Assembly: GCF_028688295.1 (NCBI RefSeq)
Contig: NZ_JAQTYM010000003.1
Coordinates: 17,455 to 81,454, forward strand
Source of the DNA: Sulfuricurvum sp.
GTDB lineage: Bacteria > Campylobacterota > Campylobacteria > Campylobacterales > Sulfurimonadaceae
Direction: 5' to 3'
DNA: 64,000 nucleotides
Shown: piece by piece, positions 1 through 64,000 of the stretch
Layout: every line of letters starts with the position of its first letter
Numbering within the stretch: the stretch's first letter is position 1
Made by a program: the position numbers and the translations under genes
The notes under the pieces: model-generated
The model's input: the letters and a program-made list of their open reading frames with translations, nothing else
Databases searched by the model: none
What the model was told of the DNA's origin: nothing

Positions 1-786
1 GGGGATCGGATCGGAAACAACCCCTCGATGTTTCGGGGGGAGGGGTACGATTTCATTGAACTGCGCGAATACGTCAGCGGTGATGATACCCGTCACATCG
101 ACTGGAACGTTACGGCGAAGATGGGGAAACCGTTCGTTAAAGTGTTTCGAGAAGAACGCGAGCTTAATGTCCTCACCGTCGCACTGCTCGGCGGGGGACT
201 TCATTTCGGATCACAGAAGTTTAAGATCGAGTCTGTTGCCGAAGCGGTGGCATTGATCGGATACTCTGCGGTCACAAACGGCGATGTTTTCGGCCACGCG
301 AATTACTCCGAAACCCTCCGAAACGAGATTCGTCCCGCGAAAAAGCGCTTTTCGGTACAGCAGGCGACGAGGAGTGTTTTGGATGCGGAGATACTGCATC
401 ACCGTGTTGATCTAACCCATAGCATCAAAGAGCTCTATCGTCGAACGAAGCGAAGGTCTCTGATCGTGTTGATCGGTGATTTTTTCGAGATTCCAGATTT
501 GAGACTCCTCGCTCGAAAGCACGAAGTAGTTGCTATCGTCGTACGCGACCGTGCCGAAGAGAATCCTGAAGTGATGGGATTTAGTGCCCTCATCGATCCT
601 GAGAGCGGTGCCGTATTGGAGGGGGATTTCAATGAGAAAAGCGTGAAGCGCTACCGCGAGCGGGTCAGAGCGCATGACATCGAACTTTTTGAATCGTTTC
701 GAAAAGCGGGGGTTCGCGCGAGCAAGCTCTATACCGATGCGAATGCGATTGTGACGTTGCGACGGTTGTTTGAGGGGAGAGTATGA
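1..786 (+). CDS. DUF58 domain-containing protein (5' truncated by window edge)
   Basis: Frame is open from base 1 (GDRIGNNPSMFRGEGYDFIELREYVSGDDTRHIDWNVTAK...); DUF58 signature 'ReY..GDd.R.IDW'. Confidence 0.85.
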   Translation, partial: GDRIGNNPSMFRGEGYDFIELREYVSGDDTRHIDWNVTAKMGKPFVKVFREERELNVLTVALLGGGLHFGSQKFKIESVAEAVALIGYSAVTNGDVFGHANYSETLRNEIRPAKKRFSVQQATRSVLDAEILHHRVDLTHSIKELYRRTKRRSLIVLIGDFFEIPDLRLLARKHEVVAIVVRDRAEENPEVMGFSALIDPESGAVLEGDFNEKSVKRYRERVRAHDIELFESFRKAGVRASKLYTDANAIVTLRRLFEGRV

Positions 787-1178
787 AAGATTTGAATATT
801 CCGCTAAATGACATCGCTCCGTTGGTGGAGATTCCCGATTATTCACTCTATTATTTTATCGCGGTGGTTCTCATAGCGGTTGCTTTGAGCTTGGCGCTTA
901 TTTTGGCACTCATCAAGCAGATCCGAAAACGTCGTGTAAATTTGCGGAAAGAGCGTTTTATCGCACTCTCATCGGTCGATTTCTCCGACCCCAAACGTGC
1001 CGCGTACACCATCAGTGAGCTCGGACGCGTGTTTGCCTCCGATAACGAACGTACAGAAAAGGCATATCATAACCTCTTTGAGCGTTTGGCCCCCTACAAA
1101 TACGCTCCAAAGGTGGAGATGATCGATGAGGAGACGATAGGGTATTATCGCCTCTATTTAGAGATTATCGATGCTTGA
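783..1178 (+). CDS. Small membrane protein of the DUF58/BatA-type aerotolerance locus (DUF4381-like)
   Basis: Overlaps the DUF58 stop; single TM followed by a basic cytoplasmic region; position between DUF58 and BatA/B-like genes. Confidence 0.6.
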   Translation: MKDLNIPLNDIAPLVEIPDYSLYYFIAVVLIAVALSLALILALIKQIRKRRVNLRKERFIALSSVDFSDPKRAAYTISELGRVFASDNERTEKAYHNLFERLAPYKYAPKVEMIDEETIGYYRLYLEIIDA

Positions 1179-1905
1179 GGGGATTTATTTCCAGTTTCCC
1201 AAGCTCGGATTTATCCTCTTTTTCTTTCTCGCATGTGAGGCACTCTGTCCGCTTCGCAGTAACCCGATCTATTTTCCCCGCAATGCACTGTTTGGAATGG
1301 ATGAAACAAAGCCCCCTTTGTGGATGTGGGTTGCCAAATGGGCGATGATCTCTTTTTTCATCGTCGCGTTGATGTCTCCCGTTCGGGAGGTGAAAGAGGA
1401 GCCAAGAGGATATGACATCCTGATTGCACTTGAACCCTCATCCATTCAACCCGAAATATTGGAGGATATCCGATCGTTTATCGAAAAACGCCCATCGGAT
1501 CGTTTTGCCCTCTATGTCCCTGCGCCATCCCCTACGATTATCCCTCTTACGGAGGATCATGAGACGTTTCTAAAAATCCTCTCTCAGCTCACAAAAGAGA
1601 ACTCTGATGGGAAAATAACCAAAGAGATAGAGCGTTTTTTCTCCACCACACCTGAAGCGAGAGGGTGGGTAATACTCCTCTCATCGAAACCCAAAGAGTG
1701 GATTCGCTCATTACCGATAGGTTTGGAGGTGAGTATTATCGAACCCACTGAGGATTGGGTAGAGGTGTCTCATCGCTCACACCCTCCTTTTGGGAGGATT
1801 GCGGTAGAGAAATATTTTGAGTATTACTACATTTATCCCCTCTTTATCGGCTTTTTAGCGATGCTCCTCTATCTGTATGGCCGTAACCAAAAGGGATTGG
1901 CATGA
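1171..1905 (+). CDS. BatA-like membrane protein with degenerate vWA domain
   Basis: TM segments flanking a vWA-like domain (YDILIALEPSSIQPEILEDIRSFIEKRPSDRFALYV); operon position. Confidence 0.6.
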   Translation: MLEGIYFQFPKLGFILFFFLACEALCPLRSNPIYFPRNALFGMDETKPPLWMWVAKWAMISFFIVALMSPVREVKEEPRGYDILIALEPSSIQPEILEDIRSFIEKRPSDRFALYVPAPSPTIIPLTEDHETFLKILSQLTKENSDGKITKEIERFFSTTPEARGWVILLSSKPKEWIRSLPIGLEVSIIEPTEDWVEVSHRSHPPFGRIAVEKYFEYYYIYPLFIGFLAMLLYLYGRNQKGLA

Positions 1906-3050
1906 GTTTTTTACATCCCGAATTTCTTTTTTGGTTACTACCACTTAGCTTTCTCCTTTTTTATTTTTGGCTTACTCAAAAACCACTCCAAAATCGGTGG
2001 CTTAGTGAGGCGGTACTCGAAAAATTGCGTGCACCTGAGACCACTATGGGGCTCAAAGGCCGTAACATCCTTTTTTTAGTTTCGTCTGTGTTGATTATCC
2101 TAGCTATGGCTCAACCGGTGATTATTGATTCGACACCGATCGAGGGGAAAGAGCTTCATGTTGTCATTGCGATTGATCGGAGTAATGAGCATTTTGAGCA
2201 GATTCGATCATTGGCACGCTCAACTCTCTATTCTGTTTTGGGTGAGAATATTGAACTGATGGCATACGATGAGAAACTCTATGAAATCGCACCGCGAAGT
2301 AATGATGGGGGGATATTAGGGGAATTGATACGTCATCTAGCCCCTTCTGATAAACCTTCCAATCGTGATGTGTTAACGGAAAAGTTGGCACAGCGTAAAG
2401 CAGATATGACGATCATCATCACCTCTATACCGTTTAAGATGGAGGGTATGATGCTGGTTGCTTCCCCATCGGATGTTTTAGTCGTCCATGAAAAATTGCT
2501 GGAGCTAAGAAACAACCATCGTATTCAAGCTCATATCCCCCTCTTTTTTTATCCTTTGGGATTGGCGATGGTGTTGATTTTGTTTGCCCTCTCTTCGATG
2601 AGCAAGCGTCAAAGTGTGAGTGTTGGAATCGTCCTTTTTGCTTTGAGTCTATTCCCCATGAACTCTCATGCCGGGATTTTGGATTTTAAAGAGCTTATCA
2701 AGGCGAGGGAGGCGTATGAAGCGGGTGAATATGAAAAAGCGGAGCGACTTTTTGCACGTCATCAGATGAAACACGATTCGCCTCAGGTGCGTTATAACCG
2801 TGCCAATGCTCTTTATATGAGCGGTCGATATGAGAGGGCGCGTTATTGGTACGAGAGGGTCTATACCGCCGATCCGATGTTGCAAAAGCGTCTTCGTTAT
2901 AATTTAGAACAGAGTAGGGCAAAGATCGAAATGTCTAAAGCGGATAGAAAAAAGATTGAGAAGCGAGATCAACAGATTCAGACAGATGGGGTAAACTCCA
3001 CGATGCAGCCGAAGCGTTTGCCGAGGGAAACGAAATTATTTGAATGGTGA
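1902..3050 (+). CDS. BatB/BatC-like membrane protein with vWA-like and TPR regions
   Basis: N-terminal BatA/B-type TM pair, vWA-like region, C-terminal TPR (EAYEAGEYEKAERLFARHQMKHDSPQVRYNRANALYMSGRYERARYWYERVY). Confidence 0.7.
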   Translation: MSFLHPEFLFWLLPLSFLLFYFWLTQKPLQNRWLSEAVLEKLRAPETTMGLKGRNILFLVSSVLIILAMAQPVIIDSTPIEGKELHVVIAIDRSNEHFEQIRSLARSTLYSVLGENIELMAYDEKLYEIAPRSNDGGILGELIRHLAPSDKPSNRDVLTEKLAQRKADMTIIITSIPFKMEGMMLVASPSDVLVVHEKLLELRNNHRIQAHIPLFFYPLGLAMVLILFALSSMSKRQSVSVGIVLFALSLFPMNSHAGILDFKELIKAREAYEAGEYEKAERLFARHQMKHDSPQVRYNRANALYMSGRYERARYWYERVYTADPMLQKRLRYNLEQSRAKIEMSKADRKKIEKRDQQIQTDGVNSTMQPKRLPRETKLFEW

Positions 3051-3887
3051 TTATTTAAAAATATCGTAGAGTTTGTTCGCACCCTTCATTTCGCGGCGAA
3101 GTTCTGAATAATCTTCTTCTTGGAGTGCTTTTTTAAGAGTTTGAAGTTCAATTTCAAACAGTTCAACCGCACTGAGAACGTTTTCACGGTTTTGGCGAAA
3201 AATATCTTCCCACATGGCAGGAGAACTTTTTGCCAAACGGCTCATGGAGCGAAATCCCCCTGCGGCGAGGGTGAGGATATTCTCTTTTTCTTCTTGGGCT
3301 AACACGGTGTTAGCAAGTGCATAGGAGATAACGTGGGGCATATGAGAGATAAATGCCGCATGACGGTCATGCTGATGCGCTCCCATACGGCGTATCTGCA
3401 TCCCGATTGCTTGGAAAATCCGTAATGCGATATCACGTTGCGTATCACCGCTGTGTTCCAAATCGCACAATACGACCACTTTTTCGGCGTAGAGCCCCTC
3501 GAGTGCGGCACTCGGACCGAACTGCTCCGTCCCCGTCATCGGGTGGGCAGCAACGACATTGGATCGGATAGACGGTGGGATAGCCTCGACAATGAGGGCT
3601 TTCGTACTTCCCAAATCAATCATGGTTTTATCGGTTCCTGCCAAGTCGGTAGATCGTTGTAAAAAATCGATGACACCGTTAACCGGAACCGCCAAAAAGA
3701 TAACGTCACAGTGCATTTTAAGGTCTTCAAAGCTCAGAAAAGATTCAACCAACCCCCGTTGAAGAGCGACCATTTGATGCTCTTCGTTATGATCACAACC
3801 GATTATAGAGGAGATAAACGAGAGATGCTTGAGGGCAAGCGCCATCGAACCTCCCATTAATCCTAACCCCACAATACCGATCTTCAT
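3051..3887 (-). CDS. tyrA: Prephenate dehydrogenase
   Basis: MKIGIVGLGLMGGSMALAL Rossmann motif, AAHPMTGTEQFGPSAA motif. Confidence 0.88.
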   Translation of the reverse strand: MKIGIVGLGLMGGSMALALKHLSFISSIIGCDHNEEHQMVALQRGLVESFLSFEDLKMHCDVIFLAVPVNGVIDFLQRSTDLAGTDKTMIDLGSTKALIVEAIPPSIRSNVVAAHPMTGTEQFGPSAALEGLYAEKVVVLCDLEHSGDTQRDIALRIFQAIGMQIRRMGAHQHDRHAAFISHMPHVISYALANTVLAQEEKENILTLAAGGFRSMSRLAKSSPAMWEDIFRQNRENVLSAVELFEIELQTLKKALQEEDYSELRREMKGANKLYDIFK

Positions 3888-4000
3888 AACTTACCTTTGC
3901 GTATAATGGTGCTATTTTAGCCCTTTTAAGTTTAATTTACGCTCCTATTAATCGTAACGGTGCTAGAATAAGGGACTATTTTAACGCAACGGACTTTGGC

Positions 4001-6241
4001 TTGAAAAAAATCACCCTCTCTTTAGCAGTAGCGAGCGCTCTTGTTTACGGATCGACACAAAATGTTCAATCAATACAGTATGAGGGGATGATCCACATCT
4101 CCGAAGCGGTCGCAAAACGGCTAAATGAGGTCAAAGTCGGTGAACCTCTCGACCCGATTGCGGTCGATAAAACCGTCAAAAACTTTTTTGACCAAGGGTA
4201 CTTTGAAGATGTATGGGCAGATGAAAATGATGGCAAAGTAACGTTTCACTTTAAAGAAAAACCGATCATCTCTAAGATAGAGCTCAAAGGGTACAAAGAG
4301 AATGATGAAGAGGCAACAAAAGGGTTGTTGCAGATTGAAAAAGGGGCTCTTTATGATGAAAAGCGTCTTGAAGGGGCTAAAAAACGGATTATCGATGCTC
4401 TGAGTACTGATGGTAAAATTGACTCAGTAGTTGAAATTGATACCGAAAAACTCGAGAATGGAAGTATGCACGTTACTTTTATTGTTAATGAGGGTGAAGA
4501 GATTATTATCAAAAAACTTCGTTACGCTGGAGTATTGACCCAAGACAGTGGTGATTTTGACAGCATGATTGCGAACAAAGAAGAGCAGTTTATGGGATGG
4601 CTCTGGGGACGTAACGACGGTAAGATGAAAGTAGCGGAACTCCAATACGATCCATTGCGTATTCGAGATTTTTACATGCAGAACGGTTATTTGGATGCGA
4701 AAATTGATGAGCCGTTTGTTGCAGTCGATTTCGATCATTACACTGCTGAAATGAGCTACAATATTTTTGAAGGAGATGTGTATCGTGTTAGCGATATCCT
4801 CATTTTTCAAGATACAGCTGTTATTGATGATAAAGAACTTTTAGATGTTATTGCACTAGAGAAAAACAAACCTTTTAACATCAAAACCTTCCGTGAAGAT
4901 GCTGATCGTATTAAAACAAAAATCGCTGATTTGGGATACGCGTATGTTCAAGTTCAACCTGATTTAAAAAAAGATAAAGAGGGAAAAAGTGTTGATGTTG
5001 TTTACCGTATTAATCCAGGTAAAAAAGTACGAATTCGTAATGTAATAGTTTCTGGTAATAACCGTACATTAGACCGTGTAGTACGCCGTGAGCTTTTCCT
5101 CGCACCAGGTGATTTGTACAGTATGACCAATCTCAAAGATTCTCGTAATGCGATTGGACGTACTGGATATTTCGAAAGCAATACAATCGAAGAGAAGCGG
5201 ATAGATGATGAATCGATGGACTTAATCGTTCAAACCAAAGAGGCACCGACCGGGAATATCCAACTTGGTGGAGGATATGGAAGCTTTGGTGGAATCTTGC
5301 TCAGCGTTGCGGTGAGTGATCGTAATATTTTTGGTTCAGGGATTAATGTAGGGCTAAATTTGGAGCGTTCACAACGCACCAGTAACTACTCGTTTAATAT
5401 CTCGAATCCTCGCCTTAACGATAGTGATTTTAGTGGTAATTTTTCAGTTTATAACAGTTCAACAGAATATGATAGTTACTCTGTTGCCTCTTTAGGTACA
5501 AGTGTAGGGATAGGTCACCGATTCAATCGTTACTGGAGCGGTTATATGGGGTATAACTATTCTAAAAATGATTACAGTGATTTTGATACGCTTACATTAA
5601 CAAGTGAACAATTACGCTATTACGAAAGTTATGCAAAAAGTTCACTTATTGTTTCGGCTACCTTTGATAATACTGATGACTATTATATCCCGCGTGAAGG
5701 GTATGCATTTTCCCAAAGCTTTGAAAAAGCAGGACTTGGGGGAGATGCTGATTTTATCAAAAGCCGTACCACTTTTGGAGCGTATAAAGGGTTGCAAAAA
5801 TTGACCGATTTTGACCTCATTCTACGCTACAAAGCTCGATTTAATTATGCGGAGGAAAGTGGCTATTTACCACTCAATGAAAAGTTTTATATGGGTGGGA
5901 TCGGTTCGGTTCGTGGATACCAAGGATATTCTATCTCTCCTACAGATGGTGTAGATAGTAATGGAAAGCCAAATAAAATTGGAGGGACTCAAACGTTCTC
6001 AAACAGTTTTGAGTTAAGTGTTCCATTGGTTCCCGAAGCGCGTATGCGAGCAACTGCGTTTGTCGATTACGGAATGATTGGTGAAAAGAGTTTGAGCGAA
6101 ATCAAACGGGGCGGTTATGGTATTTCTCTAGAGTGGTTTAGTCCGGTTGGACCACTGCAACTGGTGTTTGCTAATCCAATCGGGGATAAACCAGGAGATG
6201 AAACAACCGCGTTTGAGTTTACGATCGGACAAAGATTTTAG
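4001..6241 (+). CDS. bamA: Outer membrane protein assembly factor BamA
   Basis: POTRA repeats and C-terminal Omp85 barrel (GGIGSVRGYQGYSISP; terminal EFTIGQRF); TTG start. Confidence 0.93.
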   Translation: MKKITLSLAVASALVYGSTQNVQSIQYEGMIHISEAVAKRLNEVKVGEPLDPIAVDKTVKNFFDQGYFEDVWADENDGKVTFHFKEKPIISKIELKGYKENDEEATKGLLQIEKGALYDEKRLEGAKKRIIDALSTDGKIDSVVEIDTEKLENGSMHVTFIVNEGEEIIIKKLRYAGVLTQDSGDFDSMIANKEEQFMGWLWGRNDGKMKVAELQYDPLRIRDFYMQNGYLDAKIDEPFVAVDFDHYTAEMSYNIFEGDVYRVSDILIFQDTAVIDDKELLDVIALEKNKPFNIKTFREDADRIKTKIADLGYAYVQVQPDLKKDKEGKSVDVVYRINPGKKVRIRNVIVSGNNRTLDRVVRRELFLAPGDLYSMTNLKDSRNAIGRTGYFESNTIEEKRIDDESMDLIVQTKEAPTGNIQLGGGYGSFGGILLSVAVSDRNIFGSGINVGLNLERSQRTSNYSFNISNPRLNDSDFSGNFSVYNSSTEYDSYSVASLGTSVGIGHRFNRYWSGYMGYNYSKNDYSDFDTLTLTSEQLRYYESYAKSSLIVSATFDNTDDYYIPREGYAFSQSFEKAGLGGDADFIKSRTTFGAYKGLQKLTDFDLILRYKARFNYAEESGYLPLNEKFYMGGIGSVRGYQGYSISPTDGVDSNGKPNKIGGTQTFSNSFELSVPLVPEARMRATAFVDYGMIGEKSLSEIKRGGYGISLEWFSPVGPLQLVFANPIGDKPGDETTAFEFTIGQRF

Positions 6242-6249
6242 GTTAGTGC

Positions 6250-6281
6250 CGTTCGTGGTGAGCTAAGTCGAACCATGAACG
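6250..6281. repeat. Palindromic intergenic element (dispersed-repeat-like), possible bidirectional terminator
   Basis: CGTTCGTGGTgagctaagtcgaACCATGAACG: arms 6250-6259 and 6272-6281 pair with one G.U, in the bamA / DUF808 convergent spacer. Confidence 0.6.
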
Positions 6282-6287
6282 CGAAGC

Positions 6288-7235
6288 TTACTTCTTAAAC
6301 ACTCTCACTATTTTAGAAATCACTTCAACTACACCCATCACGATTCCACCTGCTACAATCCCCGCAATCGCATCGATGAGAACAGGTGTTATCCATCCTA
6401 ATGCCTTTCCGGCAGTTGGGATACTCTCAACGCTCTGTACGGCACTCTCTAGGAGATGGTGAGCATCAGGAATTCCGTGCAAGAGAATGCTTCCCCCAAC
6501 AAGGAACATCGCGGCAGTTCCGACAACGGTGAGAATTTTCATGAGTTTCGGAGCAAAACTGAGCAGTCCTTGTCCCAAAGCTCTTTGTGGTGCCCCGCGT
6601 TTTCCCTCCGGGGCAGTTTGAAGCAGATGAAGCCCTGCGTCATCCATTTTGACAATAGCAGCGACAATCCCATAGACACCTATGGTGATCGCTATTGCGA
6701 TTCCAGAAACAACCATGGTTTGGGTTAAGAGATCTTTATCTGCAACGGTCCCTAGCGCAATGACAATAATCTCTGCGGAGAGGATAAAGTCAGTACGAAT
6801 CGCCCCTTCGATTTTCTCTTTTTCAAACGCTTCGAGATCAACGTCTGGGTTATGGAAAGCTTCAATCAGATCATGCTGATGATCTTCCTCTTCTTTAGAA
6901 TGTAAAAAAGGGTGGGCGATTTTTTCGAACCCCTCATAACACAGATAGGCACCACCAATCATGAGGATCGGTGTGATCGACCATGGGGCAAAGGCACTAA
7001 GAGTTAATGCGGCAGGGACGAGGATCAATTTATTTTTAAATGACCCTTTAGCAACACCCCAGACCACAGGGAGTTCACGTTCAGCCCGTATGCCTGCAAC
7101 TTGTTGTGCATTGAGGGCGAGATCATCACCGAGAACGCCGGCTGTTTTTTTAGCGGCCACTTTGCTCATGGCGGCAACATCGTCGAGGAGGAGGGTTATA
7201 TCATCAATGAGTATAAGGAGGCTGCTTCCTGCCAT
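6288..7235 (-). CDS. DUF808 family membrane protein (YedI-like)
   Basis: MAGSSLLILIDDITLLLDDVAAMSKVAAKKTAGVLGDDLALNAQQVAG is the DUF808 N-terminal signature. Confidence 0.88.
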   Translation of the reverse strand: MAGSSLLILIDDITLLLDDVAAMSKVAAKKTAGVLGDDLALNAQQVAGIRAERELPVVWGVAKGSFKNKLILVPAALTLSAFAPWSITPILMIGGAYLCYEGFEKIAHPFLHSKEEEDHQHDLIEAFHNPDVDLEAFEKEKIEGAIRTDFILSAEIIVIALGTVADKDLLTQTMVVSGIAIAITIGVYGIVAAIVKMDDAGLHLLQTAPEGKRGAPQRALGQGLLSFAPKLMKILTVVGTAAMFLVGGSILLHGIPDAHHLLESAVQSVESIPTAGKALGWITPVLIDAIAGIVAGGIVMGVVEVISKIVRVFKK

Positions 7236-7238
7236 AGA

Positions 7239-8711
7239 TTAATCCTTGAGTATGAGGGTAAAGTTAGGGGGTAAGACGATATTTTTGAGCTGTTCGCGTG
7301 CTAAATAGAGAGATTTTCCTCCGACGATTAATAAACCGCTGTGAGGATCCATTTCGAGTGTGATATCGGACGCGTTGACGCGTCCGGCTAAGAGGATATG
7401 GGAGAGCCACAAAATTGCGCTCAGGGCATCGAGAGTAGCCTCATCGGGTAACAATGATCCGTACGAGTTTTTAGGGATGAGATCGGAGGAGCTATTCCCT
7501 TTTTTAAAGAGCAACAGATGGGAGATCAAGGCAATTTGTGAATGACTGAGGGCATAATCCAAAGCACTCATCGCTAGATAATGGCTATGGCGTTGGTAGG
7601 CATAATAGCGGATACCAACACCGATAGAGAGGAGTTTTGCTGCGACACTCAGTTCATGTCGATAGAGAGGATTGATCTCTAAATGGAGATGAAGTAAATC
7701 AAAAATGCGTTTAGAGAGGTGAGAGCATTGGAGTGCATGATCGCTGTGAATTCCGTACGTATCGAGTAGGTAGCGTACACTTGGATTATAATGTGCGGGG
7801 AATTTATCTCCGTTGTTACGGAGTAAATCGCTCAAGAATGCCCCTTCGCGTACACCGACCCCACTACACAGTAGTTTCTGGCTTTGGGTATGACGGATAA
7901 TACGCTCTAAAATGAGGGTTCCGGGTTTGATGGTGTCAAAACGATCGGGTTTGATAAATAAAGAGCGGAGCTTTTTTGGACTGGCACCTAGTATTTGAGA
8001 GGTAAAGCGTAAAAAATCATTGGCATCACTCGTATAGGCATGGAGTTTTTTGAGAGGATACTCCTCTTTTTTCATCAACGCTCTGGTGAGGGCACGAAAA
8101 GTCCCCCCAATACCAACAAGGGTAGTCGTTCCAAAATCGGGGAGCTGTTTCAGTGCGTTATCGATATAGGCGGTTGCCCCATTAATATCGTCGTTATCAA
8201 AAAATAGCTCTTTGATGCGGACGGTTCCGATATTCAGAGAATAAAGTTGTTCCACTTTTCCGTTGCGTAGTAGGGCAAATTCGCTCGAACCGCCCCCTAC
8301 ATCAACGGTGATAGCCTCATCCATAGCAGGGAGGAGATTCGCACATGCCATCCCCCCTAAATAGGCCTCTTTTTCTCCACTAATGATTTTGATGGAGAGA
8401 GAGTGTTCACGTTTGATACGGGAGAGGAAAACAGAGGCATTAGGGGCATCACGTAAAGCAGAGGTAGCTACGCACAATATTTTTCGCGCACCGAATGAAC
8501 GGGCGATCGAAAGAAACTCACCAATAGCTAAAGAGGTACGCTCCATTGGCTCATGTTGAAGATTTCCTCCATTTTTATAAGCGGATTCGCTTAAGCGGAC
8601 GGAGCTTTTAACCTCATGCAGAATATGAAAAGCAAAACGGCTGGTTTTTTGAAAGACCGCCATCCGCATCGAATTGCTTCCGATGTCGATAACGGCGGTA
8701 CATTGTGCCAT
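7239..8711 (-). CDS. ppx: Ppx/GppA family phosphatase
   Basis: AVIDIGSNSMRMAVF and TVDVGGGSSEFALL actin-fold phosphatase motifs. Confidence 0.85.
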   Translation of the reverse strand: MAQCTAVIDIGSNSMRMAVFQKTSRFAFHILHEVKSSVRLSESAYKNGGNLQHEPMERTSLAIGEFLSIARSFGARKILCVATSALRDAPNASVFLSRIKREHSLSIKIISGEKEAYLGGMACANLLPAMDEAITVDVGGGSSEFALLRNGKVEQLYSLNIGTVRIKELFFDNDDINGATAYIDNALKQLPDFGTTTLVGIGGTFRALTRALMKKEEYPLKKLHAYTSDANDFLRFTSQILGASPKKLRSLFIKPDRFDTIKPGTLILERIIRHTQSQKLLCSGVGVREGAFLSDLLRNNGDKFPAHYNPSVRYLLDTYGIHSDHALQCSHLSKRIFDLLHLHLEINPLYRHELSVAAKLLSIGVGIRYYAYQRHSHYLAMSALDYALSHSQIALISHLLLFKKGNSSSDLIPKNSYGSLLPDEATLDALSAILWLSHILLAGRVNASDITLEMDPHSGLLIVGGKSLYLAREQLKNIVLPPNFTLILKD

Positions 8712-8975
8712 TTACTCCTCTTCCTCCGATAGTTGCTTGTGTTTGTAGAGGAGTTCTTGCATGGTTTCAACGTTGTCTTTATCAGGAATGATACAATCAA
8801 CCGGACAGACGGCAATACAAGCAGGCTCATCATAGGTTCCTACGCATTCAGTACAACGGTCTGGATCGATGATATAAATCGGATCACCCTCTTCAATTGC
8901 ATCCATCGGGCACTCTTCTCGGCATGCGTCGCATGCGATACATTCATCGACTATTAATAGTGGCATAGGTTGCAC
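8712..8975 (-). CDS. YfhL-type 2[4Fe-4S] ferredoxin
   Basis: CIACDACREECP and CTECVGTYDEPACIAVCPVDCI cluster motifs. Confidence 0.88.
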   Translation of the reverse strand: MQPMPLLIVDECIACDACREECPMDAIEEGDPIYIIDPDRCTECVGTYDEPACIAVCPVDCIIPDKDNVETMQELLYKHKQLSEEEE

Positions 8976-9047
8976 CTCGGTTTTTATATTGGTTATTGCG
9001 CGATTTATAGCGAAAGGAACCTTTGAGGAGTTTTAAAGTAGAAAAAC

Positions 9048-10349
9048 TTATCGCTGTGGGAGGACACAACACAGTTTCGAAGGGAGAACCATACGGGCAA
9101 TAGTGCCATCAATTCCATCGTCACGATTGGTTAACGTAATCACGGCCCCGATAGCTTCAGCCGCACTTTTGGCCAAAAATAGTCCAAGTCCTACCCCTGA
9201 TTTATTGCCCTGACGCTTAAATGGAGCGAAAAGATCGACACTTTCATCAATTCCGCACCCCTCATCGATTACTTCGATGACGATTCCGGTTCCGTTAAGA
9301 TAGCTATTAAAGCGGATTGTTTTTGTCTCAGGGGTAAATTTGAGGGCATTTTGTAAAAAATTCTGCAAAATTTGGTTCAACAGCGTCACTTGTAAGACCG
9401 CACTAAATGCGTCGGGTCTAAAATCAGTTACAAGGGTTTTGTTTTCACTGTTCGCGAGAAGTTTAAAATCCCCTTCCCATTTTTTTAGAATTTGAATGAT
9501 ATCGGTTTGTATTGGGATCTCAAGCTGTGCCCCTTCTTGTCGACCGATATTGAGGATGTCACCAACGATTTTATTCATCTCATCGACACTTTGGTTGGTG
9601 ATACGGATCGCTTCGATGTACTCTTCAGGAGAGCGTTTTTTGATGAGGGTAACTTGATTTTTGAGCTTGATAACGGCAAGAGGAGTTTTGAGCTCATGTG
9701 CTGCACCGATAAAGAGCTCTTTTTGGTACTTAACAAAATTTTGAATCCGTGCAATAAGACGGTTCAGGGTCTCCCCAAGAGGTTCAAACTCATCAGGGAG
9801 CTGTTCAACCTTGATAGGGCGGATGAGGTGCTCGTTCATATTAGAAAGACGTCGTGAGAGAGCGGTAATCGGTGCAATCAACATTTTTGAAAAGGCAATG
9901 GCATAGAGGATAATAACAACAAAGCCAACGGCATTGATGAGAAAAATAGAGTTTAGGATTTTGGTCAATAACCGTTTCGTTTGGGTAATGTCACGGCTTA
10001 CTTTTAAATACGAAGAGCGCTCAAAGTCAAAAGGGTAAATCAAGGTAAGGGTGGTTGTTTTGTCTTTGTGGGTAGTTTCGTAAAAATCGAGATGTTCTTC
10101 TTTCACAGAAAGGGTTATGAGTTCAACATTAAGTCCCATTAGGGTCTCCGTGTTGTTTTGCTGAGAGGATAAAAGAGATTTATAAGATGATATATTTTCA
10201 GCATAACCGATCAGTTCAGCTTGTTTTTCATCGTAAATAGATTGTTTGATAAAAAGGAATAAAAAAGAGGAAAATAGGATAACCAATGCTGCCGAAGCAA
10301 CAATCAGTTGAAAAAGAAAACGTCGTCTTATACTTCTTTTTGAAAACAC
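9048..10349 (-). CDS. Membrane sensor histidine kinase
   Basis: Two TMs, HAMP-like region, AAHELKTPLAVIK H-box, HATPase motifs (DEGCGIDE, GVGLGLFLAK). Confidence 0.9.
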   Translation of the reverse strand: MFSKRSIRRRFLFQLIVASAALVILFSSFLFLFIKQSIYDEKQAELIGYAENISSYKSLLSSQQNNTETLMGLNVELITLSVKEEHLDFYETTHKDKTTTLTLIYPFDFERSSYLKVSRDITQTKRLLTKILNSIFLINAVGFVVIILYAIAFSKMLIAPITALSRRLSNMNEHLIRPIKVEQLPDEFEPLGETLNRLIARIQNFVKYQKELFIGAAHELKTPLAVIKLKNQVTLIKKRSPEEYIEAIRITNQSVDEMNKIVGDILNIGRQEGAQLEIPIQTDIIQILKKWEGDFKLLANSENKTLVTDFRPDAFSAVLQVTLLNQILQNFLQNALKFTPETKTIRFNSYLNGTGIVIEVIDEGCGIDESVDLFAPFKRQGNKSGVGLGLFLAKSAAEAIGAVITLTNRDDGIDGTIARMVLPSKLCCVLPQR

Positions 10350-10506
10350 AATTTTCCTCTTTTCATCCTATCTTTTGGTTGTAGCCTTAGTACAGGTTAC
10401 GTGTAATATTTTATGATTATACAATAATTTCTTATCGTCTAATCTCTTAAAGAGAGTGAAATAAAGCCAAGAAAATTGTAAGTTAAAAGAGAGAAGAGAA
10501 AGGATG

Positions 10507-10529
10507 CAAGCCCCTAAAATAGGGACTTG
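10507..10529 (-). terminator. Stem-loop between response regulator and histidine kinase (possible terminator or attenuator)
   Basis: Minus-strand RNA CAAGTCCCTATTTTAGGGGCTTG folds into a 10-bp stem with one G.U and a 3-nt loop, followed by a pyrimidine-rich stretch. Confidence 0.45.
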
Positions 10530-10553
10530 TTAGAGAAGGTGGAAATTTAAAAG

Positions 10554-11228
10554 TTAATTTACTTCTTTAGGGAAGCAAAAACGGTAACCACGACGACGTA
10601 CTGTCTCGATGGTTGTAATACCGAGAGGTTTGTCCATTTTTTGACGGATTTGGTTGATTGCAACTTCGATAACGTTAGGGGTAACGAGTTCAGGCTCTTC
10701 CCAGATTGCGTCAAGCAATTGTTCTTTAGAGACGATTTGATCACGATGACGTGCAAGGTGGGTCAATACTTCGAAAGGTTTCCCTTTAAGTTCGATCTCT
10801 TTTTCTTTGTAGATGATTTTTTCCTCTTCAGGATTAATGATCAAGTCATCAATTTCGATGATGTTGCTTCCGCCAAAACGAAGGCGTGCTTCGATACGTG
10901 CAACAAGGACATCAAAATCAAATGGTTTACGGATATAGTCATCCGCACCGGCACGAAGTGCATCGATTTCGCTCTGATTGTCATCACGAGCAGAAAGAAC
11001 GACTACGACTGTTTTTGGAGTGTTGGTTTTGATATCAGGGATGATATCAACACTGTTGCCATCTGGCAACATCCAATCCATCAAAATTAGGTCATAGTTA
11101 CGGATGTCGAGGTAATACTCGCCATCTTTTAAAGTTTCGACGACATCGCTTTGGTAACCAAACTCTTTAAGCCCTTCTGCAAGGGTTTTGTTGAGGGTTA
11201 CTTCATCTTCAATGATCAGAATACGCAT
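10554..11228 (-). CDS. OmpR-family response regulator, HsrA (HP1043)-like DNA-binding domain
   Basis: Canonical receiver (IIEDE, LILMDWMLPDG, IRKPFDF) plus C-terminal domain KGKPFEVLTHLARHRDQIVSKEQLLDAIWEEPELVTPNVIEVAINQIRQKMDKPLGITTIETVRRRGYRF. Confidence 0.92.
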   Translation of the reverse strand: MRILIIEDEVTLNKTLAEGLKEFGYQSDVVETLKDGEYYLDIRNYDLILMDWMLPDGNSVDIIPDIKTNTPKTVVVVLSARDDNQSEIDALRAGADDYIRKPFDFDVLVARIEARLRFGGSNIIEIDDLIINPEEEKIIYKEKEIELKGKPFEVLTHLARHRDQIVSKEQLLDAIWEEPELVTPNVIEVAINQIRQKMDKPLGITTIETVRRRGYRFCFPKEVN

Positions 11229-11402
11229 TCAGATTCCTCATATAACGGAAATTTTGCCGAAATGATACCATAGTTTTAGAAATTTTTAAACTTTTTTTCA
11301 ATTTTTTTTAAAAAATGGAATAGTAATAAACGATAATGGTGCTTTTGAAATGATTGTCTAAAAAACAATCGGGACTAATCTCCCCATTTTGGGAAGAAAA
11401 AT

Positions 11403-12044
11403 TTATTTAGTCGGGTTAGGGATGATTTTGATCTCTACACGTCGGTTTGCTTCACGTCCTGATGGTGTATCGTTGGAAGCGATGGGCATAGTTTCTCCGT
11501 ATCCTACTGATTTGATACGATTTGAATCAACCCCGTGACTTGAGAGATAAGAGGTGACACTCTGCGCACGTAATTGTGAAAGGGTTAAATTACTCGCATC
11601 ACTTCCGACATTATCGGTGTGTCCTTGGACTTCGATTTTGGTTTCCGGATATTTAACCATAACGCTTGCGATATCATCTAGGACCGGATTGAAATTAGCT
11701 TTAATATTGGTTTTTGCCGTGTCGAAAGTAATTCCGCCCGGCATATTGAGATTGATGGTGTCTCCTTGGCGTTGTACTTCTACTCCGGAGCCTTTTAGCT
11801 CTTTATTAAGCTCTTCTTGTTGGCGGTCCATATAATACCCGATACCTCCACCAGCTGCCGCTCCAAGCGCGCCACCGATTAGAACCCGTTTTGCACTATG
11901 ATTTCCGGTAGCCGCTCCTGCTGCCGCTCCGGCGACTGCGCCGATAAGTGCTCCGGTTTGGGTTTTAGAAAGACCGGTTTCGGTTCCGGCACATCCGACA
12001 AGGAGTAATCCTGCGGTTAATAATGATAAAGCCATACGTGTCAT
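11403..12044 (-). CDS. OmpA-family lipoprotein with glycine-zipper region
   Basis: Lipobox LLVGCAG; Gly/Ala zipper; OmpA C-terminal domain (EVQGHTDNVGSDASNLTLSQLRAQSV). Confidence 0.9.
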   Translation of the reverse strand: MTRMALSLLTAGLLLVGCAGTETGLSKTQTGALIGAVAGAAAGAATGNHSAKRVLIGGALGAAAGGGIGYYMDRQQEELNKELKGSGVEVQRQGDTINLNMPGGITFDTAKTNIKANFNPVLDDIASVMVKYPETKIEVQGHTDNVGSDASNLTLSQLRAQSVTSYLSSHGVDSNRIKSVGYGETMPIASNDTPSGREANRRVEIKIIPNPTK

Positions 12045-12110
12045 AAAATAATCCTTTAGAAAGTCAAACTAGTATGCTGTAAGTATACCGTTGAATCGTG
12101 AACCAATTGT

Positions 12111-12440
12111 TTACAAATAGCGGAGTGTGTGCGATACACCGACGCTACAATGGGGCAAAATGTTAGGTTTACGGATATTCAATGTGAGCTCTTCGATGAG
12201 CGGAAAATGGTGTTTTAGGGTAGTTCCTAAAACGTCTAAAGCGGTTTCGATTAGCTCAAATTGCTCATCTCTCATCGTTCTTTCGATGAGCTGTGTCACT
12301 TCGGCGTAGTTGATAAAGTTCCCCTCAGAGTAGGGGTAGTCAATCGTACAATCGATACGTACTTGCTGAGGAGTGGTACGTTCATGATCAAGAATCCCGA
12401 TTATGGTTTCAAAGGTGAGATTCTCGATCAGGATTTTCAT
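12111..12440 (-). CDS. folB: Dihydroneopterin aldolase
   Basis: LTFETIIGILDHERTTPQQVRID and C-terminal FolB pattern. Confidence 0.8.
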   Translation of the reverse strand: MKILIENLTFETIIGILDHERTTPQQVRIDCTIDYPYSEGNFINYAEVTQLIERTMRDEQFELIETALDVLGTTLKHHFPLIEELTLNIRKPNILPHCSVGVSHTLRYL

Positions 12441-13051
12441 GCGACCCGTTTCTCTTCCCCTTTGAACAAGCGGACAAAGTTAGGGATATGTTTATAAAAG
12501 AGGATAAAGGCGATAAATAGCACCGGAGCGTGAGGCATACTCGGAAAGAGAACGAATGAGGCAATGACGAGAGCGGCAAGTCCTAGCATCGAGGAAAGGG
12601 ATGAAATACGGATCGTTTTTACCGCAACTCCCCATACAATGAGGGCGATAGCGGTAGGGATAGGCAGCATAACCGCCATAACGCCCATACCGGTAGCTAC
12701 CCCTTTGCCACCCTCAAACCACATATACGGGCTGAAGCAATGACCGAGTACAGCGAGGACAGCAACCATCCACTGCGCAGCATCGCTAAGCTCGAAATAT
12801 TTAGCAGCGAGGACAACGATAATCCCTTTTAGTGCATCAAGTGCGAGAGTAGCCGCGCCGAGTTTTTTAGCAAGTTTAGGATTACTCTCTTTGACAACGC
12901 GCAGTACATTGGTCGCTCCGATGCTACCTGAGCCTGAGTCGGTGATGTTGACCCCGGCAAATACTTTTGCCAAAATGAGCCCGAACGGGATACCGCCGAG
13001 GAGATAGGCAGCCAAATAAAACTGTACATTGAGGTTAAATAAAAAATCCAT
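12437..13051 (-). CDS. plsY: Glycerol-3-phosphate acyltransferase PlsY
   Basis: YLLGGIPFGLILAK, GSGSIGATNVLRV, FEGGKGVATGMG motifs; likely start at MDFLFN, inside the longer ORF 12437..13093. Confidence 0.9.
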   Translation of the reverse strand: MDFLFNLNVQFYLAAYLLGGIPFGLILAKVFAGVNITDSGSGSIGATNVLRVVKESNPKLAKKLGAATLALDALKGIIVVLAAKYFELSDAAQWMVAVLAVLGHCFSPYMWFEGGKGVATGMGVMAVMLPIPTAIALIVWGVAVKTIRISSLSSMLGLAALVIASFVLFPSMPHAPVLFIAFILFYKHIPNFVRLFKGEEKRVA

Positions 13052-13164
13052 TAGAGTCCTTTTTGGGATAAACGAGGTGATATTATAAAGCACCGATGGT
13101 TACAACTGCCTAAAAAAGTGCTTAGGAAGTTTTCATCTTCAAGGAGCGACGGGTGTGAGTAGGT

Positions 13165-13170
13165 TATAAT
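13165..13170 (+). promoter_or_regulatory. Putative -10 (TATAAT) upstream of nadA
   Basis: aggtTATAATaatag, about 33 bp upstream of the nadA start. Confidence 0.4.
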
Positions 13171-13203
13171 AATAGCTTTATCGATGAAACAAGGAATATA
13201 AGT

Positions 13204-14196
13204 TTGACTACTGAAGAATTAAAACAGAATATTATTGACTTAAAAAATCGTCTCAGCGTTACCGTTGTAGCGCACTTTTATCAACGAGATGAAGTGTTCG
13301 AGATGGGAGATATAACGGGAGATTCACTCGAACTGGCTAAACGTACGATGGCGGATGATAAAGAGTTCGTCGTGTTCTGTGGTGTCGGTTTTATGGGACA
13401 AAGCGTCAAAATCCTCAGCCCCCATAAACGGGTCGTAATGCCGAAAGTTGCGTGCTGTGCGATGGCAAAAATGATTGATGGCCTCTATTACGATCAATCG
13501 ATCCAAAAACTCGAAGATGCAGGGATCAAAGCGGACGATATCCTCCCGATCACTTACATCAACTCCGATGCGGCAGTAAAAGCGCGCGTGGGGAAAATGG
13601 GGGGGATGGTCTGCACCAGCTCCAACGCCAAAACGATTATTACCAATGCACTCGCCGAGGGGAAAAAGATCCTATTTGTCCCTGATCGCTGTTTAGGGCA
13701 AAATATCGCCAATATGATGGGGCTGAAATCGTGCGTCATCGGAGACGGAACCGATCCCAAAGAAGCGGATATCATTTGTTACGACGGATTTTGTTCGGTG
13801 CATCAACTCTTTAGTGTCGAGGATATCGAGTTTTACCGCAATAAGTATCCCGGTATTTTGATCGCCGTCCACCCTGAGTGTGACCCTGCTATCTGTGACC
13901 GCGCTGATTTTGTCGGATCAACTTCTCAACTCATCAAATACATCATGGAACTTCCAGCGGATCAAAAGGTGGCGGTAGGGACAGAGTTTAATATGGTCAA
14001 CCGCCTCCGACCATCCAATACCTATATCCTCTCCTCTACCAAACCTGAATGTCCGACGATGAATGAAACGACGTTGGAAGATTTGTATAATGTCCTTAAA
14101 TCGATCGAGGACGGTGCCCCGATCAATGAGATCGAAGTGGACGAAGATACGGCGCATTGGGCGAAAATTGCGTTGGAGAGGATGATGGCGTTATGA
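13204..14196 (+). CDS. nadA: Quinolinate synthase
   Basis: VVAHFYQRDEVFEMGDITGDSLELAK, VHPECDPAICDRAD, GTEFNMVNRL; TTG start. Confidence 0.93.
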   Translation: MTTEELKQNIIDLKNRLSVTVVAHFYQRDEVFEMGDITGDSLELAKRTMADDKEFVVFCGVGFMGQSVKILSPHKRVVMPKVACCAMAKMIDGLYYDQSIQKLEDAGIKADDILPITYINSDAAVKARVGKMGGMVCTSSNAKTIITNALAEGKKILFVPDRCLGQNIANMMGLKSCVIGDGTDPKEADIICYDGFCSVHQLFSVEDIEFYRNKYPGILIAVHPECDPAICDRADFVGSTSQLIKYIMELPADQKVAVGTEFNMVNRLRPSNTYILSSTKPECPTMNETTLEDLYNVLKSIEDGAPINEIEVDEDTAHWAKIALERMMAL

Positions 14197-15008
14197 TCGA
14201 ACAATTTATCCGTGAAGTATTAGCTGAAGATGTAGGGCGTGGGGATTTGTATGCTCGGGTTTCCGATGCGGTGAGTGCCAGCGCGAAGATCATCGCGAAA
14301 AGTGACGGTGTTTTAGCGGGGGAAGAGTATCTGCGTGTTTTGGCAGAGATGGAGCGATTTGAGATTGTTTGGCATAAACATGACGGTGAGACGTTTGTAA
14401 AAGGGGAAGCTTTGATGGAACTCTCCGGCGATTCTCATACGCTGTTGCGGATTGAACGGACGTTGTTGAATATGCTGTTGCATGCGAGCTCTATCGCGAC
14501 ATTGACCCGTAAATATGTGGATCTCATCGCCCCCTATGGAACAAAACTTCTCGATACCCGAAAAACTCGCCCACTGCTACGTAATTTCGAAAAATACGCG
14601 ACTCGTATCGGAGGAGCGACGAACCATAGGATGGGGCTGGATGATGCACTGATGCTCAAAGATACTCATCTTAAAACGATTGCCAATTTAGAGCTTTTTA
14701 TGGAAGAGGCGCGGGCAAAAATACCGTTTACAGCGAAGATAGAGATTGAAGCTGAGACGATTGAGATGGCAAAACATGCTATGGAAGTAGGGGCCGATAT
14801 CGTGATGTGTGACAATATGTCTGTCGAACAACTGCGCGAAGTGGTCGAATACAAATGGGAACACCACAGCAGTGTTCTCCTCGAAGCGAGCGGAAATATC
14901 ACGCTAGAAACGATCGAGAGTTATGCCTCAACGGGAGTTGATGCGATTAGTACCGGTTCTCTCATTCACCAAGCTAATTGGATAGATATGTCTATGAAAA
15001 TGGATTAA
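14193..15008 (+). CDS. nadC: Nicotinate-nucleotide pyrophosphorylase (carboxylating)
   Basis: LLDTRKTRPLLRNFEKYAT, GGATNHRMGLDDALMLKDTH; start overlaps the nadA stop. Confidence 0.93.
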   Translation: MIEQFIREVLAEDVGRGDLYARVSDAVSASAKIIAKSDGVLAGEEYLRVLAEMERFEIVWHKHDGETFVKGEALMELSGDSHTLLRIERTLLNMLLHASSIATLTRKYVDLIAPYGTKLLDTRKTRPLLRNFEKYATRIGGATNHRMGLDDALMLKDTHLKTIANLELFMEEARAKIPFTAKIEIEAETIEMAKHAMEVGADIVMCDNMSVEQLREVVEYKWEHHSSVLLEASGNITLETIESYASTGVDAISTGSLIHQANWIDMSMKMD

Positions 15009-15011
15009 TAA

Positions 15012-16079
15012 GTGGCTGACGATACAGAAAAGACGGAAGAACCCACCTCCAAGAAACTTTCTGATGCCAGAATAGACGGTAACGTCCCTAAAAGTCAAGA
15101 TGTAGCCGGAGTTGTTGTTTTATTTGTTGCTATTTTGTCTTTAATCATGATGTTTACGTTTATTGCTGATCGAATGTTGGGTCTTACGCGCTATTATTTT
15201 TCCATACTGAATGAACCGGTAACACGGGAGGGAATGATGGATCTTGCGTTTGTCACTTTTAAAGAGACATTGGTGATGACAGTTCCTTTTGCACTTATTA
15301 TTGCGATTGCCGGAGTGGCCGGAAATGTTTCTCAATTTGGGTTTAATTTTACCACCAAGCCTCTGGTACCTAATTTTTCGAAATTGAATCCCATTAAAGG
15401 GCTTGCTAATTTGTTCACTCTCCAAAAAGCCCTAGAATCTCTTAAAATTACTTTTAAATCGTTTACAGCGTTGGGAATAGGGCTGATCTTTTTTTGGTAC
15501 TTCATCGAAGAGCTGCCGACGGTTGCCCTGTTTACGTTGCAAGATCAAATGGGGTGGTTGCGGGATAAAGCGATTATCTTAGCATCGGTAATGCTCGTGA
15601 TTATCTTTATTTATGCCATTATCGATCTGTTCTTAACCCGTAAAAATTATTTTGATAAACTCAAAATGTCAAAGCAAGAGGTAAAAGATGAGATGAAAAA
15701 TATGGAGGGGGATCCGCATATCAAGGCAAAAATTCGACAAATTCAGTTTCAGGCTGCCAGAAAGCGGATGATGTCCTCGGTTCCCACTGCGGATGTGGTT
15801 ATCACGAATCCGACCCATTATGCGGTAGCAATCGTTTATGATGAGACGAAACATAACGCTCCTGTCGTTGTGGCAAAAGGGGTCGATAATGTTGCTATCC
15901 AGATCAAAAAAATAGCCCGTGAAAATGGGGTTCATATTGTTCAAAATCCACCGCTTGCACGATCATTGTATGCTGAGGTAGAGATTGATCGAGCGATTCC
16001 GGATATGCTGTTTGCTGCTGTTGCGGAAGTGTTGGCATACGTCTATAAAATGGGTAAAAAACGGAAGGAACATAGCTAA
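15012..16079 (+). CDS. flhB: Flagellar biosynthesis protein FlhB
   Basis: DDTEKTEEPTSKKLSDARIDGNVPKSQD and NPTH autocleavage motif (VVITNPTHYAVAI); GTG start. Confidence 0.95.
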   Translation: MADDTEKTEEPTSKKLSDARIDGNVPKSQDVAGVVVLFVAILSLIMMFTFIADRMLGLTRYYFSILNEPVTREGMMDLAFVTFKETLVMTVPFALIIAIAGVAGNVSQFGFNFTTKPLVPNFSKLNPIKGLANLFTLQKALESLKITFKSFTALGIGLIFFWYFIEELPTVALFTLQDQMGWLRDKAIILASVMLVIIFIYAIIDLFLTRKNYFDKLKMSKQEVKDEMKNMEGDPHIKAKIRQIQFQAARKRMMSSVPTADVVITNPTHYAVAIVYDETKHNAPVVVAKGVDNVAIQIKKIARENGVHIVQNPPLARSLYAEVEIDRAIPDMLFAAVAEVLAYVYKMGKKRKEHS

Positions 16080-17206
16080 TGGATCGCTGGTTTCAACTTT
16101 TTGCGGATAAAAAAATAATCGCCGGAATCTTTTTGGCCATTATGGTCATTTTAGGTGCACTTCTTTTTTATCTCGAAAAAAAGGTGACCTCCCAAACGCT
16201 TGAACGTCTAAGTGATCAACTCTCCACAGCACTCAATAATCAATTGGAAAAAGAGCACTCTACTGCATTGCGTTTTGCTCTTATTCTAGGACAAAATAGC
16301 GCTTTAAGCGATGCCTTGGAACAAGAAGATGAGGATAAAGGTTTTGATATCCTCTCTGAGGTGATGGAGTCGATTAAACTGCATACCGATGTGTTAATTC
16401 GCTCTCAGATTATTACCGCTGATTATGTTATTTTTGCCCGCAGCTGGGATAACTCGTATGCAGGGATGCCTCTGGATTTTCATCGTCCCGATCTTCTCTA
16501 TTTTCAAACCCATAAAAAGCCTCGTTCAGCGATAGAGGTGGGGCGCAAGCTGGGGGTAAAAGCGACCGTTCCGGTATATCATAATGAGAAAATGATCGGG
16601 TTCGTCGAAGTAGTCTCTTTTTTTGAGTCGACACAGGAATATTTTGATCGTTTGGGAATTGATATGTATATATTGATGGAGGATCGATTTTATGAAACGG
16701 CTGTTTTCATGCAGGAAAACCCTTCTATCGGAAAAGAGTACATTTTAGCCAATCCAAAATATACCCAAAGTGATTTGAAGCTTTTAAACGGGATTGATTT
16801 TAAAGCACTCAAAACGGCGCGTCTCCTTTTTAGCGGAGGGCGTTATCTGTTTTATGAACCGATGAAAAATGGAGAAGGGGAGACAATCGGAGCCTTTGTT
16901 TTTTCCCTCACCCAAAAGCAGATAACGACGTATGCTCACTCAGATGAAGAGGATATTTCATTCTTAATCCATCTCTCTCGAAATGAGCTTTACAATATTA
17001 CGGTCAAAAAAACACTCGAAGATGCACAGTTCCAAAGTGTTTATGACAAAGAACTGTTGTATCTAAAAGATGTGGTGGCGCCTGAAGATCGCGAGCTTTA
17101 TTTAGAAGAAGCACGTGAGAGGCTGAATGCCTATTCTAAAGAAGAGCTGATCGGTATTATGCTCGATTATAAGGTGACCAATGAGATCAAAGGGGAGATC
17201 AGGTGA
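16079..17206 (+). CDS. Membrane-anchored, Cache-like periplasmic sensor protein without kinase/GGDEF/MCP output
   Basis: One N-terminal TM, then Cache-like region (DYVIFARSWDNSYAGMPLDFHRPDLLYFQTHKKPRSAIEVGRKLGVKATVPVYHNEKMIGFVEVVSFF); overlaps flhB and the downstream RR. Confidence 0.65.
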   Translation: MDRWFQLFADKKIIAGIFLAIMVILGALLFYLEKKVTSQTLERLSDQLSTALNNQLEKEHSTALRFALILGQNSALSDALEQEDEDKGFDILSEVMESIKLHTDVLIRSQIITADYVIFARSWDNSYAGMPLDFHRPDLLYFQTHKKPRSAIEVGRKLGVKATVPVYHNEKMIGFVEVVSFFESTQEYFDRLGIDMYILMEDRFYETAVFMQENPSIGKEYILANPKYTQSDLKLLNGIDFKALKTARLLFSGGRYLFYEPMKNGEGETIGAFVFSLTQKQITTYAHSDEEDISFLIHLSRNELYNITVKKTLEDAQFQSVYDKELLYLKDVVAPEDRELYLEEARERLNAYSKEELIGIMLDYKVTNEIKGEIR

Positions 17207-17856
17207 GAGTATTAATACTGGAAGATGAATACATGCTTCGTGTAAGCATCACAGAATTTCTAGAGGAATTAGGCTTTGAAGTTAGCGGATTTTCTAATGG
17301 TGAGAAGGCATTCGATGCGATTTATGAGACCCATTTTGACCTCTATCTTCTAGATGTCAATGTTCCGGGGATGAATGGATTTGAGCTTTTGCGGACATTG
17401 CGTAAAGAAGGAAATAAAACTCCTGCCATTTTTCTCACTTCGATGGTCAATGTCAACGATTTGCAAGAGGGATATAAATCGGGATGTTGTGACTATATTC
17501 GTAAACCGTTCGATCTCACCGAATTGCAAATACGGATCATGCACGCACTCAAAAGCCATTATCATGACGGTGAAAACAAAATTGATTTTGGTTCAGAACT
17601 GATCTATGATACTGAAAATTTTACCCTAACGCACGCCGGTGAGAACATTGCACTGAGTAAAACCGAAAAAGAGATTTTTACCGTCTTACTCAAACATACG
17701 AATCAAATTGTATCAGTAGAGATGTTTCAAGACGAGATTTGGGGTGAATACGTTGATCCTGCCAATATCCGTGTACAGATTAACAATCTGCGTAAAAAAC
17801 TCCCGCTAGAGATTATCCAAAACAGACGTGGGCAGGGATACATCATTGAACGATAA
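17203..17856 (+). CDS. OmpR-family response regulator
   Basis: VLILEDEYMLR, LYLLDVNVPGMNGFELLR, DYIRKPFDLTEL; C-terminal wHTH ending QNRRGQGYIIER. Confidence 0.92.
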   Translation: MRVLILEDEYMLRVSITEFLEELGFEVSGFSNGEKAFDAIYETHFDLYLLDVNVPGMNGFELLRTLRKEGNKTPAIFLTSMVNVNDLQEGYKSGCCDYIRKPFDLTELQIRIMHALKSHYHDGENKIDFGSELIYDTENFTLTHAGENIALSKTEKEIFTVLLKHTNQIVSVEMFQDEIWGEYVDPANIRVQINNLRKKLPLEIIQNRRGQGYIIER

Positions 17857-19012
17857 TCGCTACGCCCTTAAAAACGCTTTTTTATATACGATGCTAGTGG
17901 CCGTTTTACTCCTTGTCCCAACCTATCTCTATGTTACCTATATGAAATATGTTTATGAGATTCAGTATGAGTTTAAACTAAAAAAGCAATCGCATCTTAT
18001 CCTCCGAGCGATGGAAGAATTCGACCCTAAAGAAAAACAAGTTTTTGATTATCCGAGATTTCGCTCGTTTCAATCCGGTTTGTACGACATCCATTTTAAT
18101 CCAATTTTTACCCTTGTAAAATCTGAAGTGAAGATGCAGAAAACCGGTTATTATATTGAAGGGGGGTATGCCTATTTGGTGGTTTCTCTCCCTGAGAGAC
18201 GCTATTTTGATGCTTCTTATTTGGTGGTAGGCGGAGAGATTTCGTATGCACGTATTTATCAGGACGTTGTCATGATTTTGCTCTCTATCGCCGCGCTCAT
18301 CTTTATTTTGTCTCTTTATTTTTTAGACCGTTTTGCTTTGCCGTTTCAGAGGATTAACCAACGGTTGGATCAATTTATAAAAGACTCGATGCACGAGATT
18401 AACACCCCGCTTTCTATTATCAACGTCAATATCGATCTATACCATCGTGCCAATCCGACTAATAAATATCTTCAACGGATTAAAGCGGCAACGAAAACAT
18501 TGGCAACACTCTATAACGATATGGATTACTTGATTAAAAATGAACGGTTGGCATTTGACTATGAGTCTATTAATATCAGTATGTACGTTCAAGAGCGGTG
18601 TGATTATTTTCATGAAGTGGCTGCGCTTAAAAATATCACCATTATCCCTCAGATTACTGAAAACATTGTGATCCATTTTAATCCGACACAGTTGCAGCGT
18701 ATTATCGATAACAATATTTCAAACGCGATCAAATATTCTCATGAAGAGGGAATCATTGAGGTGATCTTGGAGCAATTTGAGGATCATTGTACCCTCCGTT
18801 TCCGAGATAACGGAGTCGGCATTGAAGATGTAAACCGTATTTTTGAGCGTTACTACCGTGAAAACAGGGATAAAGGGGGATTTGGAATCGGTCTTAATAT
18901 CGTCAAGTCGATTATCGATAAGGCGGGGATTGAGCTTCAAATCGACTCAACGTATGGAGAGGGAAGTACCTTTTCGTACACCTTTTACCCACCACTTTAC
19001 ACTATGATGTAA
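17846..19012 (+). CDS. Sensor histidine kinase
   Basis: SMHEINTPLSIINVN H-box, NNISNAIKYS N-box, RDNGVGIED, GGFGIGLNIVKSI; two TMs flanking a periplasmic loop. Confidence 0.9.
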   Translation: MNDNRYALKNAFLYTMLVAVLLLVPTYLYVTYMKYVYEIQYEFKLKKQSHLILRAMEEFDPKEKQVFDYPRFRSFQSGLYDIHFNPIFTLVKSEVKMQKTGYYIEGGYAYLVVSLPERRYFDASYLVVGGEISYARIYQDVVMILLSIAALIFILSLYFLDRFALPFQRINQRLDQFIKDSMHEINTPLSIINVNIDLYHRANPTNKYLQRIKAATKTLATLYNDMDYLIKNERLAFDYESINISMYVQERCDYFHEVAALKNITIIPQITENIVIHFNPTQLQRIIDNNISNAIKYSHEEGIIEVILEQFEDHCTLRFRDNGVGIEDVNRIFERYYRENRDKGGFGIGLNIVKSIIDKAGIELQIDSTYGEGSTFSYTFYPPLYTMM

Positions 19013-19056
19013 ATTTTTACTTTTTTTACATTAATTTTACACTCCTACTTTACAAT
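18984..19056 (+). promoter_or_regulatory. soxX upstream region: array of TTTAC direct repeats and putative -10 TACAAT
   Basis: TTTAC at 18984, 18996, 19016, 19025, 19036 and 19049; TACAAT at 19051-19056. Confidence 0.5.
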
Positions 19057-19087
19057 ACTCCTCGAAATAAGAATTCAAGGAGAGCTA

Positions 19088-19609
19088 ATGCGAAAAGTGA
19101 TTATGCTAGGATTTGCGACTTTTTTAAGTGCAGCCGATTTATCGCAGGTGATTGAGACCCCGGATGCGACGGCTATTTTGAAAAAAGATGCCTTGCCTGT
19201 TGCAAAAGCGTATACGATGCCTGAGGGATGTGTCAGCAGTGATCCTAAAGCAATCGCTCGTGGACAATACATTTTTCATACTCTAAATGGAAAAGATGCC
19301 AAAGAGAATCCGCCGGAGGGGTTAACACGACTACTTCCAAACGGAAAGTCAAAACAAATGGGTAACTGTGTGGCCTGTCATAACATCGAGGGTGCAAAAG
19401 GGTATGGCAATATCGGACCGGATTTGACGAAGTACAAAGAGCTCTACATGGACAGTGGCGTTCGAAACGCACAGTTTATGTACCAAAAAATTGCTGATCC
19501 GCGTTTGGATAATCCAAAATCGGCAATGACGGTGAATCTTGCAAACGGCCTTATGAATGAGCGCGAAGTGTGTGATTTAGTATCGTACATTGTTGCAGAT
19601 AAAAAATAA
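19088..19609 (+). CDS. soxX: SoxX c-type cytochrome
   Basis: Signal peptide; heme motif GNCVACHNIEGAKGYGNIGPDLTKY; first gene of soxXYZAB. Confidence 0.92.
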   Translation: MRKVIMLGFATFLSAADLSQVIETPDATAILKKDALPVAKAYTMPEGCVSSDPKAIARGQYIFHTLNGKDAKENPPEGLTRLLPNGKSKQMGNCVACHNIEGAKGYGNIGPDLTKYKELYMDSGVRNAQFMYQKIADPRLDNPKSAMTVNLANGLMNEREVCDLVSYIVADKK

Positions 19610-19623
19610 ACAAAGGAAATATT

Positions 19624-20094
19624 ATGGAAAGAAGATCATTTTTAAAAGGTTTTGGAGCGGTAGCAGCATGTGCGGTAGCTCTTCCTCATGTTGCAAGTGC
19701 GGCAGAAGAGAAAAAATCAGCCAGTCCGATGGCGATGAATTTTGAGACGGCAGTAGCGGCGATTACCGGTGGTAAAGCGTTGGTTGCTTCAGCAAAAGTA
19801 AAAATGGAAGCTCCTGAAATCGCCGAAAATGGTGCAGTTGTTCCAGTAAAAGTAACCGTTGAGAGCCCAATGAGTGCTAATGATTATGTAAAAGCGATTC
19901 ATATCCTCGCGTCTAAAAATGGAAATGTTCGTTGTGCGAATATCTACTTGACTCCGGCTAACGGTGAAGCGTTCTTCGGTACCCGCATTAAACTTGGTGG
20001 AACTCAAGATGTAGTAGCCATCGCAGAGATGAGTGACGGATCGTTCCTCACCGCTAAGCAAAACGTAAAAGTAACCATCGGCGGATGTGGTTGA
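19624..20094 (+). CDS. soxY: SoxY thiosulfate-carrier subunit
   Basis: Tat-type signal (RRSFLKGFGAV); C-terminal swinging-arm cysteine VTIGGCG. Confidence 0.93.
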   Translation: MERRSFLKGFGAVAACAVALPHVASAAEEKKSASPMAMNFETAVAAITGGKALVASAKVKMEAPEIAENGAVVPVKVTVESPMSANDYVKAIHILASKNGNVRCANIYLTPANGEAFFGTRIKLGGTQDVVAIAEMSDGSFLTAKQNVKVTIGGCG

Positions 20095-20144
20095 TTTAGA
20101 TTCAACGTCATAGTAATAACAACGAAATAATAAGGATAATAAAA

Positions 20145-20471
20145 ATGAAAACACTGATCAAAATCAAACCGAAAAATTACAAAGCAGGCGATATCGTAAA
20201 AATCGATTTTATGGCGATGCACCCGATGGAAACAGGAATGCGTAAAGATAAAGATACAGGCAATTTGATCCCTGCAAACTATATCGATGAAGTGAAATTT
20301 ATGTTCAACGATACTTTGATTACCAAAATGGTGATTTGGGAGTCATTGTCGGTTAATCCATTAATGTCTATCAGTTTCAAAGTACCAGGTGAGGGAACAT
20401 TGAAAGTTATCGCCAAAGATAACAAAGGGCAAAGTGTCGAAACGACTAGTGCCATTAATCCAAAAGGATAA
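20145..20471 (+). CDS. soxZ: SoxZ sulfur-carrier partner
   Basis: IKIKPKNYKAGDIVKIDFMAMHPMETGMRKDKDTGNLIPANYI. Confidence 0.93.
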   Translation: MKTLIKIKPKNYKAGDIVKIDFMAMHPMETGMRKDKDTGNLIPANYIDEVKFMFNDTLITKMVIWESLSVNPLMSISFKVPGEGTLKVIAKDNKGQSVETTSAINPKG

Positions 20472-20474
20472 ACG

Positions 20475-21248
20475 ATGCGTACTTTATCAATTACGGCCGC
20501 ATTGATTTGTTTGGCTTTTTTGGGAACAGCGAATGCGGAAGAAAAGCTCAGTATGTCAGATGCTGATAAAGCGATGTATGCGGAGCTTTTAGAAAACAAC
20601 CCGGCTGAGATGGATGTGGCTGAAGGGGAACAACTCTTTGGTGAGCTGATAGGAACAGCGGGTTATGCCAAAATGTTGGGTGTTAAAGAGAAAGATTTAC
20701 CGAAATACATCGCTGGTTTCCCCCGTTACTTAGAACCTGCTAAAAAAGTAGTGACGTTGGCACAGACTATTCAAATGGCAGCAGCTGCAAATGAAAAACC
20801 GGTACCTAAGCTTGAGAGTAAAGAGATGGTAAAAATGTCTGCGTATGTAAAATCAATCGCAAACGGACAAAAAACCTCTATCGATGTAAAAGCAAACAAA
20901 CATATGGTTGAGATGATGAAACTCGGTCAGCAAGTGTTTGAAGAGCGTCGCGGTGGACGCGGACTATCGTGCAACAACTGTCACAGTATGGATATCGTCG
21001 GTCAGCGTTTGCGTATGCAACCGCTACCGGATTTAGGGGCAAAAGAGACCGCAGCGGCGGGAACATGGCCAGCATACCGTATGACCCAAAGTCAAATGGT
21101 AACGTTGGATAAGCGTATGCAGCAATGTATGAAAAATGCGCTCCTTGCAGAAATTCCACTCGGATCACGTGAGATCGTAGCATTGGAAGTATACGTTACC
21201 AATAAAACCAAAGGGAACCCTATCAGTGTCCCTAGCGTGAAACGTTAA
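20475..21248 (+). CDS. soxA: SoxA c-type cytochrome (one CxxCH)
   Basis: RRGGRGLSCNNCHSMD heme site; RMQQCMKNAL. Confidence 0.92.
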   Translation: MRTLSITAALICLAFLGTANAEEKLSMSDADKAMYAELLENNPAEMDVAEGEQLFGELIGTAGYAKMLGVKEKDLPKYIAGFPRYLEPAKKVVTLAQTIQMAAAANEKPVPKLESKEMVKMSAYVKSIANGQKTSIDVKANKHMVEMMKLGQQVFEERRGGRGLSCNNCHSMDIVGQRLRMQPLPDLGAKETAAAGTWPAYRMTQSQMVTLDKRMQQCMKNALLAEIPLGSREIVALEVYVTNKTKGNPISVPSVKR

Positions 21249-21258
21249 GGACTGAATT

Positions 21259-23025
21259 ATGGATTTATCACGAAGAGATTTTTTCCATATTGCTGCCGCT
21301 TTAGGGATCGGGATACCGACTCTATCATCAGCAGCATCTGCACCTAAACGTGCTGATGAAGTGGGATTAAAAGATATTTACGGATTCAATGCCAAAGGGA
21401 ATGTGACCATTTTGCATATCTGTGATATGCATGCTCACATCAAACCGTTGTACTGGAGAGAGCCATCGACACTTATTTCTGCTCCGAATCTCACCGGAAC
21501 TCCGGGCTTTTTGTGCGGAGAGTCATTTTTGAAGCATTACGGGATGAAGGGCAAGACTCTTGATGCCTATTTCGATACCTTTATGAACTTTGACGCATTA
21601 GCCTCTAAGTTTGGAAAAATGGGGGGGATTTCACACATGAAAACCCTCATCAACCATATCAAAAAAGAGCGCGGAGCCGATAATGTGATGCTTCTCGATT
21701 CGGGTGATACATGGCAAGGGACGGGCGTCGCCCTCAAAACGGGCGGTGAAGCGATCGTCAAAGCGCAAAACTATCTCGGTGTCGACGTAATGGTCGGGCA
21801 CTGGGAATTTACCTATGGCAAAACACGGGTTAAAGAGCTGATCGAGATGCTCAACGCAAAATTCATTTCCCAAAATATTATCGGGGATGATTCGTTTGTC
21901 GATGATTTTGAAGAACTTATTTTTGAACCGTATACGATCATGGAACGCGGCGGTGCGAAGATCGGTATTATCGGTCAATCGTTTCCATTTACCTCTACCG
22001 CAAACCCGAAAGAGTTTACCCAAGGGTGGAGTTTCGGTTTGCGTCTCGATACCCTTCAAACGTATGTTGATAAACTGCGTAAAGAGGAAAAAGTGGATTG
22101 TGTCGTGGTTCTATCGCATGACGGTTTCAGCGTTGACCAAGAGGTTGCCCGTCAAGTCAAAGGGATCGATTTTATTCTCAGCGGACACACCCATGATCCA
22201 TCACCGCGTCCGACCGTCATCAACGGCACGGTGATCGTTATCGCGGGGAGCCACGGTAAATATATAGGACGCCTCGATATCGATATCCAAAACCATAAGG
22301 TCAAAGGGTATGAGTACAAACTGATCCCCGTTGCGTCCAACTTGATTCCGGCTGACCCTGAGGGTGAAGCGTTGGTCAAAGAGTTGTATTCACCATATGA
22401 TTCCGAACTCTCGGAAGTGTTGGGGATCACGAAATCGACGTTGTTTAAGCGCGATACGTTCCACTCGACCTTTGATCAGTTGATCAACGATTCAATCATC
22501 GATGCGATGGATTCGGACATCTCGTTTACTCCGGGATACCGCTGGGGGACTACGGTTCTCGGCGGTGACAAAATCACGATGGACGATGTCTACGATATGA
22601 CAGCGATCACTTATCCGAACGTCTATACGTTTGAGCTAACGGGTCTTCATATACGTACATTGCTCGAAGATATTGCGGATAACGTTTTTAACGCTAACCC
22701 GCTTTATCAGCAAGGGGGCGATATGAGTCGTCTCGGCGGTGTGACCTATGAGATTCGTGTTGGAGCGGTAAGTGGTAAACGTATCACCAACATCATGGTG
22801 GGAGGAAAACCTCTCAATGATACTAAAGTCTATAAAGTCTCTTCATGGGGCGGTAACCTGCAAAATGCGGGAAGCAATCTTAAAGATTCGTTAACGCGTC
22901 CGGTTTACGATGTAACTGCAGCGTATATCCGTCGTCAGAAAAATGTTAATATTAGCGGTAACAGTAATGTGAAACTGATGGATTATGATTGCGGATGTCC
23001 GAAAAAAGGTTCCAGAAGCTGTTAA
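21259..23025 (+). CDS. soxB: SoxB sulfate thiohydrolase
   Basis: Tat signal SRRDFFHIAAALG; 5'-nucleotidase-type metallophosphoesterase motifs (CDMHAHIKP, LDSGDTWQGTG, LSGHTHD). Confidence 0.95.
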   Translation: MDLSRRDFFHIAAALGIGIPTLSSAASAPKRADEVGLKDIYGFNAKGNVTILHICDMHAHIKPLYWREPSTLISAPNLTGTPGFLCGESFLKHYGMKGKTLDAYFDTFMNFDALASKFGKMGGISHMKTLINHIKKERGADNVMLLDSGDTWQGTGVALKTGGEAIVKAQNYLGVDVMVGHWEFTYGKTRVKELIEMLNAKFISQNIIGDDSFVDDFEELIFEPYTIMERGGAKIGIIGQSFPFTSTANPKEFTQGWSFGLRLDTLQTYVDKLRKEEKVDCVVVLSHDGFSVDQEVARQVKGIDFILSGHTHDPSPRPTVINGTVIVIAGSHGKYIGRLDIDIQNHKVKGYEYKLIPVASNLIPADPEGEALVKELYSPYDSELSEVLGITKSTLFKRDTFHSTFDQLINDSIIDAMDSDISFTPGYRWGTTVLGGDKITMDDVYDMTAITYPNVYTFELTGLHIRTLLEDIADNVFNANPLYQQGGDMSRLGGVTYEIRVGAVSGKRITNIMVGGKPLNDTKVYKVSSWGGNLQNAGSNLKDSLTRPVYDVTAAYIRRQKNVNISGNSNVKLMDYDCGCPKKGSRSC

Positions 23026-23036
23026 AGACTAAAATC

Positions 23037-23104
23037 TGCCCCATAAGGGGCAAGCTTTAGTGCCTTAGCGGCTAGCGTAGCCAAAGGGATTTTATTCCTT
23101 TGGC
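23037..23104 (+). promoter_or_regulatory. soxB-porin intergenic stem-loop cluster
   Basis: TGCCCC-ataa-GGGGCA (23037-23052); GGCTA-gcg-TAGCC (23070-23082); GCCAAAGG-N9-CCTTTGGC (23080-23104); the last two share bases. Confidence 0.5.
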
Positions 23105-23129
23105 GTTCAAATCAAAATAGGAGTTAGGA

Positions 23130-24617
23130 ATGAAATTAGTAAAACTTAGTATCGTAGCAGCAGCTACTTGTTTATTGGCAACGTCAGCGCATGCGCTTAA
23201 ATCAGAAGATCGTACGGTAAAAGGTAATTACCAAGTAGAATATACCAAAGCGCCGGGTGCGGTAAACTCGATTCAAGAGATGTTTACCGAGGGTGAAGTC
23301 TATGGACGTCTCCGTTCGAATATGTTTTGGTGGGATTGGGACAATGAAAATAATGCTGTTCAAGACAACAACATGTGGGGACTTGGCGGTAGTTTGGTTT
23401 ATAAAACAGGTTTTTTCCACGGTTTAGGTGCAACAGTAGGCTTTTATGGAACGATTCCAATGCATCCTGATAATACCCTAGCTACTCCGGGAACCAATTA
23501 TGGAAAAGCGGGTAAAGATACGTATCACACACGTCCTGATGGAACGGAAGGGGCTATGGGGAATTTTGCTGAAGCGTATTTAGAATACAAAACCGGTAAA
23601 ACCAATGTGAAAGTAGGTCGTCAAGGGATTGATAGCATGATGCTAGCAACCAACGATACAAAAATGATTCCGAACACATTTGAAGCAGCGGTTATTGAAA
23701 ATAAAGATATTCCAAATACGTCTATTCGTGCTGGATATATCATGGCTCAAAAATTGCGTGATCACCAAAGCTTTCACAGTCTAATTGCATTTAATAATGA
23801 CACAAGTAAAGTATATGGAAATGATGATTCAGGTGTTCACAAGGGATTAAAAAATACAGCGATTAGAGCAAAGGGAGCTGATATTGATCCTGAAATGGTA
23901 TTGATTACAGCTCAGAATACCTCTATCCCAAATTTGAAACTCAATGCAGAGTATGTGGGATTAAACGATTTTTTCAGTACAGCTATTGCAGAAGCAAACT
24001 ATAAAATTAAACTGAATGATGCATGGACATTGACTCCAGGTATTCGTTACCTGAAACAAATGGATGATGGTGCGGGTAAAATCGGTGGAGCATCTTTAGC
24101 TGGTACGGTAACGGCTGCAAATGCTGCTTCAAAAGGATATACAACAGGTGATAGTGTAGACGGAAGCATCATTATGGCACGTTTGGTGGCAGCAAGTGGA
24201 CCATTAGAACTCTCAGCAGGATACTCTAAAATTTCTGACGATGCCGACATTATTGCCCCATGGCGTGGATTCCCGACAGGTGGATACACCCGTTCAATGG
24301 CACAAGTAGACTGGATCGCGAACACGAAAAACTGGGCTGTAAAAGCTGTTTATGATTTTGGAAAAGCGGGTATGGTACCAGGATTCAAAGTAGCGGCTGA
24401 TTATGAAAATATGAATTTTGACGATGCAAAAGCAGCTACAAGCGGTTTTACTGATCGTGATATTTTCCACGTCGATATGTGGAAAACATTTAAAGAAGTG
24501 CCAAATACTGAGTTTAAATTCCGTTTTGCAACCATTGATGCTGATCCGGCTGTAGGTGCTACAGTGGATTATAACTCATACAACGAATACCGTTTCGAAA
24601 TTAACTACCTCTTCTAA
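23130..24617 (+). CDS. OprD-like outer-membrane porin
   Basis: Signal peptide; porin-like N-terminus and GKTNVKVGRQGIDSMMLATNDTKMIPNTFEAAVIEN; C-terminal aromatic (YRFEINYLF). Confidence 0.75.
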   Translation: MKLVKLSIVAAATCLLATSAHALKSEDRTVKGNYQVEYTKAPGAVNSIQEMFTEGEVYGRLRSNMFWWDWDNENNAVQDNNMWGLGGSLVYKTGFFHGLGATVGFYGTIPMHPDNTLATPGTNYGKAGKDTYHTRPDGTEGAMGNFAEAYLEYKTGKTNVKVGRQGIDSMMLATNDTKMIPNTFEAAVIENKDIPNTSIRAGYIMAQKLRDHQSFHSLIAFNNDTSKVYGNDDSGVHKGLKNTAIRAKGADIDPEMVLITAQNTSIPNLKLNAEYVGLNDFFSTAIAEANYKIKLNDAWTLTPGIRYLKQMDDGAGKIGGASLAGTVTAANAASKGYTTGDSVDGSIIMARLVAASGPLELSAGYSKISDDADIIAPWRGFPTGGYTRSMAQVDWIANTKNWAVKAVYDFGKAGMVPGFKVAADYENMNFDDAKAATSGFTDRDIFHVDMWKTFKEVPNTEFKFRFATIDADPAVGATVDYNSYNEYRFEINYLF

Positions 24618-24627
24618 AGGCTGAGCG

Positions 24628-25533
24628 ATGAAAACGTTGTTAGGAATTTTATTATTAACGGCCACGAGTTTGAGCGCGTACGATTACGCCCTTAAACCGG
24701 TACGTGTTAGCTCGGATGTTCACTGTTTTTTTGGGAAACCCGAGATTATGGATAAAACTAACAACGGCAACATCGTCAACAGTTGTTACATCGATGCAGG
24801 TGAGGGGTACGTCGTCGTTGACACCGGTCCCTCGTATTCGTATGCCGAGTCCGCCTATAAAGCGATGAAAAAAATCAAATCCCTCCCCGTTAAACTCGTT
24901 ATCAACACCCATATCCATGATGATCATTGGTTGGGAAACAACTATTTTACCGAGCAGGGAATCCGTGTTTTAGGGACCGATGATTTTAAAGTAAACGCGG
25001 ATATGAGTGAACCGACCCGGATGCAAACGTATATCTCTAGCGAAGCGTATGCTAAAACGAAACCCACTTTGCCGAGTGAGATGATCAGCAGCGATACGAC
25101 GCTTAACATAGGTAATCAAACATTAGAGCTTAAAATCGCAAAACACAAAGCACATACCGCTAAAGATATGGTGGTTTTCTTGCCGAAATCCAAAGTATTG
25201 ATAGCGGCTGATTTGGTATTCAATGATCGACTTCCTTCCGTGCGCGGTGGCGATATTAATGGGTGGCTCACCGCTTTGGATGATTTGGATAAATTGGGTG
25301 CGGTACATGTGATTGGTGGACATGGAAATCGAACCGATAAAGATGCGGCACGTATGACACGAGAATATTTTACTCAGATGCGTAACGAAATCCGTTCGGC
25401 AATCGCTGAGGGGTTGGGGATCGATGATACGATCAAAAAAGTGACGATGGAAAGTTACCAACAATACAAGCTGTATGAAGGGACTCATCGACATAACGTT
25501 GAGGCATCTTATCGGGTATTAGAATGGGAGTGA
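24628..25533 (+). CDS. Exported metallo-beta-lactamase-fold hydrolase (SoxH-like)
   Basis: Signal peptide; HxHxDH motif VINTHIHDDHWLGNNYF; IAADLVFNDRLPSVRGG. Confidence 0.85.
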   Translation: MKTLLGILLLTATSLSAYDYALKPVRVSSDVHCFFGKPEIMDKTNNGNIVNSCYIDAGEGYVVVDTGPSYSYAESAYKAMKKIKSLPVKLVINTHIHDDHWLGNNYFTEQGIRVLGTDDFKVNADMSEPTRMQTYISSEAYAKTKPTLPSEMISSDTTLNIGNQTLELKIAKHKAHTAKDMVVFLPKSKVLIAADLVFNDRLPSVRGGDINGWLTALDDLDKLGAVHVIGGHGNRTDKDAARMTREYFTQMRNEIRSAIAEGLGIDDTIKKVTMESYQQYKLYEGTHRHNVEASYRVLEWE

Positions 25534-25970
25534 TGATGAAACGATTACTAGTTTTGGGATTTTGTTTTTCTGCTCTTGCCTTTGGTGATGTCCGTTTTGC
25601 TCAGCCTGAACCCTCGATCGATAAACCGCGTGAGGTGGTAATGGGAATCAGTGCCGGTGACAATGAATCGATCCATCACGGTCTTAGTACCGCGAACAAT
25701 GTTCTCAAATTCTATGGACCTGAAAAGATCCATTTACGGATCGTCGCCTACTATCACGGTATCCGCACATTGCTAAAAAGTGAAAAAGAGATTGCGGTGC
25801 GAGTACGTGCATTGCAGCAATACGGTGTCGAATTTGTCGCGTGCGGTAACACGATGGAGACGAAAAAAATCACACAGGATCAACTGATCGAAGACGTCGA
25901 GATCGTCAGTGCAGGGATCGCTGAAGTGATCGAGCGCGCCACCGAGGGCGCATTTTATATTCAACCTTAG
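25524..25970 (+). CDS. Exported DsrE-family protein
   Basis: Signal peptide MKRLLVLGFCFSALAFG; DsrE-like fold with cysteine in VEFVACGNTM. Confidence 0.75.
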   Translation: MGVMMKRLLVLGFCFSALAFGDVRFAQPEPSIDKPREVVMGISAGDNESIHHGLSTANNVLKFYGPEKIHLRIVAYYHGIRTLLKSEKEIAVRVRALQQYGVEFVACGNTMETKKITQDQLIEDVEIVSAGIAEVIERATEGAFYIQP

Positions 25971-25979
25971 GAGTCAAGC

Positions 25980-26879
25980 ATGAAAATTCTTATTATTACA
26001 GTGTTAGCGGGATTTTTGTCCCTTTTTGGCGGTGATCTTCACCTTTTTAGTGTTTCGAATACAGAAGGCAAGCTTAATGCAGGAGTGGTCGAAAAGGCAC
26101 TTGAAGCGAACGGTTTTGTCATATCGGCAAATACTGAAATGAATGAGCCGTTCAAAAAACAGTTCGGACAAAGTGATTTTGCACAGTTTAATCTTTTGAC
26201 CGCTTATCATAAAATTCACTCAGAAGCATTGGTAACATCAAATCCGGATGGAGGAATTTTCGTTCCGATGGGATTTGGCGTCTATCAACGCAATGGAGAA
26301 AAAGAGCTTCATGTATCGATTTTGAGTGCTGAAGCGATGGCTAAAATCGCTGGATTTAAAGCAGCTGAATTCGCACTGATCGAAAAAGAAGCGATAGCAT
26401 CGATTAAAAAAGCATTGCCGAACGTAAAAGTATCCATGAGCGAAACATCACTCCCTTCCGAGGGAGCATTGCTTAGCCGCTATGTTAAAGAGAGCAGTAA
26501 AGAGAGCTGGTCAAGTGATAAAGAAGAGACTGAGATGATGATCGAAGACGGTCTGAAACCGGCAGGATTTGTGATGTCTAACTTTACTGATTATAACTTT
26601 AGCCTTGGGGAAAAAAGTCCGTTTGATTTTTACGACACTTACTCTATTTGTAAATTAAAAGTAATTTATACCGTAGCCAAAACACGTCCGGAAGCGGCAG
26701 CGTTCGCCCCGTGTACTTTGATGGTGTATAAGAAAAAAGATGCGAATGAAATCGTTATGGGATTCCCAGGGGTATACAACTGGATGAGCAGTGCACGTGT
26801 CAGTGATCCTGAGGGAAAAGCGGTATTGATGCAGGCACAAAAAGATTTTGAAGCGGTTTTACAATCGACAATAGAATAA
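25980..26879 (+). CDS. Exported DUF302-like protein
   Basis: Signal peptide, then DUF302-type segments (FGVYQRNGEKELHVSILSAEAMAKIAG; FAPCTLMVYKKKDANEIVMGFPGVYNWMSSARVSDPEGKAVLMQAQKDFEAVL). Confidence 0.6.
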   Translation: MKILIITVLAGFLSLFGGDLHLFSVSNTEGKLNAGVVEKALEANGFVISANTEMNEPFKKQFGQSDFAQFNLLTAYHKIHSEALVTSNPDGGIFVPMGFGVYQRNGEKELHVSILSAEAMAKIAGFKAAEFALIEKEAIASIKKALPNVKVSMSETSLPSEGALLSRYVKESSKESWSSDKEETEMMIEDGLKPAGFVMSNFTDYNFSLGEKSPFDFYDTYSICKLKVIYTVAKTRPEAAAFAPCTLMVYKKKDANEIVMGFPGVYNWMSSARVSDPEGKAVLMQAQKDFEAVLQSTIE

Positions 26880-26943
26880 GATAGCATAGCTTAACAATAA
26901 TTTTAGGGATGTGGCTCTATACTTTTTATTATAAAGGTGTGGC

Positions 26944-28929
26944 ATGTTGTTCAGATATGTTTTAATACTATTTTTTACCGCTTTTTATACGGTTATTGTT
27001 GCCGCTTCTGTACCTGATACAGGAAAAAAAGAGGCTGTAATCGGCGTTTTGGCATTCCGTTCAAAAGCCGATACCCTCACTGAATGGCAGCCCTTAGCCA
27101 TCTACCTTAATAGCAAAATTCCTTCCCATCACTTTAGTATACGTCCTCTCAGTTACGCTGAATTTAATGAAGCTGCTGCATCTGATAAACTCGATTTTAT
27201 GTTTAGTAACCCAGAACACTATATTTATCTCTCAGCCAAATTTGGCGCTAGCCGTATGGCGACATTAATCCGAGCAAATGTCGGTGACAGAGAGTTAACC
27301 GAGTTTGGTGGGGTTATTATCGCTCGTTCGGATCGGAAAGATATTCAACAACTAAACGATTTAAAGGGAAAAGAGATTGTAGCCGTTGATGAACTTTCTT
27401 TGGGCGGCTATTTGGCTCAGAGAGCTGTATTGCAAGAGAACGGTATCGATATAACTAAAGAATCAACTATCCAATATACCGATATGCCTCATGATAAAGT
27501 TGTTTATATCGTCGAAAGCGGCTCGGCAGATGTAGGATTTATCCGCACCGGTGTATTGGAGAAAATGGCTAAAGAGGGAAAAATTAATTACCATGATTTC
27601 AAAATAATCCATCCGATGAGAAACTTTCCGCAGGCTCTCTCTACGCCACTTTATCCAGAGTGGCCTTTTGCTGCTTCCAAACATACAGAACGGGTTTTGG
27701 CTAATCAAGTCGGTGTGGCACTACTCAATTTACCCTATGGATCTGAGATAACCAAGAGTGCAGGGTATTACGGATGGAATATTCCTCTCACGTACGAAGG
27801 TATACGTACATTGATGCAAACACTTCGGATTAAACCCTATGACGCGGCTCCCGCTTTTTCGCTCCAAGACGTTATCCAAAAATATGCCTTAGTTGTTATC
27901 TTGTTATTGAGTGTCGTGATTACTTTATTGATTTTTTTAACAACCGGGATGAGACACTTAGCCAATACATTGCGTTTAAAATCAGACTCCTTAGAAAAAC
28001 AGATATCGATTGTTCAAGAGACTGAAAAATATTTGCGCCGAGCTGCAAATGTTTTTCACAACTCACGGGAAGGGATTATTATTACGGACCCTCAAAAAGT
28101 AATTATTGATGTCAACGAAGCTTTTTGTGAATTGACGGGGTATGATCGTGATGAGGTGATAGGGCAAAAACCGATTCTTTTACGATCAGGGATGCATGAT
28201 AAGCAATTCTATGAAAAACTTGATGATGCGATAGTGACTCACGGTTCATGGCGAGGAGAGATTTGGAACCGCAAAAAAAGTGGTGAGCGCTACGCTGAAT
28301 TTTTACGAATTGATGCGGTACGTGACGGAGAAGGTGCAATAGAAAATTATATTGGGATTTTTAGTGATATTACCGAACATCTCAAACGCCAAGAGCAACT
28401 GCATCATATGGCGAATTACGATCCGTTGACTAATCTCCCTAACCGCCATCTTTTTATGACCTTGGCAGAGCAAATATTATCATTTTCCAAACGTAAAAAT
28501 ACGAAAGCGGTTATCTCCTTTTTGGATTTGGATGGGTTTAAGCAGGTTAATGACCTTTATGGACATGCGATCGGAGACCGTGTATTAAAAGAGGTAGCGG
28601 ACAGGTTAGGAAAACAGCTTCGTCAAAGTGATGCGATAGCACGTATCGGTGGGGATGAATTTGTAGTTATTTTTAGCGATATTGATACTCTTGAAGATGT
28701 TCAACCCCTATTTGAACGTATGTTAAAAACTCTGAAAGAGCCATTTTCGGTTAATGAAAATGTTATAACGATCGGGGCGAGTATCGGAGCTTCACTTTAT
28801 CCTGATCATGGAGAAGAGGTCGAGATGCTGGTACGTCATGCCGATGCAGCAATGTACCGTTCCAAAGAGAATGGACGAAACCAAGTAACCTACTTCGATC
28901 AAGAAAAAATGGGGAGAGACGTGTTATAA
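26944..28929 (+). CDS. PhnD-like sensor with PAS and GGDEF domains (diguanylate cyclase)
   Basis: Periplasmic PhnD-like domain, TM, PAS region, RIGGDEFVVIF active site. Confidence 0.9.
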   Translation: MLFRYVLILFFTAFYTVIVAASVPDTGKKEAVIGVLAFRSKADTLTEWQPLAIYLNSKIPSHHFSIRPLSYAEFNEAAASDKLDFMFSNPEHYIYLSAKFGASRMATLIRANVGDRELTEFGGVIIARSDRKDIQQLNDLKGKEIVAVDELSLGGYLAQRAVLQENGIDITKESTIQYTDMPHDKVVYIVESGSADVGFIRTGVLEKMAKEGKINYHDFKIIHPMRNFPQALSTPLYPEWPFAASKHTERVLANQVGVALLNLPYGSEITKSAGYYGWNIPLTYEGIRTLMQTLRIKPYDAAPAFSLQDVIQKYALVVILLLSVVITLLIFLTTGMRHLANTLRLKSDSLEKQISIVQETEKYLRRAANVFHNSREGIIITDPQKVIIDVNEAFCELTGYDRDEVIGQKPILLRSGMHDKQFYEKLDDAIVTHGSWRGEIWNRKKSGERYAEFLRIDAVRDGEGAIENYIGIFSDITEHLKRQEQLHHMANYDPLTNLPNRHLFMTLAEQILSFSKRKNTKAVISFLDLDGFKQVNDLYGHAIGDRVLKEVADRLGKQLRQSDAIARIGGDEFVVIFSDIDTLEDVQPLFERMLKTLKEPFSVNENVITIGASIGASLYPDHGEEVEMLVRHADAAMYRSKENGRNQVTYFDQEKMGRDVL

Positions 28930-28972
28930 TCACCATATTTCCGCCTGAAATATAGGCACTTTTAGAGTATTT

Positions 28973-29905
28973 ATGCCTTTATCCCTGATTAATTCTTCGC
29001 ACCATATTGTTCTAATCGCCCATACCAACCCAGATGCCGATTCACTGGGTTCTGCATGTGCTTTTTACTCTTATCTTATCCGTTTCCAAAAAAAAGTGAC
29101 ATTATTTTGTGTTTCTAAGGAGATCAATCCTAATTTAGGATTTTTGCCGTGGTTTGAGAAATTGACAGACCGTTTCCCTGATGATGCTGATTGTATGATT
29201 AGCTTTGATTGTGGGAGTTATGGGCGTTTGGGAATTGAAAAAGAGATACCCCTGATCAATATTGATCATCATGTGAGTAATGACTTTTACGGAACACTCA
29301 ATATCATCAATACGGACGCGATAAGCACAACTGAAGTCGTTTATGACTTTTTTGTTACTAATGATATAAAAATCAATGGTAAAATGGCACTTTCGCTTTA
29401 TGCGGGACTTTTGGATGATTCTCGGTGTTTTAGCGATCCAGAATGTTCGCTGAAAACGTTTGATCTTGCGCATGCATTGATAAAGTCTGGAGCCGACCAT
29501 TCACGGTGTGTTGAGTGGCTTTATCAACGCCGTTCACTTGCATCCATTCGTGTTCGCAGTGTGTTGTTAAAAGAGATGAAACTGCTTGCGGATGGGCGAT
29601 TAGCCGTTTTTGAAGTTCCCCTGTCTCTTTTAGAAGAGACGGGTGCCATCATAAGCGAATGTAAAAAAGTATTGGATGAAGCACTCGGAATACGGAGTGT
29701 TCACGCTTCTATTATCTTTTTTGAACATCCTCTCGGGGGCTTAAAAGTTTCATTGCGGAGTAATGGAACGCTGGATGCTTCACGAATAATGGGGTTGTTT
29801 GGTGGTGGCGGACATGTTAAGCGTGCAGGTACACGATTAAAACAGAAGAATTATTCAGAATTAGTAGAGAACATAATGAGTGTGATAACAAAGGAGTTTG
29901 TGTGA
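28973..29905 (+). CDS. DHH-family phosphoesterase (NrnA-like)
   Basis: AHTNPDADSLGSACAFYSYL, INIDHHVSND, FGGGGHVKRAG. Confidence 0.9.
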   Translation: MPLSLINSSHHIVLIAHTNPDADSLGSACAFYSYLIRFQKKVTLFCVSKEINPNLGFLPWFEKLTDRFPDDADCMISFDCGSYGRLGIEKEIPLINIDHHVSNDFYGTLNIINTDAISTTEVVYDFFVTNDIKINGKMALSLYAGLLDDSRCFSDPECSLKTFDLAHALIKSGADHSRCVEWLYQRRSLASIRVRSVLLKEMKLLADGRLAVFEVPLSLLEETGAIISECKKVLDEALGIRSVHASIIFFEHPLGGLKVSLRSNGTLDASRIMGLFGGGGHVKRAGTRLKQKNYSELVENIMSVITKEFV

Positions 29906-31272
29906 GAAGAGGCCGAAACAATTCGGGAGTTATAGGATGGATATTAGCGGCAGTGGTAGTGGGTGCCATAGGATTTATGGCGTTTTCACCATCGTTTGAG
30001 CGAGAAGATCCAAAAGTGACATTAAGTCATGACGGATATTGGAATTTTAAAGATCCTATTAGCGTTTCGGTAGAAGATAAAAGTGGATTAAAATCGTTCA
30101 AGGCAACGATTGCTACACCACACGAAGAGTGGGTTGTCGTCGAAGAAAACAGACCATCATCTAAAGTGAAAAACACATTTTCGGTTCTCCCTCCAAAAGG
30201 GGTTCGCCGTGTTGAAGCAGCTTCGGTAACGCTCAAAATTGAAGCAACAGATAATAGCTTGTGGGGTCTTTTTATGGGTAATACCTATAAAGAAGAGATT
30301 ACATTGGTGATTGATCAGCGTCGTCCGCTACTCGCGATTATCGCGAACTCTTATAAAATTCAAAAAGGTGGAGCGGCAATTGTTATTTTCAAAGCCGAAG
30401 ATGCTCACCTAAAAAGTTTGAAAATCGAGACCAATTTCGGTAAAACCTTTATTGCGCAACCGTTTATGAAAGAGGGATATTACGCCTCTTTAGTAGCATG
30501 GCCGGTACAAGAGCAAACCTTTAGTGCAACCGTTGTCGCCCGTGACCATGCCGGAAATGAAACCAAAAATGCAATTCCTCTTCGTTTAAAAGACCATGTT
30601 TATCGCGTCTCGAATATTGAACTTAGTGATGCCTTTTTAGACGGTAAAATTGCAGAGTTGGCCAACGTTTACGAACAAACGGCTGGAGTAGATGATCGTT
30701 TGGAACAATTTCGTATTATCAACGAAAAAGTACGTGCTGATAATGAAAAAGTAATTCATGAAGTAACTTCAAAAGTATCGAAGAATATCATTACAGAGTT
30801 TACACCTGAACCTTTTTACCCCTTGGTAAACGGTCAAAAAGTTGCAGACTTTGGAGATCATCGCATTTATAGCTATAAAGGGCAGGAAAATATCTCCAAT
30901 GCATACCACATGGGACTTGATTTGGCGAGCGTTTCGATGGGAGCGATTAAAGCCTCCAATGGTGGGAAAGTTGTTTTTTCTCAAGAGAATGGAATTTACG
31001 GAAACTTACCAATTATAGATCATGGTTTTGGACTCTATACGTTGTATGGACACTGTTCTGATGTCCATGTTCAAGAGGGAGATGTTGCCGCACTAGGACA
31101 ACAAATTGCAAAAACAGGCCTCAGTGGTTATGCTATGGGAGATCATCTCCATTTTGGTGTTTTGGTTCAAGGAATTGAGGTTCGTCCTGAAGAATGGATG
31201 GATACAAAGTGGATTTATGACAATATTACCAGTGTTATTGAAAGTGCAAAATTCACAATTAATCAACGCTAA
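29902..31272 (+). CDS. M23-family peptidoglycan metallopeptidase, membrane anchored
   Basis: YHMGLDLASVSMGAIKASNGGKVVFSQENGIYGNLPIIDHGFGLYTLYGHCSDVHVQEGD; GDHLHFGVLV. Confidence 0.9.
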   Translation: MRRGRNNSGVIGWILAAVVVGAIGFMAFSPSFEREDPKVTLSHDGYWNFKDPISVSVEDKSGLKSFKATIATPHEEWVVVEENRPSSKVKNTFSVLPPKGVRRVEAASVTLKIEATDNSLWGLFMGNTYKEEITLVIDQRRPLLAIIANSYKIQKGGAAIVIFKAEDAHLKSLKIETNFGKTFIAQPFMKEGYYASLVAWPVQEQTFSATVVARDHAGNETKNAIPLRLKDHVYRVSNIELSDAFLDGKIAELANVYEQTAGVDDRLEQFRIINEKVRADNEKVIHEVTSKVSKNIITEFTPEPFYPLVNGQKVADFGDHRIYSYKGQENISNAYHMGLDLASVSMGAIKASNGGKVVFSQENGIYGNLPIIDHGFGLYTLYGHCSDVHVQEGDVAALGQQIAKTGLSGYAMGDHLHFGVLVQGIEVRPEEWMDTKWIYDNITSVIESAKFTINQR

Positions 31273-31329
31273 AACCGATATAATTAACTTTTAAATAATT
31301 TTTGTTTGATGGTAAATAAGGAATTAACA

Positions 31330-32214
31330 ATGATGCAGACAACGATTGGTAAAAGTGTTGAACTAGTAGGGATCGGTTTGCATCGAGGCTCTCCGGTAAA
31401 ATTGAGACTTGAGCCGTTGGCTGCGAATAGCGGTATTGTATTTTACCGTAGCGATGCAGGGGTATCTATCCCTTTGATTCCTGAGAATGTTGTTGATACA
31501 AAAATGGCAACGGTAATCGGGCGTGAAGGTGTTACTATCTCAACTATTGAGCATATGCTCTCCGCGATTTATGCGTATGGTATCGATAACTTACGTGTTA
31601 TTGTCGATGCCGATGAAGTGCCGGTGATGGATGGCTCATCCATGAGTTTTTGTATGCTCCTTGAAGAAGCTGGTATCATACCTCAAGATATGCCAAAAAA
31701 AATTATGCGAATCAAAAAAGAGGTTATTGTTCAAGAGGGGGATAAATACGTTAAATTGATCCCCTCCAATGACATGAATTACGATTTTACGATCAAATTT
31801 TCCCATCCCGTCATTGATAAACAAAGCTATGTTTTAGCGTTTACCAAAGAGAACTATAAAAAAGAGATTGCCCGCGCACGGACCTTTGGATTCGTACACG
31901 AAGTGCAATACCTCCGATCCAAAGGGCTCGCCTTGGGCGGAAGTTTGGAAAATGCGGTGGTGTTGGATGACAAAAAAGTGCTCAACCCAGAAGGGTTACG
32001 TTTCGGGGATGAGTTTGTTCGTCATAAAATCCTCGATGCTATCGGGGATATGTCGCTGATTGGGATGAATTTTATCGGTAACTACGAAGCGTTCGCGGGG
32101 AGTCATGATCTCAACCACAAATTGACGTTGGAGCTTCTTAAAGATCCGGCAAATTATGAGATTGTTGAACTCGCGTACACTGAGTCAAAAGAGTTGGCAA
32201 AAGCGTATGCATGA
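31330..32214 (+). CDS. lpxC: UDP-3-O-acyl-N-acetylglucosamine deacetylase
   Basis: GKSVELVGIGLHRG; STIEHMLSAIYAYGIDNL; AGSHDLNHKLTLELL. Confidence 0.95.
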   Translation: MMQTTIGKSVELVGIGLHRGSPVKLRLEPLAANSGIVFYRSDAGVSIPLIPENVVDTKMATVIGREGVTISTIEHMLSAIYAYGIDNLRVIVDADEVPVMDGSSMSFCMLLEEAGIIPQDMPKKIMRIKKEVIVQEGDKYVKLIPSNDMNYDFTIKFSHPVIDKQSYVLAFTKENYKKEIARARTFGFVHEVQYLRSKGLALGGSLENAVVLDDKKVLNPEGLRFGDEFVRHKILDAIGDMSLIGMNFIGNYEAFAGSHDLNHKLTLELLKDPANYEIVELAYTESKELAKAYA

Positions 32215-32659
32215 TGCCCTCGTGATCGCGCTCGGTTCTCCTGTTCTTGTAGGCATTTACAAAGAAGGAGCGTTAGTCGAAGAGATTAAAAGTGATGGTA
32301 TGAGTTCGGATGTATTGGCTGAAATTTTCGATTCTTTATTAAAAAAATACTCTTTTTCTCATTTGATCTATGCCAAAGGTCCCGGGAGTTTTATGGGGAT
32401 CAAAGTTACCTATCTTTTTCTCAAAACCCTCAGTATCACGAAAAAAGTTCCCCTTTTGGCAACGGATGCGTTCTTTTTTAACCAAAATAGTCCCATCAAA
32501 GCAGTTGGAAAGCTCTATTTTGTTAAAAATAGCTCAACCATTGAGTTAGAACCGTTGGTCTCACCTGAGATTACCGCCTTTGAACTCCCCCATTCTATCG
32601 ATATACAAAATTTTGATTCGGATAATCTCCCTTATTATGGGATTGATGCCGTAGGATAA
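32207..32659 (+). CDS. tsaB: Short TsaB-like protein (tRNA t6A biosynthesis)
   Basis: YAKGPGSFMGIKVTYLFLKTLS (TsaB GPGSFTG motif); about 150 aa; start overlaps the lpxC stop. Confidence 0.7.
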   Translation: MHDALVIALGSPVLVGIYKEGALVEEIKSDGMSSDVLAEIFDSLLKKYSFSHLIYAKGPGSFMGIKVTYLFLKTLSITKKVPLLATDAFFFNQNSPIKAVGKLYFVKNSSTIELEPLVSPEITAFELPHSIDIQNFDSDNLPYYGIDAVG

Positions 32660-32668
32660 GGAAATAAT

Positions 32669-33550
32669 TTGTTCGTTAGTGTACCTGCAACGAGTGCGAA
32701 TTTAGGACCCGGATTTGATTCATTAGGGCTTGCTGTTGATTTGCGTAACCAAGTAGAATTGGTGCCGTCACGTTTTTTTGCCGTTTCCATCAAAGGTGAG
32801 GGAGAAAACAACCCTCGCCTTAAAGGAAATAATCTTTTCGTTTCTATTTTCAATGAGCACTATCGCCGTTTAACCCAAAAACGCCAAAATTTCAAATTTA
32901 CGTTTTACAACCAAATCCCGATGTCGCGCGGTCTAGGTAGTTCATCTGCCGTTATCGTTAGCGCTATCAGCTGCGCCCATGAAGCAGCAGGAGTAAAAGT
33001 TTCCAAGCGTCGCATACTCAATCATGCCCTCGTATATGAGAGTCATCCTGATAATATTACCCCCGCAGTAATGGGGGGATTTAATGCAGCTATGGTGGAG
33101 AAGCAAAAGGTTTTTTCACAGCAAAAACATCTCCCTGATTATCTCAAAGCGGTGGTTGTTATCCCTAACAAACCGATCTCAACTGCTAAATCGCGCACGA
33201 CACTCCCTAAATCGTATAGTAAAGAGAATGCTGTCTTTAATCTTTCCCATACTGCGGTGACAGTGGGGGCTTTCTTTAATGAGGATTGGGAGATGCTTCG
33301 TCTCGCGACCCAAGATCGTTTTCACCAAAAAGTAAGGATGAAGATGTTGCCTGAACTCTTTGCCGTGCAAAAAATGGCATACGATAACGGGGCATTGATG
33401 TCTACATTATCAGGTAGTGGATCGACATTTTTTAACATGGTTTATGACCAAGATGCCCAGATGTTAGCCGATAAATTCAAATCGGAATTTACCGATTTTG
33501 AGATCAAAATCTTAGGTTTTGACAATGACGGTTTAGTTGTCGAACGATAA
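32669..33550 (+). CDS. thrB: Homoserine kinase
   Basis: [36 protein letters not shown] kinase fold; TTG start. Confidence 0.94.
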
Positions 33551-33570
33551 CTAAGGAAGTATTGGATATA

Positions 33571-33825
33571 ATGGCGCAAAAGTTACATCAGCCTATACGC
33601 ATGTGCGTAGTTTGTCGTGAGCGCTTCGCTCAAGAAGCACTTTTACGCCTTCAGTGTCGCAATGGGTCTTTAGAACCTTATGCCTACGAAGGGAGAAGTT
33701 TTTATATGTGCCGATCTTGCATCGATCATAAAAAAACTCCGGGTCAGTTGTCCCGTCAATGTAAAAGCGGCGCTAGCATAGAGCTAATGAATCGGTTAAA
33801 GGAGATCATCGTTAATGATGGATAA
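33571..33825 (+). CDS. YlxR/DUF448 family protein
   Basis: [20 protein letters not shown]; immediately upstream of infB. Confidence 0.85.
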
Positions 33826-36346
33826 AGTTAGAGTTCATGAAATTGCCAAGGAACTTGGTATCAATTCGAAAGAGGTAGTGGATAAAGCAGCCGCAATGGG
33901 GCTAAACGTGAAAACTGCCTCAAGTTCGGTTTCGATCGAAGAAGCTGAGCAAATCATGAACTATATCATGAGCGGTGCATCCGTTGAGAGCTCTGCACCT
34001 AAATCTACCCCTAAACCTGCTAATGTAGAAGAGATTATTACAGTAGTATCCTCAACTGAAAAAGAATCACCAGTTCTTGTTGTTGAAGTTAAGAGTGAAC
34101 CTGTTGAGGAAATTGTACCTGTTGAACCAGATGCTCCAAAGCGTTCAGGATTAAAAATCGTTAAGAAAAAGCGTCCTGTTGAAGAAGAAGTCGTAGCTCC
34201 TGCCCGTCAAGAAGCTACACATGTCTCCAGTTATGGCAAATTAAGTGAGCAGGCTCAACGTGAATTAGAAGCGAAACGAGCGAAAAAAACACAAAATAGC
34301 AGTTCACCGGTACAGAAAAAAGATCAAGGGGTTCGCCTTGATATTTTCGGCGGCGGAATCTCCGATGTCTCTATGGACTATGAGCAAGATCAAGTTGTTT
34401 TGATGGACTTCAACGATTTGGGTGCTAATTTGCCACCGGAAGAAGAGCAAAAACCGAAAGAGAAAAAACCGATCGGTCGTAACGCGGGTAAAAAACAGGG
34501 TGCTAATCGTGGTAAACCACGTCAAGTATCTCGTGAAGCTCGTAAACGTTACACGAAAGATGCTAAAGAAGATGAAGTTATTACTCACGTTGAAATCGCA
34601 GAAGATGTCCGTGTTTATGAGTTTGCTGAAAAAGTAGGTCAGACTATCTCTGCGGTTATTAAAGTCCTTTTTGACCTCGGAATGATGGTGACTAAAAATG
34701 ACTTCCTCGGTAAAGACGAAATCGAAATCTTGGCGAGTGAGTTCGGTGTCGAAGTAACCACCATCGATCCAAAAGATGCCTTTAATCTTGAGACTGCATA
34801 CGATGAAGAGCACGAAGACAGTGAGGGTGCAGTAGAGCGTCCTCCTGTTATCACCATCATGGGTCACGTTGACCATGGTAAAACCTCTCTCCTTGATGCG
34901 ATCCGTAATGCAAAAGTAGCCCACGGCGAAGCGGGTGGAATCACTCAGCACATCGGTGCCTACTCAGTAGAGCAAAAAGGTAAATTGATTACGTTCCTCG
35001 ATACTCCGGGGCATGAAGCGTTTAGCGCAATGCGTTCACGCGGTGCACAACTTACCGATATTATCGTTATCGTAGTAGCGGCAGATGATGGGGTTAAACC
35101 TCAAACCCGCGAATCGGTTCAACATGCGAAAGAGGCTAAGGTTCCGGTTATTGTTGCGGTGAACAAAATGGACAAACCGGGTGCTAATCCCGATATGGTT
35201 AAAGCACAAATGGCAGAACTCGGACTTAACCCTACTGAGTGGGGCGGAGATGTCGAGTTTGTCGGCGTATCGGCTAAAGCAATGACAGGTATCGATGAGC
35301 TTTTAGAGGCGATCTTGCTCCAATCCGAAGTGATGGAACTCAAAGCAAATCCTGATGTTATGGCAAAAGCGGTTGTTGTTGAGTCTACATTGGAAAAAGG
35401 TCGTGGACCGGTTGCTACCGTTATCGTTCAAAACGGAACATTGCGCGTCGGTGATAACATCGTGTGCGGCGGGGCTTATGGACGCGTTCGAGCACTTATT
35501 AGTGATCGTAAAGCACAGCTTCAACACATCGGACCGAGTCAAACCGCGGTTGTTGTAGGACTCAGTGACGTACCGCCATCAGGTGAAGTGATGATGGTGA
35601 TGGAGAGTGATCGTGAAGCGCGCGAAGTAGCACAAAAACGTGCCGAGTATGATCGGCACCGCGAACTTTCATTGAGTACCAAAGCATCGTTTGATGATTT
35701 GACCTCATTGATCGCTGAGGGTCGTATTAAAGCCCTTAAAGTCGTTCTTAAAACCGACGTTCATGGATCTCTTGAGGCGATTAAATCGGCTCTTGCAGAG
35801 TTGCGTAACGAAGAGGTAAAAGTAGAAGTTATCTCTAGCGGTGTCGGTGGAATCACTGAAAATGACATTGCATTGGTCAACAACAGCGAAAACTGTGCAC
35901 TACTCGGATTTAACGTACGTCCTACGGGTAATGTTAACGCGATGGCTAAACAGATGGGTGTAGAGATCAAAACCTACTCTATTATTTATCAGTTGATCGA
36001 CGATGTTAAATTGTTGCTCGGCGGCATGATGGCACCGCAATTTAGAGAAGAGAACACTGGACAAGCCGAAGTTCGTGACACGTTCCCAATGCCTAAAGGC
36101 TCAGGAACTATCGCAGGATGTGTGGTTGTTGACGGTAAACTCGTACGCGGCGGAATGGTTCGCGTTATCCGTGAGGGTGTTGTTATCCATGAAGGTGATC
36201 TTACGTCACTCCGACGTTTCAAAGACGATGTCAAAGAGGTTGGTAAAGGGATGGATTGTGGTGTTGTTCTCAACGGCTACACCGATGTCAAAGTGGGTGA
36301 CGTTATCGAAACCTTCAAAAAAATCGAGACAAAAGTATCCCTGTGA
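33815..36346 (+). CDS. infB: Translation initiation factor IF-2
   Basis: [36 protein letters not shown]-motifs. Confidence 0.97.
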
Positions 36347-36708
36347 CGCCGGCACAAATAAAAATCAAGCGAACGGAATCGATTCTCAAAGAGTTGATTC
36401 CCGAAGCGATCAGCCAACTCTCCGATGCGCGTGTGCGTGAAGTGGATGTAATCGATGTCCATTGTTCCCGCGGACGAAGCGATGCAAAAGTCTATCTTGA
36501 TCCTCATCACTACACTCCGCAAGAACAAGCCGCCTTTTTAAAACTGCTCGAAAAAGCGCGCCCGATTATCGAAGAGCATTGTATGAAAGATCAAGGGTGG
36601 TTTCGTAGCCCCCGTATGACCTTCGTGTTTGATGATACCCTCAAACGAAGTCAAAATATCGAGGCGTTGTTCGCCCAAATCGCCAAGGAGAAAAAAGATG
36701 AGTCTTGA
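36343..36708 (+). CDS. rbfA: Ribosome-binding factor A
   Basis: Between infB and rimP; RbfA-like size and pattern. Confidence 0.85.
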
Positions 36709-37129
36709 ATCTGACATCAAAAAAATGGTTGAATCTATCGGCTTGTCTCTCTACGATACTGCCGTACTTAATGAAAATGAGAACACAATTTTTCGTGTCA
36801 GTGTTACCGCTCCTGGTGGAGTAACGCTCAACCAATGTGCTGAACTCACCCATCTTATCAATCCATTATTAGACGTTACCTCTCCGGTAAGCGGTGAATA
36901 CCGTCTCGAAGTAAGCTCACCCGGCATTGAGCGTCGTCTCAAAACACTAGAGCACTTTATCCAATCAGTGGGTGAAAAAGTTGCTTTGAGTACCATTTCT
37001 AAAGAGAAATATGAGGGTGAAATGATCGGTGTCGAAAACGATGAGATCATTTTAATGACCAAAGAGAACGGTGAGCAAAAAATCCCTTTCCGCTCAATCA
37101 GCAAGGCTAAAACCTACTTCGAGTGGTAA
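36698..37129 (+). CDS. rimP: Ribosome maturation factor RimP
   Basis: GLSLYDTAV; SGEYRLEVSSPGIERRL; start MSLESD inside ORF 36629..37129. Confidence 0.92.
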   Translation: MSLESDIKKMVESIGLSLYDTAVLNENENTIFRVSVTAPGGVTLNQCAELTHLINPLLDVTSPVSGEYRLEVSSPGIERRLKTLEHFIQSVGEKVALSTISKEKYEGEMIGVENDEIILMTKENGEQKIPFRSISKAKTYFEW

Positions 37130-38136
37130 TGAAAACCACCGCACTTCATGCTATGAAACTCGCGCTCGAAGCAGCGTGGGAGTATCAACTTCTCACTTTC
37201 CCTAATCCTGCCGTCGGTGCAGCGTGTATTTCTTCGGATGGTTCAATCCTCTCTCTCGGTGTGCATAAAATCGCGGGTGGTCCCCACGCCGAAGTTTATG
37301 CACTGCGGAATGCCTATACGATTCTCTCAGGGGATAGCACTATTGCTACTAGCGATGATTCCCACGCCATACACGATTACCTCAGAACTCATCATAACGG
37401 CATTTTTAAAACGATTTCTATGGCGGTGACGCTGGAGCCGTGTGCTCATAGTGGAAAAACCCCCTCATGTGCATTGCTCATCCGAGATTTAGAGATTCAA
37501 GAACTTTTTATCGCGTGCAAAGACCCTAATCCTGAGGCTGCGAATGGGGAAAAAATCCTCGAAGATGCAGGGATTAAATGTACTTTTGGGGTGATGGAGA
37601 GTGAGGGGAATGCTCTATTGGCCCCTTTTATCCAGTGGCAAACCAACCCTTTTGTATTTTTTAAATGGGCACAGCGTCTCGATGGGACGATTGATAACGG
37701 AACGATCAGCTCACAGAGCTCACGCGTGCATGTTCATGCCCTACGTGATAAATGCGATTTGATCGTGATCGGCGGTAATACAGTGCGACAGGATCGCCCG
37801 ACACTCGATGCACGACTGGTCAATGGAAAAGCTCCCGATGTGTTGATCTATTCACATAATGAAGAGTTTGATCGATCAATCCCCCTTTTTCATATCCCTA
37901 ATCGTCAAGTTTTTATCGCCTCAGATTTGGAGCGGATAAAGGAGTATCGACTGGTGATGATCGAAGGGGGTGCAGGGATGTTTAGCGCAACCCGTGATAC
38001 GAGTGATTGGTATCTAAGTTACATTGCACCCAAAATCGGCGGGGGATCACAGAGTCTTGGAGTCATACAAGAGGATTTTGAGGTACTGCACGCTAAAATC
38101 ACCGATAATATTATCCTTTGGATGAAAAAGAAGTAG
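37129..38136 (+). CDS. ribD: Bifunctional riboflavin biosynthesis deaminase/reductase RibD
   Basis: NPAVGAACI, GGPHAEVYAL, TLEPCAHSGKTPSCALLI. Confidence 0.92.
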   Translation: MKTTALHAMKLALEAAWEYQLLTFPNPAVGAACISSDGSILSLGVHKIAGGPHAEVYALRNAYTILSGDSTIATSDDSHAIHDYLRTHHNGIFKTISMAVTLEPCAHSGKTPSCALLIRDLEIQELFIACKDPNPEAANGEKILEDAGIKCTFGVMESEGNALLAPFIQWQTNPFVFFKWAQRLDGTIDNGTISSQSSRVHVHALRDKCDLIVIGGNTVRQDRPTLDARLVNGKAPDVLIYSHNEEFDRSIPLFHIPNRQVFIASDLERIKEYRLVMIEGGAGMFSATRDTSDWYLSYIAPKIGGGSQSLGVIQEDFEVLHAKITDNIILWMKKK

Positions 38137-38144
38137 GAATTTTT

Positions 38145-38855
38145 ATGACCAAACAAGAAAAAATCGTCTCGATGTTCAACGATATCGCCCCAACGTATGA
38201 CCGTGCCAATCGGGTACTTAGTATGGGTGTCGATACCTTTTGGCGTCGCAAAGCATGCGATTTAGCGTTTGGTTATTGCTCCACAAAAGCTATGGATTCG
38301 ATAGTCGATGTTGCATGCGGTACGGGTGATATGATGGGATACTGGAAACGTCGTGCCGATAAAGCGGGCATCGCTGTGGCTGAAATCGTCGGGGTTGATC
38401 CTAGTGAGGGGATGGTCGGTGTCGGGCGCGAGAAATTTCCGACGATGTCATTTCACATTGCACCCGCAACCGAGCTTCCAAAACCGGAAACTTCTGCTGA
38501 TATCATCAGTATCTCTTACGGCATCCGTAACGTCGTTGAACGCCAAGCAGGGTTACGCGAATTTAACCGTGTATTAAAAACGGGGGGATTGGTAGTTATC
38601 CTCGAATTTATGAAAAATGAAAATCCATCCATGCTCGGAAAGGTGCGTGATTGGTACATGAACAATGTCCTCCCACGTATCGGCGGTTTGATCTCTAATA
38701 ATTATGAAGCGTACCGCTATCTCCCCGATTCTATTGAAGGCTTTTTAACGGTTGCCAAGATGAAAGCCGAACTCGAAGAAGCGGGATTTGAGATGCTCTA
38801 TACCAAAAGCTTTTCGATGGATATTTCGACGTTGATGATTGCCCGTAAAAAGTAG
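38145..38855 (+). CDS. ubiE: Demethylmenaquinone methyltransferase (UbiE/MenG)
   Basis: VSMFNDIAPTYDRANRVLSMGVD; DVACGTGDM; SYGIRNV. Confidence 0.93.
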   Translation: MTKQEKIVSMFNDIAPTYDRANRVLSMGVDTFWRRKACDLAFGYCSTKAMDSIVDVACGTGDMMGYWKRRADKAGIAVAEIVGVDPSEGMVGVGREKFPTMSFHIAPATELPKPETSADIISISYGIRNVVERQAGLREFNRVLKTGGLVVILEFMKNENPSMLGKVRDWYMNNVLPRIGGLISNNYEAYRYLPDSIEGFLTVAKMKAELEEAGFEMLYTKSFSMDISTLMIARKK

Positions 38856-38890
38856 GTAGTATTGTCCAAGTTGTAGGTTAAAGGAATAAA

Positions 38891-40858
38891 ATGCTTAGCA
38901 TATCTTCGCTTGATGATTTACAATGGTTATCTGAATCTGTAGAGCTAGAATGTAAACTTGCTATTGGGCAAGATGGACGTGGAAAACTACCTGAAAGTTT
39001 TTGGGAAACGTACAGTGCTTTTGCTAATACTCATGGCGGAGTTGTTATACTCGGGGTTAAAGAAAAGCATGGAGTATTTGAGCCAAAAGGTGTACCAGAT
39101 GCAGAAAAAGTATTAAAAGAACTTTTTGACAATCTTAACAATCCTAAAAAAGTAAGTCATAATCTCATATTAGACAAAAATATACAACGCTTGCCTATTG
39201 ATGAAGCAGAAATTATAATCATTGATATTCCCCGTGCAACACGTCATCAAAAACCTGTATTTCTAAATGCTAATCCTTTTGGAGGAAATACCTATCGACG
39301 TCTTCATGAAGGTGATAGAAGATGTGATGATGAAACAATAAAACGAATGTTAGCCGAACAAGTTGAAGACATTCGGGATAGTAAAATTTTAGATGGATAT
39401 AATCTTGATGATATCGATTTGGAAAGCTTACGCATTTATCGTCAGATGTTGAGTGATCGTAATCCGACACATCCGTTTCTTGATTATGATGGACTTGAAT
39501 TTTTGAGACAACTTAATGGTTGGAGGCAAGACCGCCAGACAAAAGAAGTAGGTTTAACCATAGCAGGCTTGTTGATGTTTGGTAAATGGCCTTCAATTCA
39601 AGAAGCGATGCCACATTATTTTATCGATTATCAAGAAAGACCTGAAGCAAAAACGGAAAAACGGTGGGTAGATCGTATTGTCCCAGATGGGACATGGTCG
39701 GGAAACTTATTTGATTTTTACCGTAAAGTCTATCGTAAACTTGTTGCTGATTTGAAGACCCCTTTTGAACTCAAAGGAGATCAACGACGTGAAGATACTC
39801 CAGTACACGAAGCACTACGAGAAGCGTTAGTAAATACTATTGTTCATGCAGATTATTCAGGAAGAATTTCTATTTTAGTTGTTAAACGACCTGATATGTT
39901 TGGATTTAGAAATCCCGGTAATTTACGTCTTCCGATTGAACAAGTAATGCAAGGTGGAGAGAGTGATTGTAGAAATCGATTAATGCATCAAATGTTTCTT
40001 ATGATCGGACTTGGAGAACGCGCAGGTTCAGGAGTTCCAAAAATTTTTGGCGGATGGAAAAGTCAAGAATGGCGTCCTCCTTTTTTATATGAAAAAGATG
40101 AACCAGAACAAACATTACTTGAGCTTCGTATGATCGATTTATATCCAACCGAAGTAATAGAAGTTTTACGGCGTATGTTTGGTAAAAATTTTGATAGTTT
40201 AAATCAATTAGAACGTACTGCAATGATAACTGCTGTTTTAGAAAATGTTGTTACACATAATCGGTTACTTGAGCTTGTCTCTGATCATGCTCATGATATA
40301 TCCATGGCATTGCAGAAATTAGTGAAAAATGGATTTTTAGAGTCTTCTGGGAAGTCACGAGGTACTGTTTATGTATTACCTGGCGTACAATTGCCAACAC
40401 CAGATGATGTGTTTACTCATAATTTACCTCAGAGGTTAGGAATATCCGAAGGTAGCTTAGGAATATCCGAAGGTAGCTTAGGAATATCCGAAGGTAGCTT
40501 AGGACAATCTGGTGTAATTCGAGATGAAGAAGGTAGGTTGATAAGTGATCATTTGGATGCACCAGTCATTGATGATGTGAGATACATTGATCCTGAATAT
40601 TTGAAATTTTTATTATCTATGGCAGAAGAAACTACAGATGGACGTTTGCCGAAACAAGTTATGAGAAGAATCATTCTCGATATTTGTTCAGGTCAATATA
40701 TACCGTTATCAGTTTTGGCGTATTTTCTCAATAGAAGTCCTGACGCTTTACGTAAGCAACATTTGACTGAGATGGTACGGGATCGTCAACTAGTATTGGC
40801 ATTTCCAGCAACACCTACTCATGAAAAACAAGCATACAAAGCAACCGATATAAAATAG
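38891..40858 (+). CDS. AlbA_2 (Schlafen-like)/HATPase_c_4 putative transcriptional regulator
   Basis: AlbA_2 N-terminus (ESVELECKLAIGQ...ANTHGGVVILGVKE); EALREALVNTIVHADYS and GLGERAGSGVPKIF; C-terminal extension with triplicated GISEGSL. Confidence 0.88.
   Translation: MLSISSLDDLQWLSESVELECKLAIGQDGRGKLPESFWETYSAFANTHGGVVILGVKEKHGVFEPKGVPDAEKVLKELFDNLNNPKKVSHNLILDKNIQRLPIDEAEIIIIDIPRATRHQKPVFLNANPFGGNTYRRLHEGDRRCDDETIKRMLAEQVEDIRDSKILDGYNLDDIDLESLRIYRQMLSDRNPTHPFLDYDGLEFLRQLNGWRQDRQTKEVGLTIAGLLMFGKWPSIQEAMPHYFIDYQERPEAKTEKRWVDRIVPDGTWSGNLFDFYRKVYRKLVADLKTPFELKGDQRREDTPVHEALREALVNTIVHADYSGRISILVVKRPDMFGFRNPGNLRLPIEQVMQGGESDCRNRLMHQMFLMIGLGERAGSGVPKIFGGWKSQEWRPPFLYEKDEPEQTLLELRMIDLYPTEVIEVLRRMFGKNFDSLNQLERTAMITAVLENVVTHNRLLELVSDHAHDISMALQKLVKNGFLESSGKSRGTVYVLPGVQLPTPDDVFTHNLPQRLGISEGSLGISEGSLGISEGSLGQSGVIRDEEGRLISDHLDAPVIDDVRYIDPEYLKFLLSMAEETTDGRLPKQVMRRIILDICSGQYIPLSVLAYFLNRSPDALRKQHLTEMVRDRQLVLAFPATPTHEKQAYKATDIK
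40436..40498 (+). repeat. 21-bp tandem repeat, 3 copies, in frame (TTAGGAATATCCGAAGGTAGC)
   Basis: Three identical units at 40436-40456, 40457-40477 and 40478-40498, encoding (LGISEGS)3. Confidence 0.98.
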
Positions 40859-40869
40859 TGGGATAGAAG

Positions 40870-42132
40870 ATGTCAAATGCAATGTTAAGTGTCTCCTCGC
40901 TGAATGAACAGATCAAAACTCTTTTAGAGACCTCCTTTGAATTCGTCAGTGTCGAGGGGGAACTCTCCCGCGTTACCAAACACGGTAGCGGACACATCTA
41001 CTTCACCCTCAAAGACAACGATTCCGCGATCAAATGTGTCATGTTCAAGGGCAACGCTGCACGCTTGAAATTCTCTCTCGAAGAGGGGGCTCATATCATC
41101 CTACACGGGGCATTAAGCCTCTACAAACCGCGTGGCGAATATCAGATCAATGCATTTAGTGCCGAACCTTACGGTGCGGGGGCTTTGGCGGTAGCGTTCG
41201 AGCAACTCAAACAAAAGTTAGAATCAAAAGGGTACTTCGATCTGACACGCAAAAAAAGCTTTCCTAAATTCCCCCAAACGATTATTTTAGTCACCTCCGC
41301 GACAGGTGCCGCATTGCAAGATATGCAGAGCGTCGCATCTGGGCGATGGCCGCTGGTCAAACTCATCGTATTGGATGTATTGGTTCAGGGTTCGAGTGCG
41401 GCGGGACAGATTGCCGATGCTTTGCGTTATGCCGATACGCTGAATGCGGATGCGGTCGTTGTGGGACGAGGCGGTGGAAGTATCGAGGATTTATGGGCGT
41501 TTAACGAAGAGATTGTTGCAGATGCACTACATACAATGAAGACTCCAGTAATGTCAGCGGTGGGTCACGAGATCGATTGGGTAATCAGCGACTACGTGTG
41601 CGATATGCGCGCACCGACACCGAGCGCCGCGATGCAGATGCTTTTACCCGATCAAAACGAGCTATCTCAGAGTATCGATGAGATTCGATACAGTGCTTAT
41701 GGGATGATTACTCAACGTTTGGAGCGTAAACGTGAACAGCTCCTCTCGATGCAAGAGGCATTTAAACGTCACGGAGTAGAGTATCGTTTAGAGGTACAAA
41801 GCGAGCTAGTTAAAGAGCTGCGAGAACGTTTAAATCGACAGATGACACAACGCTTAGATCAAAGCCGACGGGAGATTACTCCGTTGATGGAGCGGTTAAC
41901 GCAGAGCATCGAATCGACATTGCGACAAAAGCAGTTTATGATTACACAGCTCACTGAAGGGTTTAATACCAATCATCCCAAAAATAAAAACAAAAGCGGA
42001 TTTGCACAGATCACCCGTGAGGGGAAAGTGATCGATTTGGATACACTCTGTGTCGGGGAACGGTTTGATGCGATGAATGATCATTGCGTTGTTTGCTCCG
42101 AAGTTAAGAGTATTCTCCATATAGGTGATTAA
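40870..42132 (+). CDS. xseA: Exodeoxyribonuclease VII large subunit
   Basis: SVSSLNEQIKTLLETSFEFVSVEGELSRVTKHGSGHIYFTLKD; VGRGGGSIEDLWAFNEE. Confidence 0.95.
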   Translation: MSNAMLSVSSLNEQIKTLLETSFEFVSVEGELSRVTKHGSGHIYFTLKDNDSAIKCVMFKGNAARLKFSLEEGAHIILHGALSLYKPRGEYQINAFSAEPYGAGALAVAFEQLKQKLESKGYFDLTRKKSFPKFPQTIILVTSATGAALQDMQSVASGRWPLVKLIVLDVLVQGSSAAGQIADALRYADTLNADAVVVGRGGGSIEDLWAFNEEIVADALHTMKTPVMSAVGHEIDWVISDYVCDMRAPTPSAAMQMLLPDQNELSQSIDEIRYSAYGMITQRLERKREQLLSMQEAFKRHGVEYRLEVQSELVKELRERLNRQMTQRLDQSRREITPLMERLTQSIESTLRQKQFMITQLTEGFNTNHPKNKNKSGFAQITREGKVIDLDTLCVGERFDAMNDHCVVCSEVKSILHIGD

Positions 42133-42202
42133 GAGGGAATTTGTAAAGAGTAAGCAAAGTTTTATGATATGATTGTTTGTGAAATTAATAAAAAGGTCAA
42201 TT

Positions 42203-42706
42203 ATGAGATTAGAAGATATTTACGAAATTTTAAAAACTTCAGTAAGAGTAGATTATTACATTCCAGAAAATCATGAATTAGTATTTGTTTATAAAGATAA
42301 TATTTCATTCTCAATATCTAAAGAATCGGAAGAAAAAGTTTTTGAAGGAAATTTCTTTTTTAATTCAGATGGGAGTGAAATAAATGATCTCGCTCCAGCA
42401 GATGAGCTCGTCAAAGAATTATGTAGATTGAAAAATTTTCCAGAGACGTATAAAAATATTTATAGTCAAGTATGGAGTTTGAAATATAATGGACAAGTAA
42501 TTTATACAATAGAATGTGGAATGGTTAGAAATCTTAGTTCTCTACATGCAGCATTTCCTTTATCTTTAAATATATTTGACTATGAAATGAATTTTATAGA
42601 AATTTGTAATGAATATTATGGATCAAGTACTATGCAGATTGCAAAAAGTATAATTAATTCACGAGTGATAGTTAATAAATCTACTTATCAGGATTTTGAA
42701 TTATAA
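42203..42706 (+). CDS. Hypothetical protein in AT-rich islet
   Basis: ORF with RBS-like AAAAGG upstream; no recognised family; visibly more AT-rich than its neighbours. Confidence 0.5.
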   Translation: MRLEDIYEILKTSVRVDYYIPENHELVFVYKDNISFSISKESEEKVFEGNFFFNSDGSEINDLAPADELVKELCRLKNFPETYKNIYSQVWSLKYNGQVIYTIECGMVRNLSSLHAAFPLSLNIFDYEMNFIEICNEYYGSSTMQIAKSIINSRVIVNKSTYQDFEL

Positions 42707-42765
42707 AAAGGAACTGAAATATTTCTTCGTTTTCAAGGTACAATATCACTATAAAATCAATAAAA

Positions 42766-43068
42766 TTGAATGAGATGACAAAAAACGAAATTCTTGAAAT
42801 ACTCAAAGCTTTAAAGCCCCGTTATCAGCAAGACGGCTTGATCCTCGTCGGATTGTTCGGCAGTTTTTCGCGGGGTGAAGAGAAGAGTGATAGCGACGTC
42901 GATATTGTCTATGAGATCGAAAAAGGAAAAACTTTTTCGATGTTTAAATATCTCAAATATCTCGCTGATCTGGAAAAATATCTCAATCATAAAGTCGATT
43001 TAGTCAGGGCTGAAACCATCAAAAGTGATTTAAAACCTTATATCTATAAGGACATGATTTATGTCTAG
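42766..43068 (+). CDS. mntA: MNT-domain nucleotidyltransferase (MntA-type antitoxin)
   Basis: VGLFGSFSRGEEKSDSDVDIVYE, i.e. GSFxRG...DxD nucleotidyltransferase motif. Confidence 0.85.
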   Translation: MNEMTKNEILEILKALKPRYQQDGLILVGLFGSFSRGEEKSDSDVDIVYEIEKGKTFSMFKYLKYLADLEKYLNHKVDLVRAETIKSDLKPYIYKDMIYV

Positions 43069-43137
43069 GGATTGGAAGATGATTTTGTAGTCTTTGAAGA
43101 GACGATAGAACAAATAGCGAAAAAATATTTGGATTAA
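43061..43137 (+). pseudogene. Probable HepT (HEPN) toxin remnant
   Basis: ATG at 43061 overlaps the mntA stop and reads MSRDWKMIL-stop (HepT-like start); a following 20-aa-scale open tail (DFVVFEETIEQIAKKYLD) ends at 43137 in another frame. Confidence 0.4.
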
Positions 43138-43144
43138 ACGACTG

Positions 43145-43176
43145 GATTCCCGATCAGGTCGGGAACCTCGTAGAGG
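43145..43176. repeat. Palindromic intergenic element (dispersed-repeat-like)
   Basis: gaTTCCCGAtcaggTCGGGAA followed by ACCTC-gta-GAGGT, in the mntA / sppA convergent spacer. Confidence 0.6.
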
Positions 43177-43207
43177 TACTTGTGCCCTTTAGGTATGACG
43201 CAGAAAA

Positions 43208-44080
43208 TTATTTCAATGTAACAGGTGGAAAATACATATGAGCTAAACTGGCTCCCTCTGCCGCGAACCGTTTGAAAAATTTATCCATCGGGTCTTCTTT
43301 ATTCCACACCGGATCGGTTACTTTACTGAGAACTTCGACCCGTTTTTTCGCGTCGTACTCGACACCGATGCTATCGACCAACCCCACTTTTTTCGCCTGA
43401 GCGGCGGTAAAGATATGAGCGTTAGCGTATTCGGTGCTTTGGTTTAGATCGAGGTGGCGTGCACGTGCGACATCGCCTACGAAGAGATCATAGGTTCCGT
43501 TAATCACTTTCTCTAATTCGGCACGCTCAATGTTACTCCATTGACGTTCCATGGTTCCTACTTGTTTATACTCTCCGGCATGGACGACTTGTGTTTTTAC
43601 CCCTACTTTTTCCATTAGACCTGATACGTCTGCCCCTTCGATAATGACACCGATGGAGCCGATCATACTCCCTGGATTGGCGATGATCTCATTTCCCCAA
43701 ATCGCGGAGTAGTATCCGCCGCTTGCCATGATCCCTGCCGCATAAACAACCGTTGGTTTTTTTTCACTGAGTCGTTTGATGGCGTAAGCGATCTCAACAG
43801 AGGGGGCAACGGCTCCGCCGGGGGAGTCGATACTGAACAATACCCCTTTTACATCGTCGTTTTCACTTGCTTCATCGATCTGCTCAACGATAGGAGTTGC
43901 ATCTAAAATTGGTCCTGTGAGGGCGATCTTTTGGAGATTATGGGGGGTGATTCCCTCATCACTAGAGGGGAGAATGAGCCAAAGGACAAAGAGGACCAAA
44001 ACGGTTGCTTTGAAATGCCCTTGGATAAATCGTAGTCCGGTAGCCATGCAGCTACCGATTTTTTTAACAAATTCCATCAT
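43208..44080 (-). CDS. sppA: Signal peptide peptidase SppA
   Basis: GVLFSIDSPGGAVAPSVEIAYAIKRL; AAGIMASGGYYSA; NPGSMIGSIGVI. Confidence 0.93.
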   Translation of the reverse strand: MMEFVKKIGSCMATGLRFIQGHFKATVLVLFVLWLILPSSDEGITPHNLQKIALTGPILDATPIVEQIDEASENDDVKGVLFSIDSPGGAVAPSVEIAYAIKRLSEKKPTVVYAAGIMASGGYYSAIWGNEIIANPGSMIGSIGVIIEGADVSGLMEKVGVKTQVVHAGEYKQVGTMERQWSNIERAELEKVINGTYDLFVGDVARARHLDLNQSTEYANAHIFTAAQAKKVGLVDSIGVEYDAKKRVEVLSKVTDPVWNKEDPMDKFFKRFAAEGASLAHMYFPPVTLK

Positions 44081-45288
44081 TGTATTTTATCTCCATTGAT
44101 ATAGATCGATTCGATGGTATGCGGCTGAGTAATCAAATGGATCGGCAGTTGATCATTGATTGGATAGCTGACCCGCATCACCAGAAAATCGGCATCGAAA
44201 GTTGTAGCGATTTTACCACAATTGAGTTGCAATGCTTCTGCCGCATGGGCGGTGACGCTTTGCCATAGTTGTTGTGCGAGGCTTAGTAAATCCTCATTTG
44301 GGTGGATAAAGAGGGCAATTTTCATCTCTTCGAAGAGATCGAGGGCATAGTTGGAACTTAGTCCGTCGGTGCCGCAAACATAACGGATGGTGTTCTCTTC
44401 TAGAGATTTCAAATCGAGTACCCCGTTGCCCAGTAGGCGGTTGGAGATAGGACAATGGATAATTGTGTGATTTCCCTGGGCGATCAGGGAAAGCTCTTTA
44501 TCCGAGGTTTGAACCGCGTGGGTAAAGAGGGTGGGAATGTCACGAAAATAGCTCAAAAATTCCTCCGCCGTATTGGCGGCTTGAGTCTGTTTGAGAAAGT
44601 TTTGGAAAAACGGTGCAAAGGCTCCGTTATTGCTATCGAGCCATTCACGTTCAGCAGGACTTTCGAGTAAATGAGCCGTAACACGAAGATGTTTTTCGCG
44701 AGCATATTTAAGCGCTTTTTGGATCAAGATACGATGAACGGAGTAGGGAGAATGGATAGCCATAGAGGGGTAAAAACCATCACGTTTTAGCTCTTGGGAG
44801 GCAAAAAGACGCTCTTGAAAATTGCCATACAGGGCATCTGCCATCATAGGGTCGGAGCCGATAAGTTCGTTGAAAAAGACAACCTTTTGAGGTGCTTTAA
44901 AACACGGTTCCAAATCAAATCCATACGAACTAACGGCACCGAATGCGGTGATACCGTTGGTGAGCATGGTTTTGATCGCTTTCGATGTACACGTCTCATC
45001 ACACTCATTGATTAGCTCATCGCGCGCGGTGATAACACTAGATAACCAAGGCATAAACTCACCGTATGTGAGTGTGGAGAGGTTGGCACTGAACTCCAAA
45101 TGGACATGAGAATTAATAAGTCCCGGAACCAAAACGGAACCTTCGCCTAACTCAGTACATTGCTCGCCGTAACGAGAACGCAGTTCATCATTCGGGGAAA
45201 CCTCGATAATGGTTTGTTCATATACGATACCGTGATCACGAAGGATCACTCCGTTGGAAAAAAGTGTGTCACAGAGGAGGATTTGCAC
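44077..45288 (-). CDS. Aminofutalosine deaminase-type amidohydrolase
   Basis: Amidohydrolase motifs: PGLINSHVHLEFS, HSPYSVH, THAVQTSDKE, GTDGLSSN; menaquinone gene (ubiE) also present. Confidence 0.75.
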   Translation of the reverse strand: MQILLCDTLFSNGVILRDHGIVYEQTIIEVSPNDELRSRYGEQCTELGEGSVLVPGLINSHVHLEFSANLSTLTYGEFMPWLSSVITARDELINECDETCTSKAIKTMLTNGITAFGAVSSYGFDLEPCFKAPQKVVFFNELIGSDPMMADALYGNFQERLFASQELKRDGFYPSMAIHSPYSVHRILIQKALKYAREKHLRVTAHLLESPAEREWLDSNNGAFAPFFQNFLKQTQAANTAEEFLSYFRDIPTLFTHAVQTSDKELSLIAQGNHTIIHCPISNRLLGNGVLDLKSLEENTIRYVCGTDGLSSNYALDLFEEMKIALFIHPNEDLLSLAQQLWQSVTAHAAEALQLNCGKIATTFDADFLVMRVSYPINDQLPIHLITQPHTIESIYINGDKIQ

Positions 45289-45391
45289 AAGAGATCTTTC
45301 ATACTGATTTTAAAAAGATAAAGTATAGCGCAATGAGGAATAATCTCCCTTTATAGGGAATGAGTTGAGACAAGATTTAAGCGATTTAGTT

Positions 45392-45417
45392 CCTTATAAT
45401 ATAGAACCCCTTATAAT
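45392..45417 (+). promoter_or_regulatory. Tandem -10-like elements (CCTTATAAT x2) upstream of aroQ
   Basis: CCTTATAAT at 45392-45400 and again at 45409-45417. Confidence 0.45.
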
Positions 45418-45449
45418 CTATCCTTAAAATACCAATCAAGGTTTAATCA

Positions 45450-45938
45450 ATGAAAATAGTCGTTATCCAAGGGCCAAACCTCAATATGCTGGGAGTTCGT
45501 GAACAACAAGTATACGGACCGATGCGTTTAGAGCAAATCCATGCACAGATGAAAGAGGTCGCAACCCAAAACGGGATCGATATCGAGTTTTATCAAAGCA
45601 ATCTAGAGGGTGAGATCGTTGATCGTATCCAAGAGTGTTACGGCGATGCGGACGGGATCATCATTAACCCTGCTGCCTATACCCACACCTCTATCGCGAT
45701 TCGCGATGCGATCAGTGCAGTGAACCTTCCGACGATTGAAGTTCATATCAGCAACATCTACCGCCGTGAAGAGTTTCGCCAAAAAAGTATGACGGCTCCG
45801 GTATGTACCTCTTCGGTGATCGGTTTTGGACCGTTTGGCTACCACTTGGCAATGGTGGGGATGATGCAAATCCTCAGTGAGATCAATGCGATGCGTCAAG
45901 CGCAAGCAGGAGCACAACAAGGTGCAGAAGAAGAGTAA
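45450..45938 (+). CDS. aroQ: Type II 3-dehydroquinate dehydratase
   Basis: [52 protein letters not shown]. Confidence 0.96.
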
Positions 45939-46423
45939 TGGCGCTGCGTCGTAAACTGGACGAGAGACATAGTGTTTATGTCGATCGTTATTTCCCAAAA
46001 ACACTCTCTAAAGCTGATGGGTATCGTTACCGCGTTGTTTTAGGGGTTGGGGGAAACATCGGGGATACGCGTCGTCGAATGAATCATCTTTGGCACTATT
46101 TGGGGAGATTACCGCAGATATGTAGAATCCGAAGCGGGGTGATACTGCGAAATCCCCCTTTTGGGTATCTGGATCAAGGTGATTTCGACAACACAGTGAT
46201 CGAGATCGGAACCTCATTGGAACCAAGAACATTGTTGCGGTTGATTTGGCGGATTGAAAAGCGTTTTGGGCGGTGTCGCAGTTTTGCGAATGCGCCGAGG
46301 ACGTTGGATTTGGATATACTATTCTTTGCAAATCGTAACGTTCGAACCAAAGAATTGTCTATCCCTCATCCTCATTGGAATGAGCGTCTTAGTGTGACGA
46401 TTCCGTTAGAAAGTTTGGCTTGA
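45938..46423 (+). CDS. folK: HPPK 6-hydroxymethyl-dihydropterin pyrophosphokinase
   Basis: VLGVGGNIGDTRRRM; LRLIWRIEKRFGR; APRTLDLDILFF. Confidence 0.92.
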   Translation: MALRRKLDERHSVYVDRYFPKTLSKADGYRYRVVLGVGGNIGDTRRRMNHLWHYLGRLPQICRIRSGVILRNPPFGYLDQGDFDNTVIEIGTSLEPRTLLRLIWRIEKRFGRCRSFANAPRTLDLDILFFANRNVRTKELSIPHPHWNERLSVTIPLESLA

Positions 46424-46442
46424 GAGAGCATACGGAGATATA

Positions 46443-47711
46443 ATGAAAATCTTGACATTTAGCGGTGCCACCCCTGCTGAAGCGCTGAAAAAGGCGCAAT
46501 TAGAGGTCGGTGAAGAGGCGATGCTGATCGAGACACGCGAAGTCCAGAAAAAATCATTGGGCAAAAGTGCTTTGTATGAGATTGTTGTAGGGATTGAAGA
46601 GAATGCTATGCCAGTCTCTAAACCAAAGCCAAAAAACAACGAACCGTTTATGAAACAACGCCCTTTGGCACAAAAAAGCAGTGATGTTCTTTATAATATT
46701 TCTGAAGCGGCAAAACAAATTTCTAAAATTGCTGAAGTGACCGAAACAGATCGACCGACACGACAAACCCCTCCCGCTGAGAGTGAAGATTTAAAACGGA
46801 TCAAAGAGGAAATTGAAAAACTAGGCGATAAAGTTAAACTGATCCAAAATATGTTTTGGGATGAAAAATCTCCGAAAACATCAGCTCCTATTCCTCCTGA
46901 ATTTGCTGAAATTTATCGTCTTGCTCTCCAAAGTGGTATGGATCAAAGTCATCTTGATGAGATTATGCAGTTGACGTTGGAGCACATGCCCTCTAAAATG
47001 AGAGAAAGTTCAGAGACCGTTAAGCGCTATTTTCAAGTATTGATGCGAAAAATGATTCCGGTACGCCTCGAAACAGCTCCAAAATTGGGGAGTAAAAAAG
47101 TGATTATGCTCGTCGGCCCTACGGGAGTCGGAAAAACAACTTCTATTGCAAAACTTGCTGCGCGCTTTTCGTATTTGCTCGATAAAAAATATAAGGTGGG
47201 ATTGGTCGTTCTCGATACCTATCGTATCGGAGCAGTAGAGCAGTTGATGCAGTATGCGCGGATGATGAAATTAGGGATTGAGACGGTGGTTGATCCGCCG
47301 GAGTTTTCGAGTGCACTGAATGCTCTGCGTTACAGTGATTATATTTTGATTGATACTATGGGTTCCTCTCCGTACGACAAAGGAAAGATTGAAAAAATCT
47401 ATGAGTGTCTGCGTGGTAACGATACGGAGTATAGCGTCGATGTCGTTTTGGTGATGCCAAGTTCGATCAAATACGAAGATCTTAAAGCGACGTATGACAA
47501 TTTCGCTCCTCTAGGGATCGATACGATGATGTTTACTAAACTAGATGAAACTCGGGGGTTTGGAAATCTTTTTTCACTTGTTTATGAGACGAAAGTTCCT
47601 ATCAGCTATTTTTCGGTTGGCCAAGAGGTTCCCGAAGATTTAGTGGTGGCTACCAGTGACTTTTTGGTGGAATGTCTGATGAACGGTTTTGGAAAAAGTG
47701 AGCAAAAATGA
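46443..47711 (+). CDS. flhF: Flagellar SRP-like GTPase FlhF
   Basis: LVGPTGVGKTTSIAKLAARF; LDTYRIGAVEQL; TKLDETRGFGNLF. Confidence 0.96.
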   Translation: MKILTFSGATPAEALKKAQLEVGEEAMLIETREVQKKSLGKSALYEIVVGIEENAMPVSKPKPKNNEPFMKQRPLAQKSSDVLYNISEAAKQISKIAEVTETDRPTRQTPPAESEDLKRIKEEIEKLGDKVKLIQNMFWDEKSPKTSAPIPPEFAEIYRLALQSGMDQSHLDEIMQLTLEHMPSKMRESSETVKRYFQVLMRKMIPVRLETAPKLGSKKVIMLVGPTGVGKTTSIAKLAARFSYLLDKKYKVGLVVLDTYRIGAVEQLMQYARMMKLGIETVVDPPEFSSALNALRYSDYILIDTMGSSPYDKGKIEKIYECLRGNDTEYSVDVVLVMPSSIKYEDLKATYDNFAPLGIDTMMFTKLDETRGFGNLFSLVYETKVPISYFSVGQEVPEDLVVATSDFLVECLMNGFGKSEQK

Positions 47712-48580
47712 GTCACCAAGCCTCTAAACTCGAAGCATTGGTCAACCAAAATCGAAATATGAGCGCTAAAAAAACGCGGTTCATCGCCATTACAAGTGGG
47801 AAAGGGGGCGTTGGTAAGAGTACCATAAGCTCCAATATGGCATATCTTATGGCGAAGTATGGGCTTAAGGTAGGCATCTTTGACGCCGATATCGGCCTTG
47901 CTAATTTGGACGTCATGTTCAACGTAAAAATTCACAAAAATATTTTACACGTGCTCAAAGGGGAAGCAAGAGTAGAAGATATTTTGATACCGATTGAGAA
48001 AAATCTCGTCCTTATCCCCGGCGAGAGCGGTGAAGAAATTTTTAAATACGCATCAGGCGGATTATTCGAGCGGTTTATGGAGCAAGCGAATGTTCTGGAT
48101 GATTTGGATGTGATGATTATTGACACAGGTGCGGGAATCGGGGAACATATTCAGCTTTTTTTGCGCGCATGTGATGATGTGATCGTTGTTACCGTCCCTG
48201 ATCCGGCGGCGATTACCGATGCTTATGCAACAATTAAGATTACCGCAAGATTACGTAATGAGATTAATGTTATTATGAACCAAGTACGATCATCAAAAGA
48301 GGCTGAAGGATTGTTTGAAAAAATTCATAAAGTGGCACAAGCGAATATCGGTGGCGGATTAATACTTAATTATCTCGGACAAATTACCAGTGACACCAAA
48401 ATTTCAAACTGTATCAAAAAAAGGGCATTATTTACACGTGAGTATCCGACGGCTACCCCGACAACGGAATTAGAGCAGATTGTTAAGCGTATCGCAAAAA
48501 AACTGGAACGCAATGTGCTAGTAGATCCCAAAGAGAGCGGGTTAGGCGGACTGTTTAAACGTTTGATGGAACATTTTTAA
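47708..48580 (+). CDS. flhG: MinD/ParA-like flagellar number regulator FlhG
   Basis: ITSGKGGVGKSTISSNMAY; DADIGLANLDVMF; downstream of flhF. Confidence 0.94.
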   Translation: MSHQASKLEALVNQNRNMSAKKTRFIAITSGKGGVGKSTISSNMAYLMAKYGLKVGIFDADIGLANLDVMFNVKIHKNILHVLKGEARVEDILIPIEKNLVLIPGESGEEIFKYASGGLFERFMEQANVLDDLDVMIIDTGAGIGEHIQLFLRACDDVIVVTVPDPAAITDAYATIKITARLRNEINVIMNQVRSSKEAEGLFEKIHKVAQANIGGGLILNYLGQITSDTKISNCIKKRALFTREYPTATPTTELEQIVKRIAKKLERNVLVDPKESGLGGLFKRLMEHF

Positions 48581-48651
48581 CTCAATAATTAAACCAATAC
48601 GGCGCTAAGTCAGTTTGGTATTTAAGTACTAAAAGAGAAGGGTAAAAAGAT

Positions 48652-48975
48652 ATGCGGGGCTCAAATTTTGTCTCATTTTTAACGGTACAAGGTTTTTTCA
48701 TCGGTATCGTTTTTGGGATATTAAAAGCGAGTTCTGCGGAAAGTTTTTTAGGCTTTGTTCTTCTTATAACGGTCTTTTTTTATCTTTTTTCCCATTTGTG
48801 TGTTGGATTTTTTTTCCAAACATTGGGAGTTAAGTCGAACTCTTTTCCCAAAGCTTCACATGAACATAATCTGGATTTTTTTGTTCGTGAGATTAATAAG
48901 CGGGAACAATTTATCGATGCTTTTTATACCCATAAGGCAGATTTATTAGATGATAATGGGCGGAGACCAGAATGA
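48652..48975 (+). CDS. Small membrane protein between flhG and fliA (HP1033-position)
   Basis: Hydrophobic N-terminal half; conserved position flhG-X-fliA. Confidence 0.65.
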   Translation: MRGSNFVSFLTVQGFFIGIVFGILKASSAESFLGFVLLITVFFYLFSHLCVGFFFQTLGVKSNSFPKASHEHNLDFFVREINKREQFIDAFYTHKADLLDDNGRRPE

Positions 48976-49664
48976 GCGGCGCAAATGTTTATTCTCAGGA
49001 ATTAAAACATCGTGAAGATCAACTCGCCTTGCAGTATCTTCCTGCGGTCAAAGCGATGTCGTTTCGTCTAAAAGAGCGTCTTCCAAGTTCAATTGATTAC
49101 ATGGATTTGTGCGCGATCGGAACCGAGGAATTGGTGAAATTGGCACGTCGTTATGACGAAGCTCAGAATGATTCTTTTTGGGGATATGCGAAGACGCGTG
49201 TGTATGGCGCAATGCTCGATTATCTCCGTTCACTTGATACAGTAAGCCGTTCGAGTCGGAGATTGATCAAAGAGATTGACAGCGCAATCGAAATTTACAT
49301 GGCGGAACACGATGATGAACCGAGTGATGATGAACTCGCAGTTATTTTGGGAATTGAAGTCGAAAAAATTCATGATGCGCGGATTGCTTCGGATATTTAC
49401 ACGGTAATGCCGTTGGATGACCAGTTAGGGACTCCAGAGGAGAGCGGTATGCTTGAGAGAATAGAGCATGAAGATTTGGTTGAAGCCATCCAAAAGGTTT
49501 TGATGAGCTTTGAAGAGCGGGAACAAATCATTATTCAGCTCTACTATTTTGAGGAACTAACGCTAAAAGAGATTAGCGAAATCGTTAACATCACAGAATC
49601 ACGTATTTCACAAATTCACAAATCGGTCATCAGGCGGATTAAAGATGCAGTAGGAGGGCAATAA
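48972..49664 (+). CDS. fliA: Flagellar sigma-28 factor FliA
   Basis: Sigma-28 region 2 (SFWGYAKTRVYGAMLDYLRSLD) and region 4 (LTLKEISEIVNITESRISQIHKSVIRRIK). Confidence 0.95.
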   Translation: MSGANVYSQELKHREDQLALQYLPAVKAMSFRLKERLPSSIDYMDLCAIGTEELVKLARRYDEAQNDSFWGYAKTRVYGAMLDYLRSLDTVSRSSRRLIKEIDSAIEIYMAEHDDEPSDDELAVILGIEVEKIHDARIASDIYTVMPLDDQLGTPEESGMLERIEHEDLVEAIQKVLMSFEEREQIIIQLYYFEELTLKEISEIVNITESRISQIHKSVIRRIKDAVGGQ

Positions 49665-50761
49665 TGGCTGATATTTTATCCCAAGAAGAGATTGATGCCC
49701 TTTTAGACGTTGTGGATGATGAGGGGGATAGTGCTCTAGAATCAGGAGATGACTCCCTCTTTTCACAACGTCAAATTACACTGTATGATTTTAAACGTCC
49801 AAACCGTGTATCCAAAGAGCAACTACGTGCTTTTCGAGGAATTCATGACAAGATGGCCCGTTCCATCGCCTCTCAGATTTCGGCGATTATGCGCTCCATC
49901 GTTGAGATACAGCTCCATTCGGTCGATCAGATGACCTATGGGGAATTCTTGATGTCACTTCCCAATCCGACCAGTTTTAACGTTTTTTCGATGAAGCCGT
50001 TAGAAGGAAACGGTGTTTTGGAGATCAATCCCTCTATTGCGTTTCCGATGTTGGATCGTATTTTGGGCGGAAAAGGTGAACCTTTCGAAGCCAATCGTGA
50101 ATTTTCGGATATTGAACTCTCTTTGTTCGAAACAATTTTACGGGTAATGATGGCGACACTTCGAGAAGCATGGGGCCCCGTGACCGATTTATACCCACAG
50201 GTAGAGTCAAAAGAGTCAAGCCCGAATGTTGTACAGATCGTTGCTCAAAATGAGATCGTTGTTATGGTCGTTATGGAGATCATTATTGGACACAGTTCGG
50301 GGATGATGAATATATGTTATCCTGTTATCGCATTGGAGCCGGTATTGCCGAAGCTTGCCAGTCGTGATTTGATGCTTAACGAAACCAGTGCGAAAAAAAG
50401 CCGTAATCAAGAGCTACAAGTCCTCCTAGGGGGAGCTCATGTGAATATTGAAGTCAATCTTGGTGAAGCGGAATTAAGCTTACATGAGTTACTGGAATTA
50501 GGTGAGGGCGATATAATACGGCTGAATATTCCGGCGGATGATGTGGTAAATGTAAGTGTTGATGGTAAAGAACGCTTCGTCGGTCATATGGGACTACGAC
50601 GATTTCGTAAGTCGATTCAAATTACCTCGATTATTGATACGGAAAAAGATGCAGTTAAGCGTGCGCTTAAAGAGTTTGAAACGAAACGTAAAGCACGTAT
50701 CAGCGGTGTAAAAGAGATGATTCGCGGGCCATTAGAAGATGAGGAGAATGATGATGAGTGA
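49664..50761 (+). CDS. fliM: Flagellar motor switch protein FliM
   Basis: MADILSQEEIDALLD; IALEPVLPKL; C-terminal SpoA domain. Confidence 0.95.
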   Translation: MADILSQEEIDALLDVVDDEGDSALESGDDSLFSQRQITLYDFKRPNRVSKEQLRAFRGIHDKMARSIASQISAIMRSIVEIQLHSVDQMTYGEFLMSLPNPTSFNVFSMKPLEGNGVLEINPSIAFPMLDRILGGKGEPFEANREFSDIELSLFETILRVMMATLREAWGPVTDLYPQVESKESSPNVVQIVAQNEIVVMVVMEIIIGHSSGMMNICYPVIALEPVLPKLASRDLMLNETSAKKSRNQELQVLLGGAHVNIEVNLGEAELSLHELLELGEGDIIRLNIPADDVVNVSVDGKERFVGHMGLRRFRKSIQITSIIDTEKDAVKRALKEFETKRKARISGVKEMIRGPLEDEENDDE

Positions 50762-51614
50762 TTTTGCAGGAGTATTTGCAAGCGAGGCAGTTGCCACGAT
50801 TGAGGGGTTAACGGGTCAGGCACCTTCTATTGCTCTTAAAGAAGCTGAAGATATCTCGATTGTCTCTAATGTTATCCCTCCCATCGCGTTAATCCACGTC
50901 AGTTTTAGCGGCGATGCCTCAGGAAAAGGGATCATAATGATGCCTCCTCAGCTCGCGACTGCATTGGGTGACATGATGCTCGGTGGTGATGGTGAGGGCA
51001 AAGACGATATGTCCGATGAAGATTTAGATGCGGCAAAAGAGATTGTTTCAAATATTGTTGGAGCTATGAGCACCACATTCTCTTCTCAAAAAGAGCTCCC
51101 TAAATTTACGATCAAACCTGAACGTGCAGAGTTTATCGCTGAAAATGGCGAGGTTAGTCTCGATGCGTTCAGCAAAATGTTTGTTTTTGCTTTCACCTTG
51201 GGCTCTATTAATTCTTTGATGATGTTCGCTATTGATGCTGGGATTAATACTGCTTTGAGTGGAAATAAATCTTCTGTAGCCCCTACGGCGACGGGGAGTA
51301 TTTTTGATGAACCCTCCATCGAACCGGCGGTAAAACTCGAAGAGGGTGAGATGAAAAATATCTCTCTCATTATGGATGTTAAACTTCCTGTTCGCGTCCG
51401 TATCGGAAAGAAAAAAATGCTCCTAAAAGATGTCCTTAGTATGGATATCGGATCGGTTATCGAACTTAACCAACTGGCGAATGATCCACTCGATATTTTA
51501 GTAGATGATCATGTGATTGCTCAGGGCGAAGTGGTGATCGTAGATGGGAATTTTGGTGTTCAAATTACCTCTATCGGAACCAAACGGGATCGTCTGAATA
51601 AACTCAAAGGGTAG
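50754..51614 (+). CDS. fliY: Flagellar motor switch phosphatase FliY/FliN
   Basis: CheC-like region plus C-terminal FliN domain (ISLIMDVKLPVRVRIGKKKMLLKDVLSMDIGSVIELN); overlaps fliM. Confidence 0.92.
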   Translation: MSDFAGVFASEAVATIEGLTGQAPSIALKEAEDISIVSNVIPPIALIHVSFSGDASGKGIIMMPPQLATALGDMMLGGDGEGKDDMSDEDLDAAKEIVSNIVGAMSTTFSSQKELPKFTIKPERAEFIAENGEVSLDAFSKMFVFAFTLGSINSLMMFAIDAGINTALSGNKSSVAPTATGSIFDEPSIEPAVKLEEGEMKNISLIMDVKLPVRVRIGKKKMLLKDVLSMDIGSVIELNQLANDPLDILVDDHVIAQGEVVIVDGNFGVQITSIGTKRDRLNKLKG

Positions 51615-51617
51615 AAA

Positions 51618-52403
51618 GTGCCACATCGACGAGGGAAAAAGAAAGAGTACCAAAGTAATCGTTACGTAAAAGACATAAAGTCAGCGGATGTTTGGAGTGT
51701 CTTTAAGATTATTGCCGACTTTGTACAGGGGTTTGATGAATTAGGAGACCTTGGTCCATCGGTAACGATTTTCGGAAGTGCACGGTTGGATGAAAATCAC
51801 CCTTATTATAAGCAAGCTACGGAATTGGCAAGTATGCTTGGAGAACGGGGATACAACATCATAACCGGCGGTGGCCCCGGAGTGATGGAAGCGGCTAATC
51901 GCGGAGCGTATGATCATGAAAATGTTGAATCTATTGGGCTTAATATTGAACTTCCAGAAGAGCAGCAACCCAATCCATACATTACCAAAGGGAGAAGCTT
52001 CGATTACTTTTTCTCTCGTAAAGTGATGCTTGTCAAATATTCAATGGCATACGTCATTTTTCCAGGAGGGTTTGGAACGCTTGATGAGATGTTTGAAGCA
52101 TTGACGTTGATACAAACCCGAAAAGTTTGGGGAGTGCGTTTATTTGTTATCGGAACAGACTTTTACGCGCCATTAATGCAGTTTATTAACGATAAAATGC
52201 TTGCTGAGGGGATGATTGAACCCAAAGATGTGCGTTTAATAACGCTGACGGATGATTTGGCTTTTGTGGTTCAAGAGATTGAAAAATCACTGGTTGCACA
52301 AATGGCAACCTTGGAAAAAGAAGGTTTGGACGATACAAAGTATTACAAAGTTCTTTCTTCGTATTTTGATAATAGACCAATATGTGATGGGAGCCCTATT
52401 TAA
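51618..52403 (+). CDS. LOG-family TIGR00730 Rossmann-fold protein
   Basis: VTIFGSARLDE; GGGPGVMEAANRGA; FPGGFGTLDEMFEALTLIQT; GTG start. Confidence 0.92.
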   Translation: MPHRRGKKKEYQSNRYVKDIKSADVWSVFKIIADFVQGFDELGDLGPSVTIFGSARLDENHPYYKQATELASMLGERGYNIITGGGPGVMEAANRGAYDHENVESIGLNIELPEEQQPNPYITKGRSFDYFFSRKVMLVKYSMAYVIFPGGFGTLDEMFEALTLIQTRKVWGVRLFVIGTDFYAPLMQFINDKMLAEGMIEPKDVRLITLTDDLAFVVQEIEKSLVAQMATLEKEGLDDTKYYKVLSSYFDNRPICDGSPI

Positions 52404-53422
52404 TGGCAAAAAAAGTATTGATTGGAATGAGCGGCGGGGTTGACTCCACCGTTTCTACCCTACTGCTTAAAGAGCAGGGCTATGAGGTAGAGGGAGTTTA
52501 TATGAAACTCCACTCCAAACCAGGCTATCATGAGATTCATCAGATTCGTGCGCAGAAGGCGGCTGATTTTGCGGGAGTAAAACTCCATATCCTCGATTTA
52601 CAAGAGGAATTTAACGAAAAAGTTTTTACCCCTTTTATCGAAACATACAAAGAGGGGAAAACCCCTAACCCGTGTGCATTATGTAATCGAAATATTAAAT
52701 TCGGTGCGATGGTTGCATTTGCTGATTCTCTAGGGGCTGATTACGTTGCTACTGGGCATTACATTCGGCATGATGGACAATATCTTCTTCAAGCACATGA
52801 TGATACGAAAGATCAAAGCTATTTTCTCTTTTACATTGACCCCGCATTGGTGAAACGATTATTATTTCCTCTTGGTGAACGGCACAAAAGTGATATCAAA
52901 GCCTTCGCCGCGAGTGTCGAGGGGTTAGAATCATTCGCTTCTCAGGGTGAATCGAGTGAAATCTGTTTTGTCGAAACCACCTATATGGATGTGTTAAAAC
53001 CCTACGTTGCCGTTGATCAAGAAGGGGATGTTCTCGATATGGAAGGTAAAGTTGTCGGTAAACACAAAGGATACATGCACTATACGATTGGAAAGCGAAA
53101 AGGGTTTAATGTTCACGGTGCCCATGATCCGCACTTCGTTGTTGAGATCAAACCTGAAACGAATCAAATCGTCGTTGGAACGCGAGAAGATTTAGAGTGT
53201 AGACGTGTTGATCTCGAACGGGTTAATAGATTCGATGATCGCACTGAATTTGATTGTGAAATAAAACTCCGCTACCGTACAACGGCGGTAAAATGCCATG
53301 TCGTTATCGATGGCACGCATGCACACGTAGAACTTCAAGAACCGGTTTTCGGAGTCGCTTCAGGACAAGCCGGAGTCTTTTATGAGGGTGAAAAATTACT
53401 CGGCGGGGGTTGGATCGTTTGA
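52403..53422 (+). CDS. mnmA: tRNA-specific 2-thiouridylase MnmA
   Basis: IGMSGGVDSTVSTLLL; NPCALCNRNIKFG; SSEICFV. Confidence 0.96.
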   Translation: MAKKVLIGMSGGVDSTVSTLLLKEQGYEVEGVYMKLHSKPGYHEIHQIRAQKAADFAGVKLHILDLQEEFNEKVFTPFIETYKEGKTPNPCALCNRNIKFGAMVAFADSLGADYVATGHYIRHDGQYLLQAHDDTKDQSYFLFYIDPALVKRLLFPLGERHKSDIKAFAASVEGLESFASQGESSEICFVETTYMDVLKPYVAVDQEGDVLDMEGKVVGKHKGYMHYTIGKRKGFNVHGAHDPHFVVEIKPETNQIVVGTREDLECRRVDLERVNRFDDRTEFDCEIKLRYRTTAVKCHVVIDGTHAHVELQEPVFGVASGQAGVFYEGEKLLGGGWIV

Positions 53423-54277
53423 TTCTTCACTCAAGGGGAGTGTCGTAGGTTCAAGTACATTCTCATCCGCTAAGGGGAGGTTGTTTTCGATCTCTTCAGT
53501 AGGGAATAACTCAATTACAGATTCCGTTTCATTATTTTCGACCGCTATTTCTTCTTTTTTAGGAGGTGCCATCACCTCTTGGTATTGAGGTATGACTATT
53601 CCTCTGCGTTTCATGATTTTATAGATGATACGGGCTCGGTTTTTAACGTACTTTTGGCTTCCTATCGGATTGTATTTGATCGGATTTGGGAGTACAGCCG
53701 CTAAACGTGCCGCTTCTCTGCCCGTCAAATTTTTCGCACTTTTATGATAGTAATGGCGCGCAGCTGCTTCGATACCGAATATCCCATCTCCCCATTCGGC
53801 CACATTGAGGTAAATCTCTAAAATACGGCGTTTTGAAACGGTATTTTCGATACGCCAGGTAATGATCGCTTCTTTGACTTTACGAACGGGATTTTTACTG
53901 GGGGAGAGATAGAGATTTTTCGAGAGCTGTTGGCTGATAGTGCTTCCGCCGGCAACTACCCCTTTTTTGAGACTTCTCTCGATGGCATTTTCCATCCCCT
54001 TGACATCAAAACCGTCATGATTCCAAAAACCGTCATCTTCGGCGATGAGAACCGCTTTGATTACGTTCGGAGAGATTTTGGAGATCGGGACCCATTTGTG
54101 GGTAATTTCCATCTCTTTATTCTTTTCTGCCCATTCTTCTTGGCGATATTCCATAAAAGCGGTAGGTATAGGTCTAATATCGTTTAAGTCTGAGATATTC
54201 GGATAGATAAAATAACGGCCGATATCGATGAAGCCTCCAAGAAGCAGGGCTAAAAAAAGCAGTTTGAATTTTGACAT
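53396..54277 (-). CDS. mtgA: Monofunctional biosynthetic peptidoglycan transglycosylase
   Basis: VLIAEDDGFWNHDGFD; GGSTISQQLSKNLYLSPSKNPVRKVKEAI; C-terminal acidic tail overlaps mnmA. Confidence 0.93.
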   Translation of the reverse strand: MSKFKLLFLALLLGGFIDIGRYFIYPNISDLNDIRPIPTAFMEYRQEEWAEKNKEMEITHKWVPISKISPNVIKAVLIAEDDGFWNHDGFDVKGMENAIERSLKKGVVAGGSTISQQLSKNLYLSPSKNPVRKVKEAIITWRIENTVSKRRILEIYLNVAEWGDGIFGIEAAARHYYHKSAKNLTGREAARLAAVLPNPIKYNPIGSQKYVKNRARIIYKIMKRRGIVIPQYQEVMAPPKKEEIAVENNETESVIELFPTEEIENNLPLADENVLEPTTLPLSEESNDPTPAE

Positions 54278-54897
54278 TAGTGATCCATATTGAGTTTAGG
54301 CAGATGCCATTGTTTGGTATACGCTAAAAGGCGCAAAAAGATTGCAAAAGTTGCAACACCGGCAACGCCCCACGTATTGATCATATCCATTTGGGCTAAA
54401 ACCAGGAGTAAAACGGAAACGATGATAGCGATGGAGCCATAAAAATCGCTGATAAGAACAGAGGGAACCTGATTAATCATCGTATCACGTAATACACCGC
54501 CGCCGACTGCTGTGAGAAAGCTCAAGATCATAACACCGAAAAAGTTAAACTCTACCTCGATCGCTAGAAGTGCTCCGGTGATACTAAACGCCACCAACCC
54601 AATCGTATCAGAGATGATAAAAAGCCATTGACGCTCCAACTGTTTACGACGATACAAACGAAAAGCAAAAGCAAGGAGGATAGTTAATATGACCGTGATA
54701 GCAGGATAGTATTCGTTAAAAGCAAAAGGAGTTCGTCCCAGAATGACATCGCGCACGACTCCGCCGCCAAGTGCAGTAAGAGAGGCAGAGATGATCAGAC
54801 CGAGGAGATCGAGATTGTTGCGTACTCCGACCAAAAAACCGCTCAGAGTAAAGGCGACAATTCCGAGAATATCGGCGGCTACTACGAGATCAAACAT
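54277..54897 (-). CDS. UPF0126/TRIC-family membrane protein
   Basis: Two GLRDV-like repeats: TALGGGVVRDVILGRTPFAF and TAVGGGVLRDTMINQVP; start at MFDLVV. Confidence 0.9.
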   Translation of the reverse strand: MFDLVVAADILGIVAFTLSGFLVGVRNNLDLLGLIISASLTALGGGVVRDVILGRTPFAFNEYYPAITVILTILLAFAFRLYRRKQLERQWLFIISDTIGLVAFSITGALLAIEVEFNFFGVMILSFLTAVGGGVLRDTMINQVPSVLISDFYGSIAIIVSVLLLVLAQMDMINTWGVAGVATFAIFLRLLAYTKQWHLPKLNMDH

Positions 54898-55426
54898 TCG
54901 GTGCGCGGTAGTTTTCTTTGAAACTAACGTAACGTGCGGCGGAGGCGTAAAGTTCTGCAACCTCTTCATCAGTAAGGGAACGAACGACTTTTGCGGGGCT
55001 TCCCATGATGAGAGAACGGGGAGGGAAAACTTTGTTTTTCGTGACTAAAGCACCTGCTCCGACAATGGACTCTTTGCCGATTACGGCACCATCGAGGATC
55101 GTGGCGGACATTCCGATCAAGCAGGCATCTTCGATCGTACAACCGTGTAGCATGACTCGATGCCCTACGGTCACGTCATTACCGATGATAGTGGGATAAC
55201 CATCTGACATGTCGTCACGTTTGTGGTGGGTGACGTGAACCATGCTTAAATCTTGGATATTGGAGCGATCACCGATAGTGATAAAGTGGACATCACCGCG
55301 TACGACGCAGCCAAACCAGATGCTGACATCTTCCCCCATCGATACCCGTCCGATGACATCGGCGGAGTCTGCAATCCAAACACGTTCTTTTATCTCAGGG
55401 GTGTAGTGCAAATAATTGCCAATCAT
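54890..55426 (-). CDS. Gamma carbonic anhydrase family protein
   Basis: Left-handed beta-helix repeats; VIGRVSMGEDVSIWFGCVVRGDVHFITIGDRSNIQDLSMVHVTHHK; start at MIGNYL. Confidence 0.93.
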   Translation of the reverse strand: MIGNYLHYTPEIKERVWIADSADVIGRVSMGEDVSIWFGCVVRGDVHFITIGDRSNIQDLSMVHVTHHKRDDMSDGYPTIIGNDVTVGHRVMLHGCTIEDACLIGMSATILDGAVIGKESIVGAGALVTKNKVFPPRSLIMGSPAKVVRSLTDEEVAELYASAARYVSFKENYRAPNV

Positions 55427-55439
55427 TGGTATCCTCTTA

Positions 55440-57539
55440 TCAGCTCTCCTTGAAGAGGCGTGTAGTGAGTTGCTGCACGTAATTCGGAGTCTGTTTTTTG
55501 ACCGAATTATACACTTTGTTGGTATGGGTTTCAACGATTTGGTGGCTATCGATCAGATTCTGCCCATCGTGTGTCACTTTAACATAGGTTCCATCATTTT
55601 TCAACTCATGTGCTAGGACATTATCAGACGTTTGCAATTGCAAAATTTGGATGAGCTTGTTGGAGGCCTCTTCACCGGCAATCGGCGTTAGAAGCTCGAT
55701 ACGTCGCAACAGATTCCTCGGCATCCAATCGGCGCTAGAGATATACGTTTGCGGCGTCGAGTGTTTAAAGTAAAAAATTCGGGCGTGTTCGAGATATTTT
55801 CCGATAATGGAGATGACACGAATGTTATCACTCATCCCCTCAACACCAGGGCGTAAACAGCAGACCCCACGGATGATAAGCTCGATTTTTACCCCCGCTT
55901 GTGATGCTTTATAAAGGGCACGGATGATATCTTCATCGACCAGTGCATTCATTTTAGCGATGATGATTCCCTCGGCTCCCATACGTGTTTCATTATGGAT
56001 TAGGGAGAGAATTTTTGGTTTGATCTGGGTCGGTGCCATGTAAAGCTCGTTGAGTTTCCCTTTTTTACTAAATCCAGTCAAAAAGTGGAAAAATCGGGTC
56101 ATATCGTAGGTGATTGCATCGTTACTGGTCATGTAACTGATATCGGTATAGACGGTTGCGGTAGAGGGGTTGTAGTTTCCTGTTCCCAAATGGGCGTATT
56201 GTTTAAGTTTTCCATCTACGCGACGGGTGATGAGCGCCGCTTTCGCATGAACTTTAAAGCCTGTGATGCCGTAGATAACATGCGCTCCGGCACTCTCTAG
56301 TGCTTTTGCCCATTGAAGATTATTCTCTTCATCAAAACGGGCTCGCAGTTCAACCATAACCGTTACTTGTTTGCCCGATTCGGCTGCTGCGATGAGTGAT
56401 TGGACGATGACTGATTTGGAGCCTGAACGGTAGAGCGTCATACGGATAGAGACGACGTCTGGATCTTTTGCTGCCGTTTGGATGAGGCGAACTACCGGCT
56501 CAAAACTCTCAAAAGGGTGATAAATAACGAGATCTTGTTTGTCTAAAATGGTATAAAGGCTCTCATCTGAATCAAGCGGCGGAAGATTACGAGGTTTGAA
56601 GCTTGGACTCGTGAGATGGGCAAAATCTTTGTTTCCGACTACCTGCCAGAGAGCTCCAAGATTGAGATAGGTTTGGAAACGATAAATATCATCTTTGAAA
56701 ACATTGGCATGACGGTTAAAGAAATTGAGAAGATCATCATCGGCATGATTACTGAGTTCAAGACGGACGATTTCCCCTTTTTTACGCAGTTTTAACCCCT
56801 CTTCGAGGATCTCCATAAAATCATCCGCTTCCTCTTCTTCAATCGCGATATCGGCATTTCGGGTGATACGAAATGCTGAGAATTTGATGAGTTCATAGCC
56901 GGGGAAGAGGTCTTGGATGTGCTCAGAGACGATGCTTCCTATCGGGATATAGATACGGTTGTCGATATCGACAAAACGAGGTAGCACGCGTGGTATACGG
57001 ATAATCCCATAACGCTCAACGCTTGTGTCATCTTTGTCCCGAAGTTTCACGATTTGCCCAAAACTAAGATTATTAAGATGTGGGAAAGGGTGAGTAGCGT
57101 CGACCGCAATTGGAACGATAACCGGATAGATGTTCTCTTTAAAATATTTATCCAATATTTGCTGTTGTTGAGGCGTTGTCTCTTTATAGGATTTAAAAAA
57201 TATCCCCTCTTTTTCGAGTTTTTCCATAATTCCTAGAAGACATTCTTCTACCTCTTGCTGCTCTTTATGCAGATAAGAACGGATTTCACGCAGTTGGTGC
57301 AAAGGGGTAAACCGGTCCGCTCCTGAGACATTGACACCGGCGCTGAAGAGTTTTTTAAGCCCCGCGATACGGATCATGTAAAACTCGTCAAGATTGGTTC
57401 CATAAATCGCCAAAAACTTGAGTCGTTCAAAAAGAGGTAGAGATTCCTCTTGTGCTTGTTTTAAAACACGGGTGTTAAATTGGAGCCAAGAAAGCTCTCG
57501 ATTGATATAAAGTGCTGGATCTTTGTAATTATTAGGCAT
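55440..57539 (-). CDS. ppk1: Polyphosphate kinase 1
   Basis: YINRELSWLQFNTRVL; RMTLYRSGSKSVIVQSL; GFKVHAKAALITRR. Confidence 0.96.
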   Translation of the reverse strand: MPNNYKDPALYINRELSWLQFNTRVLKQAQEESLPLFERLKFLAIYGTNLDEFYMIRIAGLKKLFSAGVNVSGADRFTPLHQLREIRSYLHKEQQEVEECLLGIMEKLEKEGIFFKSYKETTPQQQQILDKYFKENIYPVIVPIAVDATHPFPHLNNLSFGQIVKLRDKDDTSVERYGIIRIPRVLPRFVDIDNRIYIPIGSIVSEHIQDLFPGYELIKFSAFRITRNADIAIEEEEADDFMEILEEGLKLRKKGEIVRLELSNHADDDLLNFFNRHANVFKDDIYRFQTYLNLGALWQVVGNKDFAHLTSPSFKPRNLPPLDSDESLYTILDKQDLVIYHPFESFEPVVRLIQTAAKDPDVVSIRMTLYRSGSKSVIVQSLIAAAESGKQVTVMVELRARFDEENNLQWAKALESAGAHVIYGITGFKVHAKAALITRRVDGKLKQYAHLGTGNYNPSTATVYTDISYMTSNDAITYDMTRFFHFLTGFSKKGKLNELYMAPTQIKPKILSLIHNETRMGAEGIIIAKMNALVDEDIIRALYKASQAGVKIELIIRGVCCLRPGVEGMSDNIRVISIIGKYLEHARIFYFKHSTPQTYISSADWMPRNLLRRIELLTPIAGEEASNKLIQILQLQTSDNVLAHELKNDGTYVKVTHDGQNLIDSHQIVETHTNKVYNSVKKQTPNYVQQLTTRLFKES

Positions 57540-57608
57540 GATTGTTACCGATTTTGGTTTTAAGTTAACGGGATTATATTATACTTATCGTTACAAAAAA
57601 GGAACACT

Positions 57609-58202
57609 ATGTCTACATTTCAAATTTTAATGCTTGGTGCGACACTTTTTTTCGCATATCAGATCTATCGACACGTCCAAACCTTGGAAGATGCGCCAGA
57701 AAAAAAAGCTGACGTAAACGAATCTGCAGCTGTTGCAAATATCCCCACGGCAGAGGCTTTAGTAGCGCAAGCAGACCATGCGTATGAGAGCGGAGAGATT
57801 GAAACTGCCAAAGATGCACTCACAGAGGCATCACAAATTGAGCCGAATAACCCCGAAATCATTAACAAATTAGCTTTTGTCACTGCAAAGAGCGGAGATA
57901 CGCTAAAAGGGATCGAATTATATGAACGCTCATTGGAACTTGATGAAAATGATGATTTGACGCACAATGCGATCGCCTCTTTGTATCGACAAGAGATGGC
58001 TTACGAACGTGCTCAAGATCATTATCGTAAAGCGATTGAAATTGATGATGAGTATGCACTGACATTTTACAATTACGGAAATTTATTAGTAGATATGGGT
58101 AATATTGAGGAAGCGAGAAGTATGTATAAACGTGCTTTGGAAATTGATAGCGACTTCTCACAAGCCCGCGAAGCACTTTTATCGCTAGGGAGTACCCAAT
58201 GA
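57609..58202 (+). CDS. TPR-repeat protein, membrane anchored
   Basis: N-terminal TM then tandem TPRs (GNIEEARSMYKRALEIDSDFSQAREALLSL). Confidence 0.88.
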   Translation: MSTFQILMLGATLFFAYQIYRHVQTLEDAPEKKADVNESAAVANIPTAEALVAQADHAYESGEIETAKDALTEASQIEPNNPEIINKLAFVTAKSGDTLKGIELYERSLELDENDDLTHNAIASLYRQEMAYERAQDHYRKAIEIDDEYALTFYNYGNLLVDMGNIEEARSMYKRALEIDSDFSQAREALLSLGSTQ

Positions 58203-58939
58203 TCGACCATCAAGCCCGTTTGGCTGTATTAATCGATGCCGATAACTCTCAACCCTCTATCATCGCGGGGCTGATGGATGAGATCGCCTCCCACGGTATC
58301 GCCAGTGTCAAACGGATTTATGGCGATTGGACCGATACTAAACTTAAGGGATGGAAAAATGCCCTTTTAGAACACGGACTTCATCCGATGCAGCAGTTTG
58401 CCTACACTACGGGGAAAAATGCCACCGACAGTGCGATGATTATCGACGCGATGGACTTGCTTTATACGAAAAACTTTGATGGCTTTTGTATTGTTTCCAG
58501 TGACAGTGATTTTACCCGTCTGGCCAGCCGTATCCGTGAATCGGGGATCAAGGTATATGGATTTGGGGAACAAAAAACACCTAAAGCGTTTATTGGCGTG
58601 TGTGATAAATTTATCTACACCGAGAATCTCCGTCGAGACGCTAATCACAAAGAGGCAGTTACGGCGAAAATAAAATCCGATAACAAAGCACTTTTGGCAC
58701 TCGTACGCAATGCAGTTGAAGACACAACGAACGAAGCGGGATGGTCGTATTTAGGCTCTATAGGACAGAATCTCATCAACAAATCTCCCGAATTCGATCC
58801 GCGTAGTTACGGTTTTAAAAAACTTCTTGATTTGATCGAAAGTTTGGGAGAGTTTGAGTTTAAATACTCTGATCCCCTCTCAGGTGCACAAGCCGTCCAT
58901 GTGAGATTCAAACGGCACAAAAGGAGTTATGAAAAATGA
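58199..58939 (+). CDS. NYN (DUF88/LabA-type) domain protein with OST-HTH/LOTUS-like C-terminus
   Basis: LAVLIDADNSQPSII, CIVSSDSDFTRLASRIRESG; C-terminal SYLGSIGQNLINKSPEFDPRSYGFKKLLDLIESLGEFEF. Confidence 0.88.
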   Translation: MIDHQARLAVLIDADNSQPSIIAGLMDEIASHGIASVKRIYGDWTDTKLKGWKNALLEHGLHPMQQFAYTTGKNATDSAMIIDAMDLLYTKNFDGFCIVSSDSDFTRLASRIRESGIKVYGFGEQKTPKAFIGVCDKFIYTENLRRDANHKEAVTAKIKSDNKALLALVRNAVEDTTNEAGWSYLGSIGQNLINKSPEFDPRSYGFKKLLDLIESLGEFEFKYSDPLSGAQAVHVRFKRHKRSYEK

Positions 58940-59658
58940 CGGTAAAAGAGATTTATACTTACCTCGATGAAATTTCTCCCTTTTCTTTACAAGAGGGGTG
59001 GGACAACTCCGGTCTGTTGGTAGGCGATTTTTCCCAAGCAATTACCCATGTGGTACTCAGTATCGATATAGATGAAGAGTTGATCGAATCCATCCCCGAA
59101 AATGCCCTTTTGATTACCCACCATCCGATCATTTTCGGCGGACTTAAGCAGCTTCAGTTCAACCAATATCCTGCGAAAATTCTGGCTCCTATGATTCGAA
59201 AAAATATCAGCAATATTGCGATGCATACCAATTTTGACCAAACCCATCTTAACGATTACGTTGCTACTAAAGTTTTAGGCTATCCCATTATCGCAAAAGA
59301 GGGATTTGTCGCTTATTTAGGGGTTGACGAAGCGTATGAAACCTTTGCTAAAAAAATCAAAACAGCTTTAAACTTGCCACATACACGAGGGGTTAAATGT
59401 CATGAACATATCCGAACTTGTGCATTGGTAACGGGTTCAGGTGCATCGTTAATGCGTAACATCGAAGCCGAGTGTTTTTTAACCGGAGATATCAAATATC
59501 ACGATGCAATGGAAGCTCACGCGCTTGGATTATCGATGATTGACATAGGACACTATGAAAGCGAACGCTATTTTGGTGACGTTTTAGGGGGGCATTTGGA
59601 AAAATTAGGATTGAGTGTTATAATTTCACCATCAAAAAACCCCTTCACCTATCTTTGA
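58936..59658 (+). CDS. Nif3-like dinuclear metal center protein
   Basis: GWDNSGLLVGD; ITHHPIIFGGLKQL; CFLTGDIKYHDAMEAHALGLSMIDIGHYESER. Confidence 0.93.
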   Translation: MTVKEIYTYLDEISPFSLQEGWDNSGLLVGDFSQAITHVVLSIDIDEELIESIPENALLITHHPIIFGGLKQLQFNQYPAKILAPMIRKNISNIAMHTNFDQTHLNDYVATKVLGYPIIAKEGFVAYLGVDEAYETFAKKIKTALNLPHTRGVKCHEHIRTCALVTGSGASLMRNIEAECFLTGDIKYHDAMEAHALGLSMIDIGHYESERYFGDVLGGHLEKLGLSVIISPSKNPFTYL

Positions 59659-59697
59659 GCTTGAATTAGGTAATTGTGTAACTCCAAAAGGAACCGT

Positions 59698-60423
59698 ATG
59701 AACAAACACCTTGAACAATTGATCGAACTCTCAATGGTCGACAAAGAGATCGATGCATTTGAACCGCAAATCGAAGAAGCTAATCTTCAATATGATGCAC
59801 TTCTAGCGACTAAAAATAGTATCATCAATGAGATTAATGCTCTTAAACAAGAGATCAAAGATGAGCAAATCAAAAAGCATAAAAATGAGCTTCACCTCGC
59901 GGAACTTTCAGCAAAACTTGACGAAAATGCTCGTAAAAGCGGTGAAGTTAAAACTGAACGCGAAATGAAATCACTTCAACTTGAAGAAGAGATTGCGAAA
60001 GAGCAAGTCAGTTTTGCCAATGAAGAGATTGAACGTTTGGAAAAACTAATTTCTCATAAACAAGGTAAAATCGATGAACTCGAAAATAAAGCCTCAGAAA
60101 TCGAAAGCACATTAACCGGTGTTAAAGCAGATGTTGATGTTAAATTAGCACGCATTGATGAGCAACGTAAAGAGGTCTTTGGACGTAAAGAGACATTGGT
60201 CGGCGCGATGAACCAAAAAGGGTTGTCGTTCTACCAAAAAATTCGTCGTTGGGCTAAAAATACGACTGCTGTTGCGGTACGAAACCAAGCGTGCATGGGT
60301 TGTTATATGGCCATCAGCGATAAAGTCTACAGTGACGTTATCAAAGGTGAAGAGATAACAATGTGTCCACACTGCGGACGTATTTTATTCCTTGAACCGT
60401 CTTCTGACGCTATCGGTGCGTAA
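59698..60423 (+). CDS. Coiled-coil, C4 zinc-ribbon protein (FlgZ/HP0958-like)
   Basis: Long coiled coil then CMGCYMAISDKVYSDVIKGEEITMCPHCGRILF; neighbours match HP0959/HP0957. Confidence 0.88.
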   Translation: MNKHLEQLIELSMVDKEIDAFEPQIEEANLQYDALLATKNSIINEINALKQEIKDEQIKKHKNELHLAELSAKLDENARKSGEVKTEREMKSLQLEEEIAKEQVSFANEEIERLEKLISHKQGKIDELENKASEIESTLTGVKADVDVKLARIDEQRKEVFGRKETLVGAMNQKGLSFYQKIRRWAKNTTAVAVRNQACMGCYMAISDKVYSDVIKGEEITMCPHCGRILFLEPSSDAIGA

Positions 60424-61579
60424 CGTAGTCTTCGACCTTTTTTATACTTTGGTTGCGACGTTATTTTACGTCGTTGCCCTTCCTCTTTTAATCCTTTTTT
60501 CATTTAAAAAGAAATATCGCGATTCAATTCCATCCCGTTTTTTTGGAATTAAAAATCCTCCGTTCCAACCGCATGATATTTGGTTTCATGTATGTTCTCT
60601 CGGAGAGGCAAAAGCGATTGCCCCGATATTGGAGAAATTAAGAGACAAACGTATCGCTATCAGTGTGATAACCCACACGGGATATGAAGCGGCATCCAAA
60701 TACGCCGCTCAGGTACGCTATCTCCCTTATGAGATGTGGTTATGGTTTTGGATTGAACGTCCTAAAACGGTAGTGGTACTCGAAGCGGAGTTTTGGTATC
60801 TGTTGTTTCGTTTAGCGCGAACCAGAGGTGGACGGGTTATTGCCCTAAACGCGCGCATTAGTGATCGTAGCTTTCCGAAATACTACCGGATGCGGTGGTT
60901 TTATCGAATTTTATTGTCGCAATGTGATCGTATTTTTTGCCAAAGCAACGAAGATATGGTGCGCTTTATCGCATTAGGTGCCCGTAATGTCGAAGTGGTC
61001 GGGAATATCAAACTTGCCCAAAAGATCGAGGCAAGTAAGAAGTATTCTAAACCTGAGGGGACGATCATCGTCGCCGCAAGCACCCACGAGGGGGAAGAGG
61101 AGGGGATCATCCGAGGGTTTATCGCTTACCGTGAGCATAACCCTTCTGCGCGGTTATTGGTCGTTCCGCGCCATCCCGAACGGTTTGCGAAAGTAGGGGA
61201 ACTGATTTCTAAAACGGCTCCGATGATGAGTCTGTCACGTTGGAGTGAGTCACAAGCATTGCAAAGTGATATTGTTCTCGTCGATGCGATGGGGGAGCTA
61301 AACAACCTCTACGCCATCAGCGATGTAGCGATTTTAGGGGGGGCATTCGCACCTATCGGTGGGCATAACCCGCTCGAACCGGCGACATTCGGGTGCAAGA
61401 TTATTAGCGGTGAGGAGATGTTTTTACAGCGTGAGCTATTTAAATACGTCGCTCATGTGCAGTTTAGCTCATTGGAAGGTATTGCTGAAGCATTAAAAAA
61501 TGCGGAAACCTTGCCTCCTTCACAGATCAATGGAAGTGTTGATCTGCAAAAAGTATTAAATTATTTAACGGAGAAATAA
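60392..61579 (+). CDS. waaA: 3-deoxy-D-manno-octulosonic acid (Kdo) transferase
   Basis: WFHVCSLGEAKAIAPILEKL; AASTHEGEEEGIIRGF; FAPIGGHNPLEPATFG. TTG at 60392 or GTG at 60416 could be the start. Confidence 0.92.
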   Translation: MNRLLTLSVRNVVFDLFYTLVATLFYVVALPLLILFSFKKKYRDSIPSRFFGIKNPPFQPHDIWFHVCSLGEAKAIAPILEKLRDKRIAISVITHTGYEAASKYAAQVRYLPYEMWLWFWIERPKTVVVLEAEFWYLLFRLARTRGGRVIALNARISDRSFPKYYRMRWFYRILLSQCDRIFCQSNEDMVRFIALGARNVEVVGNIKLAQKIEASKKYSKPEGTIIVAASTHEGEEEGIIRGFIAYREHNPSARLLVVPRHPERFAKVGELISKTAPMMSLSRWSESQALQSDIVLVDAMGELNNLYAISDVAILGGAFAPIGGHNPLEPATFGCKIISGEEMFLQRELFKYVAHVQFSSLEGIAEALKNAETLPPSQINGSVDLQKVLNYLTEK

Positions 61580-61580
61580 A

Positions 61581-62318
61581 ATGGAAAAACCAAAAGCGTA
61601 TAAGCTCCTAGCGGAGCAAGAGGGAATATCCAACTCTGAGGCCAAATCACTGATCGATAGAGGTTTGGTTTATGTTGGGAATAACAAGGTGATGATCGCA
61701 CGGGGTGAAATCAGTGCAAAAACAGTGTTCATCGTCCAAAAAGTGGAAAAGGCACGTCCGATATTTGAGAATGAGGATTTGATCGTTATCGATAAACCGG
61801 CTTTCGTCAACTCGGATGAGATTGAGCGACAGTTCAAAGGCTCACAGCTTTTGCATCGTTTGGATCGTGAGACGAGCGGTGTTTTGATGCTTGTTAAAAA
61901 CGAAGAGTTTCGAGCCAAAGCGATCCAAGAGTTTAAAAAAGACAATGTTTACAAAGAGTACGTTGCATGGGTAGAGGGATTGGTAAGTGAACCATTCGTC
62001 ATCGATCAGCCGCTTATTACGGAGAAAAAAGGGAACAAAGCCTACACCAAGGTTGCTAAAAACGGCAAACCTGCCATTACCGAAGTAACACCGCTCGAAG
62101 TGTCGGGAAAAAAGACAAAAGTTCAGCTTGTTATCCATCACGGACGAACGCACCAAATTCGTGCTCACCTAAAATACGCTCAACATCCGATTATCGGGGA
62201 TGAGAGCTACGGCGGACGTCAGTCGAAGCGCGTAATGCTTCACGCGAAAAAAGTGACGTTATTGGGGCGAACATTTGAAGCACCTGAGCCGAAAGTATTT
62301 GGGCATTTCGGAAGTTAA
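61581..62318 (+). CDS. RluA-family pseudouridine synthase
   Basis: S4-like N-terminus; LLHRLDRETSGVLMLVKN; GRTHQIRAHLKYAQHPIIGDESYGG. Confidence 0.94.
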   Translation: MEKPKAYKLLAEQEGISNSEAKSLIDRGLVYVGNNKVMIARGEISAKTVFIVQKVEKARPIFENEDLIVIDKPAFVNSDEIERQFKGSQLLHRLDRETSGVLMLVKNEEFRAKAIQEFKKDNVYKEYVAWVEGLVSEPFVIDQPLITEKKGNKAYTKVAKNGKPAITEVTPLEVSGKKTKVQLVIHHGRTHQIRAHLKYAQHPIIGDESYGGRQSKRVMLHAKKVTLLGRTFEAPEPKVFGHFGS

Positions 62319-62400
62319 ATACTCTAATTGTAATTGAAGAAAAAATTAAGTATAATTCGAAACTTTTTATACCCTGTAACCAAAGCATTTAGGAGCTAAA

Positions 62401-63747
62401 GTGTTCGATACACTAACCGAATCATTTACATCAGCCATACGCAAAATCCGTTTTCACGACGATGAAAAGGCGTTGACCAAGGCACTTGGCGAGCTTAAAA
62501 AAGCGTTGCTTAAAGCCGATGTAAATCATAAAGTCGTCAAAGACCTTATTGATTCGGTTGAGCTCCAAACCAAACAAAGCGGTATCGGGAAAGATCAATT
62601 TCTCGATGCGCTTCGCAAATCGTTATATGCCCTTTTGGACGTCAAAGGGAAATCAGGATTTGTCTATGCTCCGGTATCTCCAACCGTTATTTTGATGACG
62701 GGTCTACAAGGTTCGGGTAAAACAACGACGACGGGTAAACTTGCTAATTGGCTTAAAACACGTCAGAAAAAACGGGTATTGGTTGTTGCGGCTGACTTAC
62801 AGCGTCTTGCGGCGGTTGAGCAACTCCGTCAAGTGTGTGCTTCTATCGAAGTAGAACTTTACGCGGATGATGCAAGTAAAAATCCGGTTGATGTGGTCAA
62901 AGCGGCACTTGAGCACGCGAAAAAAGCATTGGTTGATGTCGTATTGATCGATACGGCAGGACGTTTGGCGATTGACGATGAGTTGATGGGCGAGCTAGCG
63001 GAAGTGAAAGCCGTTGCTAATCCTCATGAAATTTTCTACGTTGCCGATTCACTTAGTGGTCAAGACGCGGTTCGTACCGCAGGTACCTTTAACGAGAAAA
63101 TCGGTATTGATGGGGTGATCCTCACTAAATACGACGGGGATTCCAAAGGGGGCGTGGCTTTAGGTATCGCTTCTCAGATTCAAGTACCGCTTCGCTTTAT
63201 CGGTGCGGGTGAAAAAATGGAAGATCTCGAAATCTTCCTCCCTGATCGTATCGTCAATCGCCTTATGGGTCTTGGGGATATCGAAGGTCTTGCTGAGCGA
63301 ACCGCATCGGTCATCGATGAAAAACGGGCGAAAATCCTTACCAAAAAGATCAAAAAAGGGGAGTTCAACTTTAACGACTTCCTGGAGCAGATGGAGAGCC
63401 TCAAAAAAATGGGGAGTATGAAATCCATTATGGGAATGATCCCTGGAATGGGTGGCATGGCGTCTGCACTCAAAGATTTCGATTTGGAAAACTCTAGTCA
63501 GCTCAAACAGATCAAAGCATTAGTTTCATCGATGACGGTGAAAGAGCGCGAAGATCCGGAACTCTTGAATAACAGCCGAAAAGCCCGTTTGGCAAAAGGG
63601 TGCGGTTTGGATATTATCGAAGTGAACCGTATTTTAAAACAATTTAAAAATGCCTCTAAAATGGCAAAACGATTCTCCGGTAAATCAGGGATGAAAGACC
63701 TTCAGAGTATGATGGGTCAAATGCAAGGTGCGCGTTTACCGCGTTAA
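62401..63747 (+). CDS. ffh: Signal recognition particle protein Ffh
   Basis: MTGLQGSGKTTTTGKLANWL; IDTAGRLAIDDELM; Met-rich M-domain; GTG start. Confidence 0.97.
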   Translation: MFDTLTESFTSAIRKIRFHDDEKALTKALGELKKALLKADVNHKVVKDLIDSVELQTKQSGIGKDQFLDALRKSLYALLDVKGKSGFVYAPVSPTVILMTGLQGSGKTTTTGKLANWLKTRQKKRVLVVAADLQRLAAVEQLRQVCASIEVELYADDASKNPVDVVKAALEHAKKALVDVVLIDTAGRLAIDDELMGELAEVKAVANPHEIFYVADSLSGQDAVRTAGTFNEKIGIDGVILTKYDGDSKGGVALGIASQIQVPLRFIGAGEKMEDLEIFLPDRIVNRLMGLGDIEGLAERTASVIDEKRAKILTKKIKKGEFNFNDFLEQMESLKKMGSMKSIMGMIPGMGGMASALKDFDLENSSQLKQIKALVSSMTVKEREDPELLNNSRKARLAKGCGLDIIEVNRILKQFKNASKMAKRFSGKSGMKDLQSMMGQMQGARLPR

Positions 63748-63760
63748 CTTTGCCAACACA

Positions 63761-63863
63761 AATGCTAAATACTGCACTCGTTATGAGTTTAGTCTTTAGC
63801 ATTTGAAGAAGCTTAGAGGTTTTTCTTTTACTTTTGTGGGTAAAACACTCTTCTAAACTTCTT
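63761..63863 (+). promoter_or_regulatory. Structured ffh-rpsP intergenic region (two compound hairpins)
   Basis: AATGCTAAA(63761-63769)/TTTAGCATT(63795-63803) with nested ACTC/GAGT; AAGAAGCTTAGA(63806-63817)/TCTAAACTTCTT(63852-63863, one mismatch) with nested TTTTAC/GTAAAA. Confidence 0.55.
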
Positions 63864-63892
63864 GGTGCAAAACAACATTTAAAGGACACACA

Positions 63893-64000
63893 ATGGCAAC
63901 AGTCATCCGTTTAACCCGTATGGGTCGCAAAAAACAACCTTTCTACCGTATCGCGGTAACCGATAGTCGCAAACGTCGCGACGGCGGTTGGATCGAATTG
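63893..64000 (+). CDS. rpsP: 30S ribosomal protein S16 (3' truncated by window edge)
   Basis: [36 protein letters not shown]. Confidence 0.96.

Follow-up and report, generated by a model that had tools for sequence, protein, structure and literature searches.

Comparison of the sox locus of a Sulfuricurvum species with those of its relatives indicates that the three genes directly upstream of soxX probably encode a three-component system, comprising a dCache co-sensor, a histidine kinase (HK) and a PhoB-like activator, which directly activates soxXYZAB. This suggests that the trio is an on-switch for the sox pathway, as yet undescribed; no description of it was found among open-licence PMC papers. 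An earlier note on this DNA had read the three genes as a sox regulator coupled to flhB. The part of that reading that ties one module to the sox operon is upheld at the level of sequence, and is joined by a repeat in the soxX promoter, but the functional coupling to flhB is not. The relevant features of the window (the whole stretch of 64,000 nucleotides that was analyzed) are as follows.

15012..16079, + strand: flhB (GTG start; stop TAA at 16077-16079), a neighbour gene judged to lie outside the system
16079..17206, + strand: membrane-anchored, periplasmic dCache_3 co-sensor (ATG at 16079; 375 aa)
17203..17856, + strand: OmpR/PhoB-family response regulator (RR; GTG start; 217 aa)
17846..19012, + strand: HK, HisKA/HATPase_c (TTG start; 388 aa)
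19024..19041, + strand: predicted regulator box of the soxX promoter, TTTTACA-TTAA-TTTTACA (tandem direct repeat, 11-bp period)
19051..19056, + strand: -10-like element TACAAT, 9 bp past the second repeat, in a register fixed across loci
19088..19609, + strand: soxX (ATG at 19088; NCBIfam), opening the predicted target operon
19624..20094, + strand: soxY (NCBIfam)
20145..20471, + strand: soxZ (NCBIfam)
20475..21248, + strand: soxA (NCBIfam)
21259..23025, + strand: soxB (NCBIfam)
23130..24617, + strand: outer-membrane porin-like gene, kept 3' of soxB
24628..25533, + strand: SoxH-like hydrolase, metallo-beta-lactamase fold
25524..25970, + strand: DsrE-family protein
25980..26879, + strand: DUF302-domain protein

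FlhB, SoxX, SoxY, SoxZ, SoxA and SoxB each scored above the NCBIfam cut-off. The gene coordinates bear out exactly the arrangement described earlier, in which flhB, sensor, RR and HK genes overlap head to tail and, given an HK stop at 19012 and a soxX start at 19088, are separated from soxXYZAB by 75 bp of intergenic DNA. The layout is not attributable to chance, since all Sulfuricurvum genomes with the trio and enough contig have this order, which several other families share except for flhB; one locus in the Sulfuricurvum comparison (L070) carries an insert. A PhnD-PAS-GGDEF protein, absent from the earlier note, constitutes a second sensor, located at the opposite end of the sox cluster.

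Inspection of the sensor sequence placed it in the dCache_3 family (PF14827; aa 42-279, E = 1.6e-14, 54.5 bits against a cut-off of 25.7); a model of the sensor, with a dCache fold, matches DctB and other dCache domains. A single N-terminal transmembrane (TM) segment was evident from hydropathy, as had been proposed for this accessory protein, and the polypeptide contains no cysteine. Pfam assigned no domain to its last ∼95 residues. A C-terminal helical tail at ∼300-375 (YSKEELI...G-I), which the earlier note had not mentioned, is conserved in all sensor classes; pocket positions vary between classes, and sox-class sensors have conserved basic residues at R121, R136, R156 and K161.

The RR has the receiver and winged-helix architecture of the OmpR/PhoB family, both PF00072 (Response_reg, 91.6 bits) and PF00486 (Trans_reg_C, 52.7 bits) being above cut-off, with DPANIRVQINNLRKKL as its DNA-binding segment. 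It fell far under the cut-offs of the PhoB and OmpR equivalog models and, scoring 108 bits against the 296 required by TIGR02154, is not PhoB itself. The HK contains HisKA and HATPase_c domains, and its phospho-acceptor, H183 in the motif HEINTPLS, is invariant in 36 sequences; a HAMP domain had no Pfam match. Hydropathy revealed two TM segments flanking a periplasmic PAS-like loop of ∼100 aa, consistent with the earlier statement that the kinase has a periplasmic loop of its own. A PDB fold search matched the catalytic half alone, and none of the top 50 hits covered the periplasmic domain. The only cysteines of the HK, Cys 252 and Cys 315, are both cytoplasmic; thus, neither sensor nor HK has a reactive cysteine in its sensing part of the kind expected of a SoxR/SqrR-type thiol sensor. 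The Pfam search also found no PhnD-like (Phosphonate-bd) domain of the ThsS/TtrS type on either protein.

The sensor and this type of SoxB occurred together in 68 of 400 genomes, each alone in 4 and neither in 324 (Fisher p = 1e-66, a statistic that ignores kinship and is inflated by relatedness). Of the four sox-only genomes, two do possess the trio, truncated at contig ends, and the other two belong to one genus. Trio and soxXYZAB are syntenic across much of the order, in Sulfuricurvum, Sulfurimonas, Hydrogenimonas and members of additional families, even where the proteins of different families are 30-57% identical. Among Sulfurimonas genomes (g23), a full-length sensor was present in 16/16 that were SoxB-positive and 0/12 that were SoxB-negative. 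Distance matrices for RR and SoxB, HK and SoxB, and RR and HK were correlated at 0.86, 0.86 and 0.93, respectively. The three trio genes overlap, or nearly so, across families and also in trios linked to multiheme cytochrome genes, and the accessory gene is conserved alongside those for HK and RR, as in a three-component system. Exceptions were a trio without adjacent sox genes (L227, a MAG filed as S. crateris) and a split trio (G056); an RR-HK deletion (L244) that looks like an assembly junction was left out. No trio was found at Arcobacter-type sox loci. The trio is therefore not located mainly away from sox genes in relatives, the finding that the earlier note had named as fatal to its proposal.

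The soxX promoter contains an element overlooked in the earlier note, TTTACA-N5-TTTACA followed after 9 bp by a TAnaaT -10 sequence (19024-19056 of the window). It was present in 77/82 soxX promoters with a box score of at least 12/14, 55 being perfect, as compared with 0.5% of shuffles. The 11-bp period and fixed register are those of an OmpR/PhoB-type tandem-repeat operator, and the box remains with soxX where insertions of 1-3 kb part soxX from the HK gene. A phylogenetic echo within one genus was ruled out because the box is kept between families in which the flanking DNA is unrelated. In the single genus that has soxXYZAB but no trio (G322/G381), the repeats are degraded (TTTTTAGGATTTTTTTATATTTC) and TATAAT forms the -10 element; the box was also absent from the three Arcobacter-type sox loci sampled. 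These features suggest that the repeat offers a concrete, predicted route to direct control by the RR.

The model R1 was built from soxX promoters, which renders its matches at soxX circular; only matches outside soxX constitute new evidence. The box also precedes trio-linked dsrE, DUF302, porin and multiheme cytochrome genes; where paralogous trios lie in multiheme cytochrome clusters it directly follows the HK gene, and the regulators of the sox and cytochrome contexts have a DNA-binding segment in common. Scans of complete genomes located further boxes before a dsrE-trio unit (G367), DUF302 and dsrE, with none at soxCD among the matches inspected. In two Sulfurovum-like genomes, exact boxes occurred only at soxX and DUF302 and not at soxCD. 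Expression data from Sulfurovum indicum show sox1, dsrE, soxW and soxH1 to be up on thiosulfate versus S0 and soxCD to behave in reverse (PMC10045233). The only other strong match in the genome analyzed here (C121:3140, E = 9e-5) is flanked by dgt and a gene for a small membrane protein; these neighbours have no clear sulfur link, and the match was counted against the sox-regulator reading. Most other exact repeat matches were located within long ORFs and were regarded as fortuitous. An exact repeat before a Trx-like gene in the same genome (C81:42580) was not significant with R1, overlaps the end of another ORF and was considered weak.

The following mechanism is proposed. The periplasm-facing, single-TM dCache protein would take up a small anion in its pocket, thiosulfate or a similar sulfur anion being the likeliest ligand, and its C-terminal tail would relay this state to the periplasmic PAS-like domain of the HK. 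By analogy with its family, the HK would phosphorylate the RR, a dimer of which is predicted from promoter conservation to occupy TTTACA-N5-TTTACA, with the second half ending 9 bp before the -10 element. The bound RR may then recruit RNA polymerase, substituting for a -35 element in the manner of PhoB, the operator of which sits just before the -10 sequence where the -35 would otherwise be. Other genera have this box upstream of the trio genes as well, in the order dsrE-trio or porin-dsrE-trio, which would imply autoregulation.

Alternatively, the HK-RR pair could control sox with the HK sensing through its own PAS-like domain, the dCache protein being a scaffold or part of another pathway. 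The HK does have a folded periplasmic domain, and, of the three proteins, the sensor has diverged most (mean distance 0.62 versus 0.43 and 0.48) and shows the weakest correlation to SoxB. Such an arrangement is nonetheless unlikely given that sensor, RR and HK stay together across families and in cytochrome-linked trios, that conservation of the tail extends to all classes and that of the pocket positions does not, and that a dCache domain without an output domain requires a partner. That the box serves another widely shared transcription factor, the trio controlling something else, is improbable: OmpR-family boxes resemble one another and a few copies of this box lie away from sox, but it accompanies the trio into multiheme cytochrome clusters, where the regulators have the same DNA-binding segment, is degraded in the genus without the trio and was missing from the Arcobacter-type loci.

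Simple co-inheritance of neighbouring genes without functional coupling would accommodate the association statistics, uncorrected as they are for phylogeny, but it is very improbable in view of the divergence across which the order is kept, the joint losses, the box and its decay; one study describes synteny among epsilonproteobacterial genomes as very low in general (PMC3847290), which further disfavors it. That the trio belongs to a flagellar or motility system and simply neighbours sox has negligible probability. Within Sulfuricurvum, the trio reads on from nadC-flhB and overlap with flhB makes co-transcription likely, but flhB does not precede the trio outside the genus, two relatives (L070 and L198) retain trio and sox without flhB, and three (L094, L095 and L084) have lost both and retain flhB. 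Gene order thus contradicts functional coupling to flhB, leaving a neighbourhood peculiar to Sulfuricurvum.

The proposed direct control of sox by the trio has partial parallels. Accessory sensors also operate in TorT/TorS/TorR and LuxP/LuxQ. In QseG-QseE-QseF, as in the trio, a separate envelope protein is thought to feed the signal to an HK-RR pair (PMC12691602). The accessory protein here differs from QseG, TorT and LuxP in being a dCache_3 protein that is anchored in the inner membrane and ends in a conserved tail of its own. PhoR-PhoB has the same RR architecture, and its operator likewise consists of two direct repeats of 11 bp (PMC3978041), but here the sequence is TTTACA-N5 rather than a pho box, a third component is present and the predicted target is sox. 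ThsS-ThsR and TtrS-TtrR, which respond to thiosulfate and tetrathionate, are likewise two-component systems for sulfur-oxyanion respiration genes encoded beside their targets (PMC5408782); they sense through a PhnD-like domain fused to the kinase, whereas the sensor here is a separate dCache protein and the PhnD-like domain of this sox cluster is on the GGDEF protein. SoxR and SqrR also regulate sulfur-oxidation operons, but as cytoplasmic, cysteine-based repressors responsive to sulfane sulfur, with SoxR reported to be strictly confined to Proteobacteria (PMC10451225); the trio, by contrast, is a membrane system without extracytoplasmic cysteines. RsrS-RsrR of Acidithiobacillus caldus likewise exerts two-component control over thiosulfate oxidation genes, but for a tetrathionate-intermediate pathway in an unrelated bacterium (PMC5093147).

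Campylobacterota, including Sulfurimonas, Sulfurovum and Sulfuricurvum, rank among the main sulfur oxidisers of vents, redoxclines and aquifers, and Sox occurs in about 31% of Campylobacterota species (PMC10451225). The passages retrieved from a review of respiratory regulation in Campylobacterota name no sox regulator (PMC6682613). A candidate regulator can now be named, together with its predicted operator, a small regulon and a genus that provides a natural control for loss of the regulator, which makes the question of sox regulation directly testable. More tentatively, the HK, RR and box may form a portable cassette in which the coupling tail is constant and the dCache receptor can be exchanged, serving sox in some bacteria, with a receptor for a sulfur anion, and multiheme cytochrome operons through the same box in others, possibly for extracellular electron transfer. 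The trio also suggests a modular sensor design, one that could be swapped between electron donors.

The gene order 5' of the sox operon described in the earlier note, flhB-sensor-RR-HK followed after 75 bp by soxX, proved exact when the gene coordinates were re-read. The relevant features are as follows.

15012-16079, flhB
16079-17206, sensor with a dCache_3 domain
17203-17856, OmpR/PhoB-type response regulator (RR)
17846-19012, histidine kinase (HK)
19088 (start), soxX, 75 bp after the HK gene
26944-28929, + strand, 661-aa protein with PhnD-like phosphonate-binding, PAS and GGDEF domains, directly after the sox cluster

Downstream of soxX lie soxYZAB and, in this order, a porin gene, a gene for a SoxH-like hydrolase, and one gene each for a DsrE and a DUF302 protein. 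Because thiosulfate is sensed by a PhnD-like domain in ThsS, and the 661-aa protein carries such a domain too, the latter may by analogy be a sulfur-anion-sensing diguanylate cyclase. Its gene occupies the same position in several, not all, Sulfuricurvum genomes.

The sensor-RR-HK trio had also been regarded as coupled to flhB. The order nadC-flhB-trio-soxXYZAB is the rule in Sulfuricurvum, and the neighbourhood is confined to that genus: in Sulfurimonas, Hydrogenimonas and further families the trio precedes soxXYZAB without flhB upstream, so that the sensor-RR-HK-sox order was kept across relatives and the coupling to flhB was not. Trio and sox were retained where the whole genome lacked a full flhB match (locus L070) or flhB was not beside the trio (L198), and both trio and soxB were gone from three loci that kept nadC-flhB (L094, L095 and L084). 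A sensor remnant of 58 aa with a stop lies 3' of flhB in L084 (genome G015, which lost trio and soxB). In L078 the trio instead stands in convergent orientation at the end of the sox genes, and a complete sox-class trio with no sox gene nearby is present at L227 (7941-10829), from a MAG that is filed under the name Sulfurimonas crateris.

Across 400 genomes, SoxB of this type (at least 59% identity) and a full-length sensor were each found in 72, and both in 68 (Fisher p of about 1e-66, a value inflated by the relatedness of the genomes). The set includes what we take to be S. denitrificans DSM 1251 (G367), S. autotrophica (G162), S. gotlandica (G379), Sulfuricurvum kujiense (G017), Sulfurovum NBC37-1 (G240) and Nitratiruptor SB155-2 (G100). 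Two of the four sox-only genomes (G227 and G237) have the trio after all, interrupted by a contig end; in the remaining two, from one genus (G322 and G381), the best RR relatives are merely 38-41% identical. Neither trio nor promoter box was present at the three sox loci of Arcobacter type that were sampled, whose SoxB is about 40% identical, and Arcobacter sox has been noted as evolutionarily distinct from Sulfurovum sox (PMC2147049). A second sox cluster in G031 and G023 (L086 and L097) comprises soxYZ-soxB and DsrE-like genes with a different, divergent HK-RR pair; no soxXA lay within the stretch covered.

Alignment of HK-soxX intergenic regions revealed a tandem direct repeat, TTTACA-N5-TTTACA, with an 11-bp period, followed after 9 bp by a TAnaaT -10 element. 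All 14 positions of this box matched in 55 of 82 soxX promoters and at least 12 in 77, scores of 12 and 13 being reached in 0.5% and none, respectively, of shuffled upstream DNA. The box remains with soxX despite HK-soxX insertions of 1-3 kb (L070, L104, L123, L138, L139, L148 and L162) and is rare upstream of the remaining genes at these loci, where it mostly precedes dsrE or a porin gene adjoining a trio or multiheme cytochromes adjoining a paralogous trio. PhoB binds two 11-bp direct repeats (PMC3978041); the soxX box is likewise an 11-bp tandem repeat, to which RR binding is predicted. In the trio-less G322 and G381, the soxX promoter, which gives a gap-free alignment with its counterpart in Sulfurovum-like relatives, reads TTTTTAGGATTTTTTTATATTTC and has TATAAT as its -10 element, as expected for an operator after loss of its activator, in what is one evolutionary event.

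Complete genomes scanned for the exact repeat and with a model had boxes 5' of soxX, 5' of dsrE-sensor-RR-HK in G367, which predicts autoregulation, and 5' of DUF302 and/or dsrE in other genomes. Among the matches listed, none was at soxCD, and genomes without trio and sox gave no comparable match except a weak one in G263. The predicted regulon agrees with transcriptomics of Sulfurovum indicum, in which sox1, dsrE, soxW and soxH1 were up on thiosulfate versus S0 and soxCD showed the reverse (PMC10045233). A box-like promoter at ~1500 beside dgt was also seen in four Sulfuricurvum genomes (L315, L318, L319 and L320; E about 1e-5 to 1e-4), facing a membrane protein of 143-145 aa in two of the four.

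The single N-terminal transmembrane segment ascribed to the sensor and the HK's own periplasmic part were both borne out. The structure model of the sensor dCache domain is of high confidence (pLDDT about 90), the closest solved structures being DctB and other dCache domains; the HK combines two transmembrane segments and a periplasmic domain of PAS-like type with standard HisKA/HATPase domains. The C-terminal helical tail of the sensor, modelled with low to moderate confidence and without a Pfam assignment, retains K354, E356, L357, G372 and I374 in every family class, including paralogs in other contexts. Whereas SoxR and SqrR sense sulfur through thiols, the sensor and the extracytoplasmic part of the HK contain no cysteine, so a similar mechanism appears unlikely here. 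Basic residues R121, R136, R156 and K161, nearly invariant within the sox class, would fit an anionic ligand; R156 is missing from the cytochrome-linked class and K161 from a third class.

The cytochrome-linked trio occurs in clusters of multiheme cytochrome and NHL-repeat protein genes (L165-L181), mostly in genomes without sox, its sensor being 26-31% and its RR about 55% identical to those of the sox trio. In at least seven loci the box lies directly 3' of the HK gene, before the first cytochrome gene, and the RR DNA-binding segment DPAN(I/V)RVQINNLRKKL is shared by both classes; box and regulator therefore move together into a different context, which lends independent support to their pairing. 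Loci combining such a cluster, trio and TTTACA repeat were L165, L168, L170, L171, L173, L176, L177 and L181. The third class (L081, L082, L098, L099 and L145) lies 3' of porin and DsrE genes, away from sox, in L082 and L145, with a box-like repeat 5' of the porin gene in L145.

Gene order, conservation, joint loss, the promoter repeat with its decay and the boxes 5' of the trio operon can all be read at the level of sequence. In the proposed mechanism, the dCache pocket would bind a sulfur anion, e.g. thiosulfate, the least certain step, with chances about even; the sensor tail would contact the HK, the HK would phosphorylate the RR, and the RR would bind the tandem repeat and activate. By class, the trio is a three-component system built from ordinary protein families. 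Judged by the open literature that could be searched, and with an earlier description in subscription literature being possible, it is new that a sox regulator and its operator are assigned in Campylobacterota; also new are the dCache co-sensor whose tail stays constant and the cassette's parallel deployment at multiheme cytochromes, where the trio possibly serves regulated extracellular electron transfer.
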